From Rubritalea squalenifaciens DSM 18772 (GTDB lineage: Bacteria; Verrucomicrobiota; Verrucomicrobiia; Verrucomicrobiales; Akkermansiaceae), in the NCBI RefSeq assembly GCF_900141815.1, contig NZ_FQYR01000005.1, positions 186,001 to 250,000 of the forward strand: a stretch of 64,000 nt of DNA. Direction: 5' to 3'. A program made the position numbers and the translations under genes. The notes beneath the pieces are model-generated. The model saw only the letters and a list, made by a program, of their open reading frames with translations, did not search any database and was not told the DNA's origin. This document shows, piece by piece, positions 1 through 64,000 of this stretch (positions within the stretch are counted from its first letter, which is position 1; each line of letters starts with the position of its first letter).

Positions 1-635
1 GTTGGATTGATAATAATGATAATGCTGTGAAAGACGGTGGCACTGGTGTTAGGCTAAATATAGCTACGCCAAACACATCAAACATTCAGCAGTATACTCG
101 TGTAGCATATTTCGGCTTTGATGTATCAAGCATCAATCTAGCTACCGTGACATCGGCGACGTTCAGAGTGACTGGTGCTCCTGATATATCGGGGTCGTAC
201 AATGGTCAGAATGTCATAAGGTTTTATCTCGTTGATAATAACATAAATGATCTATTTGATGAAACGACGTTGACTGATACCAACGCGCCCGGTCACAGCC
301 TAGGTGATCGCTTGTCAGAGCAGCGTACAGCAGGTGTAATTATCGGTGATGTGGCCGTCGGTGATCCTGCGTCTAACCAAGCTTTTGAAGTAAACTTTTC
401 AGCTTCGGCCATTGCTGATTTGGCAAATGATTCAAATAGCTTTCTAACGATTGTAGCTGAGTACAGAGGTCAGAATAACACCGGATATAATCCTCCGAAT
501 ATTACAGGATTAGGATTTGTCTCAAAAGAAGGAGGAACTGGTTCTGCAACGCTGGAACTCATACCTGAACCATCAACTTCCGTGATGGGATCATTAACAG
601 CTCTGGGTTTTCTTCTAAGGCGTAAGAGAAAATAG
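1..635 (+). CDS. PEP-CTERM protein with DNRLRE-like domain (5' truncated)
   Basis: The frame is open from the first bases of the window (codons from position 3), so the GTG at 27 is probably internal and the true start lies upstream. About 150 residues form a beta-rich domain like DNRLRE/CBM96 modules, ending in SKEGG...ATLEL. A PEP-CTERM tail follows: IPEPS, a hydrophobic helix, then RRKRK. In this family the tail is recognised by an exosortase, so the product is probably exported to the envelope or extracellular matrix. No signal peptide can be seen because the N-terminus is missing. No terminator is visible in the 45 bp before the sulfotransferase gene on the same strand. The cargo function is unknown. 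Confidence 0.85.
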   Translation, partial: WIDNNDNAVKDGGTGVRLNIATPNTSNIQQYTRVAYFGFDVSSINLATVTSATFRVTGAPDISGSYNGQNVIRFYLVDNNINDLFDETTLTDTNAPGHSLGDRLSEQRTAGVIIGDVAVGDPASNQAFEVNFSASAIADLANDSNSFLTIVAEYRGQNNTGYNPPNITGLGFVSKEGGTGSATLELIPEPSTSVMGSLTALGFLLRRKRK

Positions 636-680
636 CCTCGTCATAGTTCATTCGCTCATCAATAGTATGATGTCGGAAGA

Positions 681-2117
681 ATGAATGATCAGAAATTTTT
701 AGAACAAACAGTTAACATGGCACGGGCAGGTGAATATGCTCGTGCCATTCCTCGTTTCGAGAGGCTGATTAAATCGTACCCAGACAATGTGCCACTTCGC
801 TTGTTGTGGGCAAAGTCGTTGGTGCTAAATTTTCAATTTGATGAAGCTGAGTTAGTGTTAGAGCATATTCTTGAGGGGACGTCTAGAGATGCTTCTGTGA
901 TGATTGAAGTGGCAAAGTGTCGAGAGCAGGTAGATCAGTATGAGGCTGCGCTCAATATCTGGCGAGAAATTGCAGAAGGTGGTAGTTCTTATTCTCAGAA
1001 AGCATGGGTTGAAGTTTCTCGGTTGAGTGAGAGGTTGAATAGGGTGGAGGAGGCTCAGGAGGCTATCTTTAAGGCAGAAGTTTCGGGAGTGAGTAGTCCG
1101 CAGTATATATATGTGCGCTCACTGATTAATGAGAGATTGGGCAATTATGACGAAGCAATTGAAGGCTATCTTAAAATAGCGCAAAAAGCGCAGAGTCTGG
1201 AGATGCGTCAGTCTGCGTTGTGCCGGTTAGGCAAAATACATGAAGCAAGAGAAGATGTGGATAGGGCTGTGAAAGTTGTTCTTGAAGCAAAGTCTCTAGG
1301 CTGTCTTGAGGCGGTGAAAATGCGCAAAACGAGTCCAGTCTATGGTCCTGAAAAGTTCAGTGCGTGTGTATCCAACCCGAGTGGGGGCAGAGAGGATCAC
1401 ATTATGATGCTAGGCTTCCCTCGTTCTGGAACTACTTTGGTATCCAGGAGGCTTGCTTCACATTGTCAAATTCAGCTAATGGACGAATCACTGGTGGCAA
1501 GTCATGTTTTGAACAAGTATAATGCTCACAGAGGAAAGATAAGCGCCATTAAGTCGAAGGAGGCTTCATCAGAATATTGGAGCTGTGTGAGAAGGCTCAT
1601 GCGAGATACTTGCGATGACGTTATTCTAGTCGACAAGAACCCTGCTTTATCACTTTGGGTGCCATGGTTTACCTCAGTATTCCCCAAGGCAAAAACACTA
1701 TGGGTGGATCGTGATCCTCGGGATATTTTCGTAAGTTGCTTTTTTACTTATTTCCCGCTGAATGGTCTGACCAGCTATTTCTGGAATGCAGATTCTCTTG
1801 TTGATGTAATTGAGAAGGCCTGGAGGCATCGCAAGTATCTCAAGGACAATTGCGATCCGCATCTCGTTAAATTCATTTCATACGAGGCATTACTGGAAAA
1901 TGATGGAAAGCTAGGCGCAGATATTTGGAAGTTTTTGGGCCTTGAATGCCCAGTGGAAGACACCAGAGAGAAAGCGGGCAAATTAATCAACTCACCTACA
2001 TATGCTGATTCCATTAAGCCCATCTATCGCACTAGCATTTCTCGCTGGAGGAAATACGAAAATCATTTCTCCAAGCAGTTCGAACGCTTGAATAGGCTGC
2101 GTGAAGAAATGGGCTAG
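681..2117 (+). CDS. TPR-repeat sulfotransferase
   Basis: The N-terminal 220 residues are TPR-like helical repeats (for example EYARAIPRFERLIKSYPDN). The C-terminal half is a P-loop sulfotransferase. PRSGTT at residues 247-252 is the 5'-phosphosulfate loop for PAPS, and DKNP...RDPRDIFVSCF fits the 3'-phosphate-binding region. No signal peptide is seen, so it is probably cytoplasmic or peripheral. It is a clear paralogue of the protein at 48420-49952 (shared NSPTY, RDPRDI and SCF blocks), and both follow PEP-CTERM genes. The acceptor (protein tyrosine or polysaccharide) cannot be read from the sequence. The gene looks more AT-rich than its downstream neighbours. Its stop overlaps the stop of hemH on the other strand. 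Confidence 0.88.
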   Translation: MNDQKFLEQTVNMARAGEYARAIPRFERLIKSYPDNVPLRLLWAKSLVLNFQFDEAELVLEHILEGTSRDASVMIEVAKCREQVDQYEAALNIWREIAEGGSSYSQKAWVEVSRLSERLNRVEEAQEAIFKAEVSGVSSPQYIYVRSLINERLGNYDEAIEGYLKIAQKAQSLEMRQSALCRLGKIHEAREDVDRAVKVVLEAKSLGCLEAVKMRKTSPVYGPEKFSACVSNPSGGREDHIMMLGFPRSGTTLVSRRLASHCQIQLMDESLVASHVLNKYNAHRGKISAIKSKEASSEYWSCVRRLMRDTCDDVILVDKNPALSLWVPWFTSVFPKAKTLWVDRDPRDIFVSCFFTYFPLNGLTSYFWNADSLVDVIEKAWRHRKYLKDNCDPHLVKFISYEALLENDGKLGADIWKFLGLECPVEDTREKAGKLINSPTYADSIKPIYRTSISRWRKYENHFSKQFERLNRLREEMG

Positions 2118-3133
2118 GCGTTTTGCCAGGTCTCGATACGTTTGGCGAGCCAGTTGATCCATGCCGGGTGGGTATTGAGGCAAGGGATCAATTCAAAGTC
2201 TTCGCCTCCGTGCTCAAGGAATTCCTCTTTGCCTTCCATGGCAATTTCTTCGAGTGTTTCTAGGCAGTCGGTGATGAAGGCTGGGCAGATAACGCGTAGC
2301 TTCTTCACGCCTTCTTTGGCGAGGCGCTCGATCTCAAAGTCGGTGTATGGCTTGAGCCATGGATCTTTGAGTAGACGGGACTGGAAGGAAATCGTGACAT
2401 CATCGTGGTGGATGCCAGCCTTGGCCATGAGGGCGTAGGAAGTGGCAAAGCACTGATGGCGGTAGCAGGTGGCGTGCGCCGGGTGAGGCGTGTCACAGCA
2501 CTTGTTGGTTGTAAGGCAGTGAGCGTGAGAGGGGTCACTCTTTTTCACCTGGCGCTCAGGAATGCCGTGGTAGGACATCATGAGGTGAGCACCTGTACCC
2601 TCATAATGCGGGCGGATGGACTCCCAGAGAGCTTCGATGTAGTCGTCGTCCTTGTAGAACGGCTGGACGAGGGTAGTCTTGATCTTGGCCATGCCATGCT
2701 TGTCGAGTTGCTCCATGAGTTCCACGACAGCGGACTCATAGGAGGACATGGCATAGTGAGGGTAGAGGGGGATGATGAGAAGGTCATCGATCCCGTCTTT
2801 CTTCATCTCGGATACGATGGAGGCGGTAGAAGGATTGCCGTAGCGCATGGCCAGGTAGATCGGGAGATCAACCTTTTCCTTAACCAGTTCCTGCTGCTGG
2901 TATGAAGTCACGATCAATGGGGATCCCTCTCCAGTCCAGACTTTGGAGTAGGCTTCGGCGGATTGCTTGGGGCGAGTAGGCAGAATGAAGAGTTTGAGGA
3001 TGATCGTACGTACGATTGGATTAATATCCAAGACGCGCGGGTCGGAAAGAAACTCGTCAAGATAGGTGCGAACGTCCTTGGGGTCGGTGCTGTCCGGGGA
3101 GCCTAGATTGAGTAAGATGACGCCTTTAGCCAT
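2114..3133 (-). CDS. hemH: Ferrochelatase
   Basis: Inserts Fe2+ into protoporphyrin IX (or coproporphyrin III), the last metal step of haem synthesis. The 339-residue length is normal. The N-terminus has the family signature GVILLNLGSP. SYHGIPERQ near residue 190 carries the metal-binding histidine, and DCLETLEE near residue 290 carries the conserved glutamate. A cysteine-rich stretch (CLTTNKCCDTPHPAHATCY) lies between them. It sits 69 bp downstream of the protoporphyrinogen oxidase gene on the same strand, so the two probably form a haem operon. Its TAG stop shares the palindrome CTAG with the stop of the convergent sulfotransferase gene. Confidence 0.97.
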   Translation of the reverse strand: MAKGVILLNLGSPDSTDPKDVRTYLDEFLSDPRVLDINPIVRTIILKLFILPTRPKQSAEAYSKVWTGEGSPLIVTSYQQQELVKEKVDLPIYLAMRYGNPSTASIVSEMKKDGIDDLLIIPLYPHYAMSSYESAVVELMEQLDKHGMAKIKTTLVQPFYKDDDYIEALWESIRPHYEGTGAHLMMSYHGIPERQVKKSDPSHAHCLTTNKCCDTPHPAHATCYRHQCFATSYALMAKAGIHHDDVTISFQSRLLKDPWLKPYTDFEIERLAKEGVKKLRVICPAFITDCLETLEEIAMEGKEEFLEHGGEDFELIPCLNTHPAWINWLAKRIETWQNA

Positions 3134-3202
3134 GATAATAAAAAAGAAGTGTTAGTTGGTGATCTGTTGGGTGGGCTGGGTCCTTGGGGAATGTTTGCAC
3201 GC

Positions 3203-4615
3203 TTATGGAGTTTGGAAAGTGATTTTTTCACTTAGTGCCATGCCATTGAGAATGCAGTCACCTACAGAGATGCCTCCCCGGTAATTTCCTGTCAGATGGA
3301 GGCCTGGATAGTCTCTTTCTGTTTGTTCAATCTGCTTGAGGATCGTGCCATAGCCTAGGTTGAGCTGAGGGATGGCTTTTTCCCAGCGGATGAAGTTAGA
3401 GAATACCGGGTTCCCCTCGATCCCTAGCAGCCTGCGCAACTCGTCCATGACGGAGGCCTGCATGGCGCTGTCACTCATGTTGGCGTGTTCCGGAGTACGG
3501 GCTCCGCCTAGCATGACATTGATGGAAACACAGTCCTGCGGTGCTCGGTCTGGGAAGATGGTGCTGGAGAAGATGGCACCGAGCATTTTAGACTTCTCGC
3601 TCAGGGAGTTGAGCATACCAAATCCATCCAGAGGGTGCTTGATCTGATCCTTCTTGAAGCCGAGCAACATGCTGGTGACCGGTGGATAGTGAATCTGAGT
3701 CACCTTGGAAATGGCGTCCTGGAGCTGGTCGCTTAGTTCCAATTCATCGAGCTTGTGAGACGGGGCAGAGATGATCAGATGGTCGAAGGTGCCCATGCCA
3801 GTGGCTCCCGCTGAGGTGCGCCAATTCAAGCTCCATCTTTTTGTTTCAGGATTCTGGGAGATACTGCCGAACTCGCATCCGTATTTGATGGTGTCTTCTT
3901 CCAGAGCCTCTTTTAAGGCGTCGGGCAAGGACTGCATGCCGTTTCTGAAGCTGCAGAGTATAGGCTTGGGTAGCCTATTTGGATCTCCCTTCCCTTGTTT
4001 CTGCAGCTTTTTCTTTTTGAGCATGCCTTTGACTAGAGAGCCATGTTCTTGCTCCAGGGCCCAGAGGCGAGGGAAAGCATAGCGGGTAGCAAGTCGGTTT
4101 GGATCACCAGCATAAATACCACTGACAAAAGGACCTGCTGCCTTTTCCAGAAATTCCGGTCCGAGCCGACGGCGAACGAAGTCGGCAAAACTCTCCGTGC
4201 CTCCCTTGGGGTCACGCTTGGAGGTAAAAGGCTCACGCAAAAGGCGCAGCTTGGCTTTGAGCGAGAAGAGTGGGTTGACGATGGCGTTGAGCGGAGACGT
4301 GGGCAGGGCTTGGAGTTTTCCTCCCTTGATAATGAATCGCTTGTTCGCTGCCGGGTTGGCGTGAACGATCTCCGAATCAATGCCTACCTCCTGGATCAGG
4401 TCCAAGAGACGCTGGTCAGAGATCATTAGGGAGTTTGGGCCGTGCTCGATCAGGTAGCCTTCTGAGGTAGAAGTTTGAATGGCTCCTCCGCATCGCTGAG
4501 ATGTTTCCAATAGGAGGACAGAGTGGCCCGCTTTCTGTAAATGGTAGGCAGCACTCAGGCCTGAGATGCCTGCGCCAAGGATCGCAATTTGTTTTCTCTC
4601 CTGAGTTTGGGACAT
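3203..4615 (-). CDS. hemY: Protoporphyrinogen/coproporphyrinogen oxidase, HemY type
   Basis: FAD-dependent oxidase of the HemY (PPOX) family, 470 residues, which oxidises protoporphyrinogen IX or coproporphyrinogen III before metal insertion. The N-terminal dinucleotide fold is plain (ILGAGISGLSAAYHL, residues 13-27), followed by the acidic ribose-binding end LLLETSQRCGG. The C-terminal FAD motif LHLTGNYRGGISVGDCI is present. It lies upstream of hemH in the same orientation. The choice between the protoporphyrin and coproporphyrin routes cannot be made from this sequence alone. The 176 bp upstream of the start, up to the FKBP gene, hold no further gene. Confidence 0.93.
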   Translation of the reverse strand: MSQTQERKQIAILGAGISGLSAAYHLQKAGHSVLLLETSQRCGGAIQTSTSEGYLIEHGPNSLMISDQRLLDLIQEVGIDSEIVHANPAANKRFIIKGGKLQALPTSPLNAIVNPLFSLKAKLRLLREPFTSKRDPKGGTESFADFVRRRLGPEFLEKAAGPFVSGIYAGDPNRLATRYAFPRLWALEQEHGSLVKGMLKKKKLQKQGKGDPNRLPKPILCSFRNGMQSLPDALKEALEEDTIKYGCEFGSISQNPETKRWSLNWRTSAGATGMGTFDHLIISAPSHKLDELELSDQLQDAISKVTQIHYPPVTSMLLGFKKDQIKHPLDGFGMLNSLSEKSKMLGAIFSSTIFPDRAPQDCVSINVMLGGARTPEHANMSDSAMQASVMDELRRLLGIEGNPVFSNFIRWEKAIPQLNLGYGTILKQIEQTERDYPGLHLTGNYRGGISVGDCILNGMALSEKITFQTP

Positions 4616-4791
4616 AATGGGGAGTGGTCGGGTAACCAGTGAATGGGCGATCAGAGCCTATTAGGCAAGTCAGATATGCTTATATTTTTTGAACTTAGCA
4701 GTACGCTGAGAGTTAAACCTCTGCGTTCACTGTTTCCAGAGGCTGGTTTAGAGGTTCAAGTTTCTGAGGCTTAATGATCTGTTATCAAGGC

Positions 4792-5376
4792 TTATGGGAT
4801 GCTGAGGAGTTCCACTTCGATGATGAGTGTCGAGTAGGGTGGAATCTTAGGGTCTAAGCCGCGTTCTCCATAGGCCAGCTCATGAGGGATATAGAAACAG
4901 AAGGTAGAGCCGGGGTTCATGAGTAGTACTCCCTCACACCAGCCTTTGATCACTTTGGATAAAGAGAAGGTGGATTCTTTGCCTCTCTGATGGCTGCTGT
5001 CGAATTCGGTGCCATCAATAAGCGTCCCTCGATAATGGACAGTCACCTGGCCATCTGGCGTGGGTTTCTCTCCCTGACCTTGAGTAAGGACGTGAAACTG
5101 TAAGCCTGAGGGAGTAGTTTGAATACTTGCCTTGGTAGCATTGTCAGCCAGGAAATCCTCGTTCTCTTTTTTATAGAGAAGACTGCGGTGTTCGCGGACC
5201 AGTTTGGTGGCTAGGATGTAATCTTTAGCGCTGATACTGCGTGCATTCCCCTCGGCTTGATCGAGGATCGCTTGCTGAATAGTTTCAGGAAGTAAGACTT
5301 TATCAGCCAAAGCCTCTTCTCCTTTTTTGAGGGCTGTCTTGTAACTCACGATTTCCAGTGCCTCCTGCAGTTCCAT
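4792..5376 (-). CDS. FKBP-type peptidyl-prolyl cis-trans isomerase
   Basis: Catalyses prolyl cis-trans isomerisation. The 194 residues fall into a helical N-terminal part (about 1-85, like the dimerisation arm of FkpA/Mip/FklB proteins) and a C-terminal FKBP domain (about 95-194). The FKBP domain has VTVHYRGTLIDGTEFDSS, the VIKGWCEGVLLMNPGS strand-turn, IPHELAYGERG and LIIEVELLSI. There is no signal peptide, so a cytoplasmic FklB-like role is more likely than a periplasmic one. It starts with ATG at 5376. The neighbouring haem genes share the strand but are separated by 176 bp. Confidence 0.93.
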   Translation of the reverse strand: MELQEALEIVSYKTALKKGEEALADKVLLPETIQQAILDQAEGNARSISAKDYILATKLVREHRSLLYKKENEDFLADNATKASIQTTPSGLQFHVLTQGQGEKPTPDGQVTVHYRGTLIDGTEFDSSHQRGKESTFSLSKVIKGWCEGVLLMNPGSTFCFYIPHELAYGERGLDPKIPPYSTLIIEVELLSIP

Positions 5377-5437
5377 GGCCGAGGTTAAATCACACTACTC
5401 CGGAAAAAGATAGCCCCGGATAGCCTAAAGGGATGGA

Positions 5438-5632
5438 TTAGATCTTTTTGAGTGAGTTAACGGAGACGCCTGAGGAGGACCTGGCGACAACGGTGCTGAT
5501 ACCGTAGAAGTCCCGGGCACCTGAGGTGAAGGAAATATCGTTGTTTAGATCCCTTGAGTCGTAGGCTCCATTGAGTGAGTTGCCGTCGTGACCATCATTC
5601 ACGTAGTGGGTTTCTTCACTGAATGGAGGCAT
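5438..5632 (-). CDS. Possible small hypothetical protein (64 aa)
   Basis: An ORF of 64 codons lies between the FKBP gene and the methyltransferase-like gene, in an interval with nothing else. The predicted product is rich in Asn, Asp, Gly and Ser and has no signal peptide, membrane segment or recognised motif. A weak AAGG lies about 6 nt before the ATG. Its composition is protein-like and no longer ORF competes for the space, but no family is recognised. It could be a real small gene, a gene remnant or chance. Confidence 0.35.
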   Translation of the reverse strand: MPPFSEETHYVNDGHDGNSLNGAYDSRDLNNDISFTSGARDFYGISTVVARSSSGVSVNSLKKI

Positions 5633-5704
5633 GGAGGCCTTAAAGGGGTAAGCTGGCGCTCATGTACTATCATCGGAGCGTTGTTGCATCCAATTGTGTC
5701 GCTG

Positions 5705-6445
5705 CTAGCAACGGGCCAAGTAAACAGTGCCCGTGGAGTGGGTGCCATGGATGGGATTGGGGAAATCGATGACGTGGGTCTCCACATCAGGAAAGACTTG
5801 TTTGAGGTTGTTCGTGAAGTCATCTGTGGGATGGCCGTCAGCCCACATGGCAAAAATGCCGCCAGAGTGAATTTTATTCAGCATGTGACGTAAGCCATCG
5901 GGTTGGTAGAAGCCGCCGTGAGAGTCATGCAAGAGAAACTCAGGGGTGTGGTCGATATCCAAGAGGATGGCGTGGTATTTGCGATTCGGGGCTTCAGGGT
6001 CAAAAGAGGTTTCTCCAGAGGCGGCGCGAGCGGTCTTGAAGAAGTCTGCATGGATGAGGCGGCAACGCGGGTCTTCGCTGATCCCTTTGCCGAGAGGAAC
6101 AAGCCCTTGCTGATGCCATTCTATGACTGGCTTGAGATAGTCTACGATGAGGAGGGATTGGATGCAGTCGTGGTCCAAAGCCGCACGTGCGGTGTAGCCA
6201 AGGCCAAGTCCGCCGATGACGATGTCGAGTGGTTGCTCTTTCCCAAAGGACTTCTGGGCCGCAGCGAGGCCGAGTTTGGAGAGTTGTTCCTCGACCTCAG
6301 TGAAAAGGGAAGACATGAGGAACTCGGTGCCAAGAATGATCTCGTAGATTTCGAGGTTGTCTAGCGTCGCCATCGTGCGGCGGCGCAGGATGAGATCCCC
6401 TAGCGGGGTGGGGCGGAAGTCGAGTTCCTGGAAGAATGGGTGCAT
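5705..6445 (-). CDS. Spermidine-synthase-like SAM-fold protein
   Basis: 246 residues with a class I methyltransferase/spermidine-synthase fold. The SAM-type nucleotide loop is DIVIGGLGLGYTARAAL near residue 75. It is followed by an acidic strand end (LLIVDYLKPVIEWH) and AILLDIDHTPEFLL, with DSHGGFYQPDGL and GGIFAMWADG typical of this group. The substrate is unknown: it may be an aminopropyl transferase relative or a methyltransferase. It is oriented like the lipoprotein gene upstream, but a terminator-like hairpin separates them. Confidence 0.8.
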   Translation of the reverse strand: MHPFFQELDFRPTPLGDLILRRRTMATLDNLEIYEIILGTEFLMSSLFTEVEEQLSKLGLAAAQKSFGKEQPLDIVIGGLGLGYTARAALDHDCIQSLLIVDYLKPVIEWHQQGLVPLGKGISEDPRCRLIHADFFKTARAASGETSFDPEAPNRKYHAILLDIDHTPEFLLHDSHGGFYQPDGLRHMLNKIHSGGIFAMWADGHPTDDFTNNLKQVFPDVETHVIDFPNPIHGTHSTGTVYLARC

Positions 6446-6464
6446 GGTTTGTGGTGGGGAAAGT

Positions 6465-6505
6465 AAAAGGCCTCAAGTGGAGGAAACCACGTGAGGCCCT
6501 TTTTA
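6465..6505 (-). terminator. Intrinsic terminator of the 6529-7314 lipoprotein gene
   Basis: GGCCTCA (6469-6475) pairs with TGAGGCC (6492-6498). An inner GTGG/CCAC extension closes an AGGAAA loop. On the minus strand the stem is followed by CCTTTTAC. It lies just past the stop of the lipoprotein gene and upstream of the methyltransferase-like gene. Confidence 0.75.
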
Positions 6506-6528
6506 CTAGATTATTCATAGCCGGAAGA

Positions 6529-7293
6529 TTATTCCTTAGTTCCAAATACAGGTAGAGGCTGGAAAATTTTAGCGACGTCTTGCTCGACGGATTTGCCAAT
6601 TTTTCCGTCGTTAGCCCATACGACCTTACTAGTTTGGGGATCAATGATGGCTACTTGAACGAAGGAAATATCTGGCTCCCACATCACGAAAGTGCCCATG
6701 GTCGCGACGGCGACGATGGCAGCCTGTCCCAACTGCTTGCCTGTGTTGACGTTTCTGGAGAAACCGTGGATCAGCAATATGTACTGGTTTTGTGGTAGTC
6801 CTAGATTTTTGATTTCAGGATAATCTACATCCTTGAGTTTCTTGGACTTTGTATCATGGGAGAATACTCGGCTAAAGAGTCTGTCTGCGGTGAGCTGACG
6901 GACTTTGGTAGGTGTGGCGCCATTCTTTTTTACATAATAGGGAGTAGAGAGGAGGTCGCCTTCATACTGGCTGGGATTGTTACTAACAAAGACCTGCGTT
7001 GTGTCTGGTAGTGTGAGGCCGATGCTTTGGTAGCCGGATTGTGGGGCATAACCTTTCTCTCTAAGTTGGAGCTTAGCCGAGTTATGAACTTGATTCATTA
7101 GCTTGTGGGATTGGTCAGAGAGTAGGTTTTCCACTCTTCCTTTACCGTCCTGTAGAGCTGAAGCGTCAGCATTTACGCTGACTGATTTGTATTGCTGATT
7201 AGCATAGAAATCTGTGTAGATTTTTTGCGGAGTTGCACAGGAGGCACAGAGAAGGGCAACGGCAGCTGCCGCGAGATAAGATAGCTTTGACAT
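6529..7293 (-). CDS. Putative secreted lipoprotein, function unknown
   Basis: The start is taken at ATG 7293 rather than 7314, because it gives a clean lipoprotein signal: MSKLSYLAAAAVALLCASC, with the lipidated Cys in an ALLCASC context. The remaining ~235 residues are predicted to be periplasmic. They include a hydrophobic Gly/Ala stretch (GQAAIVAVATMGTF) and an IIDPQTSKVVWANDGKIG segment like that of envelope lipoproteins related to outer-membrane assembly or CsgG-like factors. No family assignment is secure. A terminator follows at 6465-6505. Confidence 0.7.
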   Translation of the reverse strand: MSKLSYLAAAAVALLCASCATPQKIYTDFYANQQYKSVSVNADASALQDGKGRVENLLSDQSHKLMNQVHNSAKLQLREKGYAPQSGYQSIGLTLPDTTQVFVSNNPSQYEGDLLSTPYYVKKNGATPTKVRQLTADRLFSRVFSHDTKSKKLKDVDYPEIKNLGLPQNQYILLIHGFSRNVNTGKQLGQAAIVAVATMGTFVMWEPDISFVQVAIIDPQTSKVVWANDGKIGKSVEQDVAKIFQPLPVFGTKE

Positions 7294-7376
7294 ACGGAGA
7301 GATAGAATTTCCATCGGCAGTCGCCTGACAAGTTTTTTATTGTTGCTTTGGATGCCTCGGGGCTTGATGGGGGCGC

Positions 7377-8039
7377 ATGAGCGAGAAGCTGGAGATTCTG
7401 TACCGTGATGAATGGATGTGTGTGGTGGATAAGCCTGCGGGCTGGCTAGTACATCCTGCGGATGAGCCTCAAGAGGGGGACTTGGTGGCGATGAAGGTAT
7501 TGCGTGACCAGATCGGAGAACGAGTGAATAGCGTCCACCGTCTGGACAGGCCGACCTGTGGGGTCTTGCTTTTTGGTATCGAGAAGGAAGCGACCCGTAA
7601 GTTACATAAGGCGCTGGAGCGGCATGAATTTGAGAAAACCTACCGTGCGATTGTCAGTGGGGTCCCTGAACAGCAGGAGTGGGAGTGCCGTGAGCCGATT
7701 CAAAAGAAAGAGGGCGCTCCAGTGCGGGATGCTTGGACGAGTTTTAGGGTGTTAGAAATCAGGGTGGTTGATGGGGAGCATTTTTCTCTGATAGAAGCTG
7801 TGCCGCACACAGGGCGCTTCCATCAGATACGCAGGCACCTGCTCCATGCCGGATTACCTATTGTAGGGGACTATCGTTACGCTGGCATGGAAAGAAGCGA
7901 TCACTTATGTGATTTGTTAGGAGTCGGGACCCGGATGCTCCTGCAGGCATCTAGGTTGGAGCTGGCGCATCCTATGAATGGGAAGGTTCTTAGTATTAAA
8001 GTAAAAGGGGTCATGGGTTTTGGCTCTCTTCCTGCCTGA
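7377..8039 (+). CDS. truC: RluA-family pseudouridine synthase (TruC-like)
   Basis: Converts uridine to pseudouridine in RNA. The catalytic motif HRLDRPTCG is at residues 54-62, with Asp57 as the predicted nucleophile. HTGRFHQIRRHL is the second RluA-family signature. At 220 residues there is no S4 domain. The HRLDRPT form and short length match TruC (tRNA uridine-65) more than the larger RluC/RluD enzymes, but the target is inferred. The ATG at 7377 gives a normal family N-terminus (LEILYRDEWMCVVDKPAGWLVHP). Confidence 0.88.
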   Translation: MSEKLEILYRDEWMCVVDKPAGWLVHPADEPQEGDLVAMKVLRDQIGERVNSVHRLDRPTCGVLLFGIEKEATRKLHKALERHEFEKTYRAIVSGVPEQQEWECREPIQKKEGAPVRDAWTSFRVLEIRVVDGEHFSLIEAVPHTGRFHQIRRHLLHAGLPIVGDYRYAGMERSDHLCDLLGVGTRMLLQASRLELAHPMNGKVLSIKVKGVMGFGSLPA

Positions 8040-8083
8040 TAGGTCTTGCTCAGTCGTCCTGAATTCAATAAGAGATCTGATAG

Positions 8084-8818
8084 ATGGAAAACCCTTATCA
8101 AGCACCAACGGCCTCTGCTGAACCGACCTTTGTTCTGAATAATCCTACTCAGGCTAATTCACCCTATGGTCCAATGAAGGATCATACCGGAATATCTAGG
8201 GTCTGTATGGTGTTGCTAGGCTTGTTTGTATTATTAGGTGTCACTTATTGTGTTTACTCCCTCAAGTTGGCAGGTGATATGGATGCTGGAATTAATCCAT
8301 TTCTTACTCCTGCAGGAATGCTGGATGAACAGGTTTATGATACTTATATGGCGATGAGTAGAGGGATCTCCCTGATGTTTATTCTTATTGTTGTCTTTTT
8401 TTGTATTTGGACAAACCGTTCGATGAAGAATGCTTGGGCTGTACCAGGGTTGTTGACTAAACCTACCGTGACACCCGGCTGGGCTGTGGGATGGTACTTC
8501 ATCCCTATTATGATGCTTTTTAAACCACTGAGCGGGATGCAAGAGATATGGTCACGTACTTTCAGCGGTGCCAGTCACAAGGGCTTGCTAAATGTATGGT
8601 GGTTGACTTGGATCATTGGCGGAATTGTACAGCGCATGAATCGAGCCACCGAGAATGATAGTCTTAGTGAGATTTCAAGTGCAACATACGCAGAGGTAGT
8701 TGGCCTCATACTTGTTATAATAGCTGGGGTATGTCTGATGGCGATTGTGTATAAGGTGACCAACAAACAAGCCGAGCTTTGTCGTAGTTATGTGGGCGAT
8801 GCCACGAACAGTCTTTAG
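8084..8818 (+). CDS. DUF4328 membrane protein
   Basis: 244 residues with a Pro/Asn-rich N-terminal tail (MENPYQAPTASAEP), a form common for verrucomicrobial and planctomycetal membrane proteins. About five hydrophobic segments follow, around residues 45-65, 95-115, 130-150, 165-180 and 205-230. TPGWAVGWYFIPIMMLFKP and MQEIWSRT are the DUF4328 signatures. It probably sits in the inner membrane. The biochemical role is unknown. No operon partner is evident. Confidence 0.8.
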   Translation: MENPYQAPTASAEPTFVLNNPTQANSPYGPMKDHTGISRVCMVLLGLFVLLGVTYCVYSLKLAGDMDAGINPFLTPAGMLDEQVYDTYMAMSRGISLMFILIVVFFCIWTNRSMKNAWAVPGLLTKPTVTPGWAVGWYFIPIMMLFKPLSGMQEIWSRTFSGASHKGLLNVWWLTWIIGGIVQRMNRATENDSLSEISSATYAEVVGLILVIIAGVCLMAIVYKVTNKQAELCRSYVGDATNSL

Positions 8819-8871
8819 CCGCTGTCAGCAATGTTCCTTGTGTATTCGTGGATTGGCTGGAGAATAGCGCC

Positions 8872-9183
8872 ATGGATTTTAACAATGTAACAGCTCACGC
8901 CGTAGGTAATGTGTATTTCGATGGTAAAGTCGTCTCTCACAAGATCACGATGGAAGATGGATCTGCCAAGACTATGGGAGTGATTCAGCCTGGTAGCTAT
9001 CACTTTGATACTGTTGCCGCAGAGCGTATGGATATTACTGCCGGTGAATGCAAGGTGACCTTGGATGGTTCTGAGGAAAGCTCTGTCTACAAAGCAGGCG
9101 AGTACTTCAATGTGGATGCAAACTCAGGCTTCACCATCGAGGTGGCCGAGGGCAATGGACAGTACGTCTGTAGCTATCTCTAA
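8872..9183 (+). CDS. ppnP: Pyrimidine/purine nucleoside phosphorylase
   Basis: Small cupin-fold nucleoside phosphorylase of the PpnP (YaiE/DUF1255) family, which splits nucleosides with phosphate. The ATG at 8872 is preferred over GTG 8848 because GGAG lies 9 nt upstream and the 103-residue product matches the family size. Conserved stretches are NVYFDGKVVSHKI, GVIQPGSYHF and MDITAGECKV, with the C-terminal YKAGEYFNVDANSGFTIEV. The gene for a DUF1653 protein follows after 5 nt, so the two are probably co-transcribed. Confidence 0.93.
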   Translation: MDFNNVTAHAVGNVYFDGKVVSHKITMEDGSAKTMGVIQPGSYHFDTVAAERMDITAGECKVTLDGSEESSVYKAGEYFNVDANSGFTIEVAEGNGQYVCSYL

Positions 9184-9188
9184 TTCCT

Positions 9189-9401
9189 ATGGATCTTAAG
9201 CCGGGTAAATATCGCCATTTCAAGGGCATGGAGTACTTGGTGCTCCATGTCGCGCGCTGTAGTGAGACCATGGAGGAATACGTGGTCTATCAGGCTCTCT
9301 ATGGTGACCAGGGAATCTGGATCCGACCATTGAAGATGTTTACCGAGACTGTGGAGCGTGATGGCAAAGTGACGCCCCGTTTCGCATTCCTTGAGGAGTA
9401 G
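9189..9401 (+). CDS. DUF1653 family protein
   Basis: 70 residues with the DUF1653 pattern: LKPGKYRHFKGMEYLVLHVARCSETMEEYVVYQALYG, then IWIRPLKMF. Family members are small soluble proteins of unknown function. It is packed between ppnP (5 nt) and a small membrane protein gene (2 nt), which points to a three-gene operon. Confidence 0.88.
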   Translation: MDLKPGKYRHFKGMEYLVLHVARCSETMEEYVVYQALYGDQGIWIRPLKMFTETVERDGKVTPRFAFLEE

Positions 9402-9403
9402 CG

Positions 9404-9658
9404 ATGATTCCAGGTAACTGCCAGATGAACGGTTCATGTCAACCTCTCGCCCTGATTGAGCAAGTAAGTGGGATTGAACTGATTTTTTTGACAGGAACTA
9501 GTGTGATCTTGGTTATTCCACTTTGGTTTATCTGTAAGAAAGCTGGTTATTCTCCTTTGATCTCATTATTGGCATTTTTCCCGCCATTAGGGCACTTTGG
9601 ATTGCTGGTTTTTCTAGCGCTTACCAAGTGGCCAATACTAAGAGGAGAGGAAGATTAA
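9404..9658 (+). CDS. Small membrane protein (84 aa)
   Basis: Starts 2 nt after the DUF1653 gene. Two hydrophobic helices are predicted, around residues 27-45 (IFLTGTSVILVIPLWFIC) and 52-73 (PLISLLAFFPPLGHFGLLVFLAL), with a lysine between them and an acidic C-terminus. The tight spacing and protein-like hydrophobic pattern support a real gene. No function is recognised. Confidence 0.65.
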   Translation: MIPGNCQMNGSCQPLALIEQVSGIELIFLTGTSVILVIPLWFICKKAGYSPLISLLAFFPPLGHFGLLVFLALTKWPILRGEED

Positions 9659-9709
9659 GCGGCTTTGATTGTTTATAAAAATAATAACCAGAAAGTTAGG
9701 ATATAAGTT

Positions 9710-10339
9710 GTGGAAGATGTAAGTCAGTATTATGATAGTCAGACCATGGACGGACGAAAGTTAGCGGCCGCGTTTTGCAAGTTTGACGCAGCCAATGATC
9801 AAGACCCCCGCAAGATCACCGTGGATGGCGAAGAACAGTCTCACGAGACCTGGTATGCCCGCAGACTCACTGATTGGGTGATGCGTCTCGATCCTGACCC
9901 TTCCGAGTCACTGCTGCTTGCGTCGCGTTGCCAGCACATCTGTCGCTGGCAAATCCCAAGGAGTAACTATCCAGAGGGTCGCGCCGGTTATTTAAAATGG
10001 CGTGAAGAGCTGAAGAAATTTCATGCAGAAAAGGCGGAGGAAATCCTGCGCGAAGTAGGCTATGACGATGAGACTCTTGCTCAAGTCAGAGAGCTGAACC
10101 TGAAGAAAAATCTGAAGAACAACCCGGATTGCCAGACTCTGGAGGATTCCCTCTGCCTGATTTTCCTGATTCACCAATTCGATGCTCTCATCATGAGTAC
10201 CGACGAGGAGAAGATGATCAAGATTGTCCAGAAAACCTGGGCGAAAATGAGTGAGAGAGGTCAGCAGGAAGCACTCAAGCTATCCTATTCAAGCCAAGCT
10301 AAGGATATGATTGAGAAAGCACTCGCTGCCCCCCATTAG
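9710..10339 (+). CDS. DUF4202 family protein
   Basis: 209 residues. The family hallmarks are FCKFDAANDQDP, WYARRLTDWVMRLDPDPSE, a conserved ASRCQHICRWQIPRSNYP block, RAGYLKWREELKKFH, and TLEDSLCLIFL with a late KTWAKMSERGQ. The His/Arg pattern suggests a soluble helical enzyme related to HD-like folds, but no activity is known to me. The GTG at 9710 (AGG 9 nt upstream) is used. ATG 9746 is an alternative that would remove 12 residues but keep the conserved core. A strong terminator follows. Confidence 0.85.
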   Translation: MEDVSQYYDSQTMDGRKLAAAFCKFDAANDQDPRKITVDGEEQSHETWYARRLTDWVMRLDPDPSESLLLASRCQHICRWQIPRSNYPEGRAGYLKWREELKKFHAEKAEEILREVGYDDETLAQVRELNLKKNLKNNPDCQTLEDSLCLIFLIHQFDALIMSTDEEKMIKIVQKTWAKMSERGQQEALKLSYSSQAKDMIEKALAAPH

Positions 10340-10363
10340 AGGTCGATCAAACTGTGCAATTTC

Positions 10364-10397
10364 TCCCCCGTCTGGAATTCCGGGCGGGGGATTTTTT
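10364..10397 (+). terminator. Intrinsic terminator after DUF4202 gene
   Basis: TCCCCCG (10364-10370) pairs with CGGGGGA (10385-10391), with a GGAATTCC palindrome within the loop, followed by TTTTTT on the plus strand. It lies between the convergent DUF4202 gene and esterase gene. Confidence 0.85.
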
Positions 10398-10403
10398 CTT
10401 CCC

Positions 10404-11123
10404 TTATTTTACTGGAAAGGTTTTTTGAGCTTCTTTGAAGCACGCTTCGGCCATCTCCAGACAGGCTTTGACCTGACGGTGTTTAGCGTTTGGAATGACT
10501 TGGGTGGTGAGATTGCTGAAGCGTTTCTTTTTCAGCTCCTCTCTGAATAGTTGAAACCACTCAAGACGTGTCATGGGAGCTTGAGGGAATGACTTCACTG
10601 TATCTTTTTCTCCACAGGACAGAGCGAATGGAATATCTTTGGCTCTGCGGTTGATTTCAGCCCATGGACCACCAGTTGCCCAAGAGCCAGCGGAATGGGC
10701 GGAGAGCCCACCTACCAATGTGGGTTCCTGAAAGGTGAAGCGGTGGGCAAATTGTGCACCAGCGGAGTATCCGTGCACGAAAATCTTGTCGTGTAGCTTG
10801 TACTGTGTGGAGAGTTCTTTGTGGAGTTGGACCACTTTACGGGCGTGCTCCCCATTTCCAGCTTGATAGCCTTTGTCAAAGGTGGGGCCGATGACGATGC
10901 AGTCGAGCCTTTTCGCCCACGAGCTTACCCCGCATGCCCTTTTACCGTTTCCATTGAGGGCATGCACTCCCACTACCAGCCAATAGGTCTTATCGGCTTT
11001 GATGGTTTCCGGCGTATAGATGTAGCAATCCTTGCCGTCAGAGTCTTTGATGATTTCTTCACCAGATAAGGCGAAGAGCGTGCTGAGGTAGAGCAGGGTC
11101 AGAGAAAATGCGAATTTCTTCAT
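10404..11123 (-). CDS. Secreted alpha/beta hydrolase (esterase-like)
   Basis: 239 residues with an N-terminal signal peptide (MKKFAFSLTLLYLSTLFALS). The fold is an alpha/beta hydrolase of the PHB-depolymerase/feruloyl-esterase-like type. The oxyanion region is VVGVHALNGNG, the nucleophile elbow is HGYSAGAQFAHRF (Ser in GYSAG), the later Asp is in CGEKDTVKSF, and the His is in NAKHRQ. It is probably periplasmic or secreted. The substrate is unknown. Confidence 0.82.
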   Translation of the reverse strand: MKKFAFSLTLLYLSTLFALSGEEIIKDSDGKDCYIYTPETIKADKTYWLVVGVHALNGNGKRACGVSSWAKRLDCIVIGPTFDKGYQAGNGEHARKVVQLHKELSTQYKLHDKIFVHGYSAGAQFAHRFTFQEPTLVGGLSAHSAGSWATGGPWAEINRRAKDIPFALSCGEKDTVKSFPQAPMTRLEWFQLFREELKKKRFSNLTTQVIPNAKHRQVKACLEMAEACFKEAQKTFPVK

Positions 11124-11177
11124 GAATATGGATGTAGGTTAAGATCGGGCTATTACCAGAATCCGTGCTTGGCGTGA

Positions 11178-12212
11178 ATGAAAATAGCTGGCATTGCTCT
11201 GGACATGCCTGATTACACGACGCTCAAGGAACTGGTGAATATCGATTCTCCCTCTGGTTTCACCCATGATGCATGCGACTACATTTTCGACCTGCTGAAA
11301 GGAATGGGATATGCCCCAGAGATGACCAATAAAGGCGCCGTGCGTTGTGCATTTGGCAAGGAGCCTAAGCTTTCCATAGCAGCTCACGTGGATACTCTTG
11401 GGGCCATCGTGTCAGGAATCAAAGGAGATGGCACGTTGGCTTTCTCGACCATCGGAGGCTTGTCCCTCACGGGGGCAGAAGGTGAGTATGTGCGTATCTG
11501 CACCTTGGATGGGAAGGTGCATACGGGAACCATTCTCTTGAATGATCCGTCCTCTCACACCAACAGGGAAAAAGACTCTACCAAGCGTTCTTTGGAGACG
11601 ATGCATATCCGCCTGGATGAGATCGTCTTTAGCAAGCAGGATGTGAAGGATCTCGGTATTAGTGTGGGTGATCTTATTTGTCTCTACCCACGTTACGAGG
11701 AGCTTGAGAATGGCTACATCAAGTCCAGATTTCTGGATAATAAGGCTGGCTGTTTTGTGCTCTTTGAACTGGCGAAACGTTTTCAAGGCAAGGATGTACC
11801 GGTAGAGATTTTCTTCTCCAACTTTGAGGAGGTTGGTCACGGTGGTACCGTGGGATACTCCGAGGGTATAGAGGAGTTGTTAGTGATTGATATGGGGGTG
11901 CTAGGCGCCGCCTGTGAAGGTACGGAGCTGAGCTGTTCTATTTGTGCGAAAGACTCTACGGGGCCTTACGACTTTGAAATGCGTCGCAAGCTAGTTGGCT
12001 TGGCGAAGGAAAAGAACATCCCATACACTCAGGATGTCTATCCTTACTATGGTTCCGATGGTTCGGCAGCATTGCGAGCTGGCCTCGATTTCCGTGTAGG
12101 ACTTATCGGTCCAGGTGTCGCCGCCTCACACAGTACGGAGCGTGCCCACAAGAAAGGTATCGAAGCTACGATCGATCTCTGCGAGGCCTATATCGAGCAA
12201 TTTACCGCTTAG
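11178..12212 (+). CDS. M42-family metallopeptidase
   Basis: Glutamyl aminopeptidase/deblocking aminopeptidase family with two metal ions. AHVDTLG carries the first metal ligands (His70, Asp72), SRFLDNKAG the bridging Asp, and NFEEVGHGG the catalytic Glu pair. HSTERAH near the C-terminus carries the last ligand. At 344 residues it is typical of the family. No signal peptide is seen, so it is cytoplasmic. The start is uncertain: ATG 11178 or ATG 11205 (MPDYTTLKEL), and the family usually begins near the latter. Its stop overlaps that of the convergent DUF481 gene. Confidence 0.93.
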   Translation: MKIAGIALDMPDYTTLKELVNIDSPSGFTHDACDYIFDLLKGMGYAPEMTNKGAVRCAFGKEPKLSIAAHVDTLGAIVSGIKGDGTLAFSTIGGLSLTGAEGEYVRICTLDGKVHTGTILLNDPSSHTNREKDSTKRSLETMHIRLDEIVFSKQDVKDLGISVGDLICLYPRYEELENGYIKSRFLDNKAGCFVLFELAKRFQGKDVPVEIFFSNFEEVGHGGTVGYSEGIEELLVIDMGVLGAACEGTELSCSICAKDSTGPYDFEMRRKLVGLAKEKNIPYTQDVYPYYGSDGSAALRAGLDFRVGLIGPGVAASHSTERAHKKGIEATIDLCEAYIEQFTA

Positions 12213-13621
12213 AGTTTAAACTCAAGGCCGGTGATGAAGAGGATATCGTTGCTATCACGGCCTTCAGCCGGGGTGTTGTCATAGGTGTCAGTCAGAACGG
12301 CCTTGAGGCTGACACTGTGGTTGAGGGCGTGGTCGAGCCCGATCTTGGAGGTCAGGATGTAGTTGGAGGGGTCTTTGGCTTCACCACGCCAGCTGACTCT
12401 GGCGAACAAGCGGGTGTCCTCCGTGAAATGCTTGTCTGCCTTGAAGCTGATGTAGGGGGCGAAATAGGTATTAGTCTCATCTTCTTGCTTCTCGTAAACA
12501 ACGGATGGACCGATCTCTAGAGAGGCAAAGTCCTTATCATTCTCGAACAGGTATCTGCCTAAGTAAGGTGTGAGAGCGATCCGGTAATCCAGGTCTGCCA
12601 GGTCATCATGATCTACATCGAGCCGGACACCGGCGAACCATGGCTTGTCGAAACTGTACTGGCTGTGAGCGTCGAGACCAGCTGTCTGGGCAGTAGTTTC
12701 ACCCTCGGTCTGGCTGAAGTTGGCACTGAGGCCAAGAGATGTTTCCGCGAATTCAGTCTTCCGCTTGGCCAGGATGCCAGTGGCGAGAGATTTGGAGTTG
12801 GTATTCCCCGAAGCATAGGAACCACCAATGAGACCGGTGATGATCCAGTTGTCACTGTCGAAGCCCTTGTTTTTGTGTTTGGAATTCAGATTCTTGATTC
12901 CCTTGCCATCCGGGTCAAAGGAATAGCCCAGGCCTAGGATGATGAGTTGATCGTCCGATTTGGAATCCGTCTCTCCATAGTGGATGGACTTGGCGGCCAG
13001 GCGGACTGACCATGGGCCGTAGAGAGCGGACTCGACCCCGGCTTCGGCGGTGTAGATGGAGTTCGAGAAATCGCCGAGCTCACCGGTCATTTTAAGGGAT
13101 TGGAAGAGACGGGTTCCTTCGTTGATTTGCCAGCTGAAGTATTGGGCGGCTTTAAAGGCGGCGTAGGAGCTGGAATCACCATCACGTTTTTCAAAGATCA
13201 CACCGGGACCTACCTCGACACGAAACTTGAAGCGCTCATTGTCGATGAAATGATAGCCCAGCAGAAGGTTGGTGCCATTACGGTAATCGATTCCCGCCAT
13301 AGGGTCGTAGAGAAAGTCGTTGGAGATAGCGGCATACCAAGGAGAGTTTCTGAAGTCACGGGAAGCAGTGAAGGTGTTTGTGATGGACTCATGGGATTTT
13401 ACTCCTTCATCCTCGCCGTAGATGGCGTCGAACTCGTTTCTCAGCTCACAAAGTTCGAATTCGTAGGAACTATCCAGACCTAGGCTGAACCGTAGAGTGT
13501 CTGAGTTCCCCGAGCTCAAGCTGATGCCGAAGTCTCCATCATGAGTCCATGACTTTTCTGCTGCGAGAAGTGGTCCACAGGAGAGGCAGAGGCTGGTGGC
13601 TGAGAGGTAAAGCGCGCGCAT
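12209..13621 (-). CDS. Outer-membrane protein with two tandem DUF481 domains
   Basis: 470 residues after a signal peptide (MRALYLSATSLCLSCGPLLAAE). Two homologous beta-rich halves follow, about residues 24-235 and 255-470. Each half opens with Gly/Ser/Asn hairpins (GISLSSGNSDT and GSYASGNTNS). Each continues with a PW-W/F-A block, a DYR block, a VxxGPxVxxEK strand and a TRLF turn. The last residues (FITGLEFKL) end in an aromatic/hydrophobic strand as in outer-membrane barrels. DUF481 proteins such as YdiY are usually one domain of about 250 residues, so this is an internal duplication. Its role is unknown. It is divergent from an esterase gene 9 bp away (81 bp if that gene starts at 13703). 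Confidence 0.85.
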   Translation of the reverse strand: MRALYLSATSLCLSCGPLLAAEKSWTHDGDFGISLSSGNSDTLRFSLGLDSSYEFELCELRNEFDAIYGEDEGVKSHESITNTFTASRDFRNSPWYAAISNDFLYDPMAGIDYRNGTNLLLGYHFIDNERFKFRVEVGPGVIFEKRDGDSSSYAAFKAAQYFSWQINEGTRLFQSLKMTGELGDFSNSIYTAEAGVESALYGPWSVRLAAKSIHYGETDSKSDDQLIILGLGYSFDPDGKGIKNLNSKHKNKGFDSDNWIITGLIGGSYASGNTNSKSLATGILAKRKTEFAETSLGLSANFSQTEGETTAQTAGLDAHSQYSFDKPWFAGVRLDVDHDDLADLDYRIALTPYLGRYLFENDKDFASLEIGPSVVYEKQEDETNTYFAPYISFKADKHFTEDTRLFARVSWRGEAKDPSNYILTSKIGLDHALNHSVSLKAVLTDTYDNTPAEGRDSNDILFITGLEFKL

Positions 13622-13702
13622 GGCTTGTGAATGGAGGGTAGAGCGCTGAGATTCAAGTGGAAACAGGCTGGAATTTTTCTGTGGCTCTTGTTCACTGGCG
13701 AC

Positions 13703-15190
13703 ATGAAGTGGATGGACTCCGTGAAATGTGTGCTGCTGGGCCTGTGTGTGCTGGCGAGTTCCTGTGCACCTGTAAGGCTACAGCAATACCGTACAGATCA
13801 CGATGTCCAGGAAGTAACGAGAATCTCGGATGCTCCGCGCAAAGAGTTTGCCAAGAAGTCTCAGTTTGTCCGCAAACCGCAGCAGCAAGGTAGTTTGTAT
13901 TTCGGTGTGGTGGAGTATGATGACAAGGGCTTTCTGCATGACCGAGCCCAGGCGGATGCTGTGCTGGAGAGAATTCGTAAGGTGCATCAAGATATGCGCA
14001 GGAATGGAGATCAGCGGAATCATCTCATCGTGCTGTATGTGCACGGCTGGCAGCACAATGCCAAGTATGAGAATGGCAACCTACGAAGCTATGCGGAAAC
14101 CATGGAGAAGTGGGTGGCGGACCACATCGCTAAGGGGCAGCATGTGACGGCTATCTACGTAGCCTGGCGAGGGAAATCGAGTGTGTCGCCTCTCGGTACG
14201 GAGTATTTGACCAGCTTTTGGAACAGGAAGTCAGCCAGTGTCAATGTGGGTATCGGCCAGCTACCTGAGTTTCTATCCAGAGTGGAGTACTTGGCGGATC
14301 GTTACAACCGCTCCACATCCAAGGTGCAAGGGAATGGCTCTGCTACAGTATTACCTAACAAGAAACAAGGGGTGAGGCTGGTTTCCATTGGCCATAGCTT
14401 TGGGGCTTCGGTGCTGCTGAATGCCATCTACCCGGTGACCATGCGCCGACTCTCAGAGGCCATGGAGAAAGACCGTGGACTCGTGAAAGCCTACGGTGAC
14501 CTGGTGGTGCTCATTAATCCAGCGGTGGAGGCGAACCGCTTGGCTCCGCTGCGAATGCTGTCTGATCTCTATGGCAGAGAGAAAGGTTATCTGGGGGGAA
14601 GGAGCCCACAGCCTCCTAACATCGTCATCCTCTCGGCTAAGAATGACTGGCCAAACTTTCTGGCATTTCCGGCGGGACGCTGGATCGGAGAATTTAACAT
14701 AGCCTCGAGCAACCTTACGATGAAGCGAGGCCTGAAAGACGCGCCATACTACGATCAACTCAAGATGGACCGCATCACCGCTGGCCGTTATCCACCCTTT
14801 GCCACGCATCGCTTGAGCAATCCAGAGGCGCTCCCTGGAAAGCTGGTGAAGTTTGGAGAACCAAACTGGATCAAAGCCCAACCAGGCTGGAGCCATCGTT
14901 TCACCACATCATCACGCATGACGCTGACTCATCTGGGGAATGAGCATGTGCCGGCCTATGATCCGATCTGGTTGGTGAAGGTGGATGACTACCGGATAAT
15001 CAATGGGCATAATGATTTCTGGAGCGGCAACTTGTCCGCCTTTGTTGGGGATGTACTTACCTATCGTGTGGGCGGCAGTAAGAAGGGCAGCTTCATTGCT
15101 CCTACGATTACGGATACGAGAAAGGTGCCTTTGTTCTTGGATCCGTTCAGGATTCTCTTCCCTCGACCTGAGAAGCAGCGTGAGCGATAA
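13703..15190 (+). CDS. Lipoprotein alpha/beta hydrolase
   Basis: The ATG at 13703 is chosen because it yields a lipoprotein signal, MKWMDSVKCVLLGLCVLASSC, with lipidation at the final Cys. The frame is open to ATG 13631. The body has an alpha/beta hydrolase core: LIVLYVHGWQHNAKYEN (oxyanion strand), then RLVSIGHSFGASVLLNAI with the GHSFG nucleophile elbow. A conserved His is likely in NGHNDFW near the C-terminus. It is about 495 residues and probably anchored to the outer membrane. The substrate is unknown. The gene diverges from the tandem-DUF481 gene and may share its promoter region. Confidence 0.82.
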   Translation: MKWMDSVKCVLLGLCVLASSCAPVRLQQYRTDHDVQEVTRISDAPRKEFAKKSQFVRKPQQQGSLYFGVVEYDDKGFLHDRAQADAVLERIRKVHQDMRRNGDQRNHLIVLYVHGWQHNAKYENGNLRSYAETMEKWVADHIAKGQHVTAIYVAWRGKSSVSPLGTEYLTSFWNRKSASVNVGIGQLPEFLSRVEYLADRYNRSTSKVQGNGSATVLPNKKQGVRLVSIGHSFGASVLLNAIYPVTMRRLSEAMEKDRGLVKAYGDLVVLINPAVEANRLAPLRMLSDLYGREKGYLGGRSPQPPNIVILSAKNDWPNFLAFPAGRWIGEFNIASSNLTMKRGLKDAPYYDQLKMDRITAGRYPPFATHRLSNPEALPGKLVKFGEPNWIKAQPGWSHRFTTSSRMTLTHLGNEHVPAYDPIWLVKVDDYRIINGHNDFWSGNLSAFVGDVLTYRVGGSKKGSFIAPTITDTRKVPLFLDPFRILFPRPEKQRER

Positions 15191-15191
15191 G

Positions 15192-16049
15192 CTAAGGCTG
15201 AGGCCACAGGTCAGGTGCTACGAATAGCGGGCTCTCTATGCTTGGAGAGTATATCATCGTGCAGCGTTTCTGGGAGATCTCGATAATCTCTGTCAGGCTG
15301 ATGTCAGGCAAGGTGTCCAACCATGTTAGGTCAGGCTCGCAGAGCCAGAGAGGTTTTGGAATCACTCTGGCGGTTGTTTCTTGAGGAAGGTAATCCTCTA
15401 GTTCTTTGCAATAAATCCATGGGCGGATACGGCAATCACTGGATGTAAACTCGGGCAAGGTTCTTTGTTCGGCATGCACATGGAAAAAGAAGATGCCATG
15501 GACGATTTGCTTAGTCGTGAAAGACTTGATGCCGAAGCGTGTAGACAAAAGCTCACGAGCTGATTCGGACTTGCCAAGTGACAATTGGTGACTGCGGAGG
15601 CGGTCCAGTTTCCGGTGGAAATTGTCACGGGCGTTTGGGCCAGGATAGGTCAGTTGACCGTTTTGTTCGAGGGCGAGGTAGAATTTGATGGCGAGTTCCA
15701 GATGAATGTTTTCCTGGGTGAGTGTATCAGTGAGAAGATAGTCCAGCTCTCCAAGGGTGATGTTCTCTGGCGATTGTATTTGGATGCTGCTAGACAGAAG
15801 TTCATAGCGCTGACTCGACTGAAGGAGTTGGCTGAGAGCGTCTTCATAGAGGTGCCCTAGTTTTTGCCGGAAGTTGAGTGAAGTCACCTGTTCGGGAACT
15901 GACAGCGTGTGGCTTGGAAATCGTGCGGCCTCGGGGAGGTCGGTCAGCATCAGAGGGCTCTCGACCAGACTGCGGAGTATATGGGCAGAGTAGAGCGACT
16001 CATGGTCACTCTGAATTTTTTCTGCGTGATGAAAGTTCTCCGGCTTCAT
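15192..16049 (-). CDS. DUF1853 family protein
   Basis: 285 residues matching DUF1853: LGHLYEDALSQLL, then TLGELDYLL and HLELAIKFYLALE, then GPNARDNFHRKLDRLRSHQL. The E-D-K spacing resembles a restriction-endonuclease-like nuclease core, but the activity of the family is not known to me. There is no signal peptide. It is convergent with the upstream hydrolase gene (1 bp apart) and divergent from yaaA. Confidence 0.8.
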   Translation of the reverse strand: MKPENFHHAEKIQSDHESLYSAHILRSLVESPLMLTDLPEAARFPSHTLSVPEQVTSLNFRQKLGHLYEDALSQLLQSSQRYELLSSSIQIQSPENITLGELDYLLTDTLTQENIHLELAIKFYLALEQNGQLTYPGPNARDNFHRKLDRLRSHQLSLGKSESARELLSTRFGIKSFTTKQIVHGIFFFHVHAEQRTLPEFTSSDCRIRPWIYCKELEDYLPQETTARVIPKPLWLCEPDLTWLDTLPDISLTEIIEISQKRCTMIYSPSIESPLFVAPDLWPQP

Positions 16050-16189
16050 GTGCTTGGGCAGCTTGGCACAGGAGACATGAAATGTATATAACGGTGCTTA
16101 AACAAATCCATGGGCATCCAGCTGAGATAGTTGCTTTCTTGCTACGCAGGGAGGGTTGAAATTTTTCAAAGCGCCTCTAGAGTCGACAC

Positions 16190-16966
16190 ATGATCATTCT
16201 CCTCTCACCAGCTAAGTCTCTCGATTACGATTCTCCACTGCTGACCAAGAAGTCCACCAAGCCACGTCTGCTGGATGATTCTGAGGAGCTGGTACTGCAA
16301 CTCCGCAAGTTGTCTCCGGCTCAGATCGGTAAGTTGATGAGTATTTCTGACAAACTGGCCGAGTTGAATGCTGAACGCTATGCGAGTTGGGAAAAGGATT
16401 TCTCCAAGGATAACGCCCGTCAGGCAATCCTCGCGTTCACAGGTGATGTTTATCAGGGTATGGAGTTGAGCGATTGGAGTGCTGATGACTTTGCTGCTGC
16501 ACAGAAACAGATCCGCATTCTATCCGGCTTGTATGGTGTATTGCGTCCACTGGACCTCATGCAGGCCTATCGTCTGGAAATGGGAACCAAGCTGGAGAAC
16601 AAGAGAGGAAAGAACCTTTACGAGTTCTGGGGTAGCAAGATCACTGAGATGCTGAACAAAGATCTCAAAGCCAGCGGGTCAGACCTCGTGGTGAATCTTG
16701 CTTCTAACGAATACTTTAGTTCCGTCAAAAAGAAGGAGCTAATCGGTGAGTTGATCACTCCTGTCTTCAAGGACGAGAAGAACGGAACCTATAAGATCAT
16801 TTCATTCTACGCCAAGAAAGCACGTGGAATGATGGCAGATTTTATTGTCAGGGAAGGTGTTTCTGATGTCGCCGGTCTCAAAAAATTCAAGACCGCTGGA
16901 TACAAATACAGTGCGAAAGATTCCAAGGGTAATGAGCTGGTCTTCCTGCGCAAGGAGCAGAAATAG
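16190..16966 (+). CDS. yaaA: Peroxide stress protein YaaA
   Basis: 258 residues of the YaaA/DUF328 family. The start is [13 protein letters not shown], with the family-defining LSPAKSLD, then [26 protein letters not shown] and the late [13 protein letters not shown]. In E. coli the protein limits free iron and protects DNA under peroxide stress. The ATG at 16190 gives the full family N-terminus. A bidirectional terminator follows 29 bp after the stop. Confidence 0.97.
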
Positions 16967-16994
16967 TCTTGTTCCCTCAAGAAGTCTTACCAAG

Positions 16995-17028
16995 AAAAAA
17001 GCGCACCTCCAACAAGGTGCGCTTTTTT
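16995..17028. terminator. Bidirectional intrinsic terminator
   Basis: AAAAAAGCGCACCT (16995-17008) and AGGTGCGCTTTTTT (17015-17028) form a perfect 14-bp stem around a 6-nt loop, with T-runs on both strands. It serves yaaA (plus) and the membrane protein gene at 17046 (minus). Confidence 0.93.
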
Positions 17029-17045
17029 ACGAATGGGAACGAAGG

Positions 17046-17519
17046 TTATCTCGCCAAGCCGGAAGCTCCAAGCCCAATAAAAAACAAGATCATCATCAGA
17101 TATACCGAAATGATGATGATCGCCATGATACTAACAAACTTCCAAAAACCTCTTTGTTTGTCCAAGGCGGTTTCCAGATCGATGCTCTCGCGCGATTGCA
17201 TCAACTTGTTAATCGAAGAACCATATTGCCAGAGTAGTACACATGGGTAGATGTAGAGGGCTGACATGGCGAGATAGATCACGCCGATGCCAACACCGAA
17301 TCCACCTCCGATGGTGTTTCCCATACTAAAGATGCCGATGGCTCCCAGGATCATGAAGCCAGAACCGATGAAGCCGAGTATGGAGAGGAATTTTACCCAG
17401 CCTTTGGTGCGGCGAAGCATGTCGATGGCCAGATCACTCACTCTCGTATTCTGAGTTGCAGCGGGGTCTGCGCTTGGAGTTCCGTATGGGCTGGGGCTGT
17501 AGGGCATAGTTTGATTCAT
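17046..17519 (-). CDS. DUF5362-like membrane protein
   Basis: 157 residues with a Pro/Ser/Thr-rich N-terminus (MNQTMPYSPSPYGTP). Three or four hydrophobic segments follow, around residues 45-65 (LSILGFIGSGFMILGAIGIF), 70-95 and 130-152 (IMAIIIISVYLMMILFFIG). Between them is QYGSSINKLMQSRESIDLETALDKQRGFWKF, a pattern seen in DUF5362-type proteins. It probably sits in the inner membrane. Function unknown, family assignment tentative. Confidence 0.65.
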   Translation of the reverse strand: MNQTMPYSPSPYGTPSADPAATQNTRVSDLAIDMLRRTKGWVKFLSILGFIGSGFMILGAIGIFSMGNTIGGGFGVGIGVIYLAMSALYIYPCVLLWQYGSSINKLMQSRESIDLETALDKQRGFWKFVSIMAIIIISVYLMMILFFIGLGASGLAR

Positions 17520-17600
17520 GCTAGAGTTCTAGGGTGGTGAGTGCTGAGGGTCAATGTGATTTGATTTGAGGTTTCTTTGAAGAATGTGATAGAGTGCGGC

Positions 17601-18383
17601 ATGTTTTTGTTTAAGCGTGTTCATGTGTTGTTGGGTAGCTTGTTGCTAAGCTTCAGTTTCTTGCAGGCTGGGGAGGATGTCGTCTACAAGGATGGTGATA
17701 CAGAGTTGCAGGGCTATGTGGCTGTGCCGGACAAAGTAGAGGGCAAGGTCCCTCTGGTGGTGATTGTGCATCAGTGGATGGGTTTGACGGATTACGAGAA
17801 AAGCCGGGCAGAGCAGTTAGCCAAGTTAGGCTATGTCGCCTTTGCTGTAGACATCTACGGGAAGGGCGTGCGCCCCGCAAACCGAGCTGAAGCTGGTAAA
17901 CAAGCAGGCTCTTATAAAGAGGATCGAGCCTTGTATCGCCAGAGATTGAACGCTGGGCTTACGGTGGCTCTCAAGCAGCCGAATGTGGATGCTAGCAGGG
18001 TGGTCGCTATCGGTTATTGTTTCGGCGGTACGGGAGTGATCGAGCTAGCCCGAAGTGGGGCAAACATTGCCGGAGTGGTTAGTTTTCACGGTGGCTTGGA
18101 TTCTCCTGTGCCTGCGGATGGAGGAAATATTAAATGCAAGGTGCTGGCTTGCCACGGGGCTGACGATCCCTTCGTGAAGCCTGAGGATCTGGCTGCCTTT
18201 GAAAAAGAAATGCGTGATCATCAGGTAGACTGGCAGCTCATCAAGTATGGTGGTGCCGTGCATTCATTTACCCAGAAAATGGCGGGCGATGATCCTAGCA
18301 AAGGGGCTGCCTACAATGCGCAGGCGGATGAGAGAAGTTGGACACACATGCTGGACTTTTTTAAGGTGGCTATGGGTAAATAG
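17601..18383 (+). CDS. Exported dienelactone hydrolase family protein
   Basis: ATG 17601 is used rather than TTG 17577. It gives a signal peptide (MFLFKRVHVLLGSLLLSFSFLQA). The body is a dienelactone-hydrolase-type alpha/beta hydrolase with the nucleophile Cys140 in GYCFGG, Asp in CHGADDPFV and His in GGAVHSF. VIVHQWMGLTDYEKSRAEQLA and FAVDIYGKG are typical of this subgroup. It is probably periplasmic, with unknown ester or lactone substrate. The YihY/BrkB gene follows after 6 nt. Confidence 0.88.
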   Translation: MFLFKRVHVLLGSLLLSFSFLQAGEDVVYKDGDTELQGYVAVPDKVEGKVPLVVIVHQWMGLTDYEKSRAEQLAKLGYVAFAVDIYGKGVRPANRAEAGKQAGSYKEDRALYRQRLNAGLTVALKQPNVDASRVVAIGYCFGGTGVIELARSGANIAGVVSFHGGLDSPVPADGGNIKCKVLACHGADDPFVKPEDLAAFEKEMRDHQVDWQLIKYGGAVHSFTQKMAGDDPSKGAAYNAQADERSWTHMLDFFKVAMGK

Positions 18384-18389
18384 AGAGAC

Positions 18390-19256
18390 ATGCACCGCTT
18401 CTATCAGATTGCTAAAGACGCTTGGATCTCATGCCGCATGGTGTGGCATGAGTTCAAGAATGAGCGTGTCAATTTCATAGCAGCTGGTGTGGCGTTCTAT
18501 CTATTGGTGGCTTTGGTTCCTGGCTTGGGGGCGATCATGGCCATTTATGGATTGGTGGCTGACCCAGTGGATGTCGAGCGCCAGATACTCTCTATGCATA
18601 CAGTGTTACCTGAAGATGTGATGTCTATTCTAAATAAAGAGTTGAAGAGCATCACGGGTGACAACAAAGCTGCGGGATGGGGTGTACTCGTAGGTATAGC
18701 ACTGGCATTATACGGAGGTAGCAAGGCGATGTTGGCAATAATTACTGCAATGAATGTTGTCTTTCACCGTCCAGATGGGCGCAAGTTTTTTAAGAAACGC
18801 TTGGTTGCTATTGTGCTTACCATTTGTGGTATAGCCTTTTTCTCCTTGATGGTAGGTTTATTGGTTGGGGTGCCAGCAGTCGTTGCTTATCTAGATCCTG
18901 GCTGGGGGACGAAGTTTATGATCGCGGTGATGAGGTGGATGGTACTGCTAGGAGTGATGATGCTCTGGATGTCCGTGATTTTCCGTTTCGCACCCTATCA
19001 GCGAAGCGTGAAATGGAAGTGGATCAGCTGGGGGACATTTACGGGGACGATGATGTGGATGATCGCCTCCGCCGGGCTCACTTGGTACGCCGCGGCATTC
19101 AGTAATTTTAACAAGACCTACGGCTCACTAGGGGCGATTGTGCTACTCCTTTTCTGGTTTTACATGACAGGCTTCTCCCTCATGGTAGGTGCCAGAGTGG
19201 ACGCGGTGAGGGAGACGGTGACAGATGCTGAGGAAGATGAATTAGGGAGTATCTGA
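18390..19256 (+). CDS. YihY/BrkB-family inner-membrane protein
   Basis: 288 residues with about six transmembrane segments and the BrkB/YihY signatures: NFIAAGVAFYLLVALVPGLGAI near residue 28, ALALYGGSKAMLAIITAMN, and the C-terminal YGSLGAIVLLLFWFYMTGF. The family is often annotated as virulence factor BrkB, but its role is unsettled. It begins 6 nt after the dienelactone hydrolase gene, so the pair is probably one transcript. It overlaps the convergent GH20 gene by 15 bp. Confidence 0.92.
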   Translation: MHRFYQIAKDAWISCRMVWHEFKNERVNFIAAGVAFYLLVALVPGLGAIMAIYGLVADPVDVERQILSMHTVLPEDVMSILNKELKSITGDNKAAGWGVLVGIALALYGGSKAMLAIITAMNVVFHRPDGRKFFKKRLVAIVLTICGIAFFSLMVGLLVGVPAVVAYLDPGWGTKFMIAVMRWMVLLGVMMLWMSVIFRFAPYQRSVKWKWISWGTFTGTMMWMIASAGLTWYAAAFSNFNKTYGSLGAIVLLLFWFYMTGFSLMVGARVDAVRETVTDAEEDELGSI

Positions 19257-21320
19257 GATATCTACAGATTCATCAATGACCCAGTGTGAACCATGGCGTT
19301 TTACAGGTGTGCAGGTGGCTTTCAGGGACTGGAACTTGTGGGTGTATGGAACGCGGATGAGGATGAGGTTTTTGCCTTTTTTGAGTTCAGCGCTCACTGG
19401 ATCAGTCGTCCAGTAGAACTCCTCGTCGGTGAATGGGATTTCTTGCGGTGGCTTGTGCCAGGTTTTGTAGGTGTAGCGTTGGGTGTTAGGAGCATTCCAC
19501 TTGGGAGGTGTAATCTCTTTGCCGTTGATCCATACCATTCCGCCGTTGCTATCCCACTTGCCTTGAGGAGGGATGCCACTCGACCTACGCTGCGAGCGTG
19601 CTGGAGTGTCAAATCCGATGCGTAGGTGTACCGTGCGGTCACTATCTACCTTGAAATAGGTTTTCATGTACATGGTGCTAGAAACCGGGCAATGCCAGTA
19701 GGGGAGGCCTGGTGTAGTTCCTCCGAGCGGTTTCCAGTTGAGAGTCTTGCCTGAGGTCTCATATTTTTCAGCTTCAGGTTGTGTCTCTGGTGCAAAGCTC
19801 TGGTCCCACGGAGTGTCTTTGGCGTGTGGGAAAGGACCGACTACTTGCCATTGTATGGCGGTTTGTTTTACCCATGGGAAGGGAGAGTTTGCGAAGAATC
19901 TAGACCGATGGTCAGCCATACGGTTTTCGAATTCGTGCAGGTAGTTCCACGCGCTTGTGCCACGCAGGGGAGTAGTATTCATGAACTGTTTGGCCTCTTG
20001 CTTTCTTCCTAGCCAGAGACTTTCCGAGAAAGCCAGTAGAGTCGGCCATACCGGGCTGTGCCTGAAGATATTCTTTTTATCATCGACTCTAACATCTGGC
20101 CACATGCAGAGCTCACCACCGATGTTTCGCTCTGATCCTGCGGCTACTCCGCAAGCTTGCCAGAAGAAGTATTTCTGAGGCAGCCATTGGGCGTCTCCAG
20201 AGTTCAAATAGCCAGCACCTGAATCGAGGATTGGGTTTGGAATGGCCTTCATGTCACCTTTGTAGGCGTTGTCACCCCAAGGCTGGAGAATGGTGGATGT
20301 GTCCGCAGGAGTGAGACCTGGTTTCCAGAGGATGGGGATACGCTTATGTGAGCGCACTCGGTCAGTCATGCGTTTGATGAAGCCTTTCGGATCCTTGATG
20401 TGCACTTCGTCTGCGCCAAGGTGAAGGTGCGGGCAATCTTCTGCAGGAATCTCTAAGCACCACTCATCGATGAGCTTCTCAAGGATAGGAAGGCTCTCGG
20501 GTGTGCCCATTTTGAAACCGAAGGCCTTGGTGAAGTACTCTGAGTGGCCAGGCATATCCAGTTCAGGGATGATGGTGATGTGACGTTCCTTGGCGTAGGC
20601 AATCACGTCACAGATTTGATCGTAGCTGTAAGTTGCCTCAGGATCCCTGCCCGGTCTGCGGAACTGAGGATCGTTTAGCTGAGGGTAGGATTTGCATTCA
20701 ATGCGCCAGGCTGGATTGTCTGTGAGATGCCAGTGAAAGTGATTCAGCTTATATTGGGCAAAACGATCTAATTGTTCCTTGAGTGATTCCACTGTCTGGA
20801 AGTTACGGCCAGTATCATGCATGAAGGATCGGATCTTGAAGGCCGGGTAATCGGTCACCTCACATGCAGGTAGACTTAGCTTACCATTCTGATTATGCAG
20901 CATCTGGCGGAGTGTTTGTACTGCATAGAATGCCCCTGCGGCATCATGGCCAATAATGGAGCATGAGCTTGAAGTCACCTTGAGTTGGTAGCCTTCAGGC
21001 TGGGTGACGGACTTCGGATCGATTGTGATGGTGAAGTCTGCATCTGAGTTCACAGAGGGCTTGGCGCTGACTGCGAATGCTTTCAGAGCTTTCTGTAAAT
21101 CCATGGAAGCTGACTGAGCGGAGACATGGCAGGCGATAGTTGGCGATGCTGGTAGATCAAATGACTGGCCATTTTCCCACGAGACTGAGACGGGATGGGG
21201 AATGAGTGAGACTGGTGCTGCTTCTAGTTGTTCCAATGTATGTGGGGAACCAGCCCACTCTTGGGCTTCGAGAGTGGGAGTAACGAGAAACAGGCTCAGA
21301 ATGAGTGATAGCGATTTCAT
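19242..21320 (-). CDS. Secreted GH20 beta-N-acetylhexosaminidase
   Basis: 692 residues with a signal peptide (MKSLSLILSLFLVTPTLEAQ). An N-terminal GH20b-like alpha/beta domain (to about 160) precedes the GH20 barrel: RSFMHDTGRNFQTVESLKEQ, HFHWHLTDNPAWRIE, IIPELDMPGHSE. The catalytic pair Asp304-Glu305 lies in HLGADEVHI. About 190 C-terminal residues form a beta-rich domain of jelly-roll type. It removes terminal GlcNAc/GalNAc from glycans, perhaps chitin-, peptidoglycan- or mucin-like material. It probably acts in the periplasm or outside the cell. Confidence 0.95.
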   Translation of the reverse strand: MKSLSLILSLFLVTPTLEAQEWAGSPHTLEQLEAAPVSLIPHPVSVSWENGQSFDLPASPTIACHVSAQSASMDLQKALKAFAVSAKPSVNSDADFTITIDPKSVTQPEGYQLKVTSSSCSIIGHDAAGAFYAVQTLRQMLHNQNGKLSLPACEVTDYPAFKIRSFMHDTGRNFQTVESLKEQLDRFAQYKLNHFHWHLTDNPAWRIECKSYPQLNDPQFRRPGRDPEATYSYDQICDVIAYAKERHITIIPELDMPGHSEYFTKAFGFKMGTPESLPILEKLIDEWCLEIPAEDCPHLHLGADEVHIKDPKGFIKRMTDRVRSHKRIPILWKPGLTPADTSTILQPWGDNAYKGDMKAIPNPILDSGAGYLNSGDAQWLPQKYFFWQACGVAAGSERNIGGELCMWPDVRVDDKKNIFRHSPVWPTLLAFSESLWLGRKQEAKQFMNTTPLRGTSAWNYLHEFENRMADHRSRFFANSPFPWVKQTAIQWQVVGPFPHAKDTPWDQSFAPETQPEAEKYETSGKTLNWKPLGGTTPGLPYWHCPVSSTMYMKTYFKVDSDRTVHLRIGFDTPARSQRRSSGIPPQGKWDSNGGMVWINGKEITPPKWNAPNTQRYTYKTWHKPPQEIPFTDEEFYWTTDPVSAELKKGKNLILIRVPYTHKFQSLKATCTPVKRHGSHWVIDESVDISDTP

Positions 21321-21428
21321 GAGTGGAGTGTAAACAGGTCTGTGCTGTGGAACTATACTTGGAGTATTTAATCTGTATTACAAGGATTGGGTTTCCCGTT
21401 GTGTCATATTGGTGTTGATGGGGGTAAA

Positions 21429-21457
21429 AAAAAGCCCGCCTAGTTGGCGGGCTTTTT
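21429..21457. terminator. Bidirectional intrinsic terminator
   Basis: AAAAAGCCCGCC (21429-21440) pairs with GGCGGGCTTTTT (21446-21457) around a TAGTT loop. It lies just past the nirD stop on the minus strand and upstream of the GH20 gene, so it mainly ends the nirBD transcript. Confidence 0.9.
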
Positions 21458-21486
21458 CAGGGTTGGTGGTATGAATAAAAGGATGC

Positions 21487-21819
21487 TTAAGCTTCCAAAT
21501 AAATGAGGCCGCCCTCTTCTTTCACCACAAAAGTCTGTAGTGAAATGGAGGGATCTGAGAGGCATTCACCTGATTCCAGGTTATAGCGGTGTTTGTGCAG
21601 CGGGCAGGCTACAAATGGAGTGCCATTTTCGTCTCCGGTGATGCCGCGTGATAGCACCATGCGCTGGTTTTGCGGGTTCAGGTTCTGGACCGCATACCAG
21701 GTCTGTAGAGTGGGCAGGCGGAAGATGGCGATCTGTTGTTCGCCAATCTTGACGCAGGTACCTAGGTGGAGAGGAAAGTCTTCGACACTACCAACTTTAA
21801 TCAATGTGCTTGTCGTCAT
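21487..21819 (-). CDS. nirD: Assimilatory nitrite reductase small subunit (Rieske-like)
   Basis: 110 residues of the NirD family, partner of NirB in NADH-dependent reduction of nitrite to ammonium. The Rieske-like fold shows CVKIGEQQIAIFRL, then TWYAVQNLNPQNQ where a CxH pair would sit, then FVACPLHKHRYNLESGEC with the second Cys-His pair. So only half of a Rieske [2Fe-2S] ligand set is present, in keeping with NirD proteins that need not bind a cluster. It is 9 bp downstream of nirB, so the two are translated together. Confidence 0.93.
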   Translation of the reverse strand: MTTSTLIKVGSVEDFPLHLGTCVKIGEQQIAIFRLPTLQTWYAVQNLNPQNQRMVLSRGITGDENGTPFVACPLHKHRYNLESGECLSDPSISLQTFVVKEEGGLIYLEA

Positions 21820-21828
21820 GGTTTGGAA

Positions 21829-24363
21829 TTAAGCGTTAACAGGTTCTTGTTCGGTGGCCTCGTTGAGACGGGCAGGGCAGATCTGGCCGCGAACGTCTAC
21901 GAATTTGACTGTCTCGTCTGTGTCTTCGGTATTCGAGAAGGCCTTGAAGCGTTTGAGTTTCTCTGGGTCATCGATGGCATTTTTCCATTCACACTCGTAA
22001 GTATTGATGAGGTGCTGCATCTGGGATTCAAGTTCCGTTGCGATACCCAGTGAGTCATGGATGACGACGTCCTGCAAATGCTGGAGACCACCCTCGAGCT
22101 TGGTCATCCAAGTGGACGTGCGCTCAAGTTTATCAGCCGTCTTGATATAGTACATGAGGAAGCGGTCTATGTATTTGATCAAAGTTTCACGGTCGATATC
22201 GGTAGCGAAAAGGTCAGCGTGGCGTGGGTTCATGCCGCCGTTACCGCAGACGTAGAGGTTCCAGCCTTTCTCGGTTGCGATGATCCCGAAATCTTTCGAA
22301 CGGGCTTCGGCGCATTCACGGGCACAGCCGGAGACCGCCGACTTGATTTTGTGAGGAGAGCGTATGCCGCGGTAGCGTTTTTCGATATCGATGGCCAGGG
22401 TTGTGGAGTCTTGAACTCCAAATCGGCACCAGGTGGAGCCAACACAGGACTTTACTGTGCGAAGCGCCTTGCCATAGGCGTGGCCGGATTCAAAGCCAGC
22501 ATCCACCAGCTCTTTCCAGATGAGTGGGAGCTGATGTACGCGTGCCCCTAACAGATCGATTCTCTGGCCACCTGTGAGCTTCATGTAAAGCTTGTACTTC
22601 TGGGCGACTTGTCCAATGACGATCAGTTTCTCCGGTGTGATCTCACCACCCGGGATTCGGGGAATGATGGAGTAGGTTCCATCCTGCTGAATGTTCGCAA
22701 GAAATGCATCGTTGGTGTCCTGAAGAGGTGTATGATTGAGTATGGGGTCATTGTGGACGGAAGCTAGTATGGATCCTACTGCTGGTTTGCAGGTCTCACA
22801 GCCAAGCTTGCCATTGCCATGCTTGGAGATCAGTTCGTCAAATGTTGTGATGCCTGTAGCGCGGACGATCTGGTAAAGGTCGGTCCGGGAATGAGCGAAG
22901 TGCTCGCAGAGATTGTTAGAAACTTCTACGCCAGACTCTTTCATTTTGGCTTTGAAAAGGTCGGTCAGCAGAGGGACACAGCCACCACAGCCTGTGCCTG
23001 CTTTCGTGCAAGCTTTCAGCTCTCCTACAGAGGAACAGCCCCCTTCTATAGCAGAGCAGATCTGACCTTTGGTGACAGCCTCACAGGAGCAGATTTGGGC
23101 TGAGTCAGGAAGGTCTGTTGGCCCCATGCCGACTGGGGCGCCATCACTTGCTGGAAGAATGAGTTGGATGGGCTCAGGCGGGAGCACGATCTCGTTCTGA
23201 TACATCTGCAACAGGGAACCATAGGCTGAGGCGTCGCCTACGAGAATACCGCCGAGGAGTTTTTTGCCGTCGTTAGAAATGACGAGCTTCTTGTATAGCT
23301 TGGCGTGTGGGTCGTTGATCACGATATCACGCGCACCGGAGCCTTCTGGAGCTTCAATGCTTCCGAAGGAGGCAACGTCCGTACCGATAAGCTTGAGCTT
23401 GGTGGACATGTCAGCACCTTCAAAGCTGGCATCTTTTCCAGTCAGGAGATCGGAGACCGCATCTGCCATCTGGTATCCTGGTGCAACTAGGCCATAAATC
23501 ATGCCGCCGTAGAGAGCGCATTCACCGATAGCAAAGATATTAGGATCACTTGTGAGGAGGTAGGAGTCGACCTCGATGCCGCCTCGCTCGCCCACTTTGA
23601 GTCCAGCTTCTCGCGCCAGTTCGTCTCTGGGGCGGATACCGGCGGAGACGATGATCATGTCAACGCCGAGAGAAGAATCGTCGGCAAACTCCATTTCGCG
23701 AACCCGATCTTTACCTGCGATGTTCTTAGTAGCTTTGGAAAGGTGAACCTCAATGCCGCGGTCTTCAATGATGTCCTTTAGTAGATTGCCTCCTGCGTTG
23801 TCCAGTTGGCGTGGCATGAGTCGAGGAGCAAACTCGACGACGTGCGTTTTTAAACCAAGATCCTGGGCAGCTTTGGCCGCTTCCAGTCCGAGTAGTCCTC
23901 CCCCGATCACTGCACAGGTCTTGCTTTTTTCAGCGTAGGCCTTGATGGCATCGAGGTCTTCGATCGTTCGGTAGACAAAGACGCCTTCCTTATCGATGCC
24001 TGGCACAGGGGGAACGAAAGCAGATGAGCCGGTAGCGAGCACGAGTTTATCGTAAGTAACTACTTTGCCGGTGGCTGTGATGACGCGCTTGCCTTCCCGG
24101 TCGATGTGCGTGGCTTGCTCACCGATATAGAGTTCGATTTCGTTTTGCTGATACCACTCCAGCTTGGCCATGGAGAGGTCTTCTGCTGTCTTGCCCGCAA
24201 AGTACTCGGAAAGATGGACCCTGTCATAAGCTGGACGAGGCTCCTCGCAGAAGGTGACGATTTGGAAGCGCTTGTTTGTGTCTTTGCTGATTAGACGTTC
24301 GCAGAACTTGTAGCCCACCATGCCATTGCCAATGACGACGATTCTTTCTTTCGCTTCACTCAT
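21829..24363 (-). CDS. nirB: Assimilatory nitrite reductase large subunit
   Basis: 844 residues, full length for NirB. Domains in order: FAD-binding (IVVIGNGMVGYKFCERL, residues 9-25), NAD-binding (CAVIGGGLLGLEAAKA near 148), BFD-like [2Fe-2S] (ICSCEAVTKGQICSAI near 425, then CTKAGTGCGGCVPLL), and the sulfite/nitrite-reductase repeats. The siroheme/[4Fe-4S] cysteines are in CVGSTWCRFG and SGCARECAE. It reduces nitrite to ammonium with NAD(P)H. It forms an operon with nirD. The porin gene lies upstream on the same strand. Confidence 0.97.
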   Translation of the reverse strand: MSEAKERIVVIGNGMVGYKFCERLISKDTNKRFQIVTFCEEPRPAYDRVHLSEYFAGKTAEDLSMAKLEWYQQNEIELYIGEQATHIDREGKRVITATGKVVTYDKLVLATGSSAFVPPVPGIDKEGVFVYRTIEDLDAIKAYAEKSKTCAVIGGGLLGLEAAKAAQDLGLKTHVVEFAPRLMPRQLDNAGGNLLKDIIEDRGIEVHLSKATKNIAGKDRVREMEFADDSSLGVDMIIVSAGIRPRDELAREAGLKVGERGGIEVDSYLLTSDPNIFAIGECALYGGMIYGLVAPGYQMADAVSDLLTGKDASFEGADMSTKLKLIGTDVASFGSIEAPEGSGARDIVINDPHAKLYKKLVISNDGKKLLGGILVGDASAYGSLLQMYQNEIVLPPEPIQLILPASDGAPVGMGPTDLPDSAQICSCEAVTKGQICSAIEGGCSSVGELKACTKAGTGCGGCVPLLTDLFKAKMKESGVEVSNNLCEHFAHSRTDLYQIVRATGITTFDELISKHGNGKLGCETCKPAVGSILASVHNDPILNHTPLQDTNDAFLANIQQDGTYSIIPRIPGGEITPEKLIVIGQVAQKYKLYMKLTGGQRIDLLGARVHQLPLIWKELVDAGFESGHAYGKALRTVKSCVGSTWCRFGVQDSTTLAIDIEKRYRGIRSPHKIKSAVSGCARECAEARSKDFGIIATEKGWNLYVCGNGGMNPRHADLFATDIDRETLIKYIDRFLMYYIKTADKLERTSTWMTKLEGGLQHLQDVVIHDSLGIATELESQMQHLINTYECEWKNAIDDPEKLKRFKAFSNTEDTDETVKFVDVRGQICPARLNEATEQEPVNA

Positions 24364-24486
24364 AACTCGTTTTCCTTTCGTTGGTTCAGTGGATGTTGAG
24401 CATGCGCCGTGCCATCTCAGTAGTTCCTTGATGAATGGGATTCATGATTTTCATCGCTTGGGTTGTGATTGAGCGGCATGGAGTGC

Positions 24487-24511
24487 AAAAGCCCGCCAGT
24501 AGAAGCGGGCT
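24487..24511 (-). terminator. Intrinsic terminator of porin gene
   Basis: AGCCCGC (24490-24496) pairs with GCGGGCT (24505-24511). On the minus strand the stem is followed by TTTTGC. It lies 14 bp past the porin stop and before nirB, so nirBD probably has its own promoter in the 160-bp gap. Confidence 0.75.
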
Positions 24512-24524
24512 GAGATATTTGTAT

Positions 24525-25766
24525 TTAGAATGAATAGTCTAGCTGGATAGAGAACTGAGACACGTCATTGCTGAAGTTGCCATCAGCAGAATCATCGCCA
24601 AAGAAATAGGCCCACTTGGCGACCAGTTTAGTAGAGTCGCAAAGTTTCTTGGCAGCAACAGCATCAAGCTCCCAGCCATAGAACTGGTCGAGAGAGTCAT
24701 CATAGAATGCATGGGCAGTGGTGGAGACAGCAATGTCACCAGGAGCTTTTGTGGATACTCCCAGGTAGAGGTCAGTGAGGCCATCCCATTGGCTTGGCCC
24801 TGAGGTGAGGCCCAGACGGTCATTGATGAAGACATCCGCAAAGCCATTGAAGGCGTGTACGGTGGCAAGCGGCGTGACGAAGTCCTCTGTTAGGTGCTCG
24901 GTGCCTGCGGTGATAGTGAGGCTGGAAATTTTCTTTTTGAAATTTAGGTGGCCGTAAAGGGCTGTGAAATCCTCCTGTGAACCTGCTTCCGTCTGGTAAG
25001 CAAACTCTGCGTGGTAACTGCCGTGTTTAAACTTTAGGTCAGTAAATGATCCGAATGTGTTGCTGCTGGCTCTGGCAAATTGCCTTTCAGAGAAATCCAT
25101 CAGGTAGACGTATCCATGCAGTGAATGTTCCCCCAATTTGTAGCTGCCATTGAAGAGGTGAGCGTCTCCCTCAAGAGCTTCGACAGCACCTTTGCCATCG
25201 AGGCCGAAGATGCGGTTAACCCGATTCAGGTAGGCGTATTTGAACTCCAGTGAATCGAGGGAATAGCTTGCGAATGCTGCGTCGAAGCTCTGCTCATTCT
25301 GGCGCCATCCTACGTTGCCGATAAATGCGGCGTTGTCGAAAATAATACGCTGGCGACCTGCGCGAATCAGGTAATCCTCTGTCTTATACTGGAGGTAGAG
25401 CTGGTTCAGTTCGTGGTTCTCAGGGTCACCAATGGGAGTGTTTCCCGGGACATAGGGGTCAAACAGGGCTGACTGGGGGGTGCCAACTTGATAGTCCTCG
25501 ATAAAGGCGAGTGTGTGCTCGGACTGCACGAAGGCCGCAAGCCCAATGTCTCGGCCTAGTTGTATACCCGGGCGTAGACGCAATGTCCCAGCGTAGGAGT
25601 TGTCGAGACCTTGTTGATTCCGTTGTTCGATGCGGGCACGGGCTTCCAGAGAGAAGGTGAACCAGTCGTGGTTCTCACTAGTTACTGGGTCTTCAGCTGT
25701 GCCAGCAAAGCAGGAGCTGGTACCCAGTAGGCTGAGGAGGAGAGGCTTATAGTTCAGGTTGGTCAT
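24525..25766 (-). CDS. Alginate-export-family outer-membrane porin
   Basis: 413 residues with a signal sequence ending near SSCFAGTAE. The rest is a beta-barrel with alternating polar/hydrophobic strands and the alginate_exp-type block YLIRAGRQRIIFDNAAFIGNVGWRQNEQSFDAA. The last residues SIQLDYSF give the C-terminal aromatic needed for outer-membrane insertion. Given its place between nirBD and the nitrate regulator, an anion or nitrate-uptake porin is a fair guess, but the family also takes up carbohydrates. Confidence 0.85.
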   Translation of the reverse strand: MTNLNYKPLLLSLLGTSSCFAGTAEDPVTSENHDWFTFSLEARARIEQRNQQGLDNSYAGTLRLRPGIQLGRDIGLAAFVQSEHTLAFIEDYQVGTPQSALFDPYVPGNTPIGDPENHELNQLYLQYKTEDYLIRAGRQRIIFDNAAFIGNVGWRQNEQSFDAAFASYSLDSLEFKYAYLNRVNRIFGLDGKGAVEALEGDAHLFNGSYKLGEHSLHGYVYLMDFSERQFARASSNTFGSFTDLKFKHGSYHAEFAYQTEAGSQEDFTALYGHLNFKKKISSLTITAGTEHLTEDFVTPLATVHAFNGFADVFINDRLGLTSGPSQWDGLTDLYLGVSTKAPGDIAVSTTAHAFYDDSLDQFYGWELDAVAAKKLCDSTKLVAKWAYFFGDDSADGNFSNDVSQFSIQLDYSF

Positions 25767-25848
25767 GCTAGTGCATCAGCAGAGGATATGCCACTGCGTT
25801 CGCATGCATTGCATGATCATTATGAAATCTAGTCATGCCAATGTCAGC

Positions 25849-26760
25849 CTAGGCCTCAACAGTGGCAGTAAGGTGTTCTCTGCAGAAGTCGATGAACTCT
25901 TCCTCGGCGAGGGAGAATGTTTTATTCCCTCCGGAGAAGACGCCCCACTGGCGTTGAGGCGGCGGAGACGAAATAGCGTGCTCGATCAGGCTACCATCCT
26001 CGAGCTCTTTTTTAACCACCCAGCGAGGGATGATGCCAACGCCGAGACCTTGCTTGGTCATTTCTTTGATGGCCTCCATATTGCCAAGAGCCATTGGCTG
26101 GAAGTGTTGAACGACGTGTTCACTGAAGTGGCGGGTAATGAGGCGTTGTGTCTCGCTGCTTGCGGAGTAGGAGATGAGACGAACTTTCGAGAGGTCTTTT
26201 TTCTCCGTTGGGTCCAACTTTGTCCATGGGTGGTCTGGCGCTGTGATGAAGCAAAGGGTGTCGGCTGCCAGTGGCGTAAAGGTAAATTGAGGATCGTTCG
26301 GGGCGAGATGGATGCCAAATGCTAGATCCATTTCTCCATTCTTGATCATGCGCTGGACCTCAGCCGTGTCGCCAAGATGGATAGAGACTTCACACTTCGG
26401 ATACTTTTCCCTGAAGTCTTTGATCACTTGAGGAAGAACATGCTGGCAAATGGAATCCGGCGCACCGATGCGTAACGAGGAATAACCCCAGCGCTTGAGG
26501 GTATCGAGCTTGGTGAGGCATTCTTCCAGTTCTCGGATGACTCTCTTAGCGTGATGTAGAAAGACTTCGCCATAGGGCGTGAGGATCACTCGTTTGCCCA
26601 TGCGTTCGATGAGCGGGCTGCCGAGTTGTTTCTCTAGGCTCTTGAGTGAGTGGCTGACAGCAGACTGGGTGATGAAACAGCGCTTGGCTGCCGTCGTGAA
26701 TGAGCGGGTTTCCTCCAGAGCGATGAAAATTTTCAGCTGTCTGATTTCAGGTAAATTCAT
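25849..26760 (-). CDS. LysR-family regulator of nitrate/nitrite assimilation
   Basis: 303 residues. The N-terminal winged helix-turn-helix is RQLKIFIALEETRSFTTAAKRCFITQSAVSHSLKSLE (residues 7-43). A LysR substrate-binding domain follows, with the LRIGAPDSICQHVLP strand and a GIIPRW turn. It is transcribed away from the NarK-like transporter gene, the usual layout for a LysR regulator with its operator in the shared spacer. By position it resembles NtcB/Nac-type regulators that respond to nitrite or nitrogen status. Nothing in the sequence fixes the ligand. Confidence 0.92.
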   Translation of the reverse strand: MNLPEIRQLKIFIALEETRSFTTAAKRCFITQSAVSHSLKSLEKQLGSPLIERMGKRVILTPYGEVFLHHAKRVIRELEECLTKLDTLKRWGYSSLRIGAPDSICQHVLPQVIKDFREKYPKCEVSIHLGDTAEVQRMIKNGEMDLAFGIHLAPNDPQFTFTPLAADTLCFITAPDHPWTKLDPTEKKDLSKVRLISYSASSETQRLITRHFSEHVVQHFQPMALGNMEAIKEMTKQGLGVGIIPRWVVKKELEDGSLIEHAISSPPPQRQWGVFSGGNKTFSLAEEEFIDFCREHLTATVEA

Positions 26761-27013
26761 GGAACTATCTTGTCGTGTACAGGTAGAGAGAAGCTGTGGC
26801 TGGAAGTTTGTATAGGTAGATATGAATCAAGAAGCAGTTGGCGTACCACGTTTATTCATATTACGGAGAAAAGGTTTCAGCTCCTGCTGGACTCAGGATG
26901 CAAGGCGGCACAGGGCTTTGACGGTGGTATTAGCGGGACTCATAGTTGAAATGAGCGTCATGAGGGGTGTGGTGTGCCAGGTTGGCATGTGTGGTGCTGA
27001 GAGGGGTGGTGAA
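26761..27013 (+). promoter_or_regulatory. Divergent promoter and long leader of the nitrate-uptake operon
   Basis: 61 bp separate the LysR start from the first possible ATG of the transporter frame (26822), and the likely transporter start is 27014. The extra 192 bp remain open in frame but code for a Cys/Arg-rich segment unlike NarK N-termini, so they are more likely untranslated leader. The LysR operator and the divergent promoters should lie here. I see no clear antiterminator or riboswitch fold. Confidence 0.5.
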
Positions 27014-28486
27014 ATGAACAATCCTAAACTCAACCTCCTCAACGTGAAGGAGCCCAATATACGCACATTGCATATCACCTGGGTAGCCTTCTTTATTACC
27101 TTTGTGGTGTGGTTTAATCACGCCCCGATGGCGAAAGCGATTAGCGAGACATTCAATCTCACCAAAGCCCAGTGGAAGGCCCTTCTGATCCTTAACGTGG
27201 CACTGACGATTCCTGCTCGTGTGGTGATAGGCATGCTCGTGGACAAGCTGGGGCCGCGGAAGACCTACAGTTCACTCTTGGTGATTTCTGGTGTACTCTG
27301 TGCCTGGTTTGCCTCGGCGCAAAGCTACGAGCAACTGGCCATTGCCCGATTTGCCATGGGCTTTGTGGGAGCCGGTTTTGTGATTGGTATTCGCATGGTA
27401 GGTGAATGGTTTCCGGCACGTCAGGTTGGACTTGCCGAGGGGATTTATGGAGGCTGGGGAAACTTTGGTTCTGCGGCTGCGGCCCTGAGCTTACCTTCCC
27501 TGGCTTTGCTTTACGGTGGAGATAACGGCTGGCGCTACGCACTCTACACTACAGCGGTTATCGCAACCCTCTATGGTATCTACTACTACATGGTGGCTCG
27601 CGATACCCCGAAGGGCTCCACCTATTTTAAACCGAAGAAAAGTGGTGGTATGGAGGTGAGTACCCCGCGTGATTTCTACTTCCTGCTGATCATGACCGTA
27701 CCAATGTACGCTGCCTTGGCCGTTTTGGCTTGGAAACTTTCCCCATCGGGAGTGGCTCTACTTGGACAATCTGCAGTGAATATCATCTACGGATCTTTGG
27801 TTGCTCTCTTCGTCTTTCAGGTTTCCCAGATTTACCGCGTCAACAAAGACATGCTGAAGAATGGGGGAGTGGAGGAAATGTTCCGCTTCAAATTCAAGCA
27901 GGTGGCGATTCTTGATGTGAACTACTTCGTCACCTTCGGCTCAGAGCTCGCCGTGGTATCCATGCTACCGATGTTTTTCATGGAGACTTTCGGACTGGAT
28001 GCGGTGAAGGCTGGTATGCTGGCCTCTGGATTTGCCTTCATGAATTTGTTGGCCCGTCCAGCTGGGGGGCTGATTTCCGACAAGTTTGGCCGCCGTAAGA
28101 GCATGCTGATCTTCATGGTTGGTCTGGCAACTGGGTACTTCATGATGAGCCAGATAGACGGTACCTGGGCTCTTCCGCTGGCTGTGCTAGTGACCATGGC
28201 TTGCTCCTTCTTTGTGCAGTCAGGTGAGGGAGCCGTGTTCGCCATCGTGCCTTTGGTGCAGCGGCGCATGACCGGTCAGATTGCTGGCATGGCTGGAGCC
28301 TATGGAAATGTGGGGGCAGTCGTCTTCCTGACTATCTTCTCTTTTGTGAGCGCTCCAACATTCTTCCTCATCATTGCCTGCTCCAGTGTACTTGGATTCG
28401 TGGCTACCATGTTCCTGGAGGAGCCTGCTGGACACACTGCCGAGGTTCTTCCTGACGGGTCAGTGGAAATGATTGAGGTGGCTTAA
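27014..28486 (+). CDS. nasA: NarK/NasA-type nitrate/nitrite transporter (MFS)
   Basis: The ATG at 27014 ([20 protein letters not shown]) is preferred over 26822 because it gives a normal NarK N-terminus just before the first membrane helix ([17 protein letters not shown]). About 12 transmembrane segments are predicted over 490 residues. Signatures are the [18 protein letters not shown] loop, the nitrate-porter motif [16 protein letters not shown] then [19 protein letters not shown], and [13 protein letters not shown]. It imports nitrate (perhaps exchanging nitrite) for the reductases in this locus. Downstream genes on the same strand complete the pathway. Confidence 0.93.
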
Positions 28487-28500
28487 TTCAAAAAATGCTT

Positions 28501-28518
28501 TCTCACAGGTTTGTGAGA
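28501..28518 (+). other. Intercistronic hairpin
   Basis: TCTCACA (28501-28507) and TGTGAGA (28512-28518) form a perfect 7-bp stem around GGTT between the transporter and kinase/phosphatase genes. No T-run follows, so it is more likely an RNA-stability or partial-attenuation element than a full terminator. Confidence 0.45.
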
Positions 28519-28546
28519 TGGGTGAAACTATGAAAGGATTGCTGTC

Positions 28547-30295
28547 ATGAATCCTTCTAACACTGCCTCATCGAGACTCCGGGTCACGGTGGGGCAGTCT
28601 TGTCTTGCTGGTACTAAAGACCAGAATGAGGATTGCACCGGTGTGAGAATCGGTGCGGGGGAAGATTTGTGCACTAAAGGGGTGGCTGCGGTGGTGGCGG
28701 ATGGAGTTGGAGCGGCCAGTGGCAGCAAGGTGGCCTCGGAGACCTGTGTGCAGGGATTTCTCTCGGATTATTTTAGTACGCCGGATAGCTGGACGGTCAA
28801 GACATCCGCCCAGCGAGTCATGGATGGTTTGAACCGTTGGCTCTACGGACAGGGACATGCCGAAGGGTTGAGTGACGAGAAGGGTTATGTCTCTACACTC
28901 AGTGCGATGGTGCTGAGATCGCGCACGGCATTTATTTTTCATATAGGAGATACCCGTGTCTATCGCATGCGCGATGGAGTTATGGAGCAGCTCACACGTG
29001 ACCATCGCTCAGTCGTTTCACGGCAGACAAGCTACTTGAACCGAGCCATGGGCTTGAATCTCAGCCTCCAAGTAGACTACAAGGAGGTGGTTCTAGAGGT
29101 GGGTGATTGCTTCCTGCTCTGTTCGGATGGTGTCCATGATTGGATGACAGATGACTTGATCAGTGAGGTTTTACTGTCGAGTAAGGGCTTGGAGCATACG
29201 GCCGCAGAGCTCACGGAGAGAGCGCTAGCGGCAGGGAGTGATGATAATGTGACGAGTCTGCTGCTCCGGGTAGATGAACTGCCTGAGAGTGACATGGAAG
29301 AGGCGGCTCGTATTTTGGGGGAGCGCCCATTTCCTCCTTTGTTAGATCCGGGGATGAAACTGGATGGTCTGGAGGTGGAAGAGATCCTGGTGGAGAGTAC
29401 TCGCAGTCAGCTCTATCGGGTGACCGACTTAGAGAATGGCAGGGAGCTGGTGATGAAAACGCCATCACCAAACTATCGCGACGACAAGGACTATATTGCT
29501 CGTTTCGTGGCAGAAGAATGGATTGGCAAGCGGGTGTCTCACAAAAACCTTGTGCAAGTTGTGCAGCGTGACCGCAAGCCGACATTCTTGTACTACTTGA
29601 TGGAGTCTCTGGATGGCAAGAATCTCGCGCAATGGCTTGAAGAGAAGAAAGGAAAACCGGCAGTGGAAGAGGTGGTGGGGATTGTGAAGCAGATTGTTGA
29701 TGCAGTACGAGCCCTCCACCGGAAAGAAACGCTCCACCAAGATCTCAAACTGGAGAATGTCATCATCAGTGATCAGGGTAAGGTATGCGTGATTGATTAT
29801 GGTTCCTGCTCTGTGGCCGGTCTGAAGGAATCTCCATCAGATAAGGATGAGGAAGTGCTGGGGACATTGGATTTCTCCGCGCCTGAGTATCGGATGCCAG
29901 ACTCGGAAAAGGCGAATACACGTGCGGATCAGTTTTCCATCGCGATGATTGCTTACCATCTGCTCACCGGAGGGAAATGCCCCTATGGGGATAAATGGGA
30001 GAAGGCGGATAGTTTGCGTGATTTTCATGCGCTGGAGTACATCCCTTCGTACCGTTACCAGGCGATGGTGCCTGTCTGGATGGATGGGGCGCTGAAGAAG
30101 GCGCTTAGGGTTTCTCCATCCAGTCGCTATCCAAGTATGAGCGAATGGATGCACGATATGGGCCACCCTAATCCTGAATTTATGGAGTCGAGGCACCTTC
30201 CCATGATGGAGCGAGATCCTGTAAAGTTCTGGAAACTTATCTCAGCTCTGCTGTTTGTTCTGGTAGTTATTCTAATGGTTCTTGGGGATTTTTGA
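28547..30295 (+). CDS. Bifunctional PP2C phosphatase-Ser/Thr protein kinase
   Basis: 582 residues in one chain. The N-terminal PP2C domain (about 10-245) has NEDC, ADGVGAASGSKVAS (metal-binding), GDTRVYR, SDGVHDW and DDNVTSLLLRV. The kinase domain (about 268-545) has the ATP lysine in ELVMKTP, the catalytic loop HQDLKLEN (Gln for the usual Arg of HRD) and the metal-binding DYG for DFG. TLDFSAPEY marks the end of the activation segment. A single C-terminal membrane helix (LISALLFVLVVILMVLGDF) anchors it. Such fusions occur beside nitrate transporters and assimilatory nitrate reductases in other bacteria. It probably tunes nitrate uptake by reversible phosphorylation. Target unknown. Confidence 0.93.
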   Translation: MNPSNTASSRLRVTVGQSCLAGTKDQNEDCTGVRIGAGEDLCTKGVAAVVADGVGAASGSKVASETCVQGFLSDYFSTPDSWTVKTSAQRVMDGLNRWLYGQGHAEGLSDEKGYVSTLSAMVLRSRTAFIFHIGDTRVYRMRDGVMEQLTRDHRSVVSRQTSYLNRAMGLNLSLQVDYKEVVLEVGDCFLLCSDGVHDWMTDDLISEVLLSSKGLEHTAAELTERALAAGSDDNVTSLLLRVDELPESDMEEAARILGERPFPPLLDPGMKLDGLEVEEILVESTRSQLYRVTDLENGRELVMKTPSPNYRDDKDYIARFVAEEWIGKRVSHKNLVQVVQRDRKPTFLYYLMESLDGKNLAQWLEEKKGKPAVEEVVGIVKQIVDAVRALHRKETLHQDLKLENVIISDQGKVCVIDYGSCSVAGLKESPSDKDEEVLGTLDFSAPEYRMPDSEKANTRADQFSIAMIAYHLLTGGKCPYGDKWEKADSLRDFHALEYIPSYRYQAMVPVWMDGALKKALRVSPSSRYPSMSEWMHDMGHPNPEFMESRHLPMMERDPVKFWKLISALLFVLVVILMVLGDF

Positions 30296-30375
30296 TGACC
30301 CGAGATCATAGAGATTATGTGAGGTGTTCATGGTGGGAGTGTGTGCTGGCACGCTGTGTGCTGAGTGGAAGGTGA

Positions 30376-32067
30376 ATGGCTCCTACCAACACTCTTGAGA
30401 AGAGGTCAGCTAACGCGGAAAATGCTGCGTTAGTCGGTCGGGGTGTAGAGCAGGTGAATCTGATTGATCAGCTTTTGAGGGAGCAGCAGGAGTTGAGTGC
30501 AGTGGAGCGTTTCAGCCAAAAGCATGAACAGACCGTTGGGCATCTTCAGCAGCCACACTATGAGGACCTGATTCCCATCCGTAAACCATCCACAGGTGAG
30601 CAGTATGCCTTTGAGGTGGATCTGGACAAGTGTACAGGCTGCAAGGCTTGCGTGGTGGCCTGCCATAGTATGAACGGTCTTCACGACAACGAAAGTTGGC
30701 GGGATGTCGGGTCGATTACAGGGATGATTGACGGTACACCAGTGAAACAAACAGTCACCTCAGCTTGTCATCACTGTGCTGATCCGGGTTGTTTGAGTGG
30801 CTGTCCCGTGGGTGCCTATGAAAAGGAGGATAACGGCATCGTCCGCCATCTGGACGACCAATGTATTGGTTGCCAGTATTGCTCACTAAAGTGCCCTTAT
30901 GATGTGCCGAAGTACGACAAGTCTCTGGGGATCGTCAGGAAGTGCGACATGTGCCATGACCGGCTGGAAGAGGGAGAAGCTCCTGCCTGTGTGCAGTCTT
31001 GTCCAAACGGCGCGATCAAGATCCGCTTGGTGGAATTAGGTGAGATCCGTGAAGGCGCCCAAGGTGGGAGAAGTATGATTCCGGGGGCTTACCGCTCTGA
31101 CTACACGCTGCCATCTACAAAATTTATTAGCCGTCGTCGCGTGTTGAACGAGCGCATGAAGGCAAGCGACGAACATGACCTGCAGCCAGCGCACGCGCAC
31201 ACACCTCTGGTATGGATGCTCATGCTAACCCAAGTGGCTGTGGGACTTTCCTTGGTAGATCTCATGGGACGTTTTCTTGCTCCAGAGCAGTTTGCAGGGA
31301 TTCATATGCTGCTACTGATTGCTGCCGTGGTGCTGGGAAAAGTTGGTCTGGTGGCGAGTTTTCTCCACTTGGGGAGTCCGCTGGGAGCTTGGCGGTCCTT
31401 CCTTGGTCTTAAGACATCCTGGCTGAGTCGGGAGGTGGTGATGTTTGGCGTGTGGATGCCAGCCTTGATGCTGGCGACTGTTTGCTCGGCTTGGCCCAAC
31501 ATCGGTAAGTGGGTTCCGTTTGCTTTGCCCGAATGGGCTGGAGTTTCCAGTGCTGGGATGACGGTTTTGTTAGGTCTGGCGAGTGTCCTTTGCTCCGTCA
31601 TGGTCTATGTGGATACAAAGCGTGATTTCTGGGTGATGTGGAAAACGCTCTCACGATTTGGTGGCACTCTATTAGTAGGTGGCTTTGGTGGCCTCTTCGC
31701 TGTGGAACTGATAGTGATAGGCTCAGCAGGAGCTTTTGCTGTCACCGGGTTTATCTTGTCTTTGGCTCTTAAACTGGGAGCAGAACTCAGGCTGCTGGCT
31801 CCAGCTTGGCAGAAGGAATGGAGCTATGCGAAGAAAAGTGCTTTGCTTCAGCTGAAGCCACTGAAGACTCTGTTGACCCTGCGCTGGTGTGCGCTCGTGG
31901 CCGCGATTAGTGTGGGAGTGGTTGCGTCGATGTCTCCGCTCTATTCTGGAGCATTTGGAGTGACCGCCTTCATGTTATTGCTGGTAGGCGAATGGCTGGA
32001 GCGTAGGCTATTTTTCCAGGCGGTAGTCACCCTGAAGATGCCGGGCGAAATCAATCGTGCTCACTAA
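30376..32067 (+). CDS. DmsB-DmsC-like fusion, electron-transfer partner of nitrate reductase
   Basis: 563 residues. A ferredoxin part (about 60-270) has four cysteine clusters typical of DmsB/NrfC proteins: CTGCKACVVACH, CHHCADPGCLSGCP, CIGCQYCSLKCPYD and CDMCHDRL...CVQSCP. About eight membrane helices of DmsC/NrfD type follow (LVWMLMLTQVAVGLSLVDLM onwards). In the dimethyl-sulfoxide-reductase family these are normally separate subunits. Here they are fused and lie 24 bp before the catalytic subunit gene. The fusion would carry electrons from the quinol pool to the nitrate reductase. Confidence 0.9.
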   Translation: MAPTNTLEKRSANAENAALVGRGVEQVNLIDQLLREQQELSAVERFSQKHEQTVGHLQQPHYEDLIPIRKPSTGEQYAFEVDLDKCTGCKACVVACHSMNGLHDNESWRDVGSITGMIDGTPVKQTVTSACHHCADPGCLSGCPVGAYEKEDNGIVRHLDDQCIGCQYCSLKCPYDVPKYDKSLGIVRKCDMCHDRLEEGEAPACVQSCPNGAIKIRLVELGEIREGAQGGRSMIPGAYRSDYTLPSTKFISRRRVLNERMKASDEHDLQPAHAHTPLVWMLMLTQVAVGLSLVDLMGRFLAPEQFAGIHMLLLIAAVVLGKVGLVASFLHLGSPLGAWRSFLGLKTSWLSREVVMFGVWMPALMLATVCSAWPNIGKWVPFALPEWAGVSSAGMTVLLGLASVLCSVMVYVDTKRDFWVMWKTLSRFGGTLLVGGFGGLFAVELIVIGSAGAFAVTGFILSLALKLGAELRLLAPAWQKEWSYAKKSALLQLKPLKTLLTLRWCALVAAISVGVVASMSPLYSGAFGVTAFMLLLVGEWLERRLFFQAVVTLKMPGEINRAH

Positions 32068-32091
32068 ACTCAACTCTTGTACTCTGAACCG

Positions 32092-34314
32092 ATGGCAGAT
32101 AAGCGCAAGTCCCTAAAAGAACTGATCCCGCCGCTGAGGCAGTGGGAGGGTGCGAAGACGGACAGACTGGTGCGCTCACCAGGGAAGTTTGGTCTGGGCC
32201 AGACCCCAAAAGACCTGATTCCAGATGCCACCACGAGCATGGTCTGCGGCTTTTGCTCTACGGGCTGCGGACTGAACATCCATTTAAAGAATGGCGAAGC
32301 TGTTAGCCTGACGCCTGATACGGAGTATCCGGTGAACATTGGCATGGCATGCCCGAAGGGCTGGGAGGCGTTGACGCCATTGCAGGCAGATGATCGTGCG
32401 ACTAGTCCAATGATTCGGGATCAGCGTGGAGGTGTGCTGAGAAAGACAACCTGGCAGGAGGCGATGAATTTGTTCTGTAATAAGTTCAAAGCCATCCAGA
32501 AAAAGCACGGTAATGAGTCGGTCGCTTTTCTGAGCACGGGGCAGATTGTGGCGGAAGAGATGGCCTTTCTCGGGGCGCTCGCCAAGTTTGGTATGGGGAT
32601 GAAGCATGGAGACGGTAATACCCGCCAGTGCATGGCAACGGCTGTGGTTTCTTACAAGCAGAGCTTTGGATTCGATGCTCCTCCCTATACTTATCAAGAT
32701 TTCGAGGAATCTGATGTCATTGTGCTGATCGGTTCCAATCTGTGTATCGCCCATCCCATCATGTGGCAGCGGATAGAGAGAAATCCACATCAGCCGGAGA
32801 TTGTCGTGATCGATCCTCGAAAGACGGAAACCGCTGTGGCGGCAACCCAGCACTATCCCATTATGCCGAAGTCTGATCTGCTGTTCTTCTATGGCATCGC
32901 GAAATTATTAATCGAGAAAGGCTATGTGGATCCAGAATTTATATCCAAGCATACCGAAGGCTATGATGCCTTCCGCGCACATCTGAGCAAGTTTAGCCTG
33001 GAAGAGGTGTGCCTTGTCAGTGGAGTTGCTCTCACCGAAATAGAAAAGTTGGTAGATACCATAGGTCAGGGGAAACGCGTTTCCTTTTGGTGGACGATGG
33101 GAGTCAATCAGGGTCATGAAGCAGTGCGAACCTCACAGGCGATTATCAACTTGGCATTGATCACTGGGAATATTGGTCGCCCGGGTACCGGAGCAAACTC
33201 GATTACTGGTCAGTGTAATGCTATGGGGTCGCGCCTTTTCAGTAATACAACAAATCTGTTAGGTGGTCATGAATTTTCGAATCCAGAGCACCGAGCCAAG
33301 GTGGCTGCTGTGTTGGGAATGGATGAGGCTCTTATACCTGAAGAGACGGGCTGGGCCTATGATCAGATCATTGAGGGTATTCACGAGGGTAAGATCAAGG
33401 GACTGTGGGTGATAGCGACCAATGGCGCGCATTCCTGGATCCATCAGGACAAGTACCGCGAGGCCATGGAGAAACTGGAGTTCCTGGTTGTTCAGGACAT
33501 GTATACCACTACCGAGACTGCAGAGTGTGCGGATCTGATATTGCCTGTCGCGGCCTGGGCTGAGAAGGACGGCGTGTTCATCAACTCGGAGCGCAGGATT
33601 GGACTGGTGAAGAAAGTTTCGAAAGCGCCTGGAGAGGCACTTTCTGATTTTAGTATCTTTAGGCTTATTGCGCATCATTGGGGATGCGGGGAATTGTTCT
33701 CTCAGTGGTCGAGTCCTGAGGAAGTTTTCCGTATCCTCACAAAGCTTAGTCAGGGGCAACCTTGTGATATTTCTGGTATCGAGGGCTATCAGCTGCTCGA
33801 TGAGTTGGGTGGCATCCAATGGCCTTGCAGGAAAGAGGATGTATCCATGTTGAAATTGGATAATCAGAGAAGGCTGTTTGATGACGGAAAGTTCTATCAT
33901 CAAAATGGAAAAGCGAAGTTCATCTTCTCTGATCCAGTCGAGGTTGCTGAGCAGACGGATGAGAAGTTTCCGCATATTCTCCTTACTGGTCGTGGAAGTT
34001 CAGCCCAGTGGCACACCCAGACCCGAACGAAGAAGTCTGCTGTACTGAGAAAGCTTTATCCGCAGAATATCTACGTGGAGATCCATCCCGAAGATGCCGC
34101 CAAGCTGGGGATTGAGGGGGAGGAGAATGTTCTGATTTCATCCCGTCGTGCAAGAGTGGAGGCCTCCGCCTATGTAACCCCTACCGTACAGCCCGGACAG
34201 CTGTTTATGCCGATGCACTATGCCAAGGCAAACAAGCTCACTTACGCATCGTTTGATCCCTATTCTCGGCAGCCAAGTTACAAGTACTGTGCGGTGAAGG
34301 TGGAGAGACTATGA
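32092..34314 (+). CDS. nasC: Assimilatory nitrate reductase, molybdopterin catalytic subunit
   Basis: ATG 32092 is used (the frame is open to TTG 32077). 740 residues of the molybdopterin bis-MGD oxidoreductase family. Cys52, Cys55, Cys59 and Cys87 form the [4Fe-4S] site (CGFCSTGCG...CPKG). [18 protein letters not shown] marks the molybdenum-ligand region, with the Cys of RQCM as the likely Mo ligand. [22 protein letters not shown] is typical of NasC/NapA-type enzymes. There is no Tat signal, so it is cytoplasmic. It reduces nitrate to nitrite, which NirBD then reduces to ammonium. Confidence 0.95.
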
Positions 34315-34388
34315 ATGGTATTCGCGGAATGGATGAGGCGCATTTGCAATTGAATGGTGAGATTTTTCACTGTGGAGACGGGTTGTGA
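34311..34388 (+). CDS. Possible 25-codon ORF overlapping the nitrate reductase stop
   Basis: The ATG overlaps the reductase TGA (ATGA at 34311-34314), the usual arrangement for translational coupling. It runs 25 codons ([20 protein letters not shown] then CGDGL) to TGA at 34386. The product matches no family I know. It might be a leader peptide, a remnant of a deleted downstream gene or chance. Confidence 0.25.
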
Positions 34389-34394
34389 AGATGG

Positions 34395-34425
34395 AGTGGT
34401 GGTCTTAGTTTGCAAAACCACCATT
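34395..34425 (+). other. Hairpin directly before sulfatase start
   Basis: AGTGGTGGT (34395-34403) pairs with ACCACCATT (34417-34425), with one G-T wobble. AAAAACC then the sulfatase ATG follow 7 nt later. With no T-run it is a poor terminator. It could separate the nitrate operon from the sulfatase gene or influence translation of the sulfatase. Confidence 0.4.
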
Positions 34426-34432
34426 AAAAACC

Positions 34433-36946
34433 ATGCTATCACAAAACCTCACTATCAAAGGGAAATTCAAGGCTACGGTCGCATGCCTGGTTCCTCTGCT
34501 TTTTACGTCTGCAGCAATAGCTGCTGAGAAGCCTAATGTTCTCTTTATTTGTGTCGATGATCTTGTGCCAACACTTGGCTGTTACGGCGATACGACTGCA
34601 GTCAGCCCAGAGATTGATGCACTGGCGAACAAGGGCACTACCTTCTTAAATCATCACTGTACCTGGGCGGTATGTGGGCCCTCCAGAGCCTCTCTCTCTA
34701 CAGGTCTGATGCCTGAGGCCACGGGGGTGATGGGTTTTCGCCCGATTAGAGCACAACTACCGGATGTGATTACCCTGCCACAGCATTTCCGCAACCATGG
34801 TTATGAAACAGCAGCAGTGGGGAAGTTTCATGACCCGCGTACTGTGGGAACTATTGTGGATGCGAATAGTCCGACTGAGAATGGTAGTAATACCGATGAT
34901 GTCCCATCCTGGTCGATCGCGTATTCGAAGTATAGCTCGGGCTATGATCCGGCAGGCAAGCCTGCGGTAGATAACTCTGATCTGCCAGATTCCGACTACA
35001 CGGACCATAAGATACTCACTGATGGCAGAACGCTGCTTGCTACGATGGCCGGAGGAAGCAAACCTTTCTTTTTGGCGGTGGGTTTCAAGAAACCGCACCT
35101 TCCCTTTGTGGCGCCAAAGACTTACTGGGATCTCTACAATCGTGAGAATATGCCGCTCGCTACTTTTACCGCCTTGCCTCTCAATTCCAGTGAGAAGACG
35201 GATCTTACGCTGACTAACAATAATGAGATTCTTGGCTACGAACCCTTTGATATAAGCGGGCTACCCACTACTGATCAGCAAAAAGATCTATTACATGGTT
35301 ATTATGCCTGTGTCTCCTTTGTTGATAATCTGGTTGGCCAGTTGATGGATGACCTGGAAGCCACTGATGATCCTCTGCAACCAGGAAAGAAGCTTTCAGA
35401 GACGACGGTCGTAGTCTTATGGGGTGACCATGGTTTCCACTTGGGTGACCACGGAAAGTGGGCGAAGCACACGAACATGGAGCGTTCTACATCCTGCCCT
35501 TTGATCATCTACGACCCAAGGATCCATACGACTGGTTCAAAGACCAAGTCTCCGGTGAGCACTTTGGATATTTATCCTACCTTGTGTGAGTTGGCTGAGC
35601 TGCCGATTCCTAGCCAGCCCATTAGTGATACGGTCACGACAGGTCGTCCACTTGCTGGTCGTAGTCTTGTGCCTGTATTGAAAGATCCAGAGGTTTCCGT
35701 GAACCAGGGGGCTATCACAGTCTTTAAAACCAACGGAAGTCATGGCTATGCCTATCGCACGAAGAGGTTCCGCTATGTGGAGTGGGTGAATGGAAGTAAT
35801 CAAGTCATTGAGCGAGATCTCTATGATTACGAGGCCGATCCACTTGAGACCACAAACGTGGCTGATGACCCTGACTATGCCGCGATTGTCTATCAGCTCT
35901 CACGATCTATGAGAGTGGAAGTAAGTTCGGTGGACGCGGAGCGTTTGACGAATTCCTCCTCTATTGCCACGGGCGGTGATGCTGACATGCCTTTTGTGAC
36001 GATCGAGCAGCTGGTTGGTGATGATCTCGGACTCAAATGGCCAGGCGCATTCGGAGTATCCTACCGTTTATTTTCTAGTGTGAATCCTTCTGGAGACTGG
36101 AGTGAGTACTCCACGGCGACGGATGAGATTGGAATCAACTCTGTCGAAGTAACAGGAGGTAATGGAAGCGAGTTTTTCAAAGTATCTTTCGGGGAAAATG
36201 TACCTCCAGCTTGGAGTGAGGACCCGTTGGTGAAAACCGATGCAGCTGTGGGCGCTGCTTACACCGGTAGCTTGGCCAGTGATGTCTTTGATCCCATTGC
36301 AGGAGGTACATTTACTTTCTCCAAGATTTCAGGACCTGATTGGTTGCTAGTAGGGAGTGATGGCTCTTTGTCTGGAACTCCGTCTGCATCTGACGAGGGG
36401 GCGGCCTACTTTATGGTGAGAGTGGTCGATGAGTTTGGAGCTGCTGCTACTGCTACTCTTCAAGTAACGGTAGGTACGAATGCCTCTACAGTGAGTACCT
36501 TCGAAGCAACAGACGATGCCTACGTTAAAGAGGCTGATGAATTTACCAACTTTGGTAGCGCTAATACCATGCAGTTGCGCCAACTCGATGCCTCAAACTT
36601 TGAGCGTCTAGGATACTTAAAGTTTACCGTGGAAAATGTCGGGACGGTGCAGAGCGTGAAGCTCTATCTGCACAGCTCTTCTGAAACAGATCAGGTGGAG
36701 GCATTAGCTGTAGAAAATAACAACTGGACTGAAGCCGATGTCGTCTGGAACCAAAAACCTGCCGTAGGGGATCCTATAGAGACAGGGAACGCGACCGCAG
36801 GCGCATGGTTCAGCATCGATATCACAACATACATTTCCGGCAATGGTACCTATTCCATTGCGATCAATGAATTGGGAAACACTGCTGGAAATATCGACAC
36901 CAAAGAAGGGGGGGTTGCTCCTTATATTGAAGTGACGCATCAGTAG
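34433..36946 (+). CDS. Secreted type I sulfatase with C-terminal DNRLRE domain
   Basis: 837 residues. A signal peptide (cleavage near SAAIAAEKP) precedes an iduronate-2-sulfatase-like domain: NVLFICVDDLVPTLGCYGD (metal Asp pair) and CGPSR with Cys81, the residue converted to formylglycine. GDHGFHLGDHGKW and KKPHLPF complete the active site. After about residue 500 come beta-rich segments with a putative-Ig/cadherin-like part (PPAWSEDPLVKTDAAVGAAYTG, then GSLSGTPS). A DNRLRE/CBM96-like C-terminal domain (about 690-837) ends the protein. It removes sulfate from glycans outside the cytoplasm. A formylglycine-generating enzyme is required but is not in this window. Confidence 0.93.
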   Translation: MLSQNLTIKGKFKATVACLVPLLFTSAAIAAEKPNVLFICVDDLVPTLGCYGDTTAVSPEIDALANKGTTFLNHHCTWAVCGPSRASLSTGLMPEATGVMGFRPIRAQLPDVITLPQHFRNHGYETAAVGKFHDPRTVGTIVDANSPTENGSNTDDVPSWSIAYSKYSSGYDPAGKPAVDNSDLPDSDYTDHKILTDGRTLLATMAGGSKPFFLAVGFKKPHLPFVAPKTYWDLYNRENMPLATFTALPLNSSEKTDLTLTNNNEILGYEPFDISGLPTTDQQKDLLHGYYACVSFVDNLVGQLMDDLEATDDPLQPGKKLSETTVVVLWGDHGFHLGDHGKWAKHTNMERSTSCPLIIYDPRIHTTGSKTKSPVSTLDIYPTLCELAELPIPSQPISDTVTTGRPLAGRSLVPVLKDPEVSVNQGAITVFKTNGSHGYAYRTKRFRYVEWVNGSNQVIERDLYDYEADPLETTNVADDPDYAAIVYQLSRSMRVEVSSVDAERLTNSSSIATGGDADMPFVTIEQLVGDDLGLKWPGAFGVSYRLFSSVNPSGDWSEYSTATDEIGINSVEVTGGNGSEFFKVSFGENVPPAWSEDPLVKTDAAVGAAYTGSLASDVFDPIAGGTFTFSKISGPDWLLVGSDGSLSGTPSASDEGAAYFMVRVVDEFGAAATATLQVTVGTNASTVSTFEATDDAYVKEADEFTNFGSANTMQLRQLDASNFERLGYLKFTVENVGTVQSVKLYLHSSSETDQVEALAVENNNWTEADVVWNQKPAVGDPIETGNATAGAWFSIDITTYISGNGTYSIAINELGNTAGNIDTKEGGVAPYIEVTHQ

Positions 36947-36996
36947 AAATCGAGTATTCTATCTGATCTGTGTAATCTAAAACTCTATCACAAATT

Positions 36997-37539
36997 ATGA
37001 AAAACTATCTGAGGTTAATAGCAGTAGGCTTGTCGCTCTTGCCTCTTGGTGTGTGTGCCAAGGAGAATCAAGAGACGGCAAAATTGAACTACATCGTTAA
37101 TGGTGACTTTAAGAAAAAGGGGATATCCCCCTGGAAGATTTTCTCGATCAATGAGGTCTCAAAGCCAGAGTATTCTGTGAGTGACGGGGTGCTCACGATT
37201 AAAGTAACGGAGCCCTCGGAAAAGTATTCCAACAGACAGATGGTGCAACCCTTGGAAGCTCTAAAAAGTGGCGAAACCTATCTATTGAAGTTCGAAGCCA
37301 TGGCTTCGACGAATAATTCAACTTTGGTAGGGATGCTGTCGCGCAGCAAGGATTTCGGTAAAGGCCACTATGGATTCCGTAAGAATTTCGTGCTTGGTAA
37401 AGAATGGGGCGAGTATAAGGCGAGGTTTACGACTAAATCTTTTGATGAGGGCAACCCTCCTCAGCTCAAGTTCTTGTTTGGGTTCATGGGGGGTACGATT
37501 CAATTTAAGAATATTCGTCTGATGAAGGTTGAAAATTAA
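36997..37539 (+). CDS. Secreted CBM4_9-like carbohydrate-binding protein
   Basis: 180 residues with a signal peptide (MKNYLRLIAVGLSLLPLGVCAKE). It then has a CBM_4_9-like beta-sandwich: LNYIVNGDFKKKGISPWKIF opening, YLLKFEAMASTNNSTLVGML, and the closing FMGGTIQFKNIRLMKVE. This fold usually binds polysaccharide and has no catalytic residues here. It starts 50 bp after the sulfatase gene on the same strand, which suggests joint expression and a shared polysaccharide target. A strong terminator follows. Confidence 0.8.
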   Translation: MKNYLRLIAVGLSLLPLGVCAKENQETAKLNYIVNGDFKKKGISPWKIFSINEVSKPEYSVSDGVLTIKVTEPSEKYSNRQMVQPLEALKSGETYLLKFEAMASTNNSTLVGMLSRSKDFGKGHYGFRKNFVLGKEWGEYKARFTTKSFDEGNPPQLKFLFGFMGGTIQFKNIRLMKVEN

Positions 37540-37576
37540 GTTCTGTAGAGAGTCAAAAGACGCGCATTGTGACGAG

Positions 37577-37610
37577 CGGCACCAAGGAAACTTGGTGCCG
37601 TTTATTTTTA
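37577..37610 (+). terminator. Intrinsic terminator after CBM-like gene
   Basis: CGGCACCAAG (37577-37586), GAAA tetraloop, CTTGGTGCCG (37591-37600), then TTTATTTTTA. A textbook plus-strand terminator closing the sulfatase/CBM unit. Confidence 0.93.
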
Positions 37611-37651
37611 GGTCTATAACATTATGTCAGGCTATGCGATAGTATGCGTGC

Positions 37652-38965
37652 ATGGATCACCAACCTGATAGAGAGTCACTGCTGCGCAATGTGAAGATTT
37701 TTGTCTGGTTCCGGGTGTTGTTTAACGCCCGGTTTTACTATCCTATATTCGCGATTTTCTTTACTGATCTTGGATTGAGTGTGGGACAGTTTCTCTGGCT
37801 GAATGCTATTTGGGCGATCACGATTGTTCTGTTTGAGGTGCCCAGTGGGGTGCTGGCTGATTTGGTGGGTAGACGCAAGCTGGTGCTGTTTGCGGCGGCG
37901 AGCATGATGATTGAAATGGCCTTGCTGATCGTGGCTCCTCAGAATGGTGGCTGGGTGTTGTTTGGCGTTTGTGCCCTGAACCGCTTTCTCAGTGGCTTGG
38001 CTGAGGCTGCTGCGAGTGGTGCAGATGAGGCCTTGGCTTATGACTCCCTGAGTATGGCGGAAGAGACTGGTGAAGAGGTTGAGGAAAAATGGGACCGGGT
38101 GTTAGTCTCGGCGATGCGCTGGCGATCGGCGGGTATGCTGGTGGCCATGCCCGTTGGAGCTTTGGTGTTCGACCATGCGATGATGATTAAAGTCTTTGGT
38201 GATTATCCTGCCGTGATTAGTCTCAAAATGCCGGTGATCCTGTGCTTTGTGACCGCGTGTATTTGTTTCGTCTTGGCCTGTAGACTGGTTGATCTAGGAA
38301 TCCGCAAGCGTCCTCCGGGGGCCAGAGCCCGGGTGGGGGATATCAGTGAAGGGATCTTGGATGCTGGTAAATGGGTCTTGAGAGCCAGATGGATCGCTGG
38401 GCTGATTGCTGCAGCCTTAATGATCGACGCGGTTTCCAGAACCTTCGTGACTTTACTCAGTGAGTATTACCGGAGCATCTCACTACCTGAGTATAGTTAT
38501 GGTTTCATTGGGGCATTGATGTCTGTAGGGGGGTGGGTTGTGCCCATGTATGTCAGACCTCTGGTGAAGCTTTATTCGCCACGAACGAATATGCTTATGG
38601 CTGGTGCGATTGCAGTATTGGGCTTGTTAGGTGCATCGGTAGCTCATTCGTGGTGGGGTGTCCTCCCTTGCTTTGTCGTGATGATTTCACTGGTGCACGT
38701 GGGTTTCCTGATGAGCCGCTACATCAATAAGGAAGCTCCGAGCGAGATGCGTGCATCGATCCTCAGTGTAAACAATCTGACCCTCAATCTGGGCTATGGA
38801 GTTTTCTCGGCTTTGTTTGCCGTGAGAATGAAACAGACTGCTGGAGATTTAGGTGATATGGGGGCCTTCGATGAGGCTCTGAGCCTGACCCCCTGGGTAC
38901 TTCTAGTTTATTTGGTTCTCTGGTTTATGACGAGCGCTTCTTGGAGCAGAAATTCACTAAAATAA
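37652..38965 (+). CDS. MFS transporter
   Basis: 437 residues with about 12 hydrophobic segments. The MFS loop motif is VLFEVPSGVLADLVGRRKLVL near residue 68, with an acidic cytoplasmic loop (EETGEEVEEKW) between helices 4 and 5. The C-terminal half retains a repeated helix pattern with a MSRYINKEAPSEMRASILS loop as in MFS exporters of the antibiotic/multidrug type. The substrate is unknown. The last 41 bp overlap the convergent NhaC-family gene, an unusually long coding overlap. Confidence 0.88.
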   Translation: MDHQPDRESLLRNVKIFVWFRVLFNARFYYPIFAIFFTDLGLSVGQFLWLNAIWAITIVLFEVPSGVLADLVGRRKLVLFAAASMMIEMALLIVAPQNGGWVLFGVCALNRFLSGLAEAAASGADEALAYDSLSMAEETGEEVEEKWDRVLVSAMRWRSAGMLVAMPVGALVFDHAMMIKVFGDYPAVISLKMPVILCFVTACICFVLACRLVDLGIRKRPPGARARVGDISEGILDAGKWVLRARWIAGLIAAALMIDAVSRTFVTLLSEYYRSISLPEYSYGFIGALMSVGGWVVPMYVRPLVKLYSPRTNMLMAGAIAVLGLLGASVAHSWWGVLPCFVVMISLVHVGFLMSRYINKEAPSEMRASILSVNNLTLNLGYGVFSALFAVRMKQTAGDLGDMGAFDEALSLTPWVLLVYLVLWFMTSASWSRNSLK

Positions 38966-40517
38966 TAAGAAATGCGGCACCAGCTAAGAGGGCTGTATAG
39001 GATGAGAATCCGATGGCGATTCCTGTGTATCCAAGAGCGAGAGCGGTGCCAGCTGCGATCAGAGCGTATGGTAGCTGCGTAAGTACGTGCTCACGTGGAC
39101 TGACCCCGCAAGCAAAGGAGCTTACAATGGTGGTGTCACTAAATGGGCTACAGTGGTCACCAAAGACAGCACCGCTGAAGACGGCGCCAATGACTGCTGG
39201 TAGCAGTGGATAGCTTTCAGGCGTCAGGGTTAGGTAGGCCGGAATAGCGATGGGCATGAGCAGTGCCATGGTGCCCCATGAACTCCCGGTGGTGAAACTC
39301 ACCAGTGCGCCAGTGATAAATATGGCTGCCGGGAAATACTGGACCGAAAAGGTGGAGCCTATCGTGTCTGCTAACCACTGGGCTGTACCAAGCTCTTTCA
39401 TCACACTGCCGAATGTCCAGGCCATGATGAGGATGAGTAGAGGAGAAAGCATGCTGGAGGCCCCTTGGGAGACGATCGAGGGTAGCTCGATTTTGCTCTT
39501 GTTAGGAAAGAGGATGCAAGCTGCTGCAAGTCCGATGACGCTGCCCAGTGTCAGGGCGTAAGGGGCGGCATTGCTGCTGAAGGCTGTGGTGAGTTTGTCC
39601 GCGGTAACGGGGAACAGAGGAGAGGTCTCCCAAAGGTAGAACAATGAGAGTATCGCACAGGCTAATACAATAATGGGAATGATTGCGGTGTGGATACTTG
39701 AACCAGTTTGTGAGCTTTGATGGGAAGTGGCTGGCTCATTAGCGGCAGCATTTTTCATCGGGCCGATATTCCATTGCCTCCAAATGACCAAGGCTAACAA
39801 AATTAGTGTGAAGGTGCAGTAGTAGTTCGCCGGGATAGATTGGAAAAACAGTGTGTATGCGGATTCTGTGACAGCGGTCCCCTCGGTGGATTGCTGGATG
39901 AGTGAAAGCTGGGTGGCTATCCAGGTGGAGATGAATGCGACGCAGGCTACTGAGCTGGAAGTGGAATCGACTAGATAGGCCATTCGGGCTCGCGGTACTC
40001 CTACACGGTCTGCGAGTGGCTGGGTCACTTTTCCTAGCAGAAGAGAGTTGGCTAGGCCGTCAAAGAAGCAAAGCAGCCCCATAAGCATGGTAGTGCCTTC
40101 TAGCTTGCGGGAGGGGTTTCCTGATTTTTTCTCAAGTAGTCTGAGGGCCAGTGATTCAAATCCGCCACCTTTCTCCAGTACCATGGCGAAGGATCCCAAT
40201 ACGAGCGTGAAGAGAATGGCTCCGATTCTCCAGCTCCCCTGCATGGAGGCAAAGAAATGGCTCTCAGTAAGGCTGATGAAGGATTGTCCGAGGTTTCCAT
40301 GCGTGAGGAAGAGGCAGCCAGAGAGAGCCCCGGCGAAGAGACCTGCCACCGCTTGGCGTGATGCGATGATCGTGGCCAGTGCAACAAATGCGGGCCAGAG
40401 CGCAGCGATTGAAGTGGACTGGGTCGTCGCTGAAAGCACCCAGCTGATCAAAAGCAGCAGGCAGAGGGTAATGGCTGGTTGATACTTTCTAACCAAAGGC
40501 ATGACGGGGCTTAGCAT
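38925..40517 (-). CDS. NhaC-family Na+/H+ antiporter
   Basis: 530 residues with about 12 membrane helices. NhaC-family signatures include FFDGLANSLLLGKVTQPLADR, VDSTSSSVACVAFISTWIATQ and the GSSWGTMALLMPIAIPAY block. GAVFSGAVFGDHCSPFSDTTIV carries the conserved Asp/His region used in ion exchange. It probably exports sodium, possibly with an amino-acid substrate as in related families, and is useful in a marine setting. Its 3' end overlaps the MFS gene on the opposite strand. Confidence 0.92.
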   Translation of the reverse strand: MLSPVMPLVRKYQPAITLCLLLLISWVLSATTQSTSIAALWPAFVALATIIASRQAVAGLFAGALSGCLFLTHGNLGQSFISLTESHFFASMQGSWRIGAILFTLVLGSFAMVLEKGGGFESLALRLLEKKSGNPSRKLEGTTMLMGLLCFFDGLANSLLLGKVTQPLADRVGVPRARMAYLVDSTSSSVACVAFISTWIATQLSLIQQSTEGTAVTESAYTLFFQSIPANYYCTFTLILLALVIWRQWNIGPMKNAAANEPATSHQSSQTGSSIHTAIIPIIVLACAILSLFYLWETSPLFPVTADKLTTAFSSNAAPYALTLGSVIGLAAACILFPNKSKIELPSIVSQGASSMLSPLLILIMAWTFGSVMKELGTAQWLADTIGSTFSVQYFPAAIFITGALVSFTTGSSWGTMALLMPIAIPAYLTLTPESYPLLPAVIGAVFSGAVFGDHCSPFSDTTIVSSFACGVSPREHVLTQLPYALIAAGTALALGYTGIAIGFSSYTALLAGAAFLIILVNFCSKKRSS

Positions 40518-40600
40518 GGGCTAAAGCTTGTGCTGCTGCAACCATGAAGCTGACCGAGATAGTGGGAATACATGCTGGCGGTCATGACTCGTACCAGCAT

Positions 40601-41125
40601 ATGAAGACGATAGTGAAACAGATGCAGAGGGTCTTAATGCTTGGGTTGTTCAGTTTGTTGAGCGCAGCCTCTCAAGCTGGAGAAGTGAAGGTGGGTGAAG
40701 TAGCACCTGACTTTGAGTTGAAAAATCAGGACGGTAAAGTGGTCAAGTTAAGCGACTACAAAGGCAAAAAGAAAGTTGTTCTCGTTTTCAGCAGAGGTCA
40801 CTGGTGACCGTTCTGTCTAAAGCAGCTGGTCGAGCTGCGTCGCGAGTATGACACCATCAAAGGGATGGATGCTGAGGTGATTTCAGTCTTCCGGGAGGAG
40901 AAGGAGGGGGTGGAAGGTCTTCAGAAGACAGCCAAGCGAACCAAGGCTTCCTTTCAGTTGCTTGATGACCTAGGTGCAACCCAAACTAAGGTTTATAGTC
41001 AAGAGGGGTTTGATTCTTACATTATCGGTATAGATGGCCGTGTGGAAGCCAAGCTGGACGGGGTGAAAAAAGTACGTCCAGCCGCAAAAAAATTAGTTGA
41101 AGAACTGTTAAAGCTGAGCGAGTAG
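40601..41125 (+). CDS. Candidate selenocysteine peroxiredoxin-like protein (TGA at 40805 read as Sec)
   Basis: AhpC/TSA-type thiol peroxidase with an exported N-terminus (MKTIVKQMQRVLMLGLFSLL, then SAASQA before GEV). The peroxiredoxin opening VGEVAPDFELKNQDGKVVKL is followed by KKVVLVFSRGHW, then TGA (40805-40807), then PFCLKQLVELRREYD. Homologues have Cys at the TGA position in RGxWCPxC, so the product would be a 174-residue protein with Sec at 69. The only Cys in the protein is at 72 (UxxC). The frame is the same before and after TGA, and no stop intervenes until 41125. A SECIS-like hairpin follows at 40822-40838. ATG 40601 is preferred over 40544 because of the signal peptide. A cysteine-to-stop null mutation is the alternative. 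Confidence 0.8.
40822..40838 (+). promoter_or_regulatory. Candidate bacterial SECIS element
   Basis: GCAGCT (40822-40827) pairs perfectly with AGCTGC (40833-40838) around the loop GGTCG. The loop begins 20 nt after the in-frame TGA, and bacterial SECIS elements carry a G-rich apical loop at about this distance. It lies within the coding sequence, as SelB-binding elements in bacteria do. Short complementary segments can arise by chance, so this rests mainly on its agreement with the TGA context. Confidence 0.6.
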
Positions 41126-41176
41126 TACCGCGTTAGTGAAAAGCACAAAGGTAGGTTCTTAGTGCGATAGTATCAG

Positions 41177-41206
41177 ACCGTCGTCCTTTACTGGGCGACG
41201 GTTTTT
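41177..41206 (+). terminator. Intrinsic terminator after the selenoprotein candidate
   Basis: ACCGTCGTCC (41177-41186) pairs with GGGCGACGGT (41193-41202) with one wobble around TTTACT, followed by TTTTT. Its position 51 bp past the second stop, not near the TGA, supports transcription of the whole interrupted frame as one gene. Confidence 0.9.
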
Positions 41207-41242
41207 CTTTGGGGCTATGATGTCTTGTGGTAAGCCTCGCGC

Positions 41243-41980
41243 ATGAAAGTAGAGATATGTATCGATAGTGTGGGTAGTGCCTTGGCTGCGCAGGCTGGAG
41301 GAGCCGACCGGGTGGAGCTTTGTGCCAATCTGGTGGAGGGTGGAACCACTCCTTCATACGGAATGATCAAGCAGGTGAAGGAGAAGTGTGGTCTGGGACT
41401 CATGGTGATCATCCGTCCTCGTGGAGGGGATTTCCTCTATGATGAGGATGAAAAACAGGTCTGCCTTGAGGAGATTGAGGCGGCGCGTGCATTAGGAGTC
41501 GACGGGGTCGTGATTGGTGCGCTTAACAAGGATGCGACGATCGATAAAGAGTTTACCAAGCTCATGCTGGAGCGAGCTCAGGGCTTGGAAGTCACTTTCC
41601 ACCGGGCCTTTGATATGACTGTGGATCTGAGTATCGCTCTGGAGGAGCTGATTGATCTGGGTATTACCCGCGTGCTGACTTCAGGAGGGAAGGCTGATGT
41701 TCATGCAGGAGCTGAAGTGATTGCTGATTTGGTGAAGCAAGCAGATGGGCGAATTTCCATCATGCCGGGTGGCGGTGTCTCCAAAGGAGATGTGGCGGCC
41801 TTGGTGAAAAAAACGGGTGTGATGGAAGTGCATACGACTGCCAGCCAAGAGATTTTCAGCAAAATGGAAGTACGCAATGACGGCTGTTCCATGGGGGCGG
41901 CGTCCGAGGGGCGCGAGTATGTGATCAAGGTGACCGATGAAGCCACCGTGAGAAACATCGTAGAGCAGGCCAAAAGTTGA
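41243..41980 (+). CDS. cutC: Copper homeostasis protein CutC
   Basis: 245 residues forming the CutC TIM barrel. Signatures are VEICIDSVGSALAAQAGGADRVELCANL near the N-terminus, IRPRGGDFLYD, VDGVVIGALNKD, VTFHRAFDM, and ITRVLTSGG later. The family was named for copper tolerance in E. coli, though its enzymatic role is unresolved. It is convergent with mlaE, and the two stop codons are directly adjacent (41978-41980 and 41981-41983). Confidence 0.96.
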   Translation: MKVEICIDSVGSALAAQAGGADRVELCANLVEGGTTPSYGMIKQVKEKCGLGLMVIIRPRGGDFLYDEDEKQVCLEEIEAARALGVDGVVIGALNKDATIDKEFTKLMLERAQGLEVTFHRAFDMTVDLSIALEELIDLGITRVLTSGGKADVHAGAEVIADLVKQADGRISIMPGGGVSKGDVAALVKKTGVMEVHTTASQEIFSKMEVRNDGCSMGAASEGREYVIKVTDEATVRNIVEQAKS

Positions 41981-42775
41981 TTATTTGGCGAAGCCGAGCG
42001 GGAACATGATGTTCAGCAGCATCGTCAGGAAGAAGTTGAAGATTAGGATGGCCAGAGAGGAGAGCACCATCGCACTGGTGGTGCCCTTACCCACGCCGAC
42101 AGCTCCGTTGCTCGCCTTGAGGCCCTGGTGACAGGAGATCAGCACGATCAACTGTCCGAAGACGAGACCTTTGACCATGGCGACAAGGACATCGACCAAG
42201 GCGGTGTGCCCATTCATGTGGTGAATCCAGTGAGCGATGGAAACATCAAAAATCTGGGTGCCGACGAAGGTGGCCGCCAGGATGCCGAAGGCTGAGGATT
42301 CGGCGATTAGCAGGGGAATGGAGATTGCCATGGCTCCGAAGCGGGGAGTGACGAGATAGTCGATCGGGTGGACTCCCATGGAGCGCAGGGCATCGACCTG
42401 CTCGGTCACTTTCATGGTGCCGATCTCCGCAGCCATCGCGGCGCCGACTCGGCCAGCCAGCATCAGGCCCGTAATGGTGGGACCCAATTCCCTGAGCATT
42501 CCCACGGCTACCAAGGCTCCGCCCAGTGTTTCCATCTTCATCTGGGTGAGCTGGAATAGCGCCTGGGCTGCCAGAACGGAGCCCGTGAAGGCGCCCGTGA
42601 CAATGACCACCGGCTGGGAGCGGTAACCGATCTCTGCCACCTGCCGCATGTATTGCTGCCAGCGGTGCCTGCCACGCATGGCGGAGACAGCGACCTCCTT
42701 GGCGAGCGCGGTGAGCTCTCCCAGATAATTGAGAAAGGCAAGGACTGGAGTGCCAATGGTGCTGAGTAAGGTCAC
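41981..42775 (-). CDS. mlaE: MlaE-family ABC transporter permease
   Basis: 264 residues with about six membrane segments. The MlaE/YrbE signatures are [68 protein letters not shown], then [17 protein letters not shown]. In the Mla system this permease works with the ATPase MlaF and the MCE protein MlaD to move phospholipid between the membranes. Neither partner gene is adjacent here, so they must be encoded elsewhere. Confidence 0.95.
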
Positions 42776-42943
42776 GCCATTTTTATAGGCCTGAATTTAA
42801 GGAATCCCAAGTATTTTGTTGAATTTCACCCCACTCGGGCAAGGCTTGTTGCATTATTGGAAACTCTGTCACTATCGGATTTTGACTTTGTCAGCAAACT
42901 TGTGCATGTTCCCGCACCGCTCGCGGGAAGAGCGGATATCATT

Positions 42944-44344
42944 ATGGGTAAGACTCTTTACGAAAAGACTTGGGATGCGCACACCGTCGCCACGATGGAC
43001 GATGGACGTACGCAGTTGTTCATTGGCACTCATTTGATCCATGAGGTGACATCACCTCAGGCATTTGGAATGATCCGTGACCTAGGTCTCACCGTCAAAT
43101 ACCCACAGCGAACCTTTGCGACCGTGGACCACATTGTGCCTACGGACAACCAGATCCAGCCCTTTGCCGATCCTCTTGCTGAGGCCATGATCAATGAGCT
43201 GAAGAAGAACGTGGAGCAGTACGGCATCAAGTATTTCTCACTTTCCACAGGGATGCAGGGCATCGTCCACATGGTCGGACCAGAGCAGGGGATCACTCAG
43301 CCGGGTACCACCATCGTCTGTGGTGACTCCCACACTGCGACCCACGGTGCCTTTGGCGCTATCGCTTTCGGTATTGGTACCACTCAGGTGCGCGACGTTC
43401 TTGCCACCCAGACTCTGGCCATGGCCAAACTGAAGGTGCGCCGCATCAATGTGAACGGCGAGCTTAAGCAAGGAGTCTATGCGAAGGATGTGGTTCTGCA
43501 CATCATCCGCCTGCTCGGTGCCAAGGGCGGTATCGGCTTTGCCTACGAATACGGTGGCGATGTCTTTGACCGCATGACCATGGAAGAGCGTATGACCGTG
43601 TGTAACATGTCCATCGAAGGTGGTGCACGCTGCGGATACGTGAATCCTGATGAAACGACTTTCGAGTACCTTAAAGGTCGTCCATATGCTCCGAAGGAAG
43701 ACGAGTGGGATGCTGCTATCGAACGCTGGAAGAGCTTCGCCTCTGACGCAGACGCTGAGTACGACGATGTGGTGAACATCAATGCCGCAGACATTGAGCC
43801 GACTGTGACCTGGGGTATTTCTCCGGACCACGGTGTAGGTGTTTCCGAGCTGATTCCAGATCCAGAAAAAGCAGAGACTCCTGAGCAGCGCGCAAGCATT
43901 CAGGAGGCGCTGGACTACATGAAGCTTCCGGCTGGTACTCCAGTGATAGAGATTCCAGTCGATGTGGCTTTCCTCGGTAGCTGCACAAACGGCCGTCTTT
44001 CTGACTTCCGCGAGGCCGCCAAGATCCTCAAAGGCCGCAAGGTGGCCGAGGGTGTGAAGGCCATTGCCGTTCCCGGTTCCCAGATCACTGCACACCAGTG
44101 TGAGCAAGAGGGCATCGCCGATGTATTCCGCGAGGCTGGTTTCGAGTGGCGCGCAGCAGGTTGCTCCATGTGTCTGGCCATGAACCCGGACAAGCTAGTT
44201 GGTGACCAGATCTGTGCCAGCTCTTCAAACAGGAACTACAAAGGCCGTCAGGGTAGCCCGACTGGCCGTACCATCCTGATGAGCCCAGCCATGGTCGTGG
44301 CCGCCGCCGTTACAGGCAAGGTCAGCGACGTGCGCGACTTCTAA
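42944..44344 (+). CDS. leuC: 3-isopropylmalate dehydratase large subunit
   Basis: Isomerises 2-isopropylmalate to 3-isopropylmalate in leucine synthesis. The ATG at 42944 ([13 protein letters not shown]) matches the usual LeuC start; the frame is open to TTG 42857 but those 29 residues are not family-like. [30 protein letters not shown] and [12 protein letters not shown] carry the [4Fe-4S] cysteines (one in SCTNGR, two in CSMC). The length of 466 residues is normal. The small subunit LeuD is not downstream; a terminator follows. Confidence 0.97.
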
Positions 44345-44368
44345 TCAACGGATAGATTTTTAAATGAG

Positions 44369-44398
44369 AAAGCCGGAGGGAAGCCTCCGGCTTTTTTT
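44369..44398. terminator. Intrinsic terminator after leuC
   Basis: AGCCGGAGG (44371-44379), GAAG loop, CCTCCGGCT (44384-44392), flanked by A and a run of seven T. It ends leuC on the plus strand. The A-run on the other side may also help end the VOC gene on the minus strand. Confidence 0.93.
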
Positions 44399-44413
44399 GT
44401 GGGTGTGACACTG

Positions 44414-44908
44414 CTAATAAGCGCCCTGTGAGTAGGTGAGCTCGTAGCTGTGGGTGTAAATCTCGAAAATGACTCCGAAGGGATCCTCTACGTAGACCAT
44501 TTTATAGGGTTTTTCGTCGGGATAGTATTCCCTGATAGGCATACGTTGTTTTCCGCCATGCTCGACGATCTTCTTGACCAGTCCTTCAATGTCTGGGTCT
44601 TGTACGCAGAAGTGGAAAGTGCCGGTCTTCCAGTAATCGAATTCCTTGGGTCTTTCGTTCTTTTTGAAGGCGAAAAGCTCGATGCCGATTTTGTCACCCG
44701 TAGACATGTGCGCGATCTTGAAGGATTCCCACCCGGTGCCTAGCACGTCGATACACATCTGACCTATGGCGGTGTCCTTATCTTCAATGATCTCGGTAGG
44801 TTTCATGATCAGATACCATCCCATCACCTCGGAGTAGAATGAGACAGCCTGGTCGATATCGGGAACGGAGAGCCCGATGTGGGAAAAGGTTCTGGGGAAT
44901 TTTTTCAT
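44414..44908 (-). CDS. VOC/glyoxalase-family protein
   Basis: 164 residues with a vicinal-oxygen-chelate fold. SHIGLSVPDIDQAVSFYSEVMGWYL opens the first beta-alpha-beta unit, FHFCVQDPDIEGLVKKIVEHGG the second, and VEDPFGVIFEIYTHSYE supplies the final metal-ligand Glu. His of SHIGL and His of TFHFC are the other likely ligands. It may be a lactoylglutathione-lyase-like or dioxygenase-like enzyme; the substrate is not determined. Confidence 0.85.
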   Translation of the reverse strand: MKKFPRTFSHIGLSVPDIDQAVSFYSEVMGWYLIMKPTEIIEDKDTAIGQMCIDVLGTGWESFKIAHMSTGDKIGIELFAFKKNERPKEFDYWKTGTFHFCVQDPDIEGLVKKIVEHGGKQRMPIREYYPDEKPYKMVYVEDPFGVIFEIYTHSYELTYSQGAY

Positions 44909-44988
44909 GATGGCTTTGAACAGAGAACCCCAGAATATACTTATATTTAACTCTCCATCAAATAGTTGTTGGTTCTAATTAGAAGACT

Positions 44989-45009
44989 CTAGAAGTTGTA
45001 GGCTTCTAG
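44989..45009 (-). terminator. Weak hairpin after GH5 gene
   Basis: CTAGAAG (44989-44995) and CTTCTAG (45003-45009) form a perfect 7-bp stem with a TTGTAGG loop, 22 bp past the stop of the GH5 gene on the minus strand. The following U-tract is poor, so it is only a possible terminator. Confidence 0.4.
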
Positions 45010-45031
45010 CTGATGTGACAGTTTGGTACGG

Positions 45032-45994
45032 TTATTTCTCAGAGCAGTCATGAAAATTCTTCCGGTAGAATCTTCCAGCGGGGGTGAGCTGGTTCTTGAG
45101 AAGTCCCTCAAGGCCTGCCTTGTGGAGGACTGAAGCAGAATCTTCTTTCAGGTCGGCGATGGACCAGTGGCAGTGGCTGATACCATTCTGTCTCAGGAAT
45201 TTCATCCATCGTCTGGCTTCCTCAGCGTAGACACCTCCATCACCATCAGCCTTGGTTATTCCCCATTCGGTAACAAACAGTGGAGCACCCAGTTCCATGG
45301 CCTGGAGCGCGGTATCGCGAAGTTTCTGTTGATGGGTGCCAGTATAGAAATGGAGCGTATAGGCGAGATTCTTGTCCAGGAGAGGAGACTTGGCGGCGTC
45401 TACTACGCGCTGGGAATAGAATGGGGTGCCGACAATAATCAGGTTGTCCGGGTCATGCATGCGGATGGCCTGAATGATTGGCTCCGCATAGGCCTTCACT
45501 TCAGCCCAATCTTGTTGGATGGGCTCATTGAAAATTTCATAAATGACGTGAGGATGGTGACCATACTTTTTGGCCGTACGGCTGAAGAATTCCTCTGCCT
45601 GTTGGGGGTATTTTTCTGCCTTGTGGGTATGCCAGTCGATGATCACATAGATGTCCTCAGTGACTGCGGTCTGAATCACGCTGTCGAGTAGCTTGAGTTG
45701 TTCACTTGGCTTGTTGATATAGCCCGTTTTTTTCTCCACGGCTATCGCGGCACGTACGATGCTGGCATTCCATTGTTGGGCAAGATGGGACACGGCTGAC
45801 TGGTTGTAGAATTTGGAGCCAGCACTCCAATGACTCCAGTAGAGAGAGCTGCCTCCTAATGAGACTTTCTCTCCTTTCTCATTGGTGACATGGCTACCAT
45901 TGACTTGTAGACGGCCGTGCTTGGAGACGACTCCGGCTTGTGAGGATGAGAAACAGAGGAGCTTGCAGAAGAGTAGAGAGAGGAGGCGGAGCAT
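45032..45994 (-). CDS. Secreted GH5 glycoside hydrolase
   Basis: 320 residues with a signal peptide (MLRLLSLLFCKLLCFSSSQAG). GH5 features are SSLYWSHW, VIIDWHT (HxD block), VIYEIFNEPIQQDW with the acid/base Glu in NEP, YTLHFYTGTHQ, and FVTEWGITKADGDGG with the nucleophile Glu in TEWG. This pattern is typical of GH5 subfamily 2 endoglucanases. It probably cleaves beta-1,4-glucans or related polymers outside the cytoplasm. Confidence 0.93.
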   Translation of the reverse strand: MLRLLSLLFCKLLCFSSSQAGVVSKHGRLQVNGSHVTNEKGEKVSLGGSSLYWSHWSAGSKFYNQSAVSHLAQQWNASIVRAAIAVEKKTGYINKPSEQLKLLDSVIQTAVTEDIYVIIDWHTHKAEKYPQQAEEFFSRTAKKYGHHPHVIYEIFNEPIQQDWAEVKAYAEPIIQAIRMHDPDNLIIVGTPFYSQRVVDAAKSPLLDKNLAYTLHFYTGTHQQKLRDTALQAMELGAPLFVTEWGITKADGDGGVYAEEARRWMKFLRQNGISHCHWSIADLKEDSASVLHKAGLEGLLKNQLTPAGRFYRKNFHDCSEK

Positions 45995-46057
45995 GGGATT
46001 ATGTTATCGTTCTGATCGTGGCAACTGGTTACGCACGCTTACTCCTTTACATACACG

Positions 46058-46088
46058 AAAAAGCCACGCTCCTTGCAGAGCGTGGCTT
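46058..46088 (-). terminator. Intrinsic terminator of ychF
   Basis: AAGCCACGCTC (46061-46071) pairs with GAGCGTGGCTT (46078-46088) around CTTGCA. The minus strand continues with TTTTTCG. It lies 28 bp past the ychF stop. Confidence 0.9.
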
Positions 46089-46115
46089 GTTGAAATCGTT
46101 CTTTAGCTTGTGTGC

Positions 46116-47231
46116 TTACGCACCAGTCAGGAAGTTGATGACGTCGCCGTCCTTTACTTCGTATTCCTTGCCTTCAGCGCGGAGTACGCCTGCTTCTCTG
46201 GCTGCACCGATGGTCTTGTGCTTCACGTAGTCGTCGTAGTGAACAACTTCTGCGCGGATGAACTGCTTCTCGAAGTCGGTGTGGATCACGCCAGCTGCAC
46301 GAGGTGCTTTGTCGCCAGCGATGATAGTCCAAGCGCGGGTTTCCTGAACACCTGTGGTGAGGAACGTGCGCAGACCGAGCAGGTGGTATACTCCTTTGAT
46401 GAGGGTGGAGACACCGGAATCAGTCACGCCCATGTCAGCGAGGAAGTCCTTGGCTTCTTCTGGATCGAGATCCATCAGCTCTTCTTCGATACGGGCGGAG
46501 ATCACGATAGCTTCGGCACCGTGCATTTCGGCAGCGTACTTGCGTACCTTGGCCACCATTGGGTGAGAGTCTGGATCGGCGACGGCGTCGGCAAGCTCGT
46601 CCTCGGAAACATTGCAGGCAAAGATGGAGCGCTTGTTGGTGAGAAGGAAGAAGTCCTTGAGGAGCTTCTTCTCTTCGTCGGAAAGTTCGAGAGTGATGGC
46701 TGGGTTGCCTTCGTTGAGGTGTGGGAGAAGCTTGTCGATAAGCTCCACTTCGGCCTTGGCTTCCTTGTCGCCACCTTTGGCTTTCTTGGCACGGGAGTCA
46801 CGGCGCTTATCCATGGCTGCGATGTCCGCGAGAATCAGCTCAGAGTTGATGATCTCGATGTCGCGGACAGGATCCACGGAACCAAGTTCGTGAATGATGT
46901 CATCGTTCTCAAAGCAGCGGATGACCTGAACGATGGCGTCTACCTCACGGATGTTTGCGAGGAACTTGTTGCCGAGACCAGCTCCCTTGGAAGCTCCTTC
47001 TACGAGACCGGCAATGTCCACGAATTCAATAGCCGTAGGAACCAGCTTCTTGGAGCCTGAAAGATCACTGAGAACCTGGAGACGCTCGTCCGGTACTGTT
47101 ACGACGCCGACGTTCGGGTCGATGGTACAGAACGGGTAGTTCGCTGCCTCCGCCTTGCGGGTGCGCGTAACTGCATTAAATAGAGTTGATTTGCCGACGT
47201 TTGGTAAGCCTACGATTCCTGCCTGGAGCAT
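46116..47231 (-). CDS. ychF: Obg-like ATPase YchF
   Basis: 371 residues, near the usual 363. The P-loop [14 protein letters not shown] (residues 8-21) lies near the N-terminus, with the [20 protein letters not shown] switch region. The NKRS segment near residue 200 stands where the G4 NKxD sits, consistent with ATP over GTP preference. The C-terminal TGS-like domain includes [12 protein letters not shown] and [13 protein letters not shown]. YchF binds ribosomes and has a role in oxidative-stress control of translation. It is monocistronic. Confidence 0.97.
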
Positions 47232-47547
47232 GGCGCGGGAGGCTAGATTGACCTACGGAACTTGCAAGTTCTAAATGACATGTGAGAGCTAATGTGAAGC
47301 ATTTGTCCCATTAGTGCCCGCCCAGGGGGTAATCCAATTTGAAGAGCTCAGAATCATGGAGGTCGTTGTTCGGGGGGAGATTGTTATCTTTAGTAAGTGG
47401 GTGATGATAAATGTGTTGTCGGGGTTTGGATTATGCGAGCTGGTTGCTCATAAAGCTATAGTAACGATCTTTGGGTAACAGGCATGGTGTGTTCAGCTAA
47501 AAGCGGCAAGTTCATGAGCTTGCCCGTATGTAACAACACTTAGAAAA
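47232..47547 (+). promoter_or_regulatory. 316-bp intergenic region: divergent promoters and PEP-CTERM gene leader
   Basis: No ORF of note is present. A hairpin GGCAAG (47505-47510)/CTTGCC (47519-47524) with a TTCATGAG loop lies 24 nt before the PEP-CTERM start, in the likely untranslated leader. The start itself is preceded by AACAACACTTAGAAAA with no Shine-Dalgarno. The left part should hold the ychF promoter. I found no convincing sigma-54 or ECF consensus. Confidence 0.4.
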
Positions 47548-48342
47548 ATGACTAAAACAACACCCTCACTAGGCTTGGCTGCAATGCTAAGTGCGACGTC
47601 GTTTGTGGGCATTGCGAGCGCTGCAAACGTCATCGTTAACTCCGACTTCGATAATGATAGCGGATCAGCATTGGGAACAAACGGAGGCACCGTGGATATT
47701 TCCGGCTGGGGCTCCATGCATCTCTACAAGCATTCCTACAATGGTACTCAAGGCCCTAAATTATCTGAAGTGGGCGATCAGAATTATGGTATCAATGATG
47801 ACATCGTCCTAGGAGATGATGCTCTGACAGATACTTTCAAAGGTCTGGGTAATGCATCTCAAACCGTCAATCTGACCACGGCGCTGGACGGGGCGACCCT
47901 GACTGCGTTGGCAAATGGAACTGTTGAATTTGCCTTCAGTTCATGGATGGCAGGCTGGTCTGGAGACAATAATACCGTAGCTACCCGCCTTCGTTTCTTC
48001 GATACCACGGATGGTACAGGGACAGCTCTTGCTACTTACACTTTGGACCGGGGTGTAACCACCAATCAGGTTACTACCGCAGATTTCCTCGTGAACGGCA
48101 GCACGGGTACGGCTGAGTCGGATCCAGACTACTGGGCACTTTACGAAATCCAGGCGATTGTGCCGACGACTGCGCAATCTGTGATTGTGGATTTTGTTGC
48201 TGGTACAGGGCATGCGGGAGGCGGTTCGAACGATTGGTACGTAGACCAAGTAGTGGTGGATATCGCAGCAGTACCGGAGCCGAGTAGTACGGCTCTCTTG
48301 GGCCTCGGAGCAGTTGGTTTCCTTCTGAGAAGACGCCGTTAA
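47548..48342 (+). CDS. PEP-CTERM protein
   Basis: 264 residues. A signal peptide (about 1-25, MTKTTPSLGLAAMLSATSFV) is followed by a Thr/Gly/Asp-rich beta-sandwich domain of CBM- or LamG-like character, including the opening NVIVNSDFDNDSG and WYVDQVVVDI near the end. The tail is VPEPSS, a hydrophobic helix, then RRRR, the exosortase signal. The protein is probably processed and released or anchored at the surface. A terminator follows, then a TPR-sulfotransferase gene. Specific function unknown. Confidence 0.9.
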   Translation: MTKTTPSLGLAAMLSATSFVGIASAANVIVNSDFDNDSGSALGTNGGTVDISGWGSMHLYKHSYNGTQGPKLSEVGDQNYGINDDIVLGDDALTDTFKGLGNASQTVNLTTALDGATLTALANGTVEFAFSSWMAGWSGDNNTVATRLRFFDTTDGTGTALATYTLDRGVTTNQVTTADFLVNGSTGTAESDPDYWALYEIQAIVPTTAQSVIVDFVAGTGHAGGGSNDWYVDQVVVDIAAVPEPSSTALLGLGAVGFLLRRRR

Positions 48343-48370
48343 ATCGAAGACTTCCACTATGCGTGATGTA

Positions 48371-48406
48371 GGGGCCATCCTTGTTGTAGGGTGGCTCCTT
48401 TTCTTC
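48371..48406 (+). terminator. Intrinsic terminator after PEP-CTERM gene
   Basis: GGGGCCATCC (48371-48380) pairs with GGGTGGCTCC (48389-48398) with two wobbles around TTGTTGTA, followed by TTTTCTTCT. It implies that the PEP-CTERM gene and the following sulfotransferase gene are at least partly separate transcripts. Confidence 0.85.
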
Positions 48407-48419
48407 TATAGATAGACTT

Positions 48420-49952
48420 ATGCCGCCTGTGAATCGCCGAACTGCTCATTGGACTGAAGCTGACCTACCCGAGCTTCAGCAGGCGCGTTATCTCTGGGAA
48501 AACGATGAGCCAGCAAAGGCACTTGAGTTTTTTGAGCGTGCGGCAAAGCGCCATCCACGTAATCTCATGGCCTTGCTGGATGCTGCAAGAGCTCTGGGAA
48601 ATGCCCACCGTCTTCCAGAGGCTTCCGCTTTGCTTACGCGTGCGAGCAGAGTACTGGAAAAATCTCCTCAGGGGCTGGAGCGACTGGGCCAGAGTTACCG
48701 TATGGCTTATATGCCGGACTTAGCTGCTGAGTGTTTTGCCAAGGCGGTCCAGCATCCTGAATGCCTGGAGTCGGTGATTGAGCTGACGATATACCACGAG
48801 AGACGTCACCAGCTGGATAGGGCTGAGAGTGTCTTGGCTCCGGCTCTTGCCCGGCATCCGGATGTAGCACCCTTGAAACTCTTGCATGCTCGCTTACAGT
48901 ACAGGAGAGGTGAGTGGGAAACGGCCAAGAGTCTCTATGCGGCAGTCAGTGAAGATGGTCAGGCTCATCCCTATCATCGAGCACAGGCCTACTACGAGCT
49001 AGCTAATCTGGCAGATAAAGAGGAGGACTATCGTGGTGCCTACCAGTATGCTCTATACGCTAAAGATCAGTTGCGCCCTATCGCGAAAGGATTGGATGGG
49101 CAAAATGCATTATGGCGTGAGCGACATAAGACTCTGGTGAGAGCTTTGAGTCCTGAGCTTGTCAGTAGCTGGCAAAGCGAAGTGCAAGCGACTGATAAAA
49201 CGCCAGTTTTTCTAACAGGTTGCCCGAGGTCTGGAACTACTTTGTTAGAGAGGGTTTTGGGGGCGCACCCGCAAATTCAATCTTTTGATGAACTGGATAT
49301 CTTCCCAAGGTTTCTCTGTGGAGCCTATTTCAAAGATGCAGCTCCAGATTGTACCGGAGAGGAAGCTCTGGAATCATGCCCGGAGAGAAGACTTTCTGAA
49401 TTGAGGGCGAGCTATTGGAGCTTGTTTGGAAATCACCAGAAATTAGGCCACGAAACTCAAGTGCTGCTGGATAAGAACCCCTCTGCATCAGGGAGTGTAC
49501 CTGTATTTCTAAAGCTATTTCCGCACGCCAAGGTGCTGTTTGCCACCAGAGATCCGAGGGATATTTCAGTCAGTTGTTTTCTGCGATTTCTTCCCATGAA
49601 TGCTGTAAGTGTATCTTTCCTGGATGCAGCTAGGACAGTGGACTATGTGAACGCGGAACTTTCGATGGGGGCTGATTTGAGGGATCGCATGCCTGCAGAG
49701 CAAGCAGTAGAAGTGCGCTACGAGTCCGTGATTGATGATCTTGAGGGGACTTCTAAGAATGCTCTGAACGCCATGCAGCTCGACTGGAGTCATGAGGTGG
49801 CTGCGTACCGCGAACTGAATTCACCCACTTATTTGGAGGTTACCCAGCCTATTCATCGCAAGTCCGCGGAGCGCTGGAAAAATTATGCCTTCGCTTTCGA
49901 GTCCCACTGGGATGAAATGTCGGACTTGTTAGGGCGATTGGATTATGCATAG
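48420..49952 (+). CDS. TPR-repeat sulfotransferase
   Basis: 510 residues. TPR-like repeats (AKALEFFERAAKRHPRNLMALLDAARALG and following) fill about 1-250. The sulfotransferase domain has PRSGTT at 269-274 for the PAPS 5'-phosphosulfate, DKNPS, then ATRDPRDISVSCFLRFLP for the 3'-phosphate region. The RSGTTLLERVL form resembles tyrosylprotein-sulfotransferase relatives, but the acceptor is not shown by sequence. It is a paralogue of the protein at 681-2117. No signal peptide or membrane helix is seen. It lies 77 bp after a PEP-CTERM gene, with a terminator between, and upstream of the sigma-factor gene. Confidence 0.9.
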   Translation: MPPVNRRTAHWTEADLPELQQARYLWENDEPAKALEFFERAAKRHPRNLMALLDAARALGNAHRLPEASALLTRASRVLEKSPQGLERLGQSYRMAYMPDLAAECFAKAVQHPECLESVIELTIYHERRHQLDRAESVLAPALARHPDVAPLKLLHARLQYRRGEWETAKSLYAAVSEDGQAHPYHRAQAYYELANLADKEEDYRGAYQYALYAKDQLRPIAKGLDGQNALWRERHKTLVRALSPELVSSWQSEVQATDKTPVFLTGCPRSGTTLLERVLGAHPQIQSFDELDIFPRFLCGAYFKDAAPDCTGEEALESCPERRLSELRASYWSLFGNHQKLGHETQVLLDKNPSASGSVPVFLKLFPHAKVLFATRDPRDISVSCFLRFLPMNAVSVSFLDAARTVDYVNAELSMGADLRDRMPAEQAVEVRYESVIDDLEGTSKNALNAMQLDWSHEVAAYRELNSPTYLEVTQPIHRKSAERWKNYAFAFESHWDEMSDLLGRLDYA

Positions 49953-50059
49953 GGCAGAGTGCTGTTTGGAGTCGATGACAGAGCGCTATTGACATAGACT
50001 GGTCCTAAAGGGCGTAGTGTCTTTGGGCTTATCATCCGGTGATGAGCTAGTCGCATATC

Positions 50060-50641
50060 ATGAGCCAGGGTAATCACAGAGACTCGAAGTACTCTTCAGC
50101 ATCAGAGCTGAAGTATGACCGGCTTGTGGCTGACCATCAGGAGAAACTCTATTACTTTATTCGCTCCATGGTTTTTAATCCAGAGGATGCTAGGGATGTA
50201 CTCCAGGACGTGAATATGGTCTTGTTCCGGAAGCGTGCCTATTACGTGCAAGGGACGAATTTCAAGGCTTGGGCTTTTACCGTGGCCCGCTTTGAATGCC
50301 TCAATTATCTGAAGCAGTACAAGAAGGTGAAGTGGGATGCTCTGGAGTCTGCGTTGATTGAAAATATCGCGGACCATGCTGAAACCAAGGCGGATGACAT
50401 GGAGCATTACCTGCGCGCGCTGGAGGACTGTCTTCCGCATTTGCCGGAGGAGGCTCGATCATTGGTCGATGCTCGATATCAGGAGCGTCGCTCTCTACAA
50501 GACGTGGCAGAAGATTGGTCGACTACGGTGGGAGCGCTGAAACAGAAGCTTTTCAGGGCGCGAGCGAATTTGAAAAAGTGCATCAGCGGCCGTATTCATG
50601 AGCTGTTGAAAAAAGGCGAAGATTTAGGCGGAACCAAATAA
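50060..50641 (+). CDS. ECF sigma factor (Rhodopirellula/Verrucomicrobium type)
   Basis: 193 residues. Region 2 is LVADHQEKLYYFIRSMVFNPEDARDVLQDVNMVLF, then FKAWAFTVARFECLNYLKQYKK. Region 4 is LPEEARSLVDARYQERRSLQDVAEDWSTTVGALKQKLFRARANLKKCI. This layout is typical of the PVC-group ECF family. It directs RNA polymerase to a small regulon. The FecR-like gene begins 15 nt later, so the two are translated together. A TTGACA at 49989-49994 is a possible promoter element with no good -10 partner. Confidence 0.93.
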   Translation: MSQGNHRDSKYSSASELKYDRLVADHQEKLYYFIRSMVFNPEDARDVLQDVNMVLFRKRAYYVQGTNFKAWAFTVARFECLNYLKQYKKVKWDALESALIENIADHAETKADDMEHYLRALEDCLPHLPEEARSLVDARYQERRSLQDVAEDWSTTVGALKQKLFRARANLKKCISGRIHELLKKGEDLGGTK

Positions 50642-50656
50642 GAATCTGGCTGTAAG

Positions 50657-52204
50657 ATGAGTGAAGACATGGACAGGGACTGGCAAGAATGGATCGACCG
50701 CATCGAGCGTGAAGATGTCACGGAGGAGGAACTTCGTGAATTTCGTGCTGCGCTCGAGAGTTCTCCGGAACAGATGGAGCATTATCTCGAGGCCTTGATG
50801 GTGGAGTCGTCGCTTGATCTGAAAGCGGGCTTGTCAATGCCAGCACCTACAGAAGCAGCCGGCAAAGTGACTTTCTTGCAAAGGTGCAAGCTGCCCTTGG
50901 CGGTGGCTGCGGCTGTCGCCTTTTCCGTCGGGACTATCATGTTCCTCACCAATCAAGAGGCGTCTGTTCCTGTGTCTGGTGAAAGTTATCTAGCCACGGT
51001 TTCCGATAGTAATCCTATCGCAGATGAGGCGGGCTTAAGAATTGGGGCTCCTTTACAAGCCGGTGAGATTAGCCTCCCTGAGGGAGCACGTGTGGGAATA
51101 GCGATGAGGAAGGGCGCTAGTTTGGAGGTGAATGGCCCGGCGCGCTTCAGGATCGATGATGCCATGAGAATCTATCTCTACGAAGGGAGGGTTCAGACCT
51201 ACGCGCCTGAGTATGCTCATGGGTTTACCATTGAGACCGACGAAGGCAAAGTGATCGACCTAGGTACACGCTTTGTGACGACTTCAGGCACAGAGCTGGG
51301 TACAGAGATTCATGTGAACGAGGGCCTAGTGGAGGCTGATGTGAATGATCAGGTGACTCAGCTGGCCGAAGGTCAGGCAGGTATTCTCAAGGACGGGAAG
51401 CTGTCCAGCACGGACTATCTGGCCAACAGACTCAATGTGCCCCTGGATCCAACATTGAAAGATAGTGATGGAGATGGGGTGAGTGATGTGGTGGAGAGAT
51501 TCTATGGGAATGACCCGAATGATTCCAGTGATCACCCGAGAATGTTGAGGCTGGAGGAGAGCTTTGTTGGCTACAAGGATGGTGAAAGAGAGGATGAGCC
51601 ATTCATGGGTACGGGTAGTGCCGAGCGTTGGAAAGGCCGTGGTATATATTTGGGACAAGGTCTGGAATACCGCAATCATGGGAAGCAATTGCTGAGCAAA
51701 GGAGGAGGGTTCTCAACCGTTGGAATTGGACACATTGGAAACAGTCTTTATTTCAAGGAGGGGGACTTGCCTGACCAAGGAGTCATCTACATGAGTTTTC
51801 TGATGAAGGTGCCCGAGGTGAAAAGCGGTCACTCGTTTGGAGGGTTTCTGCTCTACAATGATACTTATAACGAAAAGCTGTTTGTTGGAGATTTGAGCCC
51901 AGTGACACAATTTGGCTCACGCTACGAGGAATCATCCGTACAGACGCGCTATCCGCAAGAAGTGGATACTGATGTTCACTTGTTTGTGATCAGGATTGAT
52001 AGGACCAGACAGGTGACGGATATTTTCATGGATCCCCCCTTGGATGCTCTGGAGCATGATTTAAAACCCACTCATCGGCATCAAGGATCTCCTGATTTTG
52101 ATAGCCTGATGCTACGTTCTGGAGGAGCAAAGGGCTATGTCACGCTCTTTGATGAGCTGAGGGTGGCTCTCTCGTGGGGGGCTGTTCTGCCGTTGGCGGA
52201 CTAA
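50657..52204 (+). CDS. FecR-like transmembrane anti-sigma protein with LamG-like ectodomain
   Basis: 515 residues. An acidic cytoplasmic N-terminus (about 1-72), the expected sigma-binding part, is followed by one membrane helix (LPLAVAAAVAFSVGTIMFLT, about 78-97). A FecR domain (about 130-250: ISLPEGARVGIAMRKGASLEVNGPARF, then FTIETDEGKVIDLGTRFVT) precedes a Ca2+-type SDGDGVSDVVERFYGNDPND linker. A beta-rich C-terminal domain (about 300-515) ends the protein. In this region HLFVIRIDRTRQVTDIFMDPP and FDSLMLRSGG resemble segments of the PEP-CTERM protein encoded next, at 52300. It probably controls the adjacent sigma factor in response to an envelope signal. Confidence 0.9.
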   Translation: MSEDMDRDWQEWIDRIEREDVTEEELREFRAALESSPEQMEHYLEALMVESSLDLKAGLSMPAPTEAAGKVTFLQRCKLPLAVAAAVAFSVGTIMFLTNQEASVPVSGESYLATVSDSNPIADEAGLRIGAPLQAGEISLPEGARVGIAMRKGASLEVNGPARFRIDDAMRIYLYEGRVQTYAPEYAHGFTIETDEGKVIDLGTRFVTTSGTELGTEIHVNEGLVEADVNDQVTQLAEGQAGILKDGKLSSTDYLANRLNVPLDPTLKDSDGDGVSDVVERFYGNDPNDSSDHPRMLRLEESFVGYKDGEREDEPFMGTGSAERWKGRGIYLGQGLEYRNHGKQLLSKGGGFSTVGIGHIGNSLYFKEGDLPDQGVIYMSFLMKVPEVKSGHSFGGFLLYNDTYNEKLFVGDLSPVTQFGSRYEESSVQTRYPQEVDTDVHLFVIRIDRTRQVTDIFMDPPLDALEHDLKPTHRHQGSPDFDSLMLRSGGAKGYVTLFDELRVALSWGAVLPLAD

Positions 52205-52299
52205 ATCTTTTTTTAGAAAGAAGCGTAACCGAATGGTGAAGCGTCTGTATGAGTGTGTCGGTGCGTATAGGCAGCGGCGAAAACCAAACACAAAATACC

Positions 52300-52953
52300 A
52301 TGATGCAGAACAAAACCACCAAAGGTGTGTCAGCTCTCTTCGCCGTAGCTATGATGGGAGTGACACATGGAGCAGTAATCAATTTATCTGACTCGCTCGA
52401 TAATATTGGGGCGTACAACGTAAGCCAAGATCTCGGAGTGACTATTACTGGAGACTCTGCCGTTTATGTGGTGGCTACGATGACCTTTGACGCCCCACTG
52501 ACGAGCTCCGATTCATTTAATATCATCGAATTTGGCTCAACTGCGGGAGACACTGGGCATGCTGGAGCTGGACAAGGATTTGGGAATACCGAGTTTGTGA
52601 TTTCAGGAGCAGGAAAGACACTGTCAGGTGTAACCATCACACCGGGTGTTGCTCACTTGGTTGTGCTAAAGGTTGACCAAACAACGGACCTGGCGACCTT
52701 ATGGATTGATCCAAATCTCTCACTTGCTGAGGTGGGCGCTCTGCAAGATGCTACACGAACTACAGGGGGCTACTCCGATGATATTTCATTCGTGAAAGCT
52801 CGTGGAGGTAACTCAAATAATAACACGGTCGATTACACAGGCATCTCCGTATACTATGGGGGAGATACTCCTTTTGCTGCTATTCCAGAGCCTTCAAGTA
52901 GCTTGATGCTGGGCCTGTGTGGAATAGGTCTTGTCTTAAAGCGTCGTAGGTAA
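52300..52953 (+). CDS. PEP-CTERM protein with LamG-like domain
   Basis: Start taken at ATG 52300 or 52303, giving MMQNKTTKGVSALFAVAMMG as signal peptide; the frame is open to 52249 but that part is not signal-like. About 180 residues of beta-rich domain include VAHLVVLKVDQTTDLATLWI and DPNLSLAEVG. The tail is IPEPSS, hydrophobic helix, KRRR. It is the last gene of the sigma/FecR unit (95 bp after FecR) before a terminator. It is probably a target or ligand of the same signalling unit. Confidence 0.88.
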   Translation: MMQNKTTKGVSALFAVAMMGVTHGAVINLSDSLDNIGAYNVSQDLGVTITGDSAVYVVATMTFDAPLTSSDSFNIIEFGSTAGDTGHAGAGQGFGNTEFVISGAGKTLSGVTITPGVAHLVVLKVDQTTDLATLWIDPNLSLAEVGALQDATRTTGGYSDDISFVKARGGNSNNNTVDYTGISVYYGGDTPFAAIPEPSSSLMLGLCGIGLVLKRRR

Positions 52954-52982
52954 CGCTCCATTCCCTCAGAGCTTAAGGATCT

Positions 52983-53032
52983 GGTGGATGTGGCTATGGG
53001 CCAATGGTTGCATCCACCTTGTTTTATTTTTT
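52983..53032 (+). terminator. Intrinsic terminator after sigma/FecR/PEP-CTERM unit
   Basis: GGTGGATG (52983-52990) pairs with CATCCACC (53011-53018), with an inner TGGC/GCCA pairing in the long loop. TTGTTTTATTTTTT follows. It closes the three-gene transcript. Confidence 0.88.
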
Positions 53033-53163
53033 ACTGTGCAAAATCACTAGAATGCAGGCTGTATGTGCTCCTTGATCTCTAGCCTGAAAGATTGGGTTGC
53101 AGTCTGCGTATCGGTTTGTTCAGATAATTTATCGCACTCTAAAGTATCTGCATACTCAAACAC

Positions 53164-55146
53164 ATGAAGAATTCTATTTACCCTATCGCGCTTTCCTTGT
53201 TTTTAGGAGGCCAGGCAATCGCTCAGGTTGCTGCTGATGATGCATCCGGGCTCAAGCTAACCATGCAGCAAGGAGCAGCCAGTGATGTGCGCGTGAGCCG
53301 TCAAGCCGCGCTTACTGTCCAGAAAGGGGAGTCAGTAAGTGCTCTGCTCCCTGCTGGCCAGTACGAGGCCGTGTGGGAGGGCCATTTGAAAATCGACAAA
53401 CGCAGCCGGGTTTATTTCTCGTTTGAAGGTAATGGTTCAGCCGAGCTCTTCGTGGACGGAGAGAGTGTGCTGAAGGAAGAGGGGAAGTTAGGCAATGAGG
53501 AGACCAAGCGCTTGCGTCTGAGCAGTGGAGAGGTGCCCGTTAAGATTGTCTACAAGAGTGGTGCCGAGGGAGCTGGTAGCTTCCGCCTGATGTGGAGGGG
53601 GAGAGATTTTGCCAAGGAGCCTGTGCCACACGCGCTGTTAGGCTACAAAGCGGATGAGAAGGTGGCGCAGTCGCAGCTCATTCGCATGGGACGCGGCTTG
53701 TTCGCCGAAATGAAGTGTGCGGCCTGTCATGAGGGAGGTAAGGGAATGCCTGAAGCCTCCGAGATGGGGCCTTCGCTTGCGGGTGTTGGCAGTAGACTGG
53801 ATGAACATTGGTTGGCCGAGTGGGTAATGGATCCGAGTGCTCTGCGCCATCACGCTCGTATGCCCAAGCTTGTGGAGAATAAGGAAGATGCTGCTCTTGT
53901 GGCAGCCTATCTGGGTACCTTGAAGACTGATAGTCAGGCCAAGCTGCCGAAAGGTGATGCTGCTACTGGAGGTAAGGTGTTTCATCAGCTGGGCTGTATC
54001 TCCTGCCACCAGACAGAGCAGGGGCAGGACCTAGCGAAGTGGGGTGATGGCAAGCCGATTGAGCTTTTTAACGCCGGAAGAAAATATCAACCGGGTGCCT
54101 TGGCTGCTTTCCTGAAAGAGCCGGGCAAGCATCATGCCTCGACACGTATGCCCGACTTTAACCTCAGCGACAAGGAGGCCTCAGATCTGGCTGCCTTTGT
54201 TAGGGGGCTGGATAAGGCTGAGAACAAACCAACTGGATCAGCAGATGTCGCCAAGGGTAAGGAGCTGGTCAAAGCTGCGCATTGTGCAAGCTGCCATGAC
54301 GGGCTTCCTGAGGATGCTGTCTCAAAGACAGGTTTCACGGCGCTCGCTGAGTTGGCCAAGAATGGAGTCAAAGGCTGCCTCAGTGGAGAAGGCAAAGGAC
54401 CGAAGTATAAGCTGACAGATACAGAAAAGAAGGCCTTGGCTGCTTTCATGAATAGCGAGCAGGCGGTCCGCTCACTGATCAACAACAACCGGGCTGAATA
54501 CGCTTCCAGGCAATTTGAGAACCTCAACTGCGCTGCCTGCCACACCAAGGATGGTGAGTCTGCTAGACTAGGACATGTGCACCCTCTCTCGGCAGCCTAT
54601 GCAGCTGGAGAGCATAAGCAGGGTGGCCACGGGACAACACCGCCAGATCTCACCTTCGTTGGTGAGAAGCTGCGGGCGGATTGGATGGAAAAACTATTCA
54701 AGGGAGAGTTGGAGTACCGTACCCGTCCTTGGCTTAAACAGCGTATGCCGGAGTATCATAGCCGGGCCAAAGGCCTGGCAGAAGGCTTGGCTGCGCAGTA
54801 TGGAGTGACGCCAGAGACAGTAGAGGTGTCTGCGAAGGATGAGCCGGGTAAGACGCTTTTCGGGATGCAGGGTGGTTTTGGTTGTGCCGCCTGTCACGGT
54901 GCAGCGGAGGCGAAACCTGTGGCGGTTTTTGAAGCGCCGGGAGTAAATCTTCTCTATGCTGGTCAGCGTCTTAGAACTGACTATTATCATCGCTGGATGA
55001 AAGATCCGCGTCGTATCGATCCGCTGACGATCATGCCAAAATATTTTGTGGAGGATAATACCACCACCCTTGCCCAGCCGCTGGACGGTGACGGGCAGAA
55101 GCAAATGGAGGCCATCCTGCAATGGATGAAGTCTCTCGATCAATAA
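53164..55146 (+). CDS. Exported pentahaem-type cytochrome c with PA14-like domain
   Basis: 660 residues after a signal peptide (MKNSIYPIALSLFLGGQAIAQ). The N-terminal third is a PA14-like beta domain (SRVYFSFEGNGSAELFVDG). Five CxxCH haem sites follow: CAACH at 185, CISCH at 278, CASCH at 374, CAACH at 456 and CAACH at 574. They are spread over repeated cytochrome c units, with Met/MP ligands such as HARMPKL and TRMPDF. It carries electrons in the periplasm, probably from the sugar dehydrogenase encoded 28 bp downstream. Such pairs are common in planctomycetes and verrucomicrobia. Confidence 0.93.
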   Translation: MKNSIYPIALSLFLGGQAIAQVAADDASGLKLTMQQGAASDVRVSRQAALTVQKGESVSALLPAGQYEAVWEGHLKIDKRSRVYFSFEGNGSAELFVDGESVLKEEGKLGNEETKRLRLSSGEVPVKIVYKSGAEGAGSFRLMWRGRDFAKEPVPHALLGYKADEKVAQSQLIRMGRGLFAEMKCAACHEGGKGMPEASEMGPSLAGVGSRLDEHWLAEWVMDPSALRHHARMPKLVENKEDAALVAAYLGTLKTDSQAKLPKGDAATGGKVFHQLGCISCHQTEQGQDLAKWGDGKPIELFNAGRKYQPGALAAFLKEPGKHHASTRMPDFNLSDKEASDLAAFVRGLDKAENKPTGSADVAKGKELVKAAHCASCHDGLPEDAVSKTGFTALAELAKNGVKGCLSGEGKGPKYKLTDTEKKALAAFMNSEQAVRSLINNNRAEYASRQFENLNCAACHTKDGESARLGHVHPLSAAYAAGEHKQGGHGTTPPDLTFVGEKLRADWMEKLFKGELEYRTRPWLKQRMPEYHSRAKGLAEGLAAQYGVTPETVEVSAKDEPGKTLFGMQGGFGCAACHGAAEAKPVAVFEAPGVNLLYAGQRLRTDYYHRWMKDPRRIDPLTIMPKYFVEDNTTTLAQPLDGDGQKQMEAILQWMKSLDQ

Positions 55147-55174
55147 TTTCTAAACACATTACTAGACTCAATAC

Positions 55175-58132
55175 ATGAACAATATGACTCAGACGATGAT
55201 GTTAGCCATGACCGGGCTAACACTCAGCACAACATCCATGCTGCTAGCGAAACAGCCGGTTCCCCTAACTGAAGAGGAGCAGGTGCAGGGATGGAAGTTA
55301 CTCTTTAATGGCGAAAACTTACAGGGAGTCAAAAGTTGGAAAACAAAGGGGGATCTCAAAGAGGGGGCATGGAAGGCCGTCAATGGTGAACTTCAACTGG
55401 TGAAGCCGGCTGGTGAGGATATTTACTTTGCTCCCGCCTATGAAAATTACGAGCTTGAGCTTGAATGGAAGTCTGAGGGGAATAGTGGGATTCTGCTCCG
55501 AGTGAACCCGGGTTCCAAGGGGGCAATCTGGCAAGGAGCTCTGGAGATGCAGGTGATGAATGATACGGCCGATGATACGGGCAAGCATTCGGCCGCGGCT
55601 CTGTATGATATGATCGCTCCTCCCAAAGGAAAGAAGGTCATGAACAAGGACGGATGGAATAAAGTGAAGATCGTCTGCGAGAACGGCACCTTCACCCACT
55701 GGTTCAACGGCCAGAAGCTCTATACCTACACGGTGGGTGACGAAACCTGGAACGACACCCTGCTCGCTAACAGCAAGTTTAAGAATAACAAGGCATTCGG
55801 TACCTTCAAAAAAGGTGTCATTGGTCTACAGGATCACGGTGACAAGGTCGCCTACCGTAATATCAAGATCCGCCCGATCACAGCCAAAGCTTCCTTTAGC
55901 AAAGAGGAGAAGTTCAGGAATGACATCTACAAGAGCAATGGCCCGGTAGTGGCGACTGTGCTCTCTGCCAAGAACGGAGCTTACGATGTGAACCGTGGTT
56001 ACGTAGTGGCTCTGGACAGTGGAGATACAGGAGTGGTATTCAATGCAGATACCATGCAGCTTTCCGGTGCTTGGCTTAATGGTGGAGGTGTAGCCTTCAA
56101 AGGCCTGCCATTCCAGTCCGGTCATGGTGCAACACCTGTGTGGGATGAGACCCAAGCGCTTTTCTCCTCCAAGAACGCTCCGGGCTGGCTATCTCCTGAC
56201 GGCAAATGGGATGACCCTCGTGCAGGTGGTGGCACGCCTCCATTGGGAACGCTTCCGAAGGATTGGGCGAAGTTCAAGGGCTACTATGTGTGCGGGAAAG
56301 ATGTTGTTTTTTCCTATAGTGTGGATGAGGCAGACGTGTTGGATCACGCGGCCAAGTTGGATGTGGGGTCAGCAGTAGCTTTGGTTAGAGAACTGAAGTT
56401 CAGCGGGCTGAAGAAGGCAAAGACACTAGTCCTGGCAGACGCGACAGATGTGAGTCTCGGTGAGGGTGGGAAAACTGCCAAAGTGGGTGATGTCTTTTTC
56501 ACAGTGAGTGGCAGTGCTACCCTTGAGAATAAAGGGGGTAAGCTTCTGCTCAGCGTACCAGCGGATAACGCTGAGAAGCTGGTGCAAGTGGTGGTGAATA
56601 AGGGTGAAGCTGCGCCAGAAGGTTTGGCGAAGGTGCTGGCTGGACTCAAGCCACTGGATTCCATGCTCAAAGGTGGACCTCAGCGCTACAAGACAGACCA
56701 ACCGATCATCACCAAAGGTCAAATCTCTGACAAGAAGGACTCTTATGTGGTGGATCGCCTGACACTGCCTAACAAAAATCCCTTCGGCAAGAAGCTGCGT
56801 GTGGGTGGTTTCGATTTCTTCTCCGATGGGAAGAGCCTCGCTTTCTGCACTTGGGACGGAGATCTCTGGAAGGCGACTGGCATTGATCAGGATCTCGGCG
56901 AACTCAAGTACCAGCTCATTGCCACAGGCCTACATGAGTCACTCGGTTTGACGATTGTGAATGATGAAATCTACACTCTCGGCAATGACCAGATCACCAA
57001 GCACGTCGATTTGAACGGAGACGGCGAGACTGATTTTTTTCAGTGCTTCAACAATGACTGGCCGATTAACAAGGGCTTCCACATCTTCAGCTTCGACCTG
57101 AAGAACGACAAGGACGGTAACTTCTGGTTCGTACAAGGCTCCCCAGTCCGCTCCGGTGGTCGTGGCTTCGAGCGTATCGCTGCCATGAATGGTAGTATCC
57201 TGAAAATCAGCAAGGATGGATCCAAGCTGGAGCAGTTTGCCTCCGGTCTGCGTGCACCCAATGGTATGGGGGTAGGTCCTAACGGAGAGATTACTGCTGG
57301 TGACAACGAAGGAACTTTTGTTCCCCGTTGCCCAATCCACTGGATCACCCCAGGTTACTTTGGTGGTGTGGTAAACACCTACAATAAGAAAGAGGAGCTC
57401 AAGACTGTGGTTTGGGAAGACAAGAGTCACAAGCACGACCCAAGTGAGATGCCCAAGCCTCTGGCCTGGCTTCCTCGTGACGTGGACAATTCCAATGGCT
57501 GCCAGATCTGGGTTCCGAATGACAAGTGGGGCATGCCGAAAGGCCAGATGCTGCACTGCTCCTACGGAACGAGCTCTATCTACACCGTTTATCATGAGAC
57601 GGTGGATGGTCAGATTCAAGGAGGGGTAGTGAAGATTCCAGTGCGACTGACTTCCTCTGCGATGCGTGCCCGTTTCAATCCTGCAGATGGCCAACTCTAT
57701 GTGGGCGGCTTACGCGGCTGGCAGACCAATGCTGCAGAGCTAGGTGGAATCGACCGTATTCGCTACACAGGTAAGAAGTTTAATACACTGACTTCAGTCG
57801 AGGCTAAGGAAGGTGGTTTGAAGTTAAATTTCAACTTCAAGCTCGATGATGAGCTAGCCGCAGATCCTGAAAGCTACGCAATCAAGGCGGCTAACATAAT
57901 CTGGGGGCGTGAGTACGGTACCAAAGAATATAAGATCGATGGCAGCGGCGAGGGTTGGTCCAAGATGGAGGTGACCGATGCTAAACTGTCAGACGACGGA
58001 ATGTCCGTCTTCATCAAAGTGAAGGATCTCAAGCCGGTGCACGAGCTTAAGCTCGACATCGATGTAGAAACCGAGGAGGGCGATGAAGTCTTCTTCCCGA
58101 CTTGGATGACGATTCACAAGCTTGGCAAGTAG
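55175..58132 (+). CDS. Exported DUF1080 (3-keto-glycoside hydrolase-like)/sugar-dehydrogenase fusion
   Basis: 985 residues with a signal peptide (to about AKQ). The N-terminal DUF1080 domain (about 33-235) has WKLLFNGENLQGVKSWK, a NSGILLRVN block and GVIGLQDHGDKVAYRNIKI. A middle beta-rich DUF6797-like region (about 245-495) follows. The C-terminal PVC-type membrane-bound dehydrogenase/beta-propeller domain (about 520-870) has HESLGLTIVNDEIYTLGNDQI and GLRAPNGMGVGPNGEITAGDNEG. Related enzymes oxidise or cleave sugars through 3-keto intermediates. The adjacent cytochrome c is the likely electron acceptor. Exact substrate not visible. Confidence 0.9.
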   Translation: MNNMTQTMMLAMTGLTLSTTSMLLAKQPVPLTEEEQVQGWKLLFNGENLQGVKSWKTKGDLKEGAWKAVNGELQLVKPAGEDIYFAPAYENYELELEWKSEGNSGILLRVNPGSKGAIWQGALEMQVMNDTADDTGKHSAAALYDMIAPPKGKKVMNKDGWNKVKIVCENGTFTHWFNGQKLYTYTVGDETWNDTLLANSKFKNNKAFGTFKKGVIGLQDHGDKVAYRNIKIRPITAKASFSKEEKFRNDIYKSNGPVVATVLSAKNGAYDVNRGYVVALDSGDTGVVFNADTMQLSGAWLNGGGVAFKGLPFQSGHGATPVWDETQALFSSKNAPGWLSPDGKWDDPRAGGGTPPLGTLPKDWAKFKGYYVCGKDVVFSYSVDEADVLDHAAKLDVGSAVALVRELKFSGLKKAKTLVLADATDVSLGEGGKTAKVGDVFFTVSGSATLENKGGKLLLSVPADNAEKLVQVVVNKGEAAPEGLAKVLAGLKPLDSMLKGGPQRYKTDQPIITKGQISDKKDSYVVDRLTLPNKNPFGKKLRVGGFDFFSDGKSLAFCTWDGDLWKATGIDQDLGELKYQLIATGLHESLGLTIVNDEIYTLGNDQITKHVDLNGDGETDFFQCFNNDWPINKGFHIFSFDLKNDKDGNFWFVQGSPVRSGGRGFERIAAMNGSILKISKDGSKLEQFASGLRAPNGMGVGPNGEITAGDNEGTFVPRCPIHWITPGYFGGVVNTYNKKEELKTVVWEDKSHKHDPSEMPKPLAWLPRDVDNSNGCQIWVPNDKWGMPKGQMLHCSYGTSSIYTVYHETVDGQIQGGVVKIPVRLTSSAMRARFNPADGQLYVGGLRGWQTNAAELGGIDRIRYTGKKFNTLTSVEAKEGGLKLNFNFKLDDELAADPESYAIKAANIIWGREYGTKEYKIDGSGEGWSKMEVTDAKLSDDGMSVFIKVKDLKPVHELKLDIDVETEEGDEVFFPTWMTIHKLGK

Positions 58133-58137
58133 CCAGC

Positions 58138-59460
58138 CTATTCCGCTTCATAGTTCTCGCGGACATAGGCTAAGCCTTGTTCGCGGGATGTGAGACTGCC
58201 CTCGAGTTGCTCTGTCTGGATGGCCTCGAGGATTTCTTTGAAGCGAGGACCTGGCTTGAAGCCCATGTCGATGAGGTCCTTACCTTTGACCAATGGCTCA
58301 GGAATGAGGGGTTCGTTATCGAACTCCTCTTCTTTTTGCCGGAGAAACTCGTAGTTCTCAGTGAAGCCATTACTGCTGGCGCAGTCTACGCGGTGAAGTT
58401 CCATCTCGTCCTGGTAGTTAGGGCGGGCCATGAAGCGTTTGAGCTTGGACTTCTTCATCTGCTGGACGTGCATGAAGTTCATGTGGTTGTCCACCATAGC
58501 GCTCACGGCTTCGATAGTGTCGTTCGGGTATTTCAGCCGATGAAGAATCTCTTCGGACATCTGGGATCCTACACGATCATGGCCATTGAAGCGGATGCGC
58601 TCATCTTCTTCATCATAGGTGTAGGTAGCAGGTTTGCCGATGTCATGGAGGAGCACGGAGAGGCAGAGATCAAGGCTAGGGGTGCCATGTAGCATCTCCA
58701 GCATGATCATGGTGTGGGTGTAGACGTCTCCCTCCGGGTGCCATTGTGGCGGTTGCTCACAACCAATCAGATCGAGAACTTCTGGCAGGAAATGCTTTAT
58801 GAGTCCGCTGTCCACCAGCATGCGAACACCTTCTGCGCGGTTCGGTGACAGGATGATCTTATTGAACTCTTCCCGGATGCGCTCGACAGCGATCTTCTTT
58901 AGAAGCTCATTGCAGTCGCAGATGGCTTGCCAAGTAGCAGCCTCAATTTCAAAACCGAGTACGGTGGCGAAGCGGACTGCACGCATCAGTCGGAGTGCGT
59001 CTTCAGAAAAGCGTGCTTTTGGGTCTCCGATGGCGCGCAGAGTTTGCTTTGCCAGGTCTGCTTGGCCTCCAACAAAGTCGATGATCTCGTCTTTCTCTGG
59101 ATCTTTGAAGAGTCCATTCACGGTGAAGTCCCTGCGTTGCGCATCTTCTTCTGGCGTAGAGAAGGTGACAGAGTCAGGACGGCGGCCATCAGAGTAGGAG
59201 CCGTCGTTTCTAAAGGTGGCTATCTCGAAGTGTGCACCACCACGGCGAACGAGAATTACTCCAAAGTGAGCCCCGATCGCGTCGGAACCAGGGAAAAGCT
59301 CCATGACTTCCTGAGGGGTAGCGGAGGTGGCGATGTCATAATCTTTGGGATCCTTGCCGAGGAGTGCATCACGTACACAACCTCCTGCGAAGTAGGCTGT
59401 GTGACCTGCTTCACGGAGTTCTGCTGCTATACTTTTAGCGGTGTCTTCTAGTGGTGTCAT
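58138..59460 (-). CDS. cca: tRNA nucleotidyltransferase/poly(A) polymerase family protein with HD domain
   Basis: The ATG at 59460 (MTPLEDTAKSIAAE) is taken as the start; the frame is open to 59544. The class II nucleotidyltransferase core is AYFAGGCVRDALLGKDPKDYDIATSA (GG and DxD motif), then RRDFTVNGL and the RFSEDALRLMRAVRFA helix. An HD domain contains LLHDIGKPATY. About 440 residues. It either adds the 3' CCA to tRNA or is a related A-adding/poly(A) enzyme; the sequence does not separate them. It diverges from the prepilin peptidase gene, 73 bp between starts. Confidence 0.92.
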   Translation of the reverse strand: MTPLEDTAKSIAAELREAGHTAYFAGGCVRDALLGKDPKDYDIATSATPQEVMELFPGSDAIGAHFGVILVRRGGAHFEIATFRNDGSYSDGRRPDSVTFSTPEEDAQRRDFTVNGLFKDPEKDEIIDFVGGQADLAKQTLRAIGDPKARFSEDALRLMRAVRFATVLGFEIEAATWQAICDCNELLKKIAVERIREEFNKIILSPNRAEGVRMLVDSGLIKHFLPEVLDLIGCEQPPQWHPEGDVYTHTMIMLEMLHGTPSLDLCLSVLLHDIGKPATYTYDEEDERIRFNGHDRVGSQMSEEILHRLKYPNDTIEAVSAMVDNHMNFMHVQQMKKSKLKRFMARPNYQDEMELHRVDCASSNGFTENYEFLRQKEEEFDNEPLIPEPLVKGKDLIDMGFKPGPRFKEILEAIQTEQLEGSLTSREQGLAYVRENYEAE

Positions 59461-59533
59461 GTCTCGCTTAAATTTGCGTGGAGGAAACTTTGGGGTTTCT
59501 AATCGGTGAGTGTCGAGCTTGAATGTCTGCACT

Positions 59534-60640
59534 ATGCCATTCATCTTACCATGGAGTCACCCCCTGTACGCCATATCAGCATTCTTACTGGGAGCCTGTG
59601 TGGGTTCGTTTTTGAACGTAGTAATCTATCGTCTACCGAGAGGGTTGTCGGTCAATGAACCCAAACGATCTTTCTGCCCGAAGTGCAAGTACCAGATTCC
59701 GATGTCGCAAAACATTCCGCTCGTCACGTGGCTCATACAGAGAGGAAAATGCGCGTCTTGTAAAGGGAGTATCCCTGTGAGGTATTTTTTGGTGGAGCTT
59801 CTTACGGCGCTCGTCTGGGTAGGTTGTTGGTATTGGTTTGATCATCCAGGTGTCGCCTTCTTTTGGATGGTCATCTCATCCATACTCATTGTGATCACGG
59901 CAGTTGATGCTGAACTCATGGTCATTCCGCGTGAACTCACGATCACGGGTACGGCTATCGCTCTACTGGGAGCGGCTCTGATGCCGACCGAACTTATGGG
60001 GGAGGCCATTTGGTGGAGAGGTTTGTTGAAGGCAGGCTTTGGTCTGGCGCTTGGATGGTGTGGCCTATGGGCGATTGTCCTATTGGGTAAGGTGATGTTT
60101 GGCTCCCGCAAGTTCGAGTTTACAGAAGAGGTGGAGTGGATGCTGAAGGAGCCAGTGGAAGATGATGAGGAGCTTTGCTACGTAATCAACGGTGAGTCTA
60201 TCGGTTGGTCAGATATCTTCTTTCGCAAAACTGATAAGCTCATAATGAGCGAAGTCGGTGTGATCCGTGTGGATGGGGTAGAGCGCAAGGTTAAGGAGGT
60301 TGTGATTCACGAGAATTATGTCTTAGCAGACGGTGAGCGCCTGGATATTGAAAGACTCAAGTCGCTCGATGGTACGGTTAAGAAGGCGGTCATCCCGCGG
60401 GAGGCTATGGGAATGGGGGATGTTGATTTGCTGGGTATGTTGGGAGCTTGCTTAGGTGCGACGGCTCTTTTGCCAGTCATCTTTATCGCCTGTATCTTTA
60501 GTCTATTGTTAGCGCTTGTTGCTCGAGTCGGACTAGGGAAGCACATGCCCTTCGGTCCAAGTATTATTTTCGGAGCCGTTGTGTGGCTGCTTTACGGTGA
60601 GCCGTTGGCGAATTGGTATAAGTCTGTAATGGGGCTCTGA
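59534..60640 (+). CDS. pilD: Type IV prepilin peptidase with large cytoplasmic insert
   Basis: ATG 59534 (MPFILPW) is chosen; the frame is open to GTG 59510. The N-terminal methyltransferase-like zinc site is C48/C51 and C73/C76 (FCPKCKY, CASCK). The peptidase aspartates are in VDAELMVIPRELT and GMGDVDLLG. About eight membrane helices are predicted. Between FGSRKFEFTEEVEWM and GMGD lies an unusually long hydrophilic insert of about 100 residues. The enzyme cleaves and N-methylates type IV prepilins or pseudopilins. No pilin gene is next to it. Confidence 0.93.
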   Translation: MPFILPWSHPLYAISAFLLGACVGSFLNVVIYRLPRGLSVNEPKRSFCPKCKYQIPMSQNIPLVTWLIQRGKCASCKGSIPVRYFLVELLTALVWVGCWYWFDHPGVAFFWMVISSILIVITAVDAELMVIPRELTITGTAIALLGAALMPTELMGEAIWWRGLLKAGFGLALGWCGLWAIVLLGKVMFGSRKFEFTEEVEWMLKEPVEDDEELCYVINGESIGWSDIFFRKTDKLIMSEVGVIRVDGVERKVKEVVIHENYVLADGERLDIERLKSLDGTVKKAVIPREAMGMGDVDLLGMLGACLGATALLPVIFIACIFSLLLALVARVGLGKHMPFGPSIIFGAVVWLLYGEPLANWYKSVMGL

Positions 60641-60654
60641 AGTAAAGAGTCTGA

Positions 60655-60694
60655 AAAAGAAAAAGAGCGCCGAGGGTGAACCCAGGCGCTCTTT
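60655..60694 (-). terminator. Intrinsic terminator of the histone-like gene
   Basis: AAAGAGCGCC (60662-60671) pairs with GGCGCTCTTT (60685-60694); GGG-TGAA-CCC forms an inner stem. On the minus strand the tail is TTTTTCTTTTTC. It lies 23 bp past the stop of the lysine-rich gene. Confidence 0.88.
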
Positions 60695-60716
60695 GAAACT
60701 TAGATGAAGTCAGCTA

Positions 60717-61460
60717 TTACTTCTTCTTGGCTGCTTTTTTAGGAGCGGCTTTTTTCTTCGCTGGCTTTTTTGGAGCTGCGGCTTTTTTCGCAGGCTTTGC
60801 AGCGGCTTTCGTGGCTGTCTTCTTAGGGGCTGCCTTTTTTGGTGAAGCTTTCTTGGTGGCCTTCTTCGTAGCTTTCTTTACTGCCTTCTTCTTGGCTGCT
60901 TTTTTAGGAGCGGCTTTCTTTGCAGTTTTCTTCGCTACTTTTTTGGCGACCTTCTTCTTAGCTGCTTTTTTTGCAGGCTTCTTGGCGACCTTCTTTGCAG
61001 TTTTCTTAGCGACCTTTTTCTTGGCAGTCTTTTTAGCTGCTTTTTTGGTCACTTTCTTTTTCGCTGCCTTCTTAGCTTTCTTAGTCACCTTGGTGGTAGA
61101 CTTGCTCTTCTTGGCTGCGCTCTTGACTGCTTTTTTCTTGGTAGCTTTCTTGGCTGTCTTCTTAGCCGCCTTCTTGGTGGCTTTCTTTACAGTCTTCTTG
61201 GCTACTTTCTTAGCTGCCTTCTTCTTAGTAGCAGTTTTCTTGGCGGCTTTTTTAGGAGCTGCTTTCTTAGCTACTTTCTTTTTAGCTGCCTTCTTGGCTG
61301 GCTTTTTAGCAACCTTCTTGGCTGCTTTTTTGGTGGTCGGCTTTTTAGCTGCTTTTTTAGGGGCGGCTTTTTTAGCTACCTTTGCGGCGGGCTTTTTAGC
61401 GACCTTCTTAGCTGCTTTTTTAGCGACTGTTTTGCGCTTGGTTGTCTTCTTTGCTGCCAT
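60717..61460 (-). CDS. Histone H1-like lysine/alanine-rich DNA-binding protein
   Basis: 247 residues composed almost only of Lys, Ala, Val, Thr and Pro, in short repeats of KKAAKK, KKVAKK, KKAAPKK and similar. This is the composition of the C-terminal tail of eukaryotic histone H1, with no globular winged-helix domain visible. Bacterial relatives (Hc1-like or AlgP-like) bind and compact DNA. The coding DNA is highly repetitive and prone to slippage. An AT-rich 346-bp region lies upstream. Confidence 0.93.
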   Translation of the reverse strand: MAAKKTTKRKTVAKKAAKKVAKKPAAKVAKKAAPKKAAKKPTTKKAAKKVAKKPAKKAAKKKVAKKAAPKKAAKKTATKKKAAKKVAKKTVKKATKKAAKKTAKKATKKKAVKSAAKKSKSTTKVTKKAKKAAKKKVTKKAAKKTAKKKVAKKTAKKVAKKPAKKAAKKKVAKKVAKKTAKKAAPKKAAKKKAVKKATKKATKKASPKKAAPKKTATKAAAKPAKKAAAPKKPAKKKAAPKKAAKKK

Positions 61461-61806
61461 GGCTTATCGTGTTAACGTTTCATCCAGTGGAAAGCTGGAT
61501 GGGGGTGTTCCTGACGCTAGTCTCAGCGTTTTGGAAAATAGTAGTGTCAGATATTTATTTCTCTGACTGGGGTATTGTTAGTTTAGATTAGTTTTGCTGG
61601 TTAGGCGTGAATCACTTCTCATGAAATTCATCACTAAATGTACACACTTAGTTAACCCTTAATATGTGCATCTTAGTCAAGATGAAAGTTAAGAACTTTA
61701 AACAAAAACACTGATAAATGGGCTAAATATGCCGTTTTGAAGGATGTTAGAAACTGTTAGAAAAGTTTCTGGTGAGTTTGTGCTGAACTGCGGTTTGCAC
61801 TAAAAG
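61461..61806. promoter_or_regulatory. AT-rich 346-bp intergenic region with tandem repeat
   Basis: No ORF of note. It should hold the promoter of the histone-like gene. A tandem direct repeat TGTTAGAAAC-TGTTAGAAAA (61745-61764) overlaps an AGAAACT...AGTTTCT hairpin (61749-61755 and 61764-61770). The hairpin is 37 bp past the stop of the thioredoxin-like gene and may weakly end it. Its role is unknown. Confidence 0.4.
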
Positions 61807-62715
61807 CTACTCTTTTGAGTCGGGACGATTTAGTTCAGGAGAGATTTTTTGAAGGGCTTTCCAAAATTCTTTTTCGGCTGGATGACCGTTGAAAAGAACT
61901 TTGCCTTCTTTGTTGATGAGAACCATGGTGGGGGCATCTTGAATACGAAGAGTTCTTGCAAGCGGTTGATCCTTGTCATCAAGAGTCCATAGGCATGTAA
62001 CGTTCTTAGCAGACTCTTCAATAGTTTTGGTCGCGTCCTCAATGAGTTCAGGAGATGATTCAGCAAGCACTGATACCACACGAATGTCATGTTTGTTTAA
62101 TTCATTCGCTGTAAGGACGAAGTCTTCGTTAAGCGTTTCCTGAGCCCATGGCGACCAGAAGTGGAGCAGGACAGCTTTGTTCTTTGCCAGAGCATCCTTG
62201 AAAGTGACTTGTTTACCGTTGCGGATATTGGTGAAGGGTTGATCAGGTTTGATGGTGACTGATGCCATGGCCTCATTAAGGTGAAGCTTTTCAATATGGG
62301 GGGCGTAGGCTGGTGCTTGGGCTGGGCTTAACCAAAACGCTTCGGTAATATGCTTCTTGAAATTGGCCTTATCGTTTTTTTGAAGAGCGGCGATTGCCTG
62401 AGTGTAATGCACCACTGCGAGCCAGTCCTCTGTGACTGAGAAAATTTCCGACTGAGCAGGATCAAACTTATCTTTGAGTTTGAGGAACTCATCAGAGAGT
62501 TTGGCGATAGCATTGTTGTCCTTGTGGTCAATGTAATAGAGGAAGCGAGCTTCGAGTCTAACTTGGTCGGGTATTCCTGCTTTCTCTGCCTCTTGGATAG
62601 CCGTGCTAAATTCAGCAGGATCACGCAGTGTGAATATTTTCTCAAGGACGACTTGTTTGTCCTGCGCTTGGCAGGGAATCAGTCCGATGCAGAGTAGAGC
62701 GAGAAGCAACTTCAT
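61807..62715 (-). CDS. Exported thioredoxin-fold protein lacking the CxxC motif
   Basis: ATG 62715 is used; TTG 62721 is the earlier alternative. 302 residues with a signal peptide (MKLLLALLCIGLIPCQAQD). A helical N-terminal domain of about 130 residues precedes a thioredoxin/TlpA-like domain: KAVLLHFWSPWAQETLNEDF, a late TMVLINKEGKVLFNGH strand-turn. Where WCxxC would be, the sequence reads SPWAQETL, so it cannot be a thiol oxidoreductase. It may act as a binding or assembly protein. Function unknown. Confidence 0.82.
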   Translation of the reverse strand: MKLLLALLCIGLIPCQAQDKQVVLEKIFTLRDPAEFSTAIQEAEKAGIPDQVRLEARFLYYIDHKDNNAIAKLSDEFLKLKDKFDPAQSEIFSVTEDWLAVVHYTQAIAALQKNDKANFKKHITEAFWLSPAQAPAYAPHIEKLHLNEAMASVTIKPDQPFTNIRNGKQVTFKDALAKNKAVLLHFWSPWAQETLNEDFVLTANELNKHDIRVVSVLAESSPELIEDATKTIEESAKNVTCLWTLDDKDQPLARTLRIQDAPTMVLINKEGKVLFNGHPAEKEFWKALQKISPELNRPDSKE

Positions 62716-62771
62716 ACTCAATCGAATAGATCAAAAATGCAGCGCTTGCAAGTGAGCTGCTTGATACTGGT

Positions 62772-62799
62772 GTGTAAAAACAAAAAAAGCCGCAGTCGG
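62772..62799 (-). terminator. Intrinsic terminator of LysM lipoprotein gene
   Basis: GCCGCAGT (62779-62786) pairs with ACTGCGGC (62792-62799) around CGGAA. The minus strand continues with TTTTTTTG. It lies 40 bp past the stop of the LysM gene, upstream of the thioredoxin-fold gene. Confidence 0.92.
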
Positions 62800-62838
62800 A
62801 AACTGCGGCCTAGAAAATGTGTATCCAGTAAGTGGTAT

Positions 62839-63309
62839 TTAGTTGCTAGGAATCTGGATCGTTTGGCCCAGCTGCACGATAGTGTTGGTCATGCCATTGG
62901 CTCGCTGAATAGCTTCTACGCTGGTGTTGTATTTGCGAGCGAGTCCCCAGAGAGTATCGCCGGCTACTATGGTGTGCGGAGTTGTAGCACCGGCAGGCAC
63001 TGCTGCGCCAGGTGAAGGGATGTAGTTACCTCCAGCAGGTTCCACAGAAGGAGCTGCACTCGGGATAGGCTGATAAGGTGCAGCGTTTGGACCTGAGTTT
63101 GGAAGGTAGTTCGGATTGTTATTGGCGTAGGCATTTGTCTCACCATTTGGCATCGGTGCTGCATATGGATTAGACGCGTTTGCATATCCCGCATTGTTCG
63201 GTGCTGCTGCAGGAGCTCCATAAGGATTGCTGGCATTGCCACCGAATTTCTCACAGGATGTGAAGAGGAGGCCTGCGGCTGTGGAAAGAATGAGTAATTG
63301 GATCTTCAT
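62839..63309 (-). CDS. LysM-domain lipoprotein
   Basis: 156 residues. Lipoprotein signal MKIQLLILSTAAGLLFTSC with lipidation at the Cys. A low-complexity Asn/Pro/Ala/Tyr-rich linker (about 25-105: NPYGAP, NPYAAP repeats) precedes a C-terminal LysM domain (HTIVAGDTLWGLARKYNTSVEAIQRANGMTN). LysM binds peptidoglycan, so the protein probably bridges the outer membrane and the cell wall. Confidence 0.93.
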   Translation of the reverse strand: MKIQLLILSTAAGLLFTSCEKFGGNASNPYGAPAAAPNNAGYANASNPYAAPMPNGETNAYANNNPNYLPNSGPNAAPYQPIPSAAPSVEPAGGNYIPSPGAAVPAGATTPHTIVAGDTLWGLARKYNTSVEAIQRANGMTNTIVQLGQTIQIPSN

Positions 63310-63371
63310 TGCTGGTATTTTAGCACTTGGTTTCTCTATGTAAACGCTACACTCGTGGAATTCTTTCTAAA

Positions 63372-64000
63372 TCAGGCGGGAAATTTGAAAAACTCTTGGG
63401 CTGTCGCATTCGTATGCTGGTTAAGCTCATGCAGGGTTTCACCACGGGATGCGGCAATGGCTTCAGCTGTGTGAAGTGTGTAGGCTGGTTCGTTGCGCTT
63501 GCCCCGGTATGGAGTGGGGGCGAGGTAGGGTGAGTCAGTCTCTACCATGAAGCGGCCAGCTGGTGCATCGACTGCAGCTTGTATGCAATCTTTGGCGCTC
63601 TTGAAAGTAGCGATGCCTGTGAAGGAGATATAGCCGCCGAGTTCAAAAATTTCACTGGCGTTCTCCAGTGGCCCGAGGAAGCAATGGAAGACCGCTTTCA
63701 CGTCATGCGCGAACTCACGGTAGATGGCTATGGCATCATCCATGGATTGTTTGCCGGAACGATCACGTGTGTGGATGACGACATTTTTGCCGAGCTCCTT
63801 GGCGAGTTCAAAATGCTGTCTGAGGAAGTCTCTTTGACGCTGATGATAGTCATCAGCTGACCAGCCGTCTGGAGCAGGGTGATAGTAGTCCAGTCCGGTC
63901 TCGCCGATGGCTACACATTTTTGGTGCGAAGCTAATGTGTGTAATTCGACGAGGTAGTTATCCGGAGTTTCATGGACATCACATGGGTGAATGCCGATGG
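63372..64000 (-). CDS. TatD-family DNase (5' truncated by window end)
   Basis: The frame is open from the stop at 63372 to the window end (last full codon 63998-63996), so the start lies outside. The visible part reads IGIHPCDVHET, then AIGETGLDYY with the metal-binding Glu, then NVVIHTRD and the core to VETDSPYLAPTPYRGKRNEP. That last block, with its Asp ligand, is the TatD/YcfH signature. It is a metal-dependent 3'-5' DNase or related hydrolase with a role in nucleic-acid turnover. The ATG at 63743 is internal. Confidence 0.93.
   Translation of the reverse strand, partial: IGIHPCDVHETPDNYLVELHTLASHQKCVAIGETGLDYYHPAPDGWSADDYHQRQRDFLRQHFELAKELGKNVVIHTRDRSGKQSMDDAIAIYREFAHDVKAVFHCFLGPLENASEIFELGGYISFTGIATFKSAKDCIQAAVDAPAGRFMVETDSPYLAPTPYRGKRNEPAYTLHTAEAIAASRGETLHELNQHTNATAQEFFKFPA

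Follow-up and report, generated by a model that had tools for sequence, protein, structure and literature searches.

A probable selenocysteine-containing UxxC redoxin gene of the AhpC/TSA family in Rubritalea squalenifaciens DSM 18772

The gene at positions 40601-41125 (plus strand) of the window, i.e., the whole stretch of 64,000 nucleotides analysed here, very probably encodes a genuine selenoprotein of 174 residues with selenocysteine (Sec, U69) at the UGA codon 69 (40805-40807). Judging from the genes and the sequence, SelB and Sec-tRNA would read this codon as Sec, and a hairpin located 20 nt downstream would guide the decoding. The predicted product is a thioredoxin-fold protein of the AhpC/TSA family (PF00578), probably exported, with the redox motif U69-P-F-C72 where a helix begins, and would most likely work as a thiol:disulfide oxidoreductase. 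In the chemistry proposed, the U69 selenolate would attack a disulfide or hydroperoxide, and C72 would resolve the intermediate as a selenenylsulfide.

The reading frame 40601-41122 was interrupted once, by the TGA at 40805-40807 in the context VFSRGHW-U-PFCLKQLVEL, and no further stop was found before the final TAG (41123-41125). The translation yielded 174 residues with a sole Cys, C72, three residues past U69. The original prediction had described these features in the same way, and they stood when coordinates and frame were re-read, as did its expectation that standard gene callers would split the gene: the ORF listing (table 11) cuts it into 40544-40807 and 40865-41125. Such a listing divides genes of this kind at the UGA, severing the active site. 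The start codon may be ATG 40601 or, according to the ORF list, 40544. Upstream, this list has a long frame on the opposite strand (38925-40517), and downstream, a separate one on the same strand (41243-41980). Residues 1-26 (40601-40678, plus strand) were judged by eye to form a probable signal peptide, in which AlphaFold2 predicted a helix (residues 2-20); export of the protein is likely on this basis. The terminator that had been noted past the second stop was recovered as a terminator-like 12-pair hairpin with a T run (41175-41204, plus strand), and two weaker terminator-like matches lie within the gene (40692-40709 and 40796-40809). At the latter position, a hairpin whose 5-bp stem is perfect (GGTCACTGGTGACC) straddles the Sec TGA itself. 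Within the window, neither the Rfam scan (gathering scores) nor the tRNA scan gave a match.

Frames that stay open past a TGA are not rare in the window: among 144 open stretches of 60 codons or more that end in TGA, counted on both strands, nine, this gene included, continued for at least 105 further codons. The case therefore rests on homology, machinery, and relatives. What exceeds chance at this gene is the homology spanning the TGA, with the PF00578 match covering residues 31-132 and the relative L056 carrying TGA in the same column. Compared with L056, the changes at codon positions 1/2/3 numbered 25/18/43 before the TGA and 50/32/68 after it, i.e., the third-position excess was observed on both sides.

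The read-through protein matched PF00578 (AhpC-TSA) with 77 bits, the gathering cut-off being 26, and also PF08534 (Redoxin, 51.9 bits); of the NCBIfam models, 19 families matched at E ≤ 0.1, none of them over its own cut-off. In the AlphaFold2 model (alignment of 39 rows, pLDDT 88.9), U69 directly precedes the helix 70-88. The best Foldseek matches of this model were Bcp and AhpE peroxiredoxins, closely followed by ResA-type proteins, and the best PDB sequence matches were thioredoxin-family proteins and one Bcp. These likenesses bear on the function, which the original prediction had given as a highly reactive thiol/selenol peroxidase. The PF00578 fold, the Bcp and AhpE matches, and the general suitability of a Sec nucleophile for peroxide reduction favor a selenoprotein whose main role would be that of a selenol peroxiredoxin; however, the CxxC oxidoreductases of the ResA type matched about as well, and the active site is of another kind. 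The peroxiredoxin signature is PxxxTxxC. The protein has R65 at the P position and U69 at the T position of this signature (R65...U69PFC72), and the motif given for selenoperoxiredoxins in Table 1 of PMC13188914 and in PMC1088965, TxxU, is likewise absent. In tblastn alignments, U69 stood opposite the Thr and C72 opposite the Cys of the Bcp-type TPGC, including that of L002 from the same genome. By alignment, the protein thus appears to retain the peroxidatic Cys position of a true peroxiredoxin and to have Sec in place of the Thr, whereas its likeness to thioredoxins lies in the UxxC site, U69-P-F-C72. A mainly peroxidatic role is rather unlikely, and a thiol:disulfide oxidoreductase is the favored, fairly probable reading over a dedicated peroxidase. 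With a UxxC site set in the PF00578 fold, the better supported name for the protein is Prx-like thiol:disulfide oxidoreductase, as published for UxxC members, rather than thiol/selenol peroxidase.

The relatives carried either TGA or Cys in the column of U69, in agreement with the predicted replacement of a Cys codon. Site residues were read in matches that had been given a locus and in those fetched besides. TGA was found at the same site in 18 further loci, spanning several families, and the five aligned TGA relatives were 33-45% identical to the window protein. The family search of 260 genomes (E ≤ 1e-8) gave a match in 36 genomes, R. squalenifaciens included, most of them distant. The nearest relatives were two copies in the genome G173, about 18 kb apart, one with TGA at the same codon (L056, 43.8% in the tblastn alignment) and one with TGC (L057/L027, 49.1%). 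Profile searches at the level of the class (384 genomes), phylum (387), and order (288), in sets that overlap, brought in the TGA loci L146, L147, L151, L165, L190-L196, L199-L201, and L205 and the TGC loci L160 and L161; the motif of L190 is UGFC instead of UPFC. The phylum search with the single protein (387 genomes, E ≤ 1e-15) reached only one other genome, which has a Cys homologue; more were obtained with profiles, for which other thresholds applied. A scan of genome contigs with two peptide patterns returned 80 loci, mostly Bcp- and ResA-type redoxins, with TGA at the UPFC site only in L073, and a viral scan returned 81 pattern matches and no relatives.

Several loci showed further features. 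L056 (943-2501) comprises a pair of TGA-bearing redoxin genes with the overlap ATGA; the terminal TGA of the Prx-like gene presumably serves as a stop, and the gene after it has SW-U-AGC followed by a TPR-like region. The redoxin domain of L146 (1483-2478, minus strand; G627) has UPPC and follows, within one fused protein, a region bearing a haem-like CxxCH motif, where the Cytochrome_CBB3 match (18.1 bits) was under the cut-off of 27; this fusion would fit an extracytoplasmic place. The Cys member L160 (G404:C86) is interrupted by a TAG shortly past its CPxC motif (a few codons), which could reflect a broken gene or an error in the sequence. The related genomes also contain distinct TxxU-type peroxiredoxin genes with TGA at the peroxidatic site (PKAFTGG-U; L038, L059, L060, L062, L152, and L153), which, together with L082, were left out of the clade counts.

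The R. squalenifaciens genome (4.32 Mb, 96.7% complete) encodes SelA, SelB, SelD, and tRNA-Sec (SelC), each scoring over its curated cut-off, so that the four genes named as a check in the original prediction were all found. SelA (506.8 bits) and SelD (378.3 bits) are located on contig C3 and SelB (300.1 bits) on C8; tRNA-Sec lies outside the window at C4:705828-705918 (50.8 bits, gathering score 47) and was also called by ARAGORN, with the anticodon TCA. The SelD gene (L024 1501-2433, C3:915205) itself has an in-frame TGA at the active site (MASCGGUASK), and a GGU-type hairpin was observed downstream of it. A candidate for a second redox selenoprotein of this genome is a 369-residue ResA-like protein with GYW-U-GPC (L003 1354-2463, minus strand; C2:33393); its relative L061 (G174) shares this TGA, and the hairpin found there, with a GGUC loop, is strong, its score being reached by 23 of 5000 recodings. 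Among the 260 family genomes, SelA was detected in 70 (E ≤ 1e-40): it was present in 6 of 7 genomes with a TGA-marked match and in 64 of the 253 others (Fisher p 0.0018, uncorrected for kinship, some of the seven matches being TxxU- or ResA-type genes). SelB was present in 5 of 6 TGA-bearing genomes checked; G627, the 89% complete genome with the TGA member L146, had no SelB at E ≤ 1e-60. In G184, SelA was not detected at 1e-40, yet SelB was present.

A SECIS-like hairpin (stem GCAGCU/AGCUGC, loop GGUCG) is located at 40822-40838 on the plus strand, with the loop at 40828-40832 starting 20 nt past the UGA. The bSECIS model in the legend of Fig. 2 of PMC13188914 has a loop of 3-9 nt, a stem of 4-16 bp, a G in the first two loop positions, a distance of 16-37 nt from the UGA, and an MFE of at most -7.5 kcal/mol; the hairpin found here agrees with it in all respects (6 bp, GGUCG, 20 nt, -12 kcal/mol). 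Its energy was not unusual against shuffled sequences (z -0.49 and -0.40) and was rejected as proof of a SECIS. All six pairs formed in 11% of synonymous recodings of the gene, and the encoded amino acids KQLVELR favor the structure, so the hairpin is weak evidence when taken alone. The comparison across relatives was more informative. Stems of at least 6 bp, with the loop and distance limits of the bSECIS model applied and its energy limit left aside, were found in 19 of 19 TGA rows (L073 included) and in 11 of 50 Cys rows (p 1e-9). The six-pair register of the window gene was matched exactly in 9 of 19 and 0 of 50, respectively (p 2e-6). The contrast is confounded by the mostly different amino acids past the motif in the Cys rows. 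An earlier, smaller Cys set gave such stems in 10 of 45 rows; some Cys loci that failed the filters, e.g., L028 and L053, are outside the counts.

The early alignment comprised the 7 TGA and 24 Cys rows that were selected by a regular expression. Standard pairs occupied 97.6% of the pair cells of the 7 TGA rows; the covariation score and the percentage paired were each reached by none of 500 shuffles, and both sides had changed at two of the six pairs, as many as in 70 of 500 shuffles. The recoding chances multiplied over six TGA rows, the window gene included and L073 with its five-pair hairpin left out, amounted to 10^-5.7 if the rows were independent. Since the chance of the best stem in single genes ranged from 0.08 to 0.35, the hairpins are persuasive only as a set, the rows of which are related by descent. 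A different register with the loop GGU is common to seven close TGA rows (L194-L196, L199-L201, and L205). As a single-gene test, the GGU-loop hairpin was rejected: it followed 38 of the window's 2651 TGA triplets when 6 bp or more were required and 86 of the 2651 when 5 bp or more sufficed, and at 5 bp it was passed by 7 of 13 Sec candidates and also by the sole Cys control. A remnant SECIS in the Cys copy L027 was likewise rejected, as four of the six pairs are left and 78% of recodings reach that number.

These data also bear on whether the TGA arose by sequencing error or through a recent nonsense mutation that left a Cys gene dead or truncated. A single base change would turn TGC, TGT, or TGG into TGA, and frames continuing past a TGA occur in the window, as counted above. 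However, the presence of the same TGA in diverged relatives makes this explanation very unlikely, and the complete Sec machinery, the difference in hairpins between TGA and Cys rows, and the codon-position bias persisting past the TGA argue against it as well. Decoding of the UGA as a residue other than Sec, or its leaky read-through (Trp or a suppressor), is compatible with the sequence alone, but it is even less probable, given the Cys at the aligned position of homologues lacking the TGA, the service of TGA as an ordinary stop in 2 of 12 clear genes of the window, and the tRNA-Sec with its matching anticodon. The reading as a selenoprotein, which the Sec genes, the column-matched TGA or Cys, and the SECIS-like hairpin jointly favor, thus upholds the central claim of the original prediction.

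The direction of the Sec/Cys exchange was assessed from trees. In the 68-row tree (18 U and 50 C rows, LG+G4, site residue masked), all 18 U rows and three C rows (L027, and L160 with L161) were separated from the 47 other C rows with support of 100/96, and holding the U rows together without L027, L160, and L161 was rejected (p-AU 3e-6). The 61-row tree, built without the TGA loci L191, L201, and L073 and the Cys loci L158, L169, and L176, agreed (97/92; p 4e-5, or 0.0016 with L160 and L161 let in), and so did the 29-row tree with either of two models (p 0.001 and 0.0045); L073 is absent from all three trees. Three changes suffice, one basal and two Sec-to-Cys reversions. On these topologies, the Sec-to-Cys direction for L027 would hold unless the tree is rooted on the L027 branch itself; which row is the exact sister of L027 is uncertain (p 0.44 and 0.46 for the window protein and L056 together, 29-row tree), and the trees warn of long branches, including L146, L193, L042, and L165. 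We tentatively propose that Sec is ancestral in the UxxC clade of the window protein, with at least two replacements by Cys, and that the Sec and Cys copies of G173 form a swap pair that may switch with the selenium supply. Such a pair of paralogues offers a way to gauge the benefit of selenium to a probably exported redox enzyme.

Selenoproteins of this kind are already known, as the original prediction had stated: UxxC members of PF00578 have been in print since at least 2005, and the window gene adds a member. Prx-like UxxC selenoproteins comprised 22 Sargasso Sea sequences in PMC1088965, the Prx-like 1 group comprised 225 GOS sequences in PMC2398784, and members with UxxC or UxxU are named Prx-like thiol:disulfide oxidoreductase in Table 1 of a 2026 review (PMC13188914). 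A search of titles and abstract openings for verrucomicrobial selenoproteins found no paper on such a gene. The likeness to this oxidoreductase, of which WP_010940744.1 is the published representative, was judged by family and motif, the window protein having both PF00578 and UxxC; the likely export signal sets the window protein apart from the Prx-like UxxC family. The Cys homologues with RGxWCPYC or RGxWCPFC, many with open frames of about 250 aa, align over the redoxin domain with Cys at the Sec column, but 47 of the 50 rows form the separate tree group, and none shares the six-pair register. ResA/TlpA proteins, which are among the good sequence and fold matches, have a CxxC-type site at the helix start like the window protein, which is nevertheless under the NCBIfam ResA cut-off (50.2 vs. 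170 bits); the likeness to the SelL-related NF040769 (45.8 bits, cut-off 120) and to PrxU NF040737 (34.6 bits, cut-off 270) is weak. For the Prx-like thiol:disulfide oxidoreductase family, Table 1 of the 2006 survey (PMC1794560) lists 8 Sec members, three Cys-to-Sec events, and no Sec-to-Cys event. The Sec-to-Cys reversion implied by the tree of the present clade is unrecorded in that table and contrasts with its Cys-to-Sec changes only, and the clade thus provides a test of the published claim that replacement of Sec by Cys is rare in thiol oxidoreductases.
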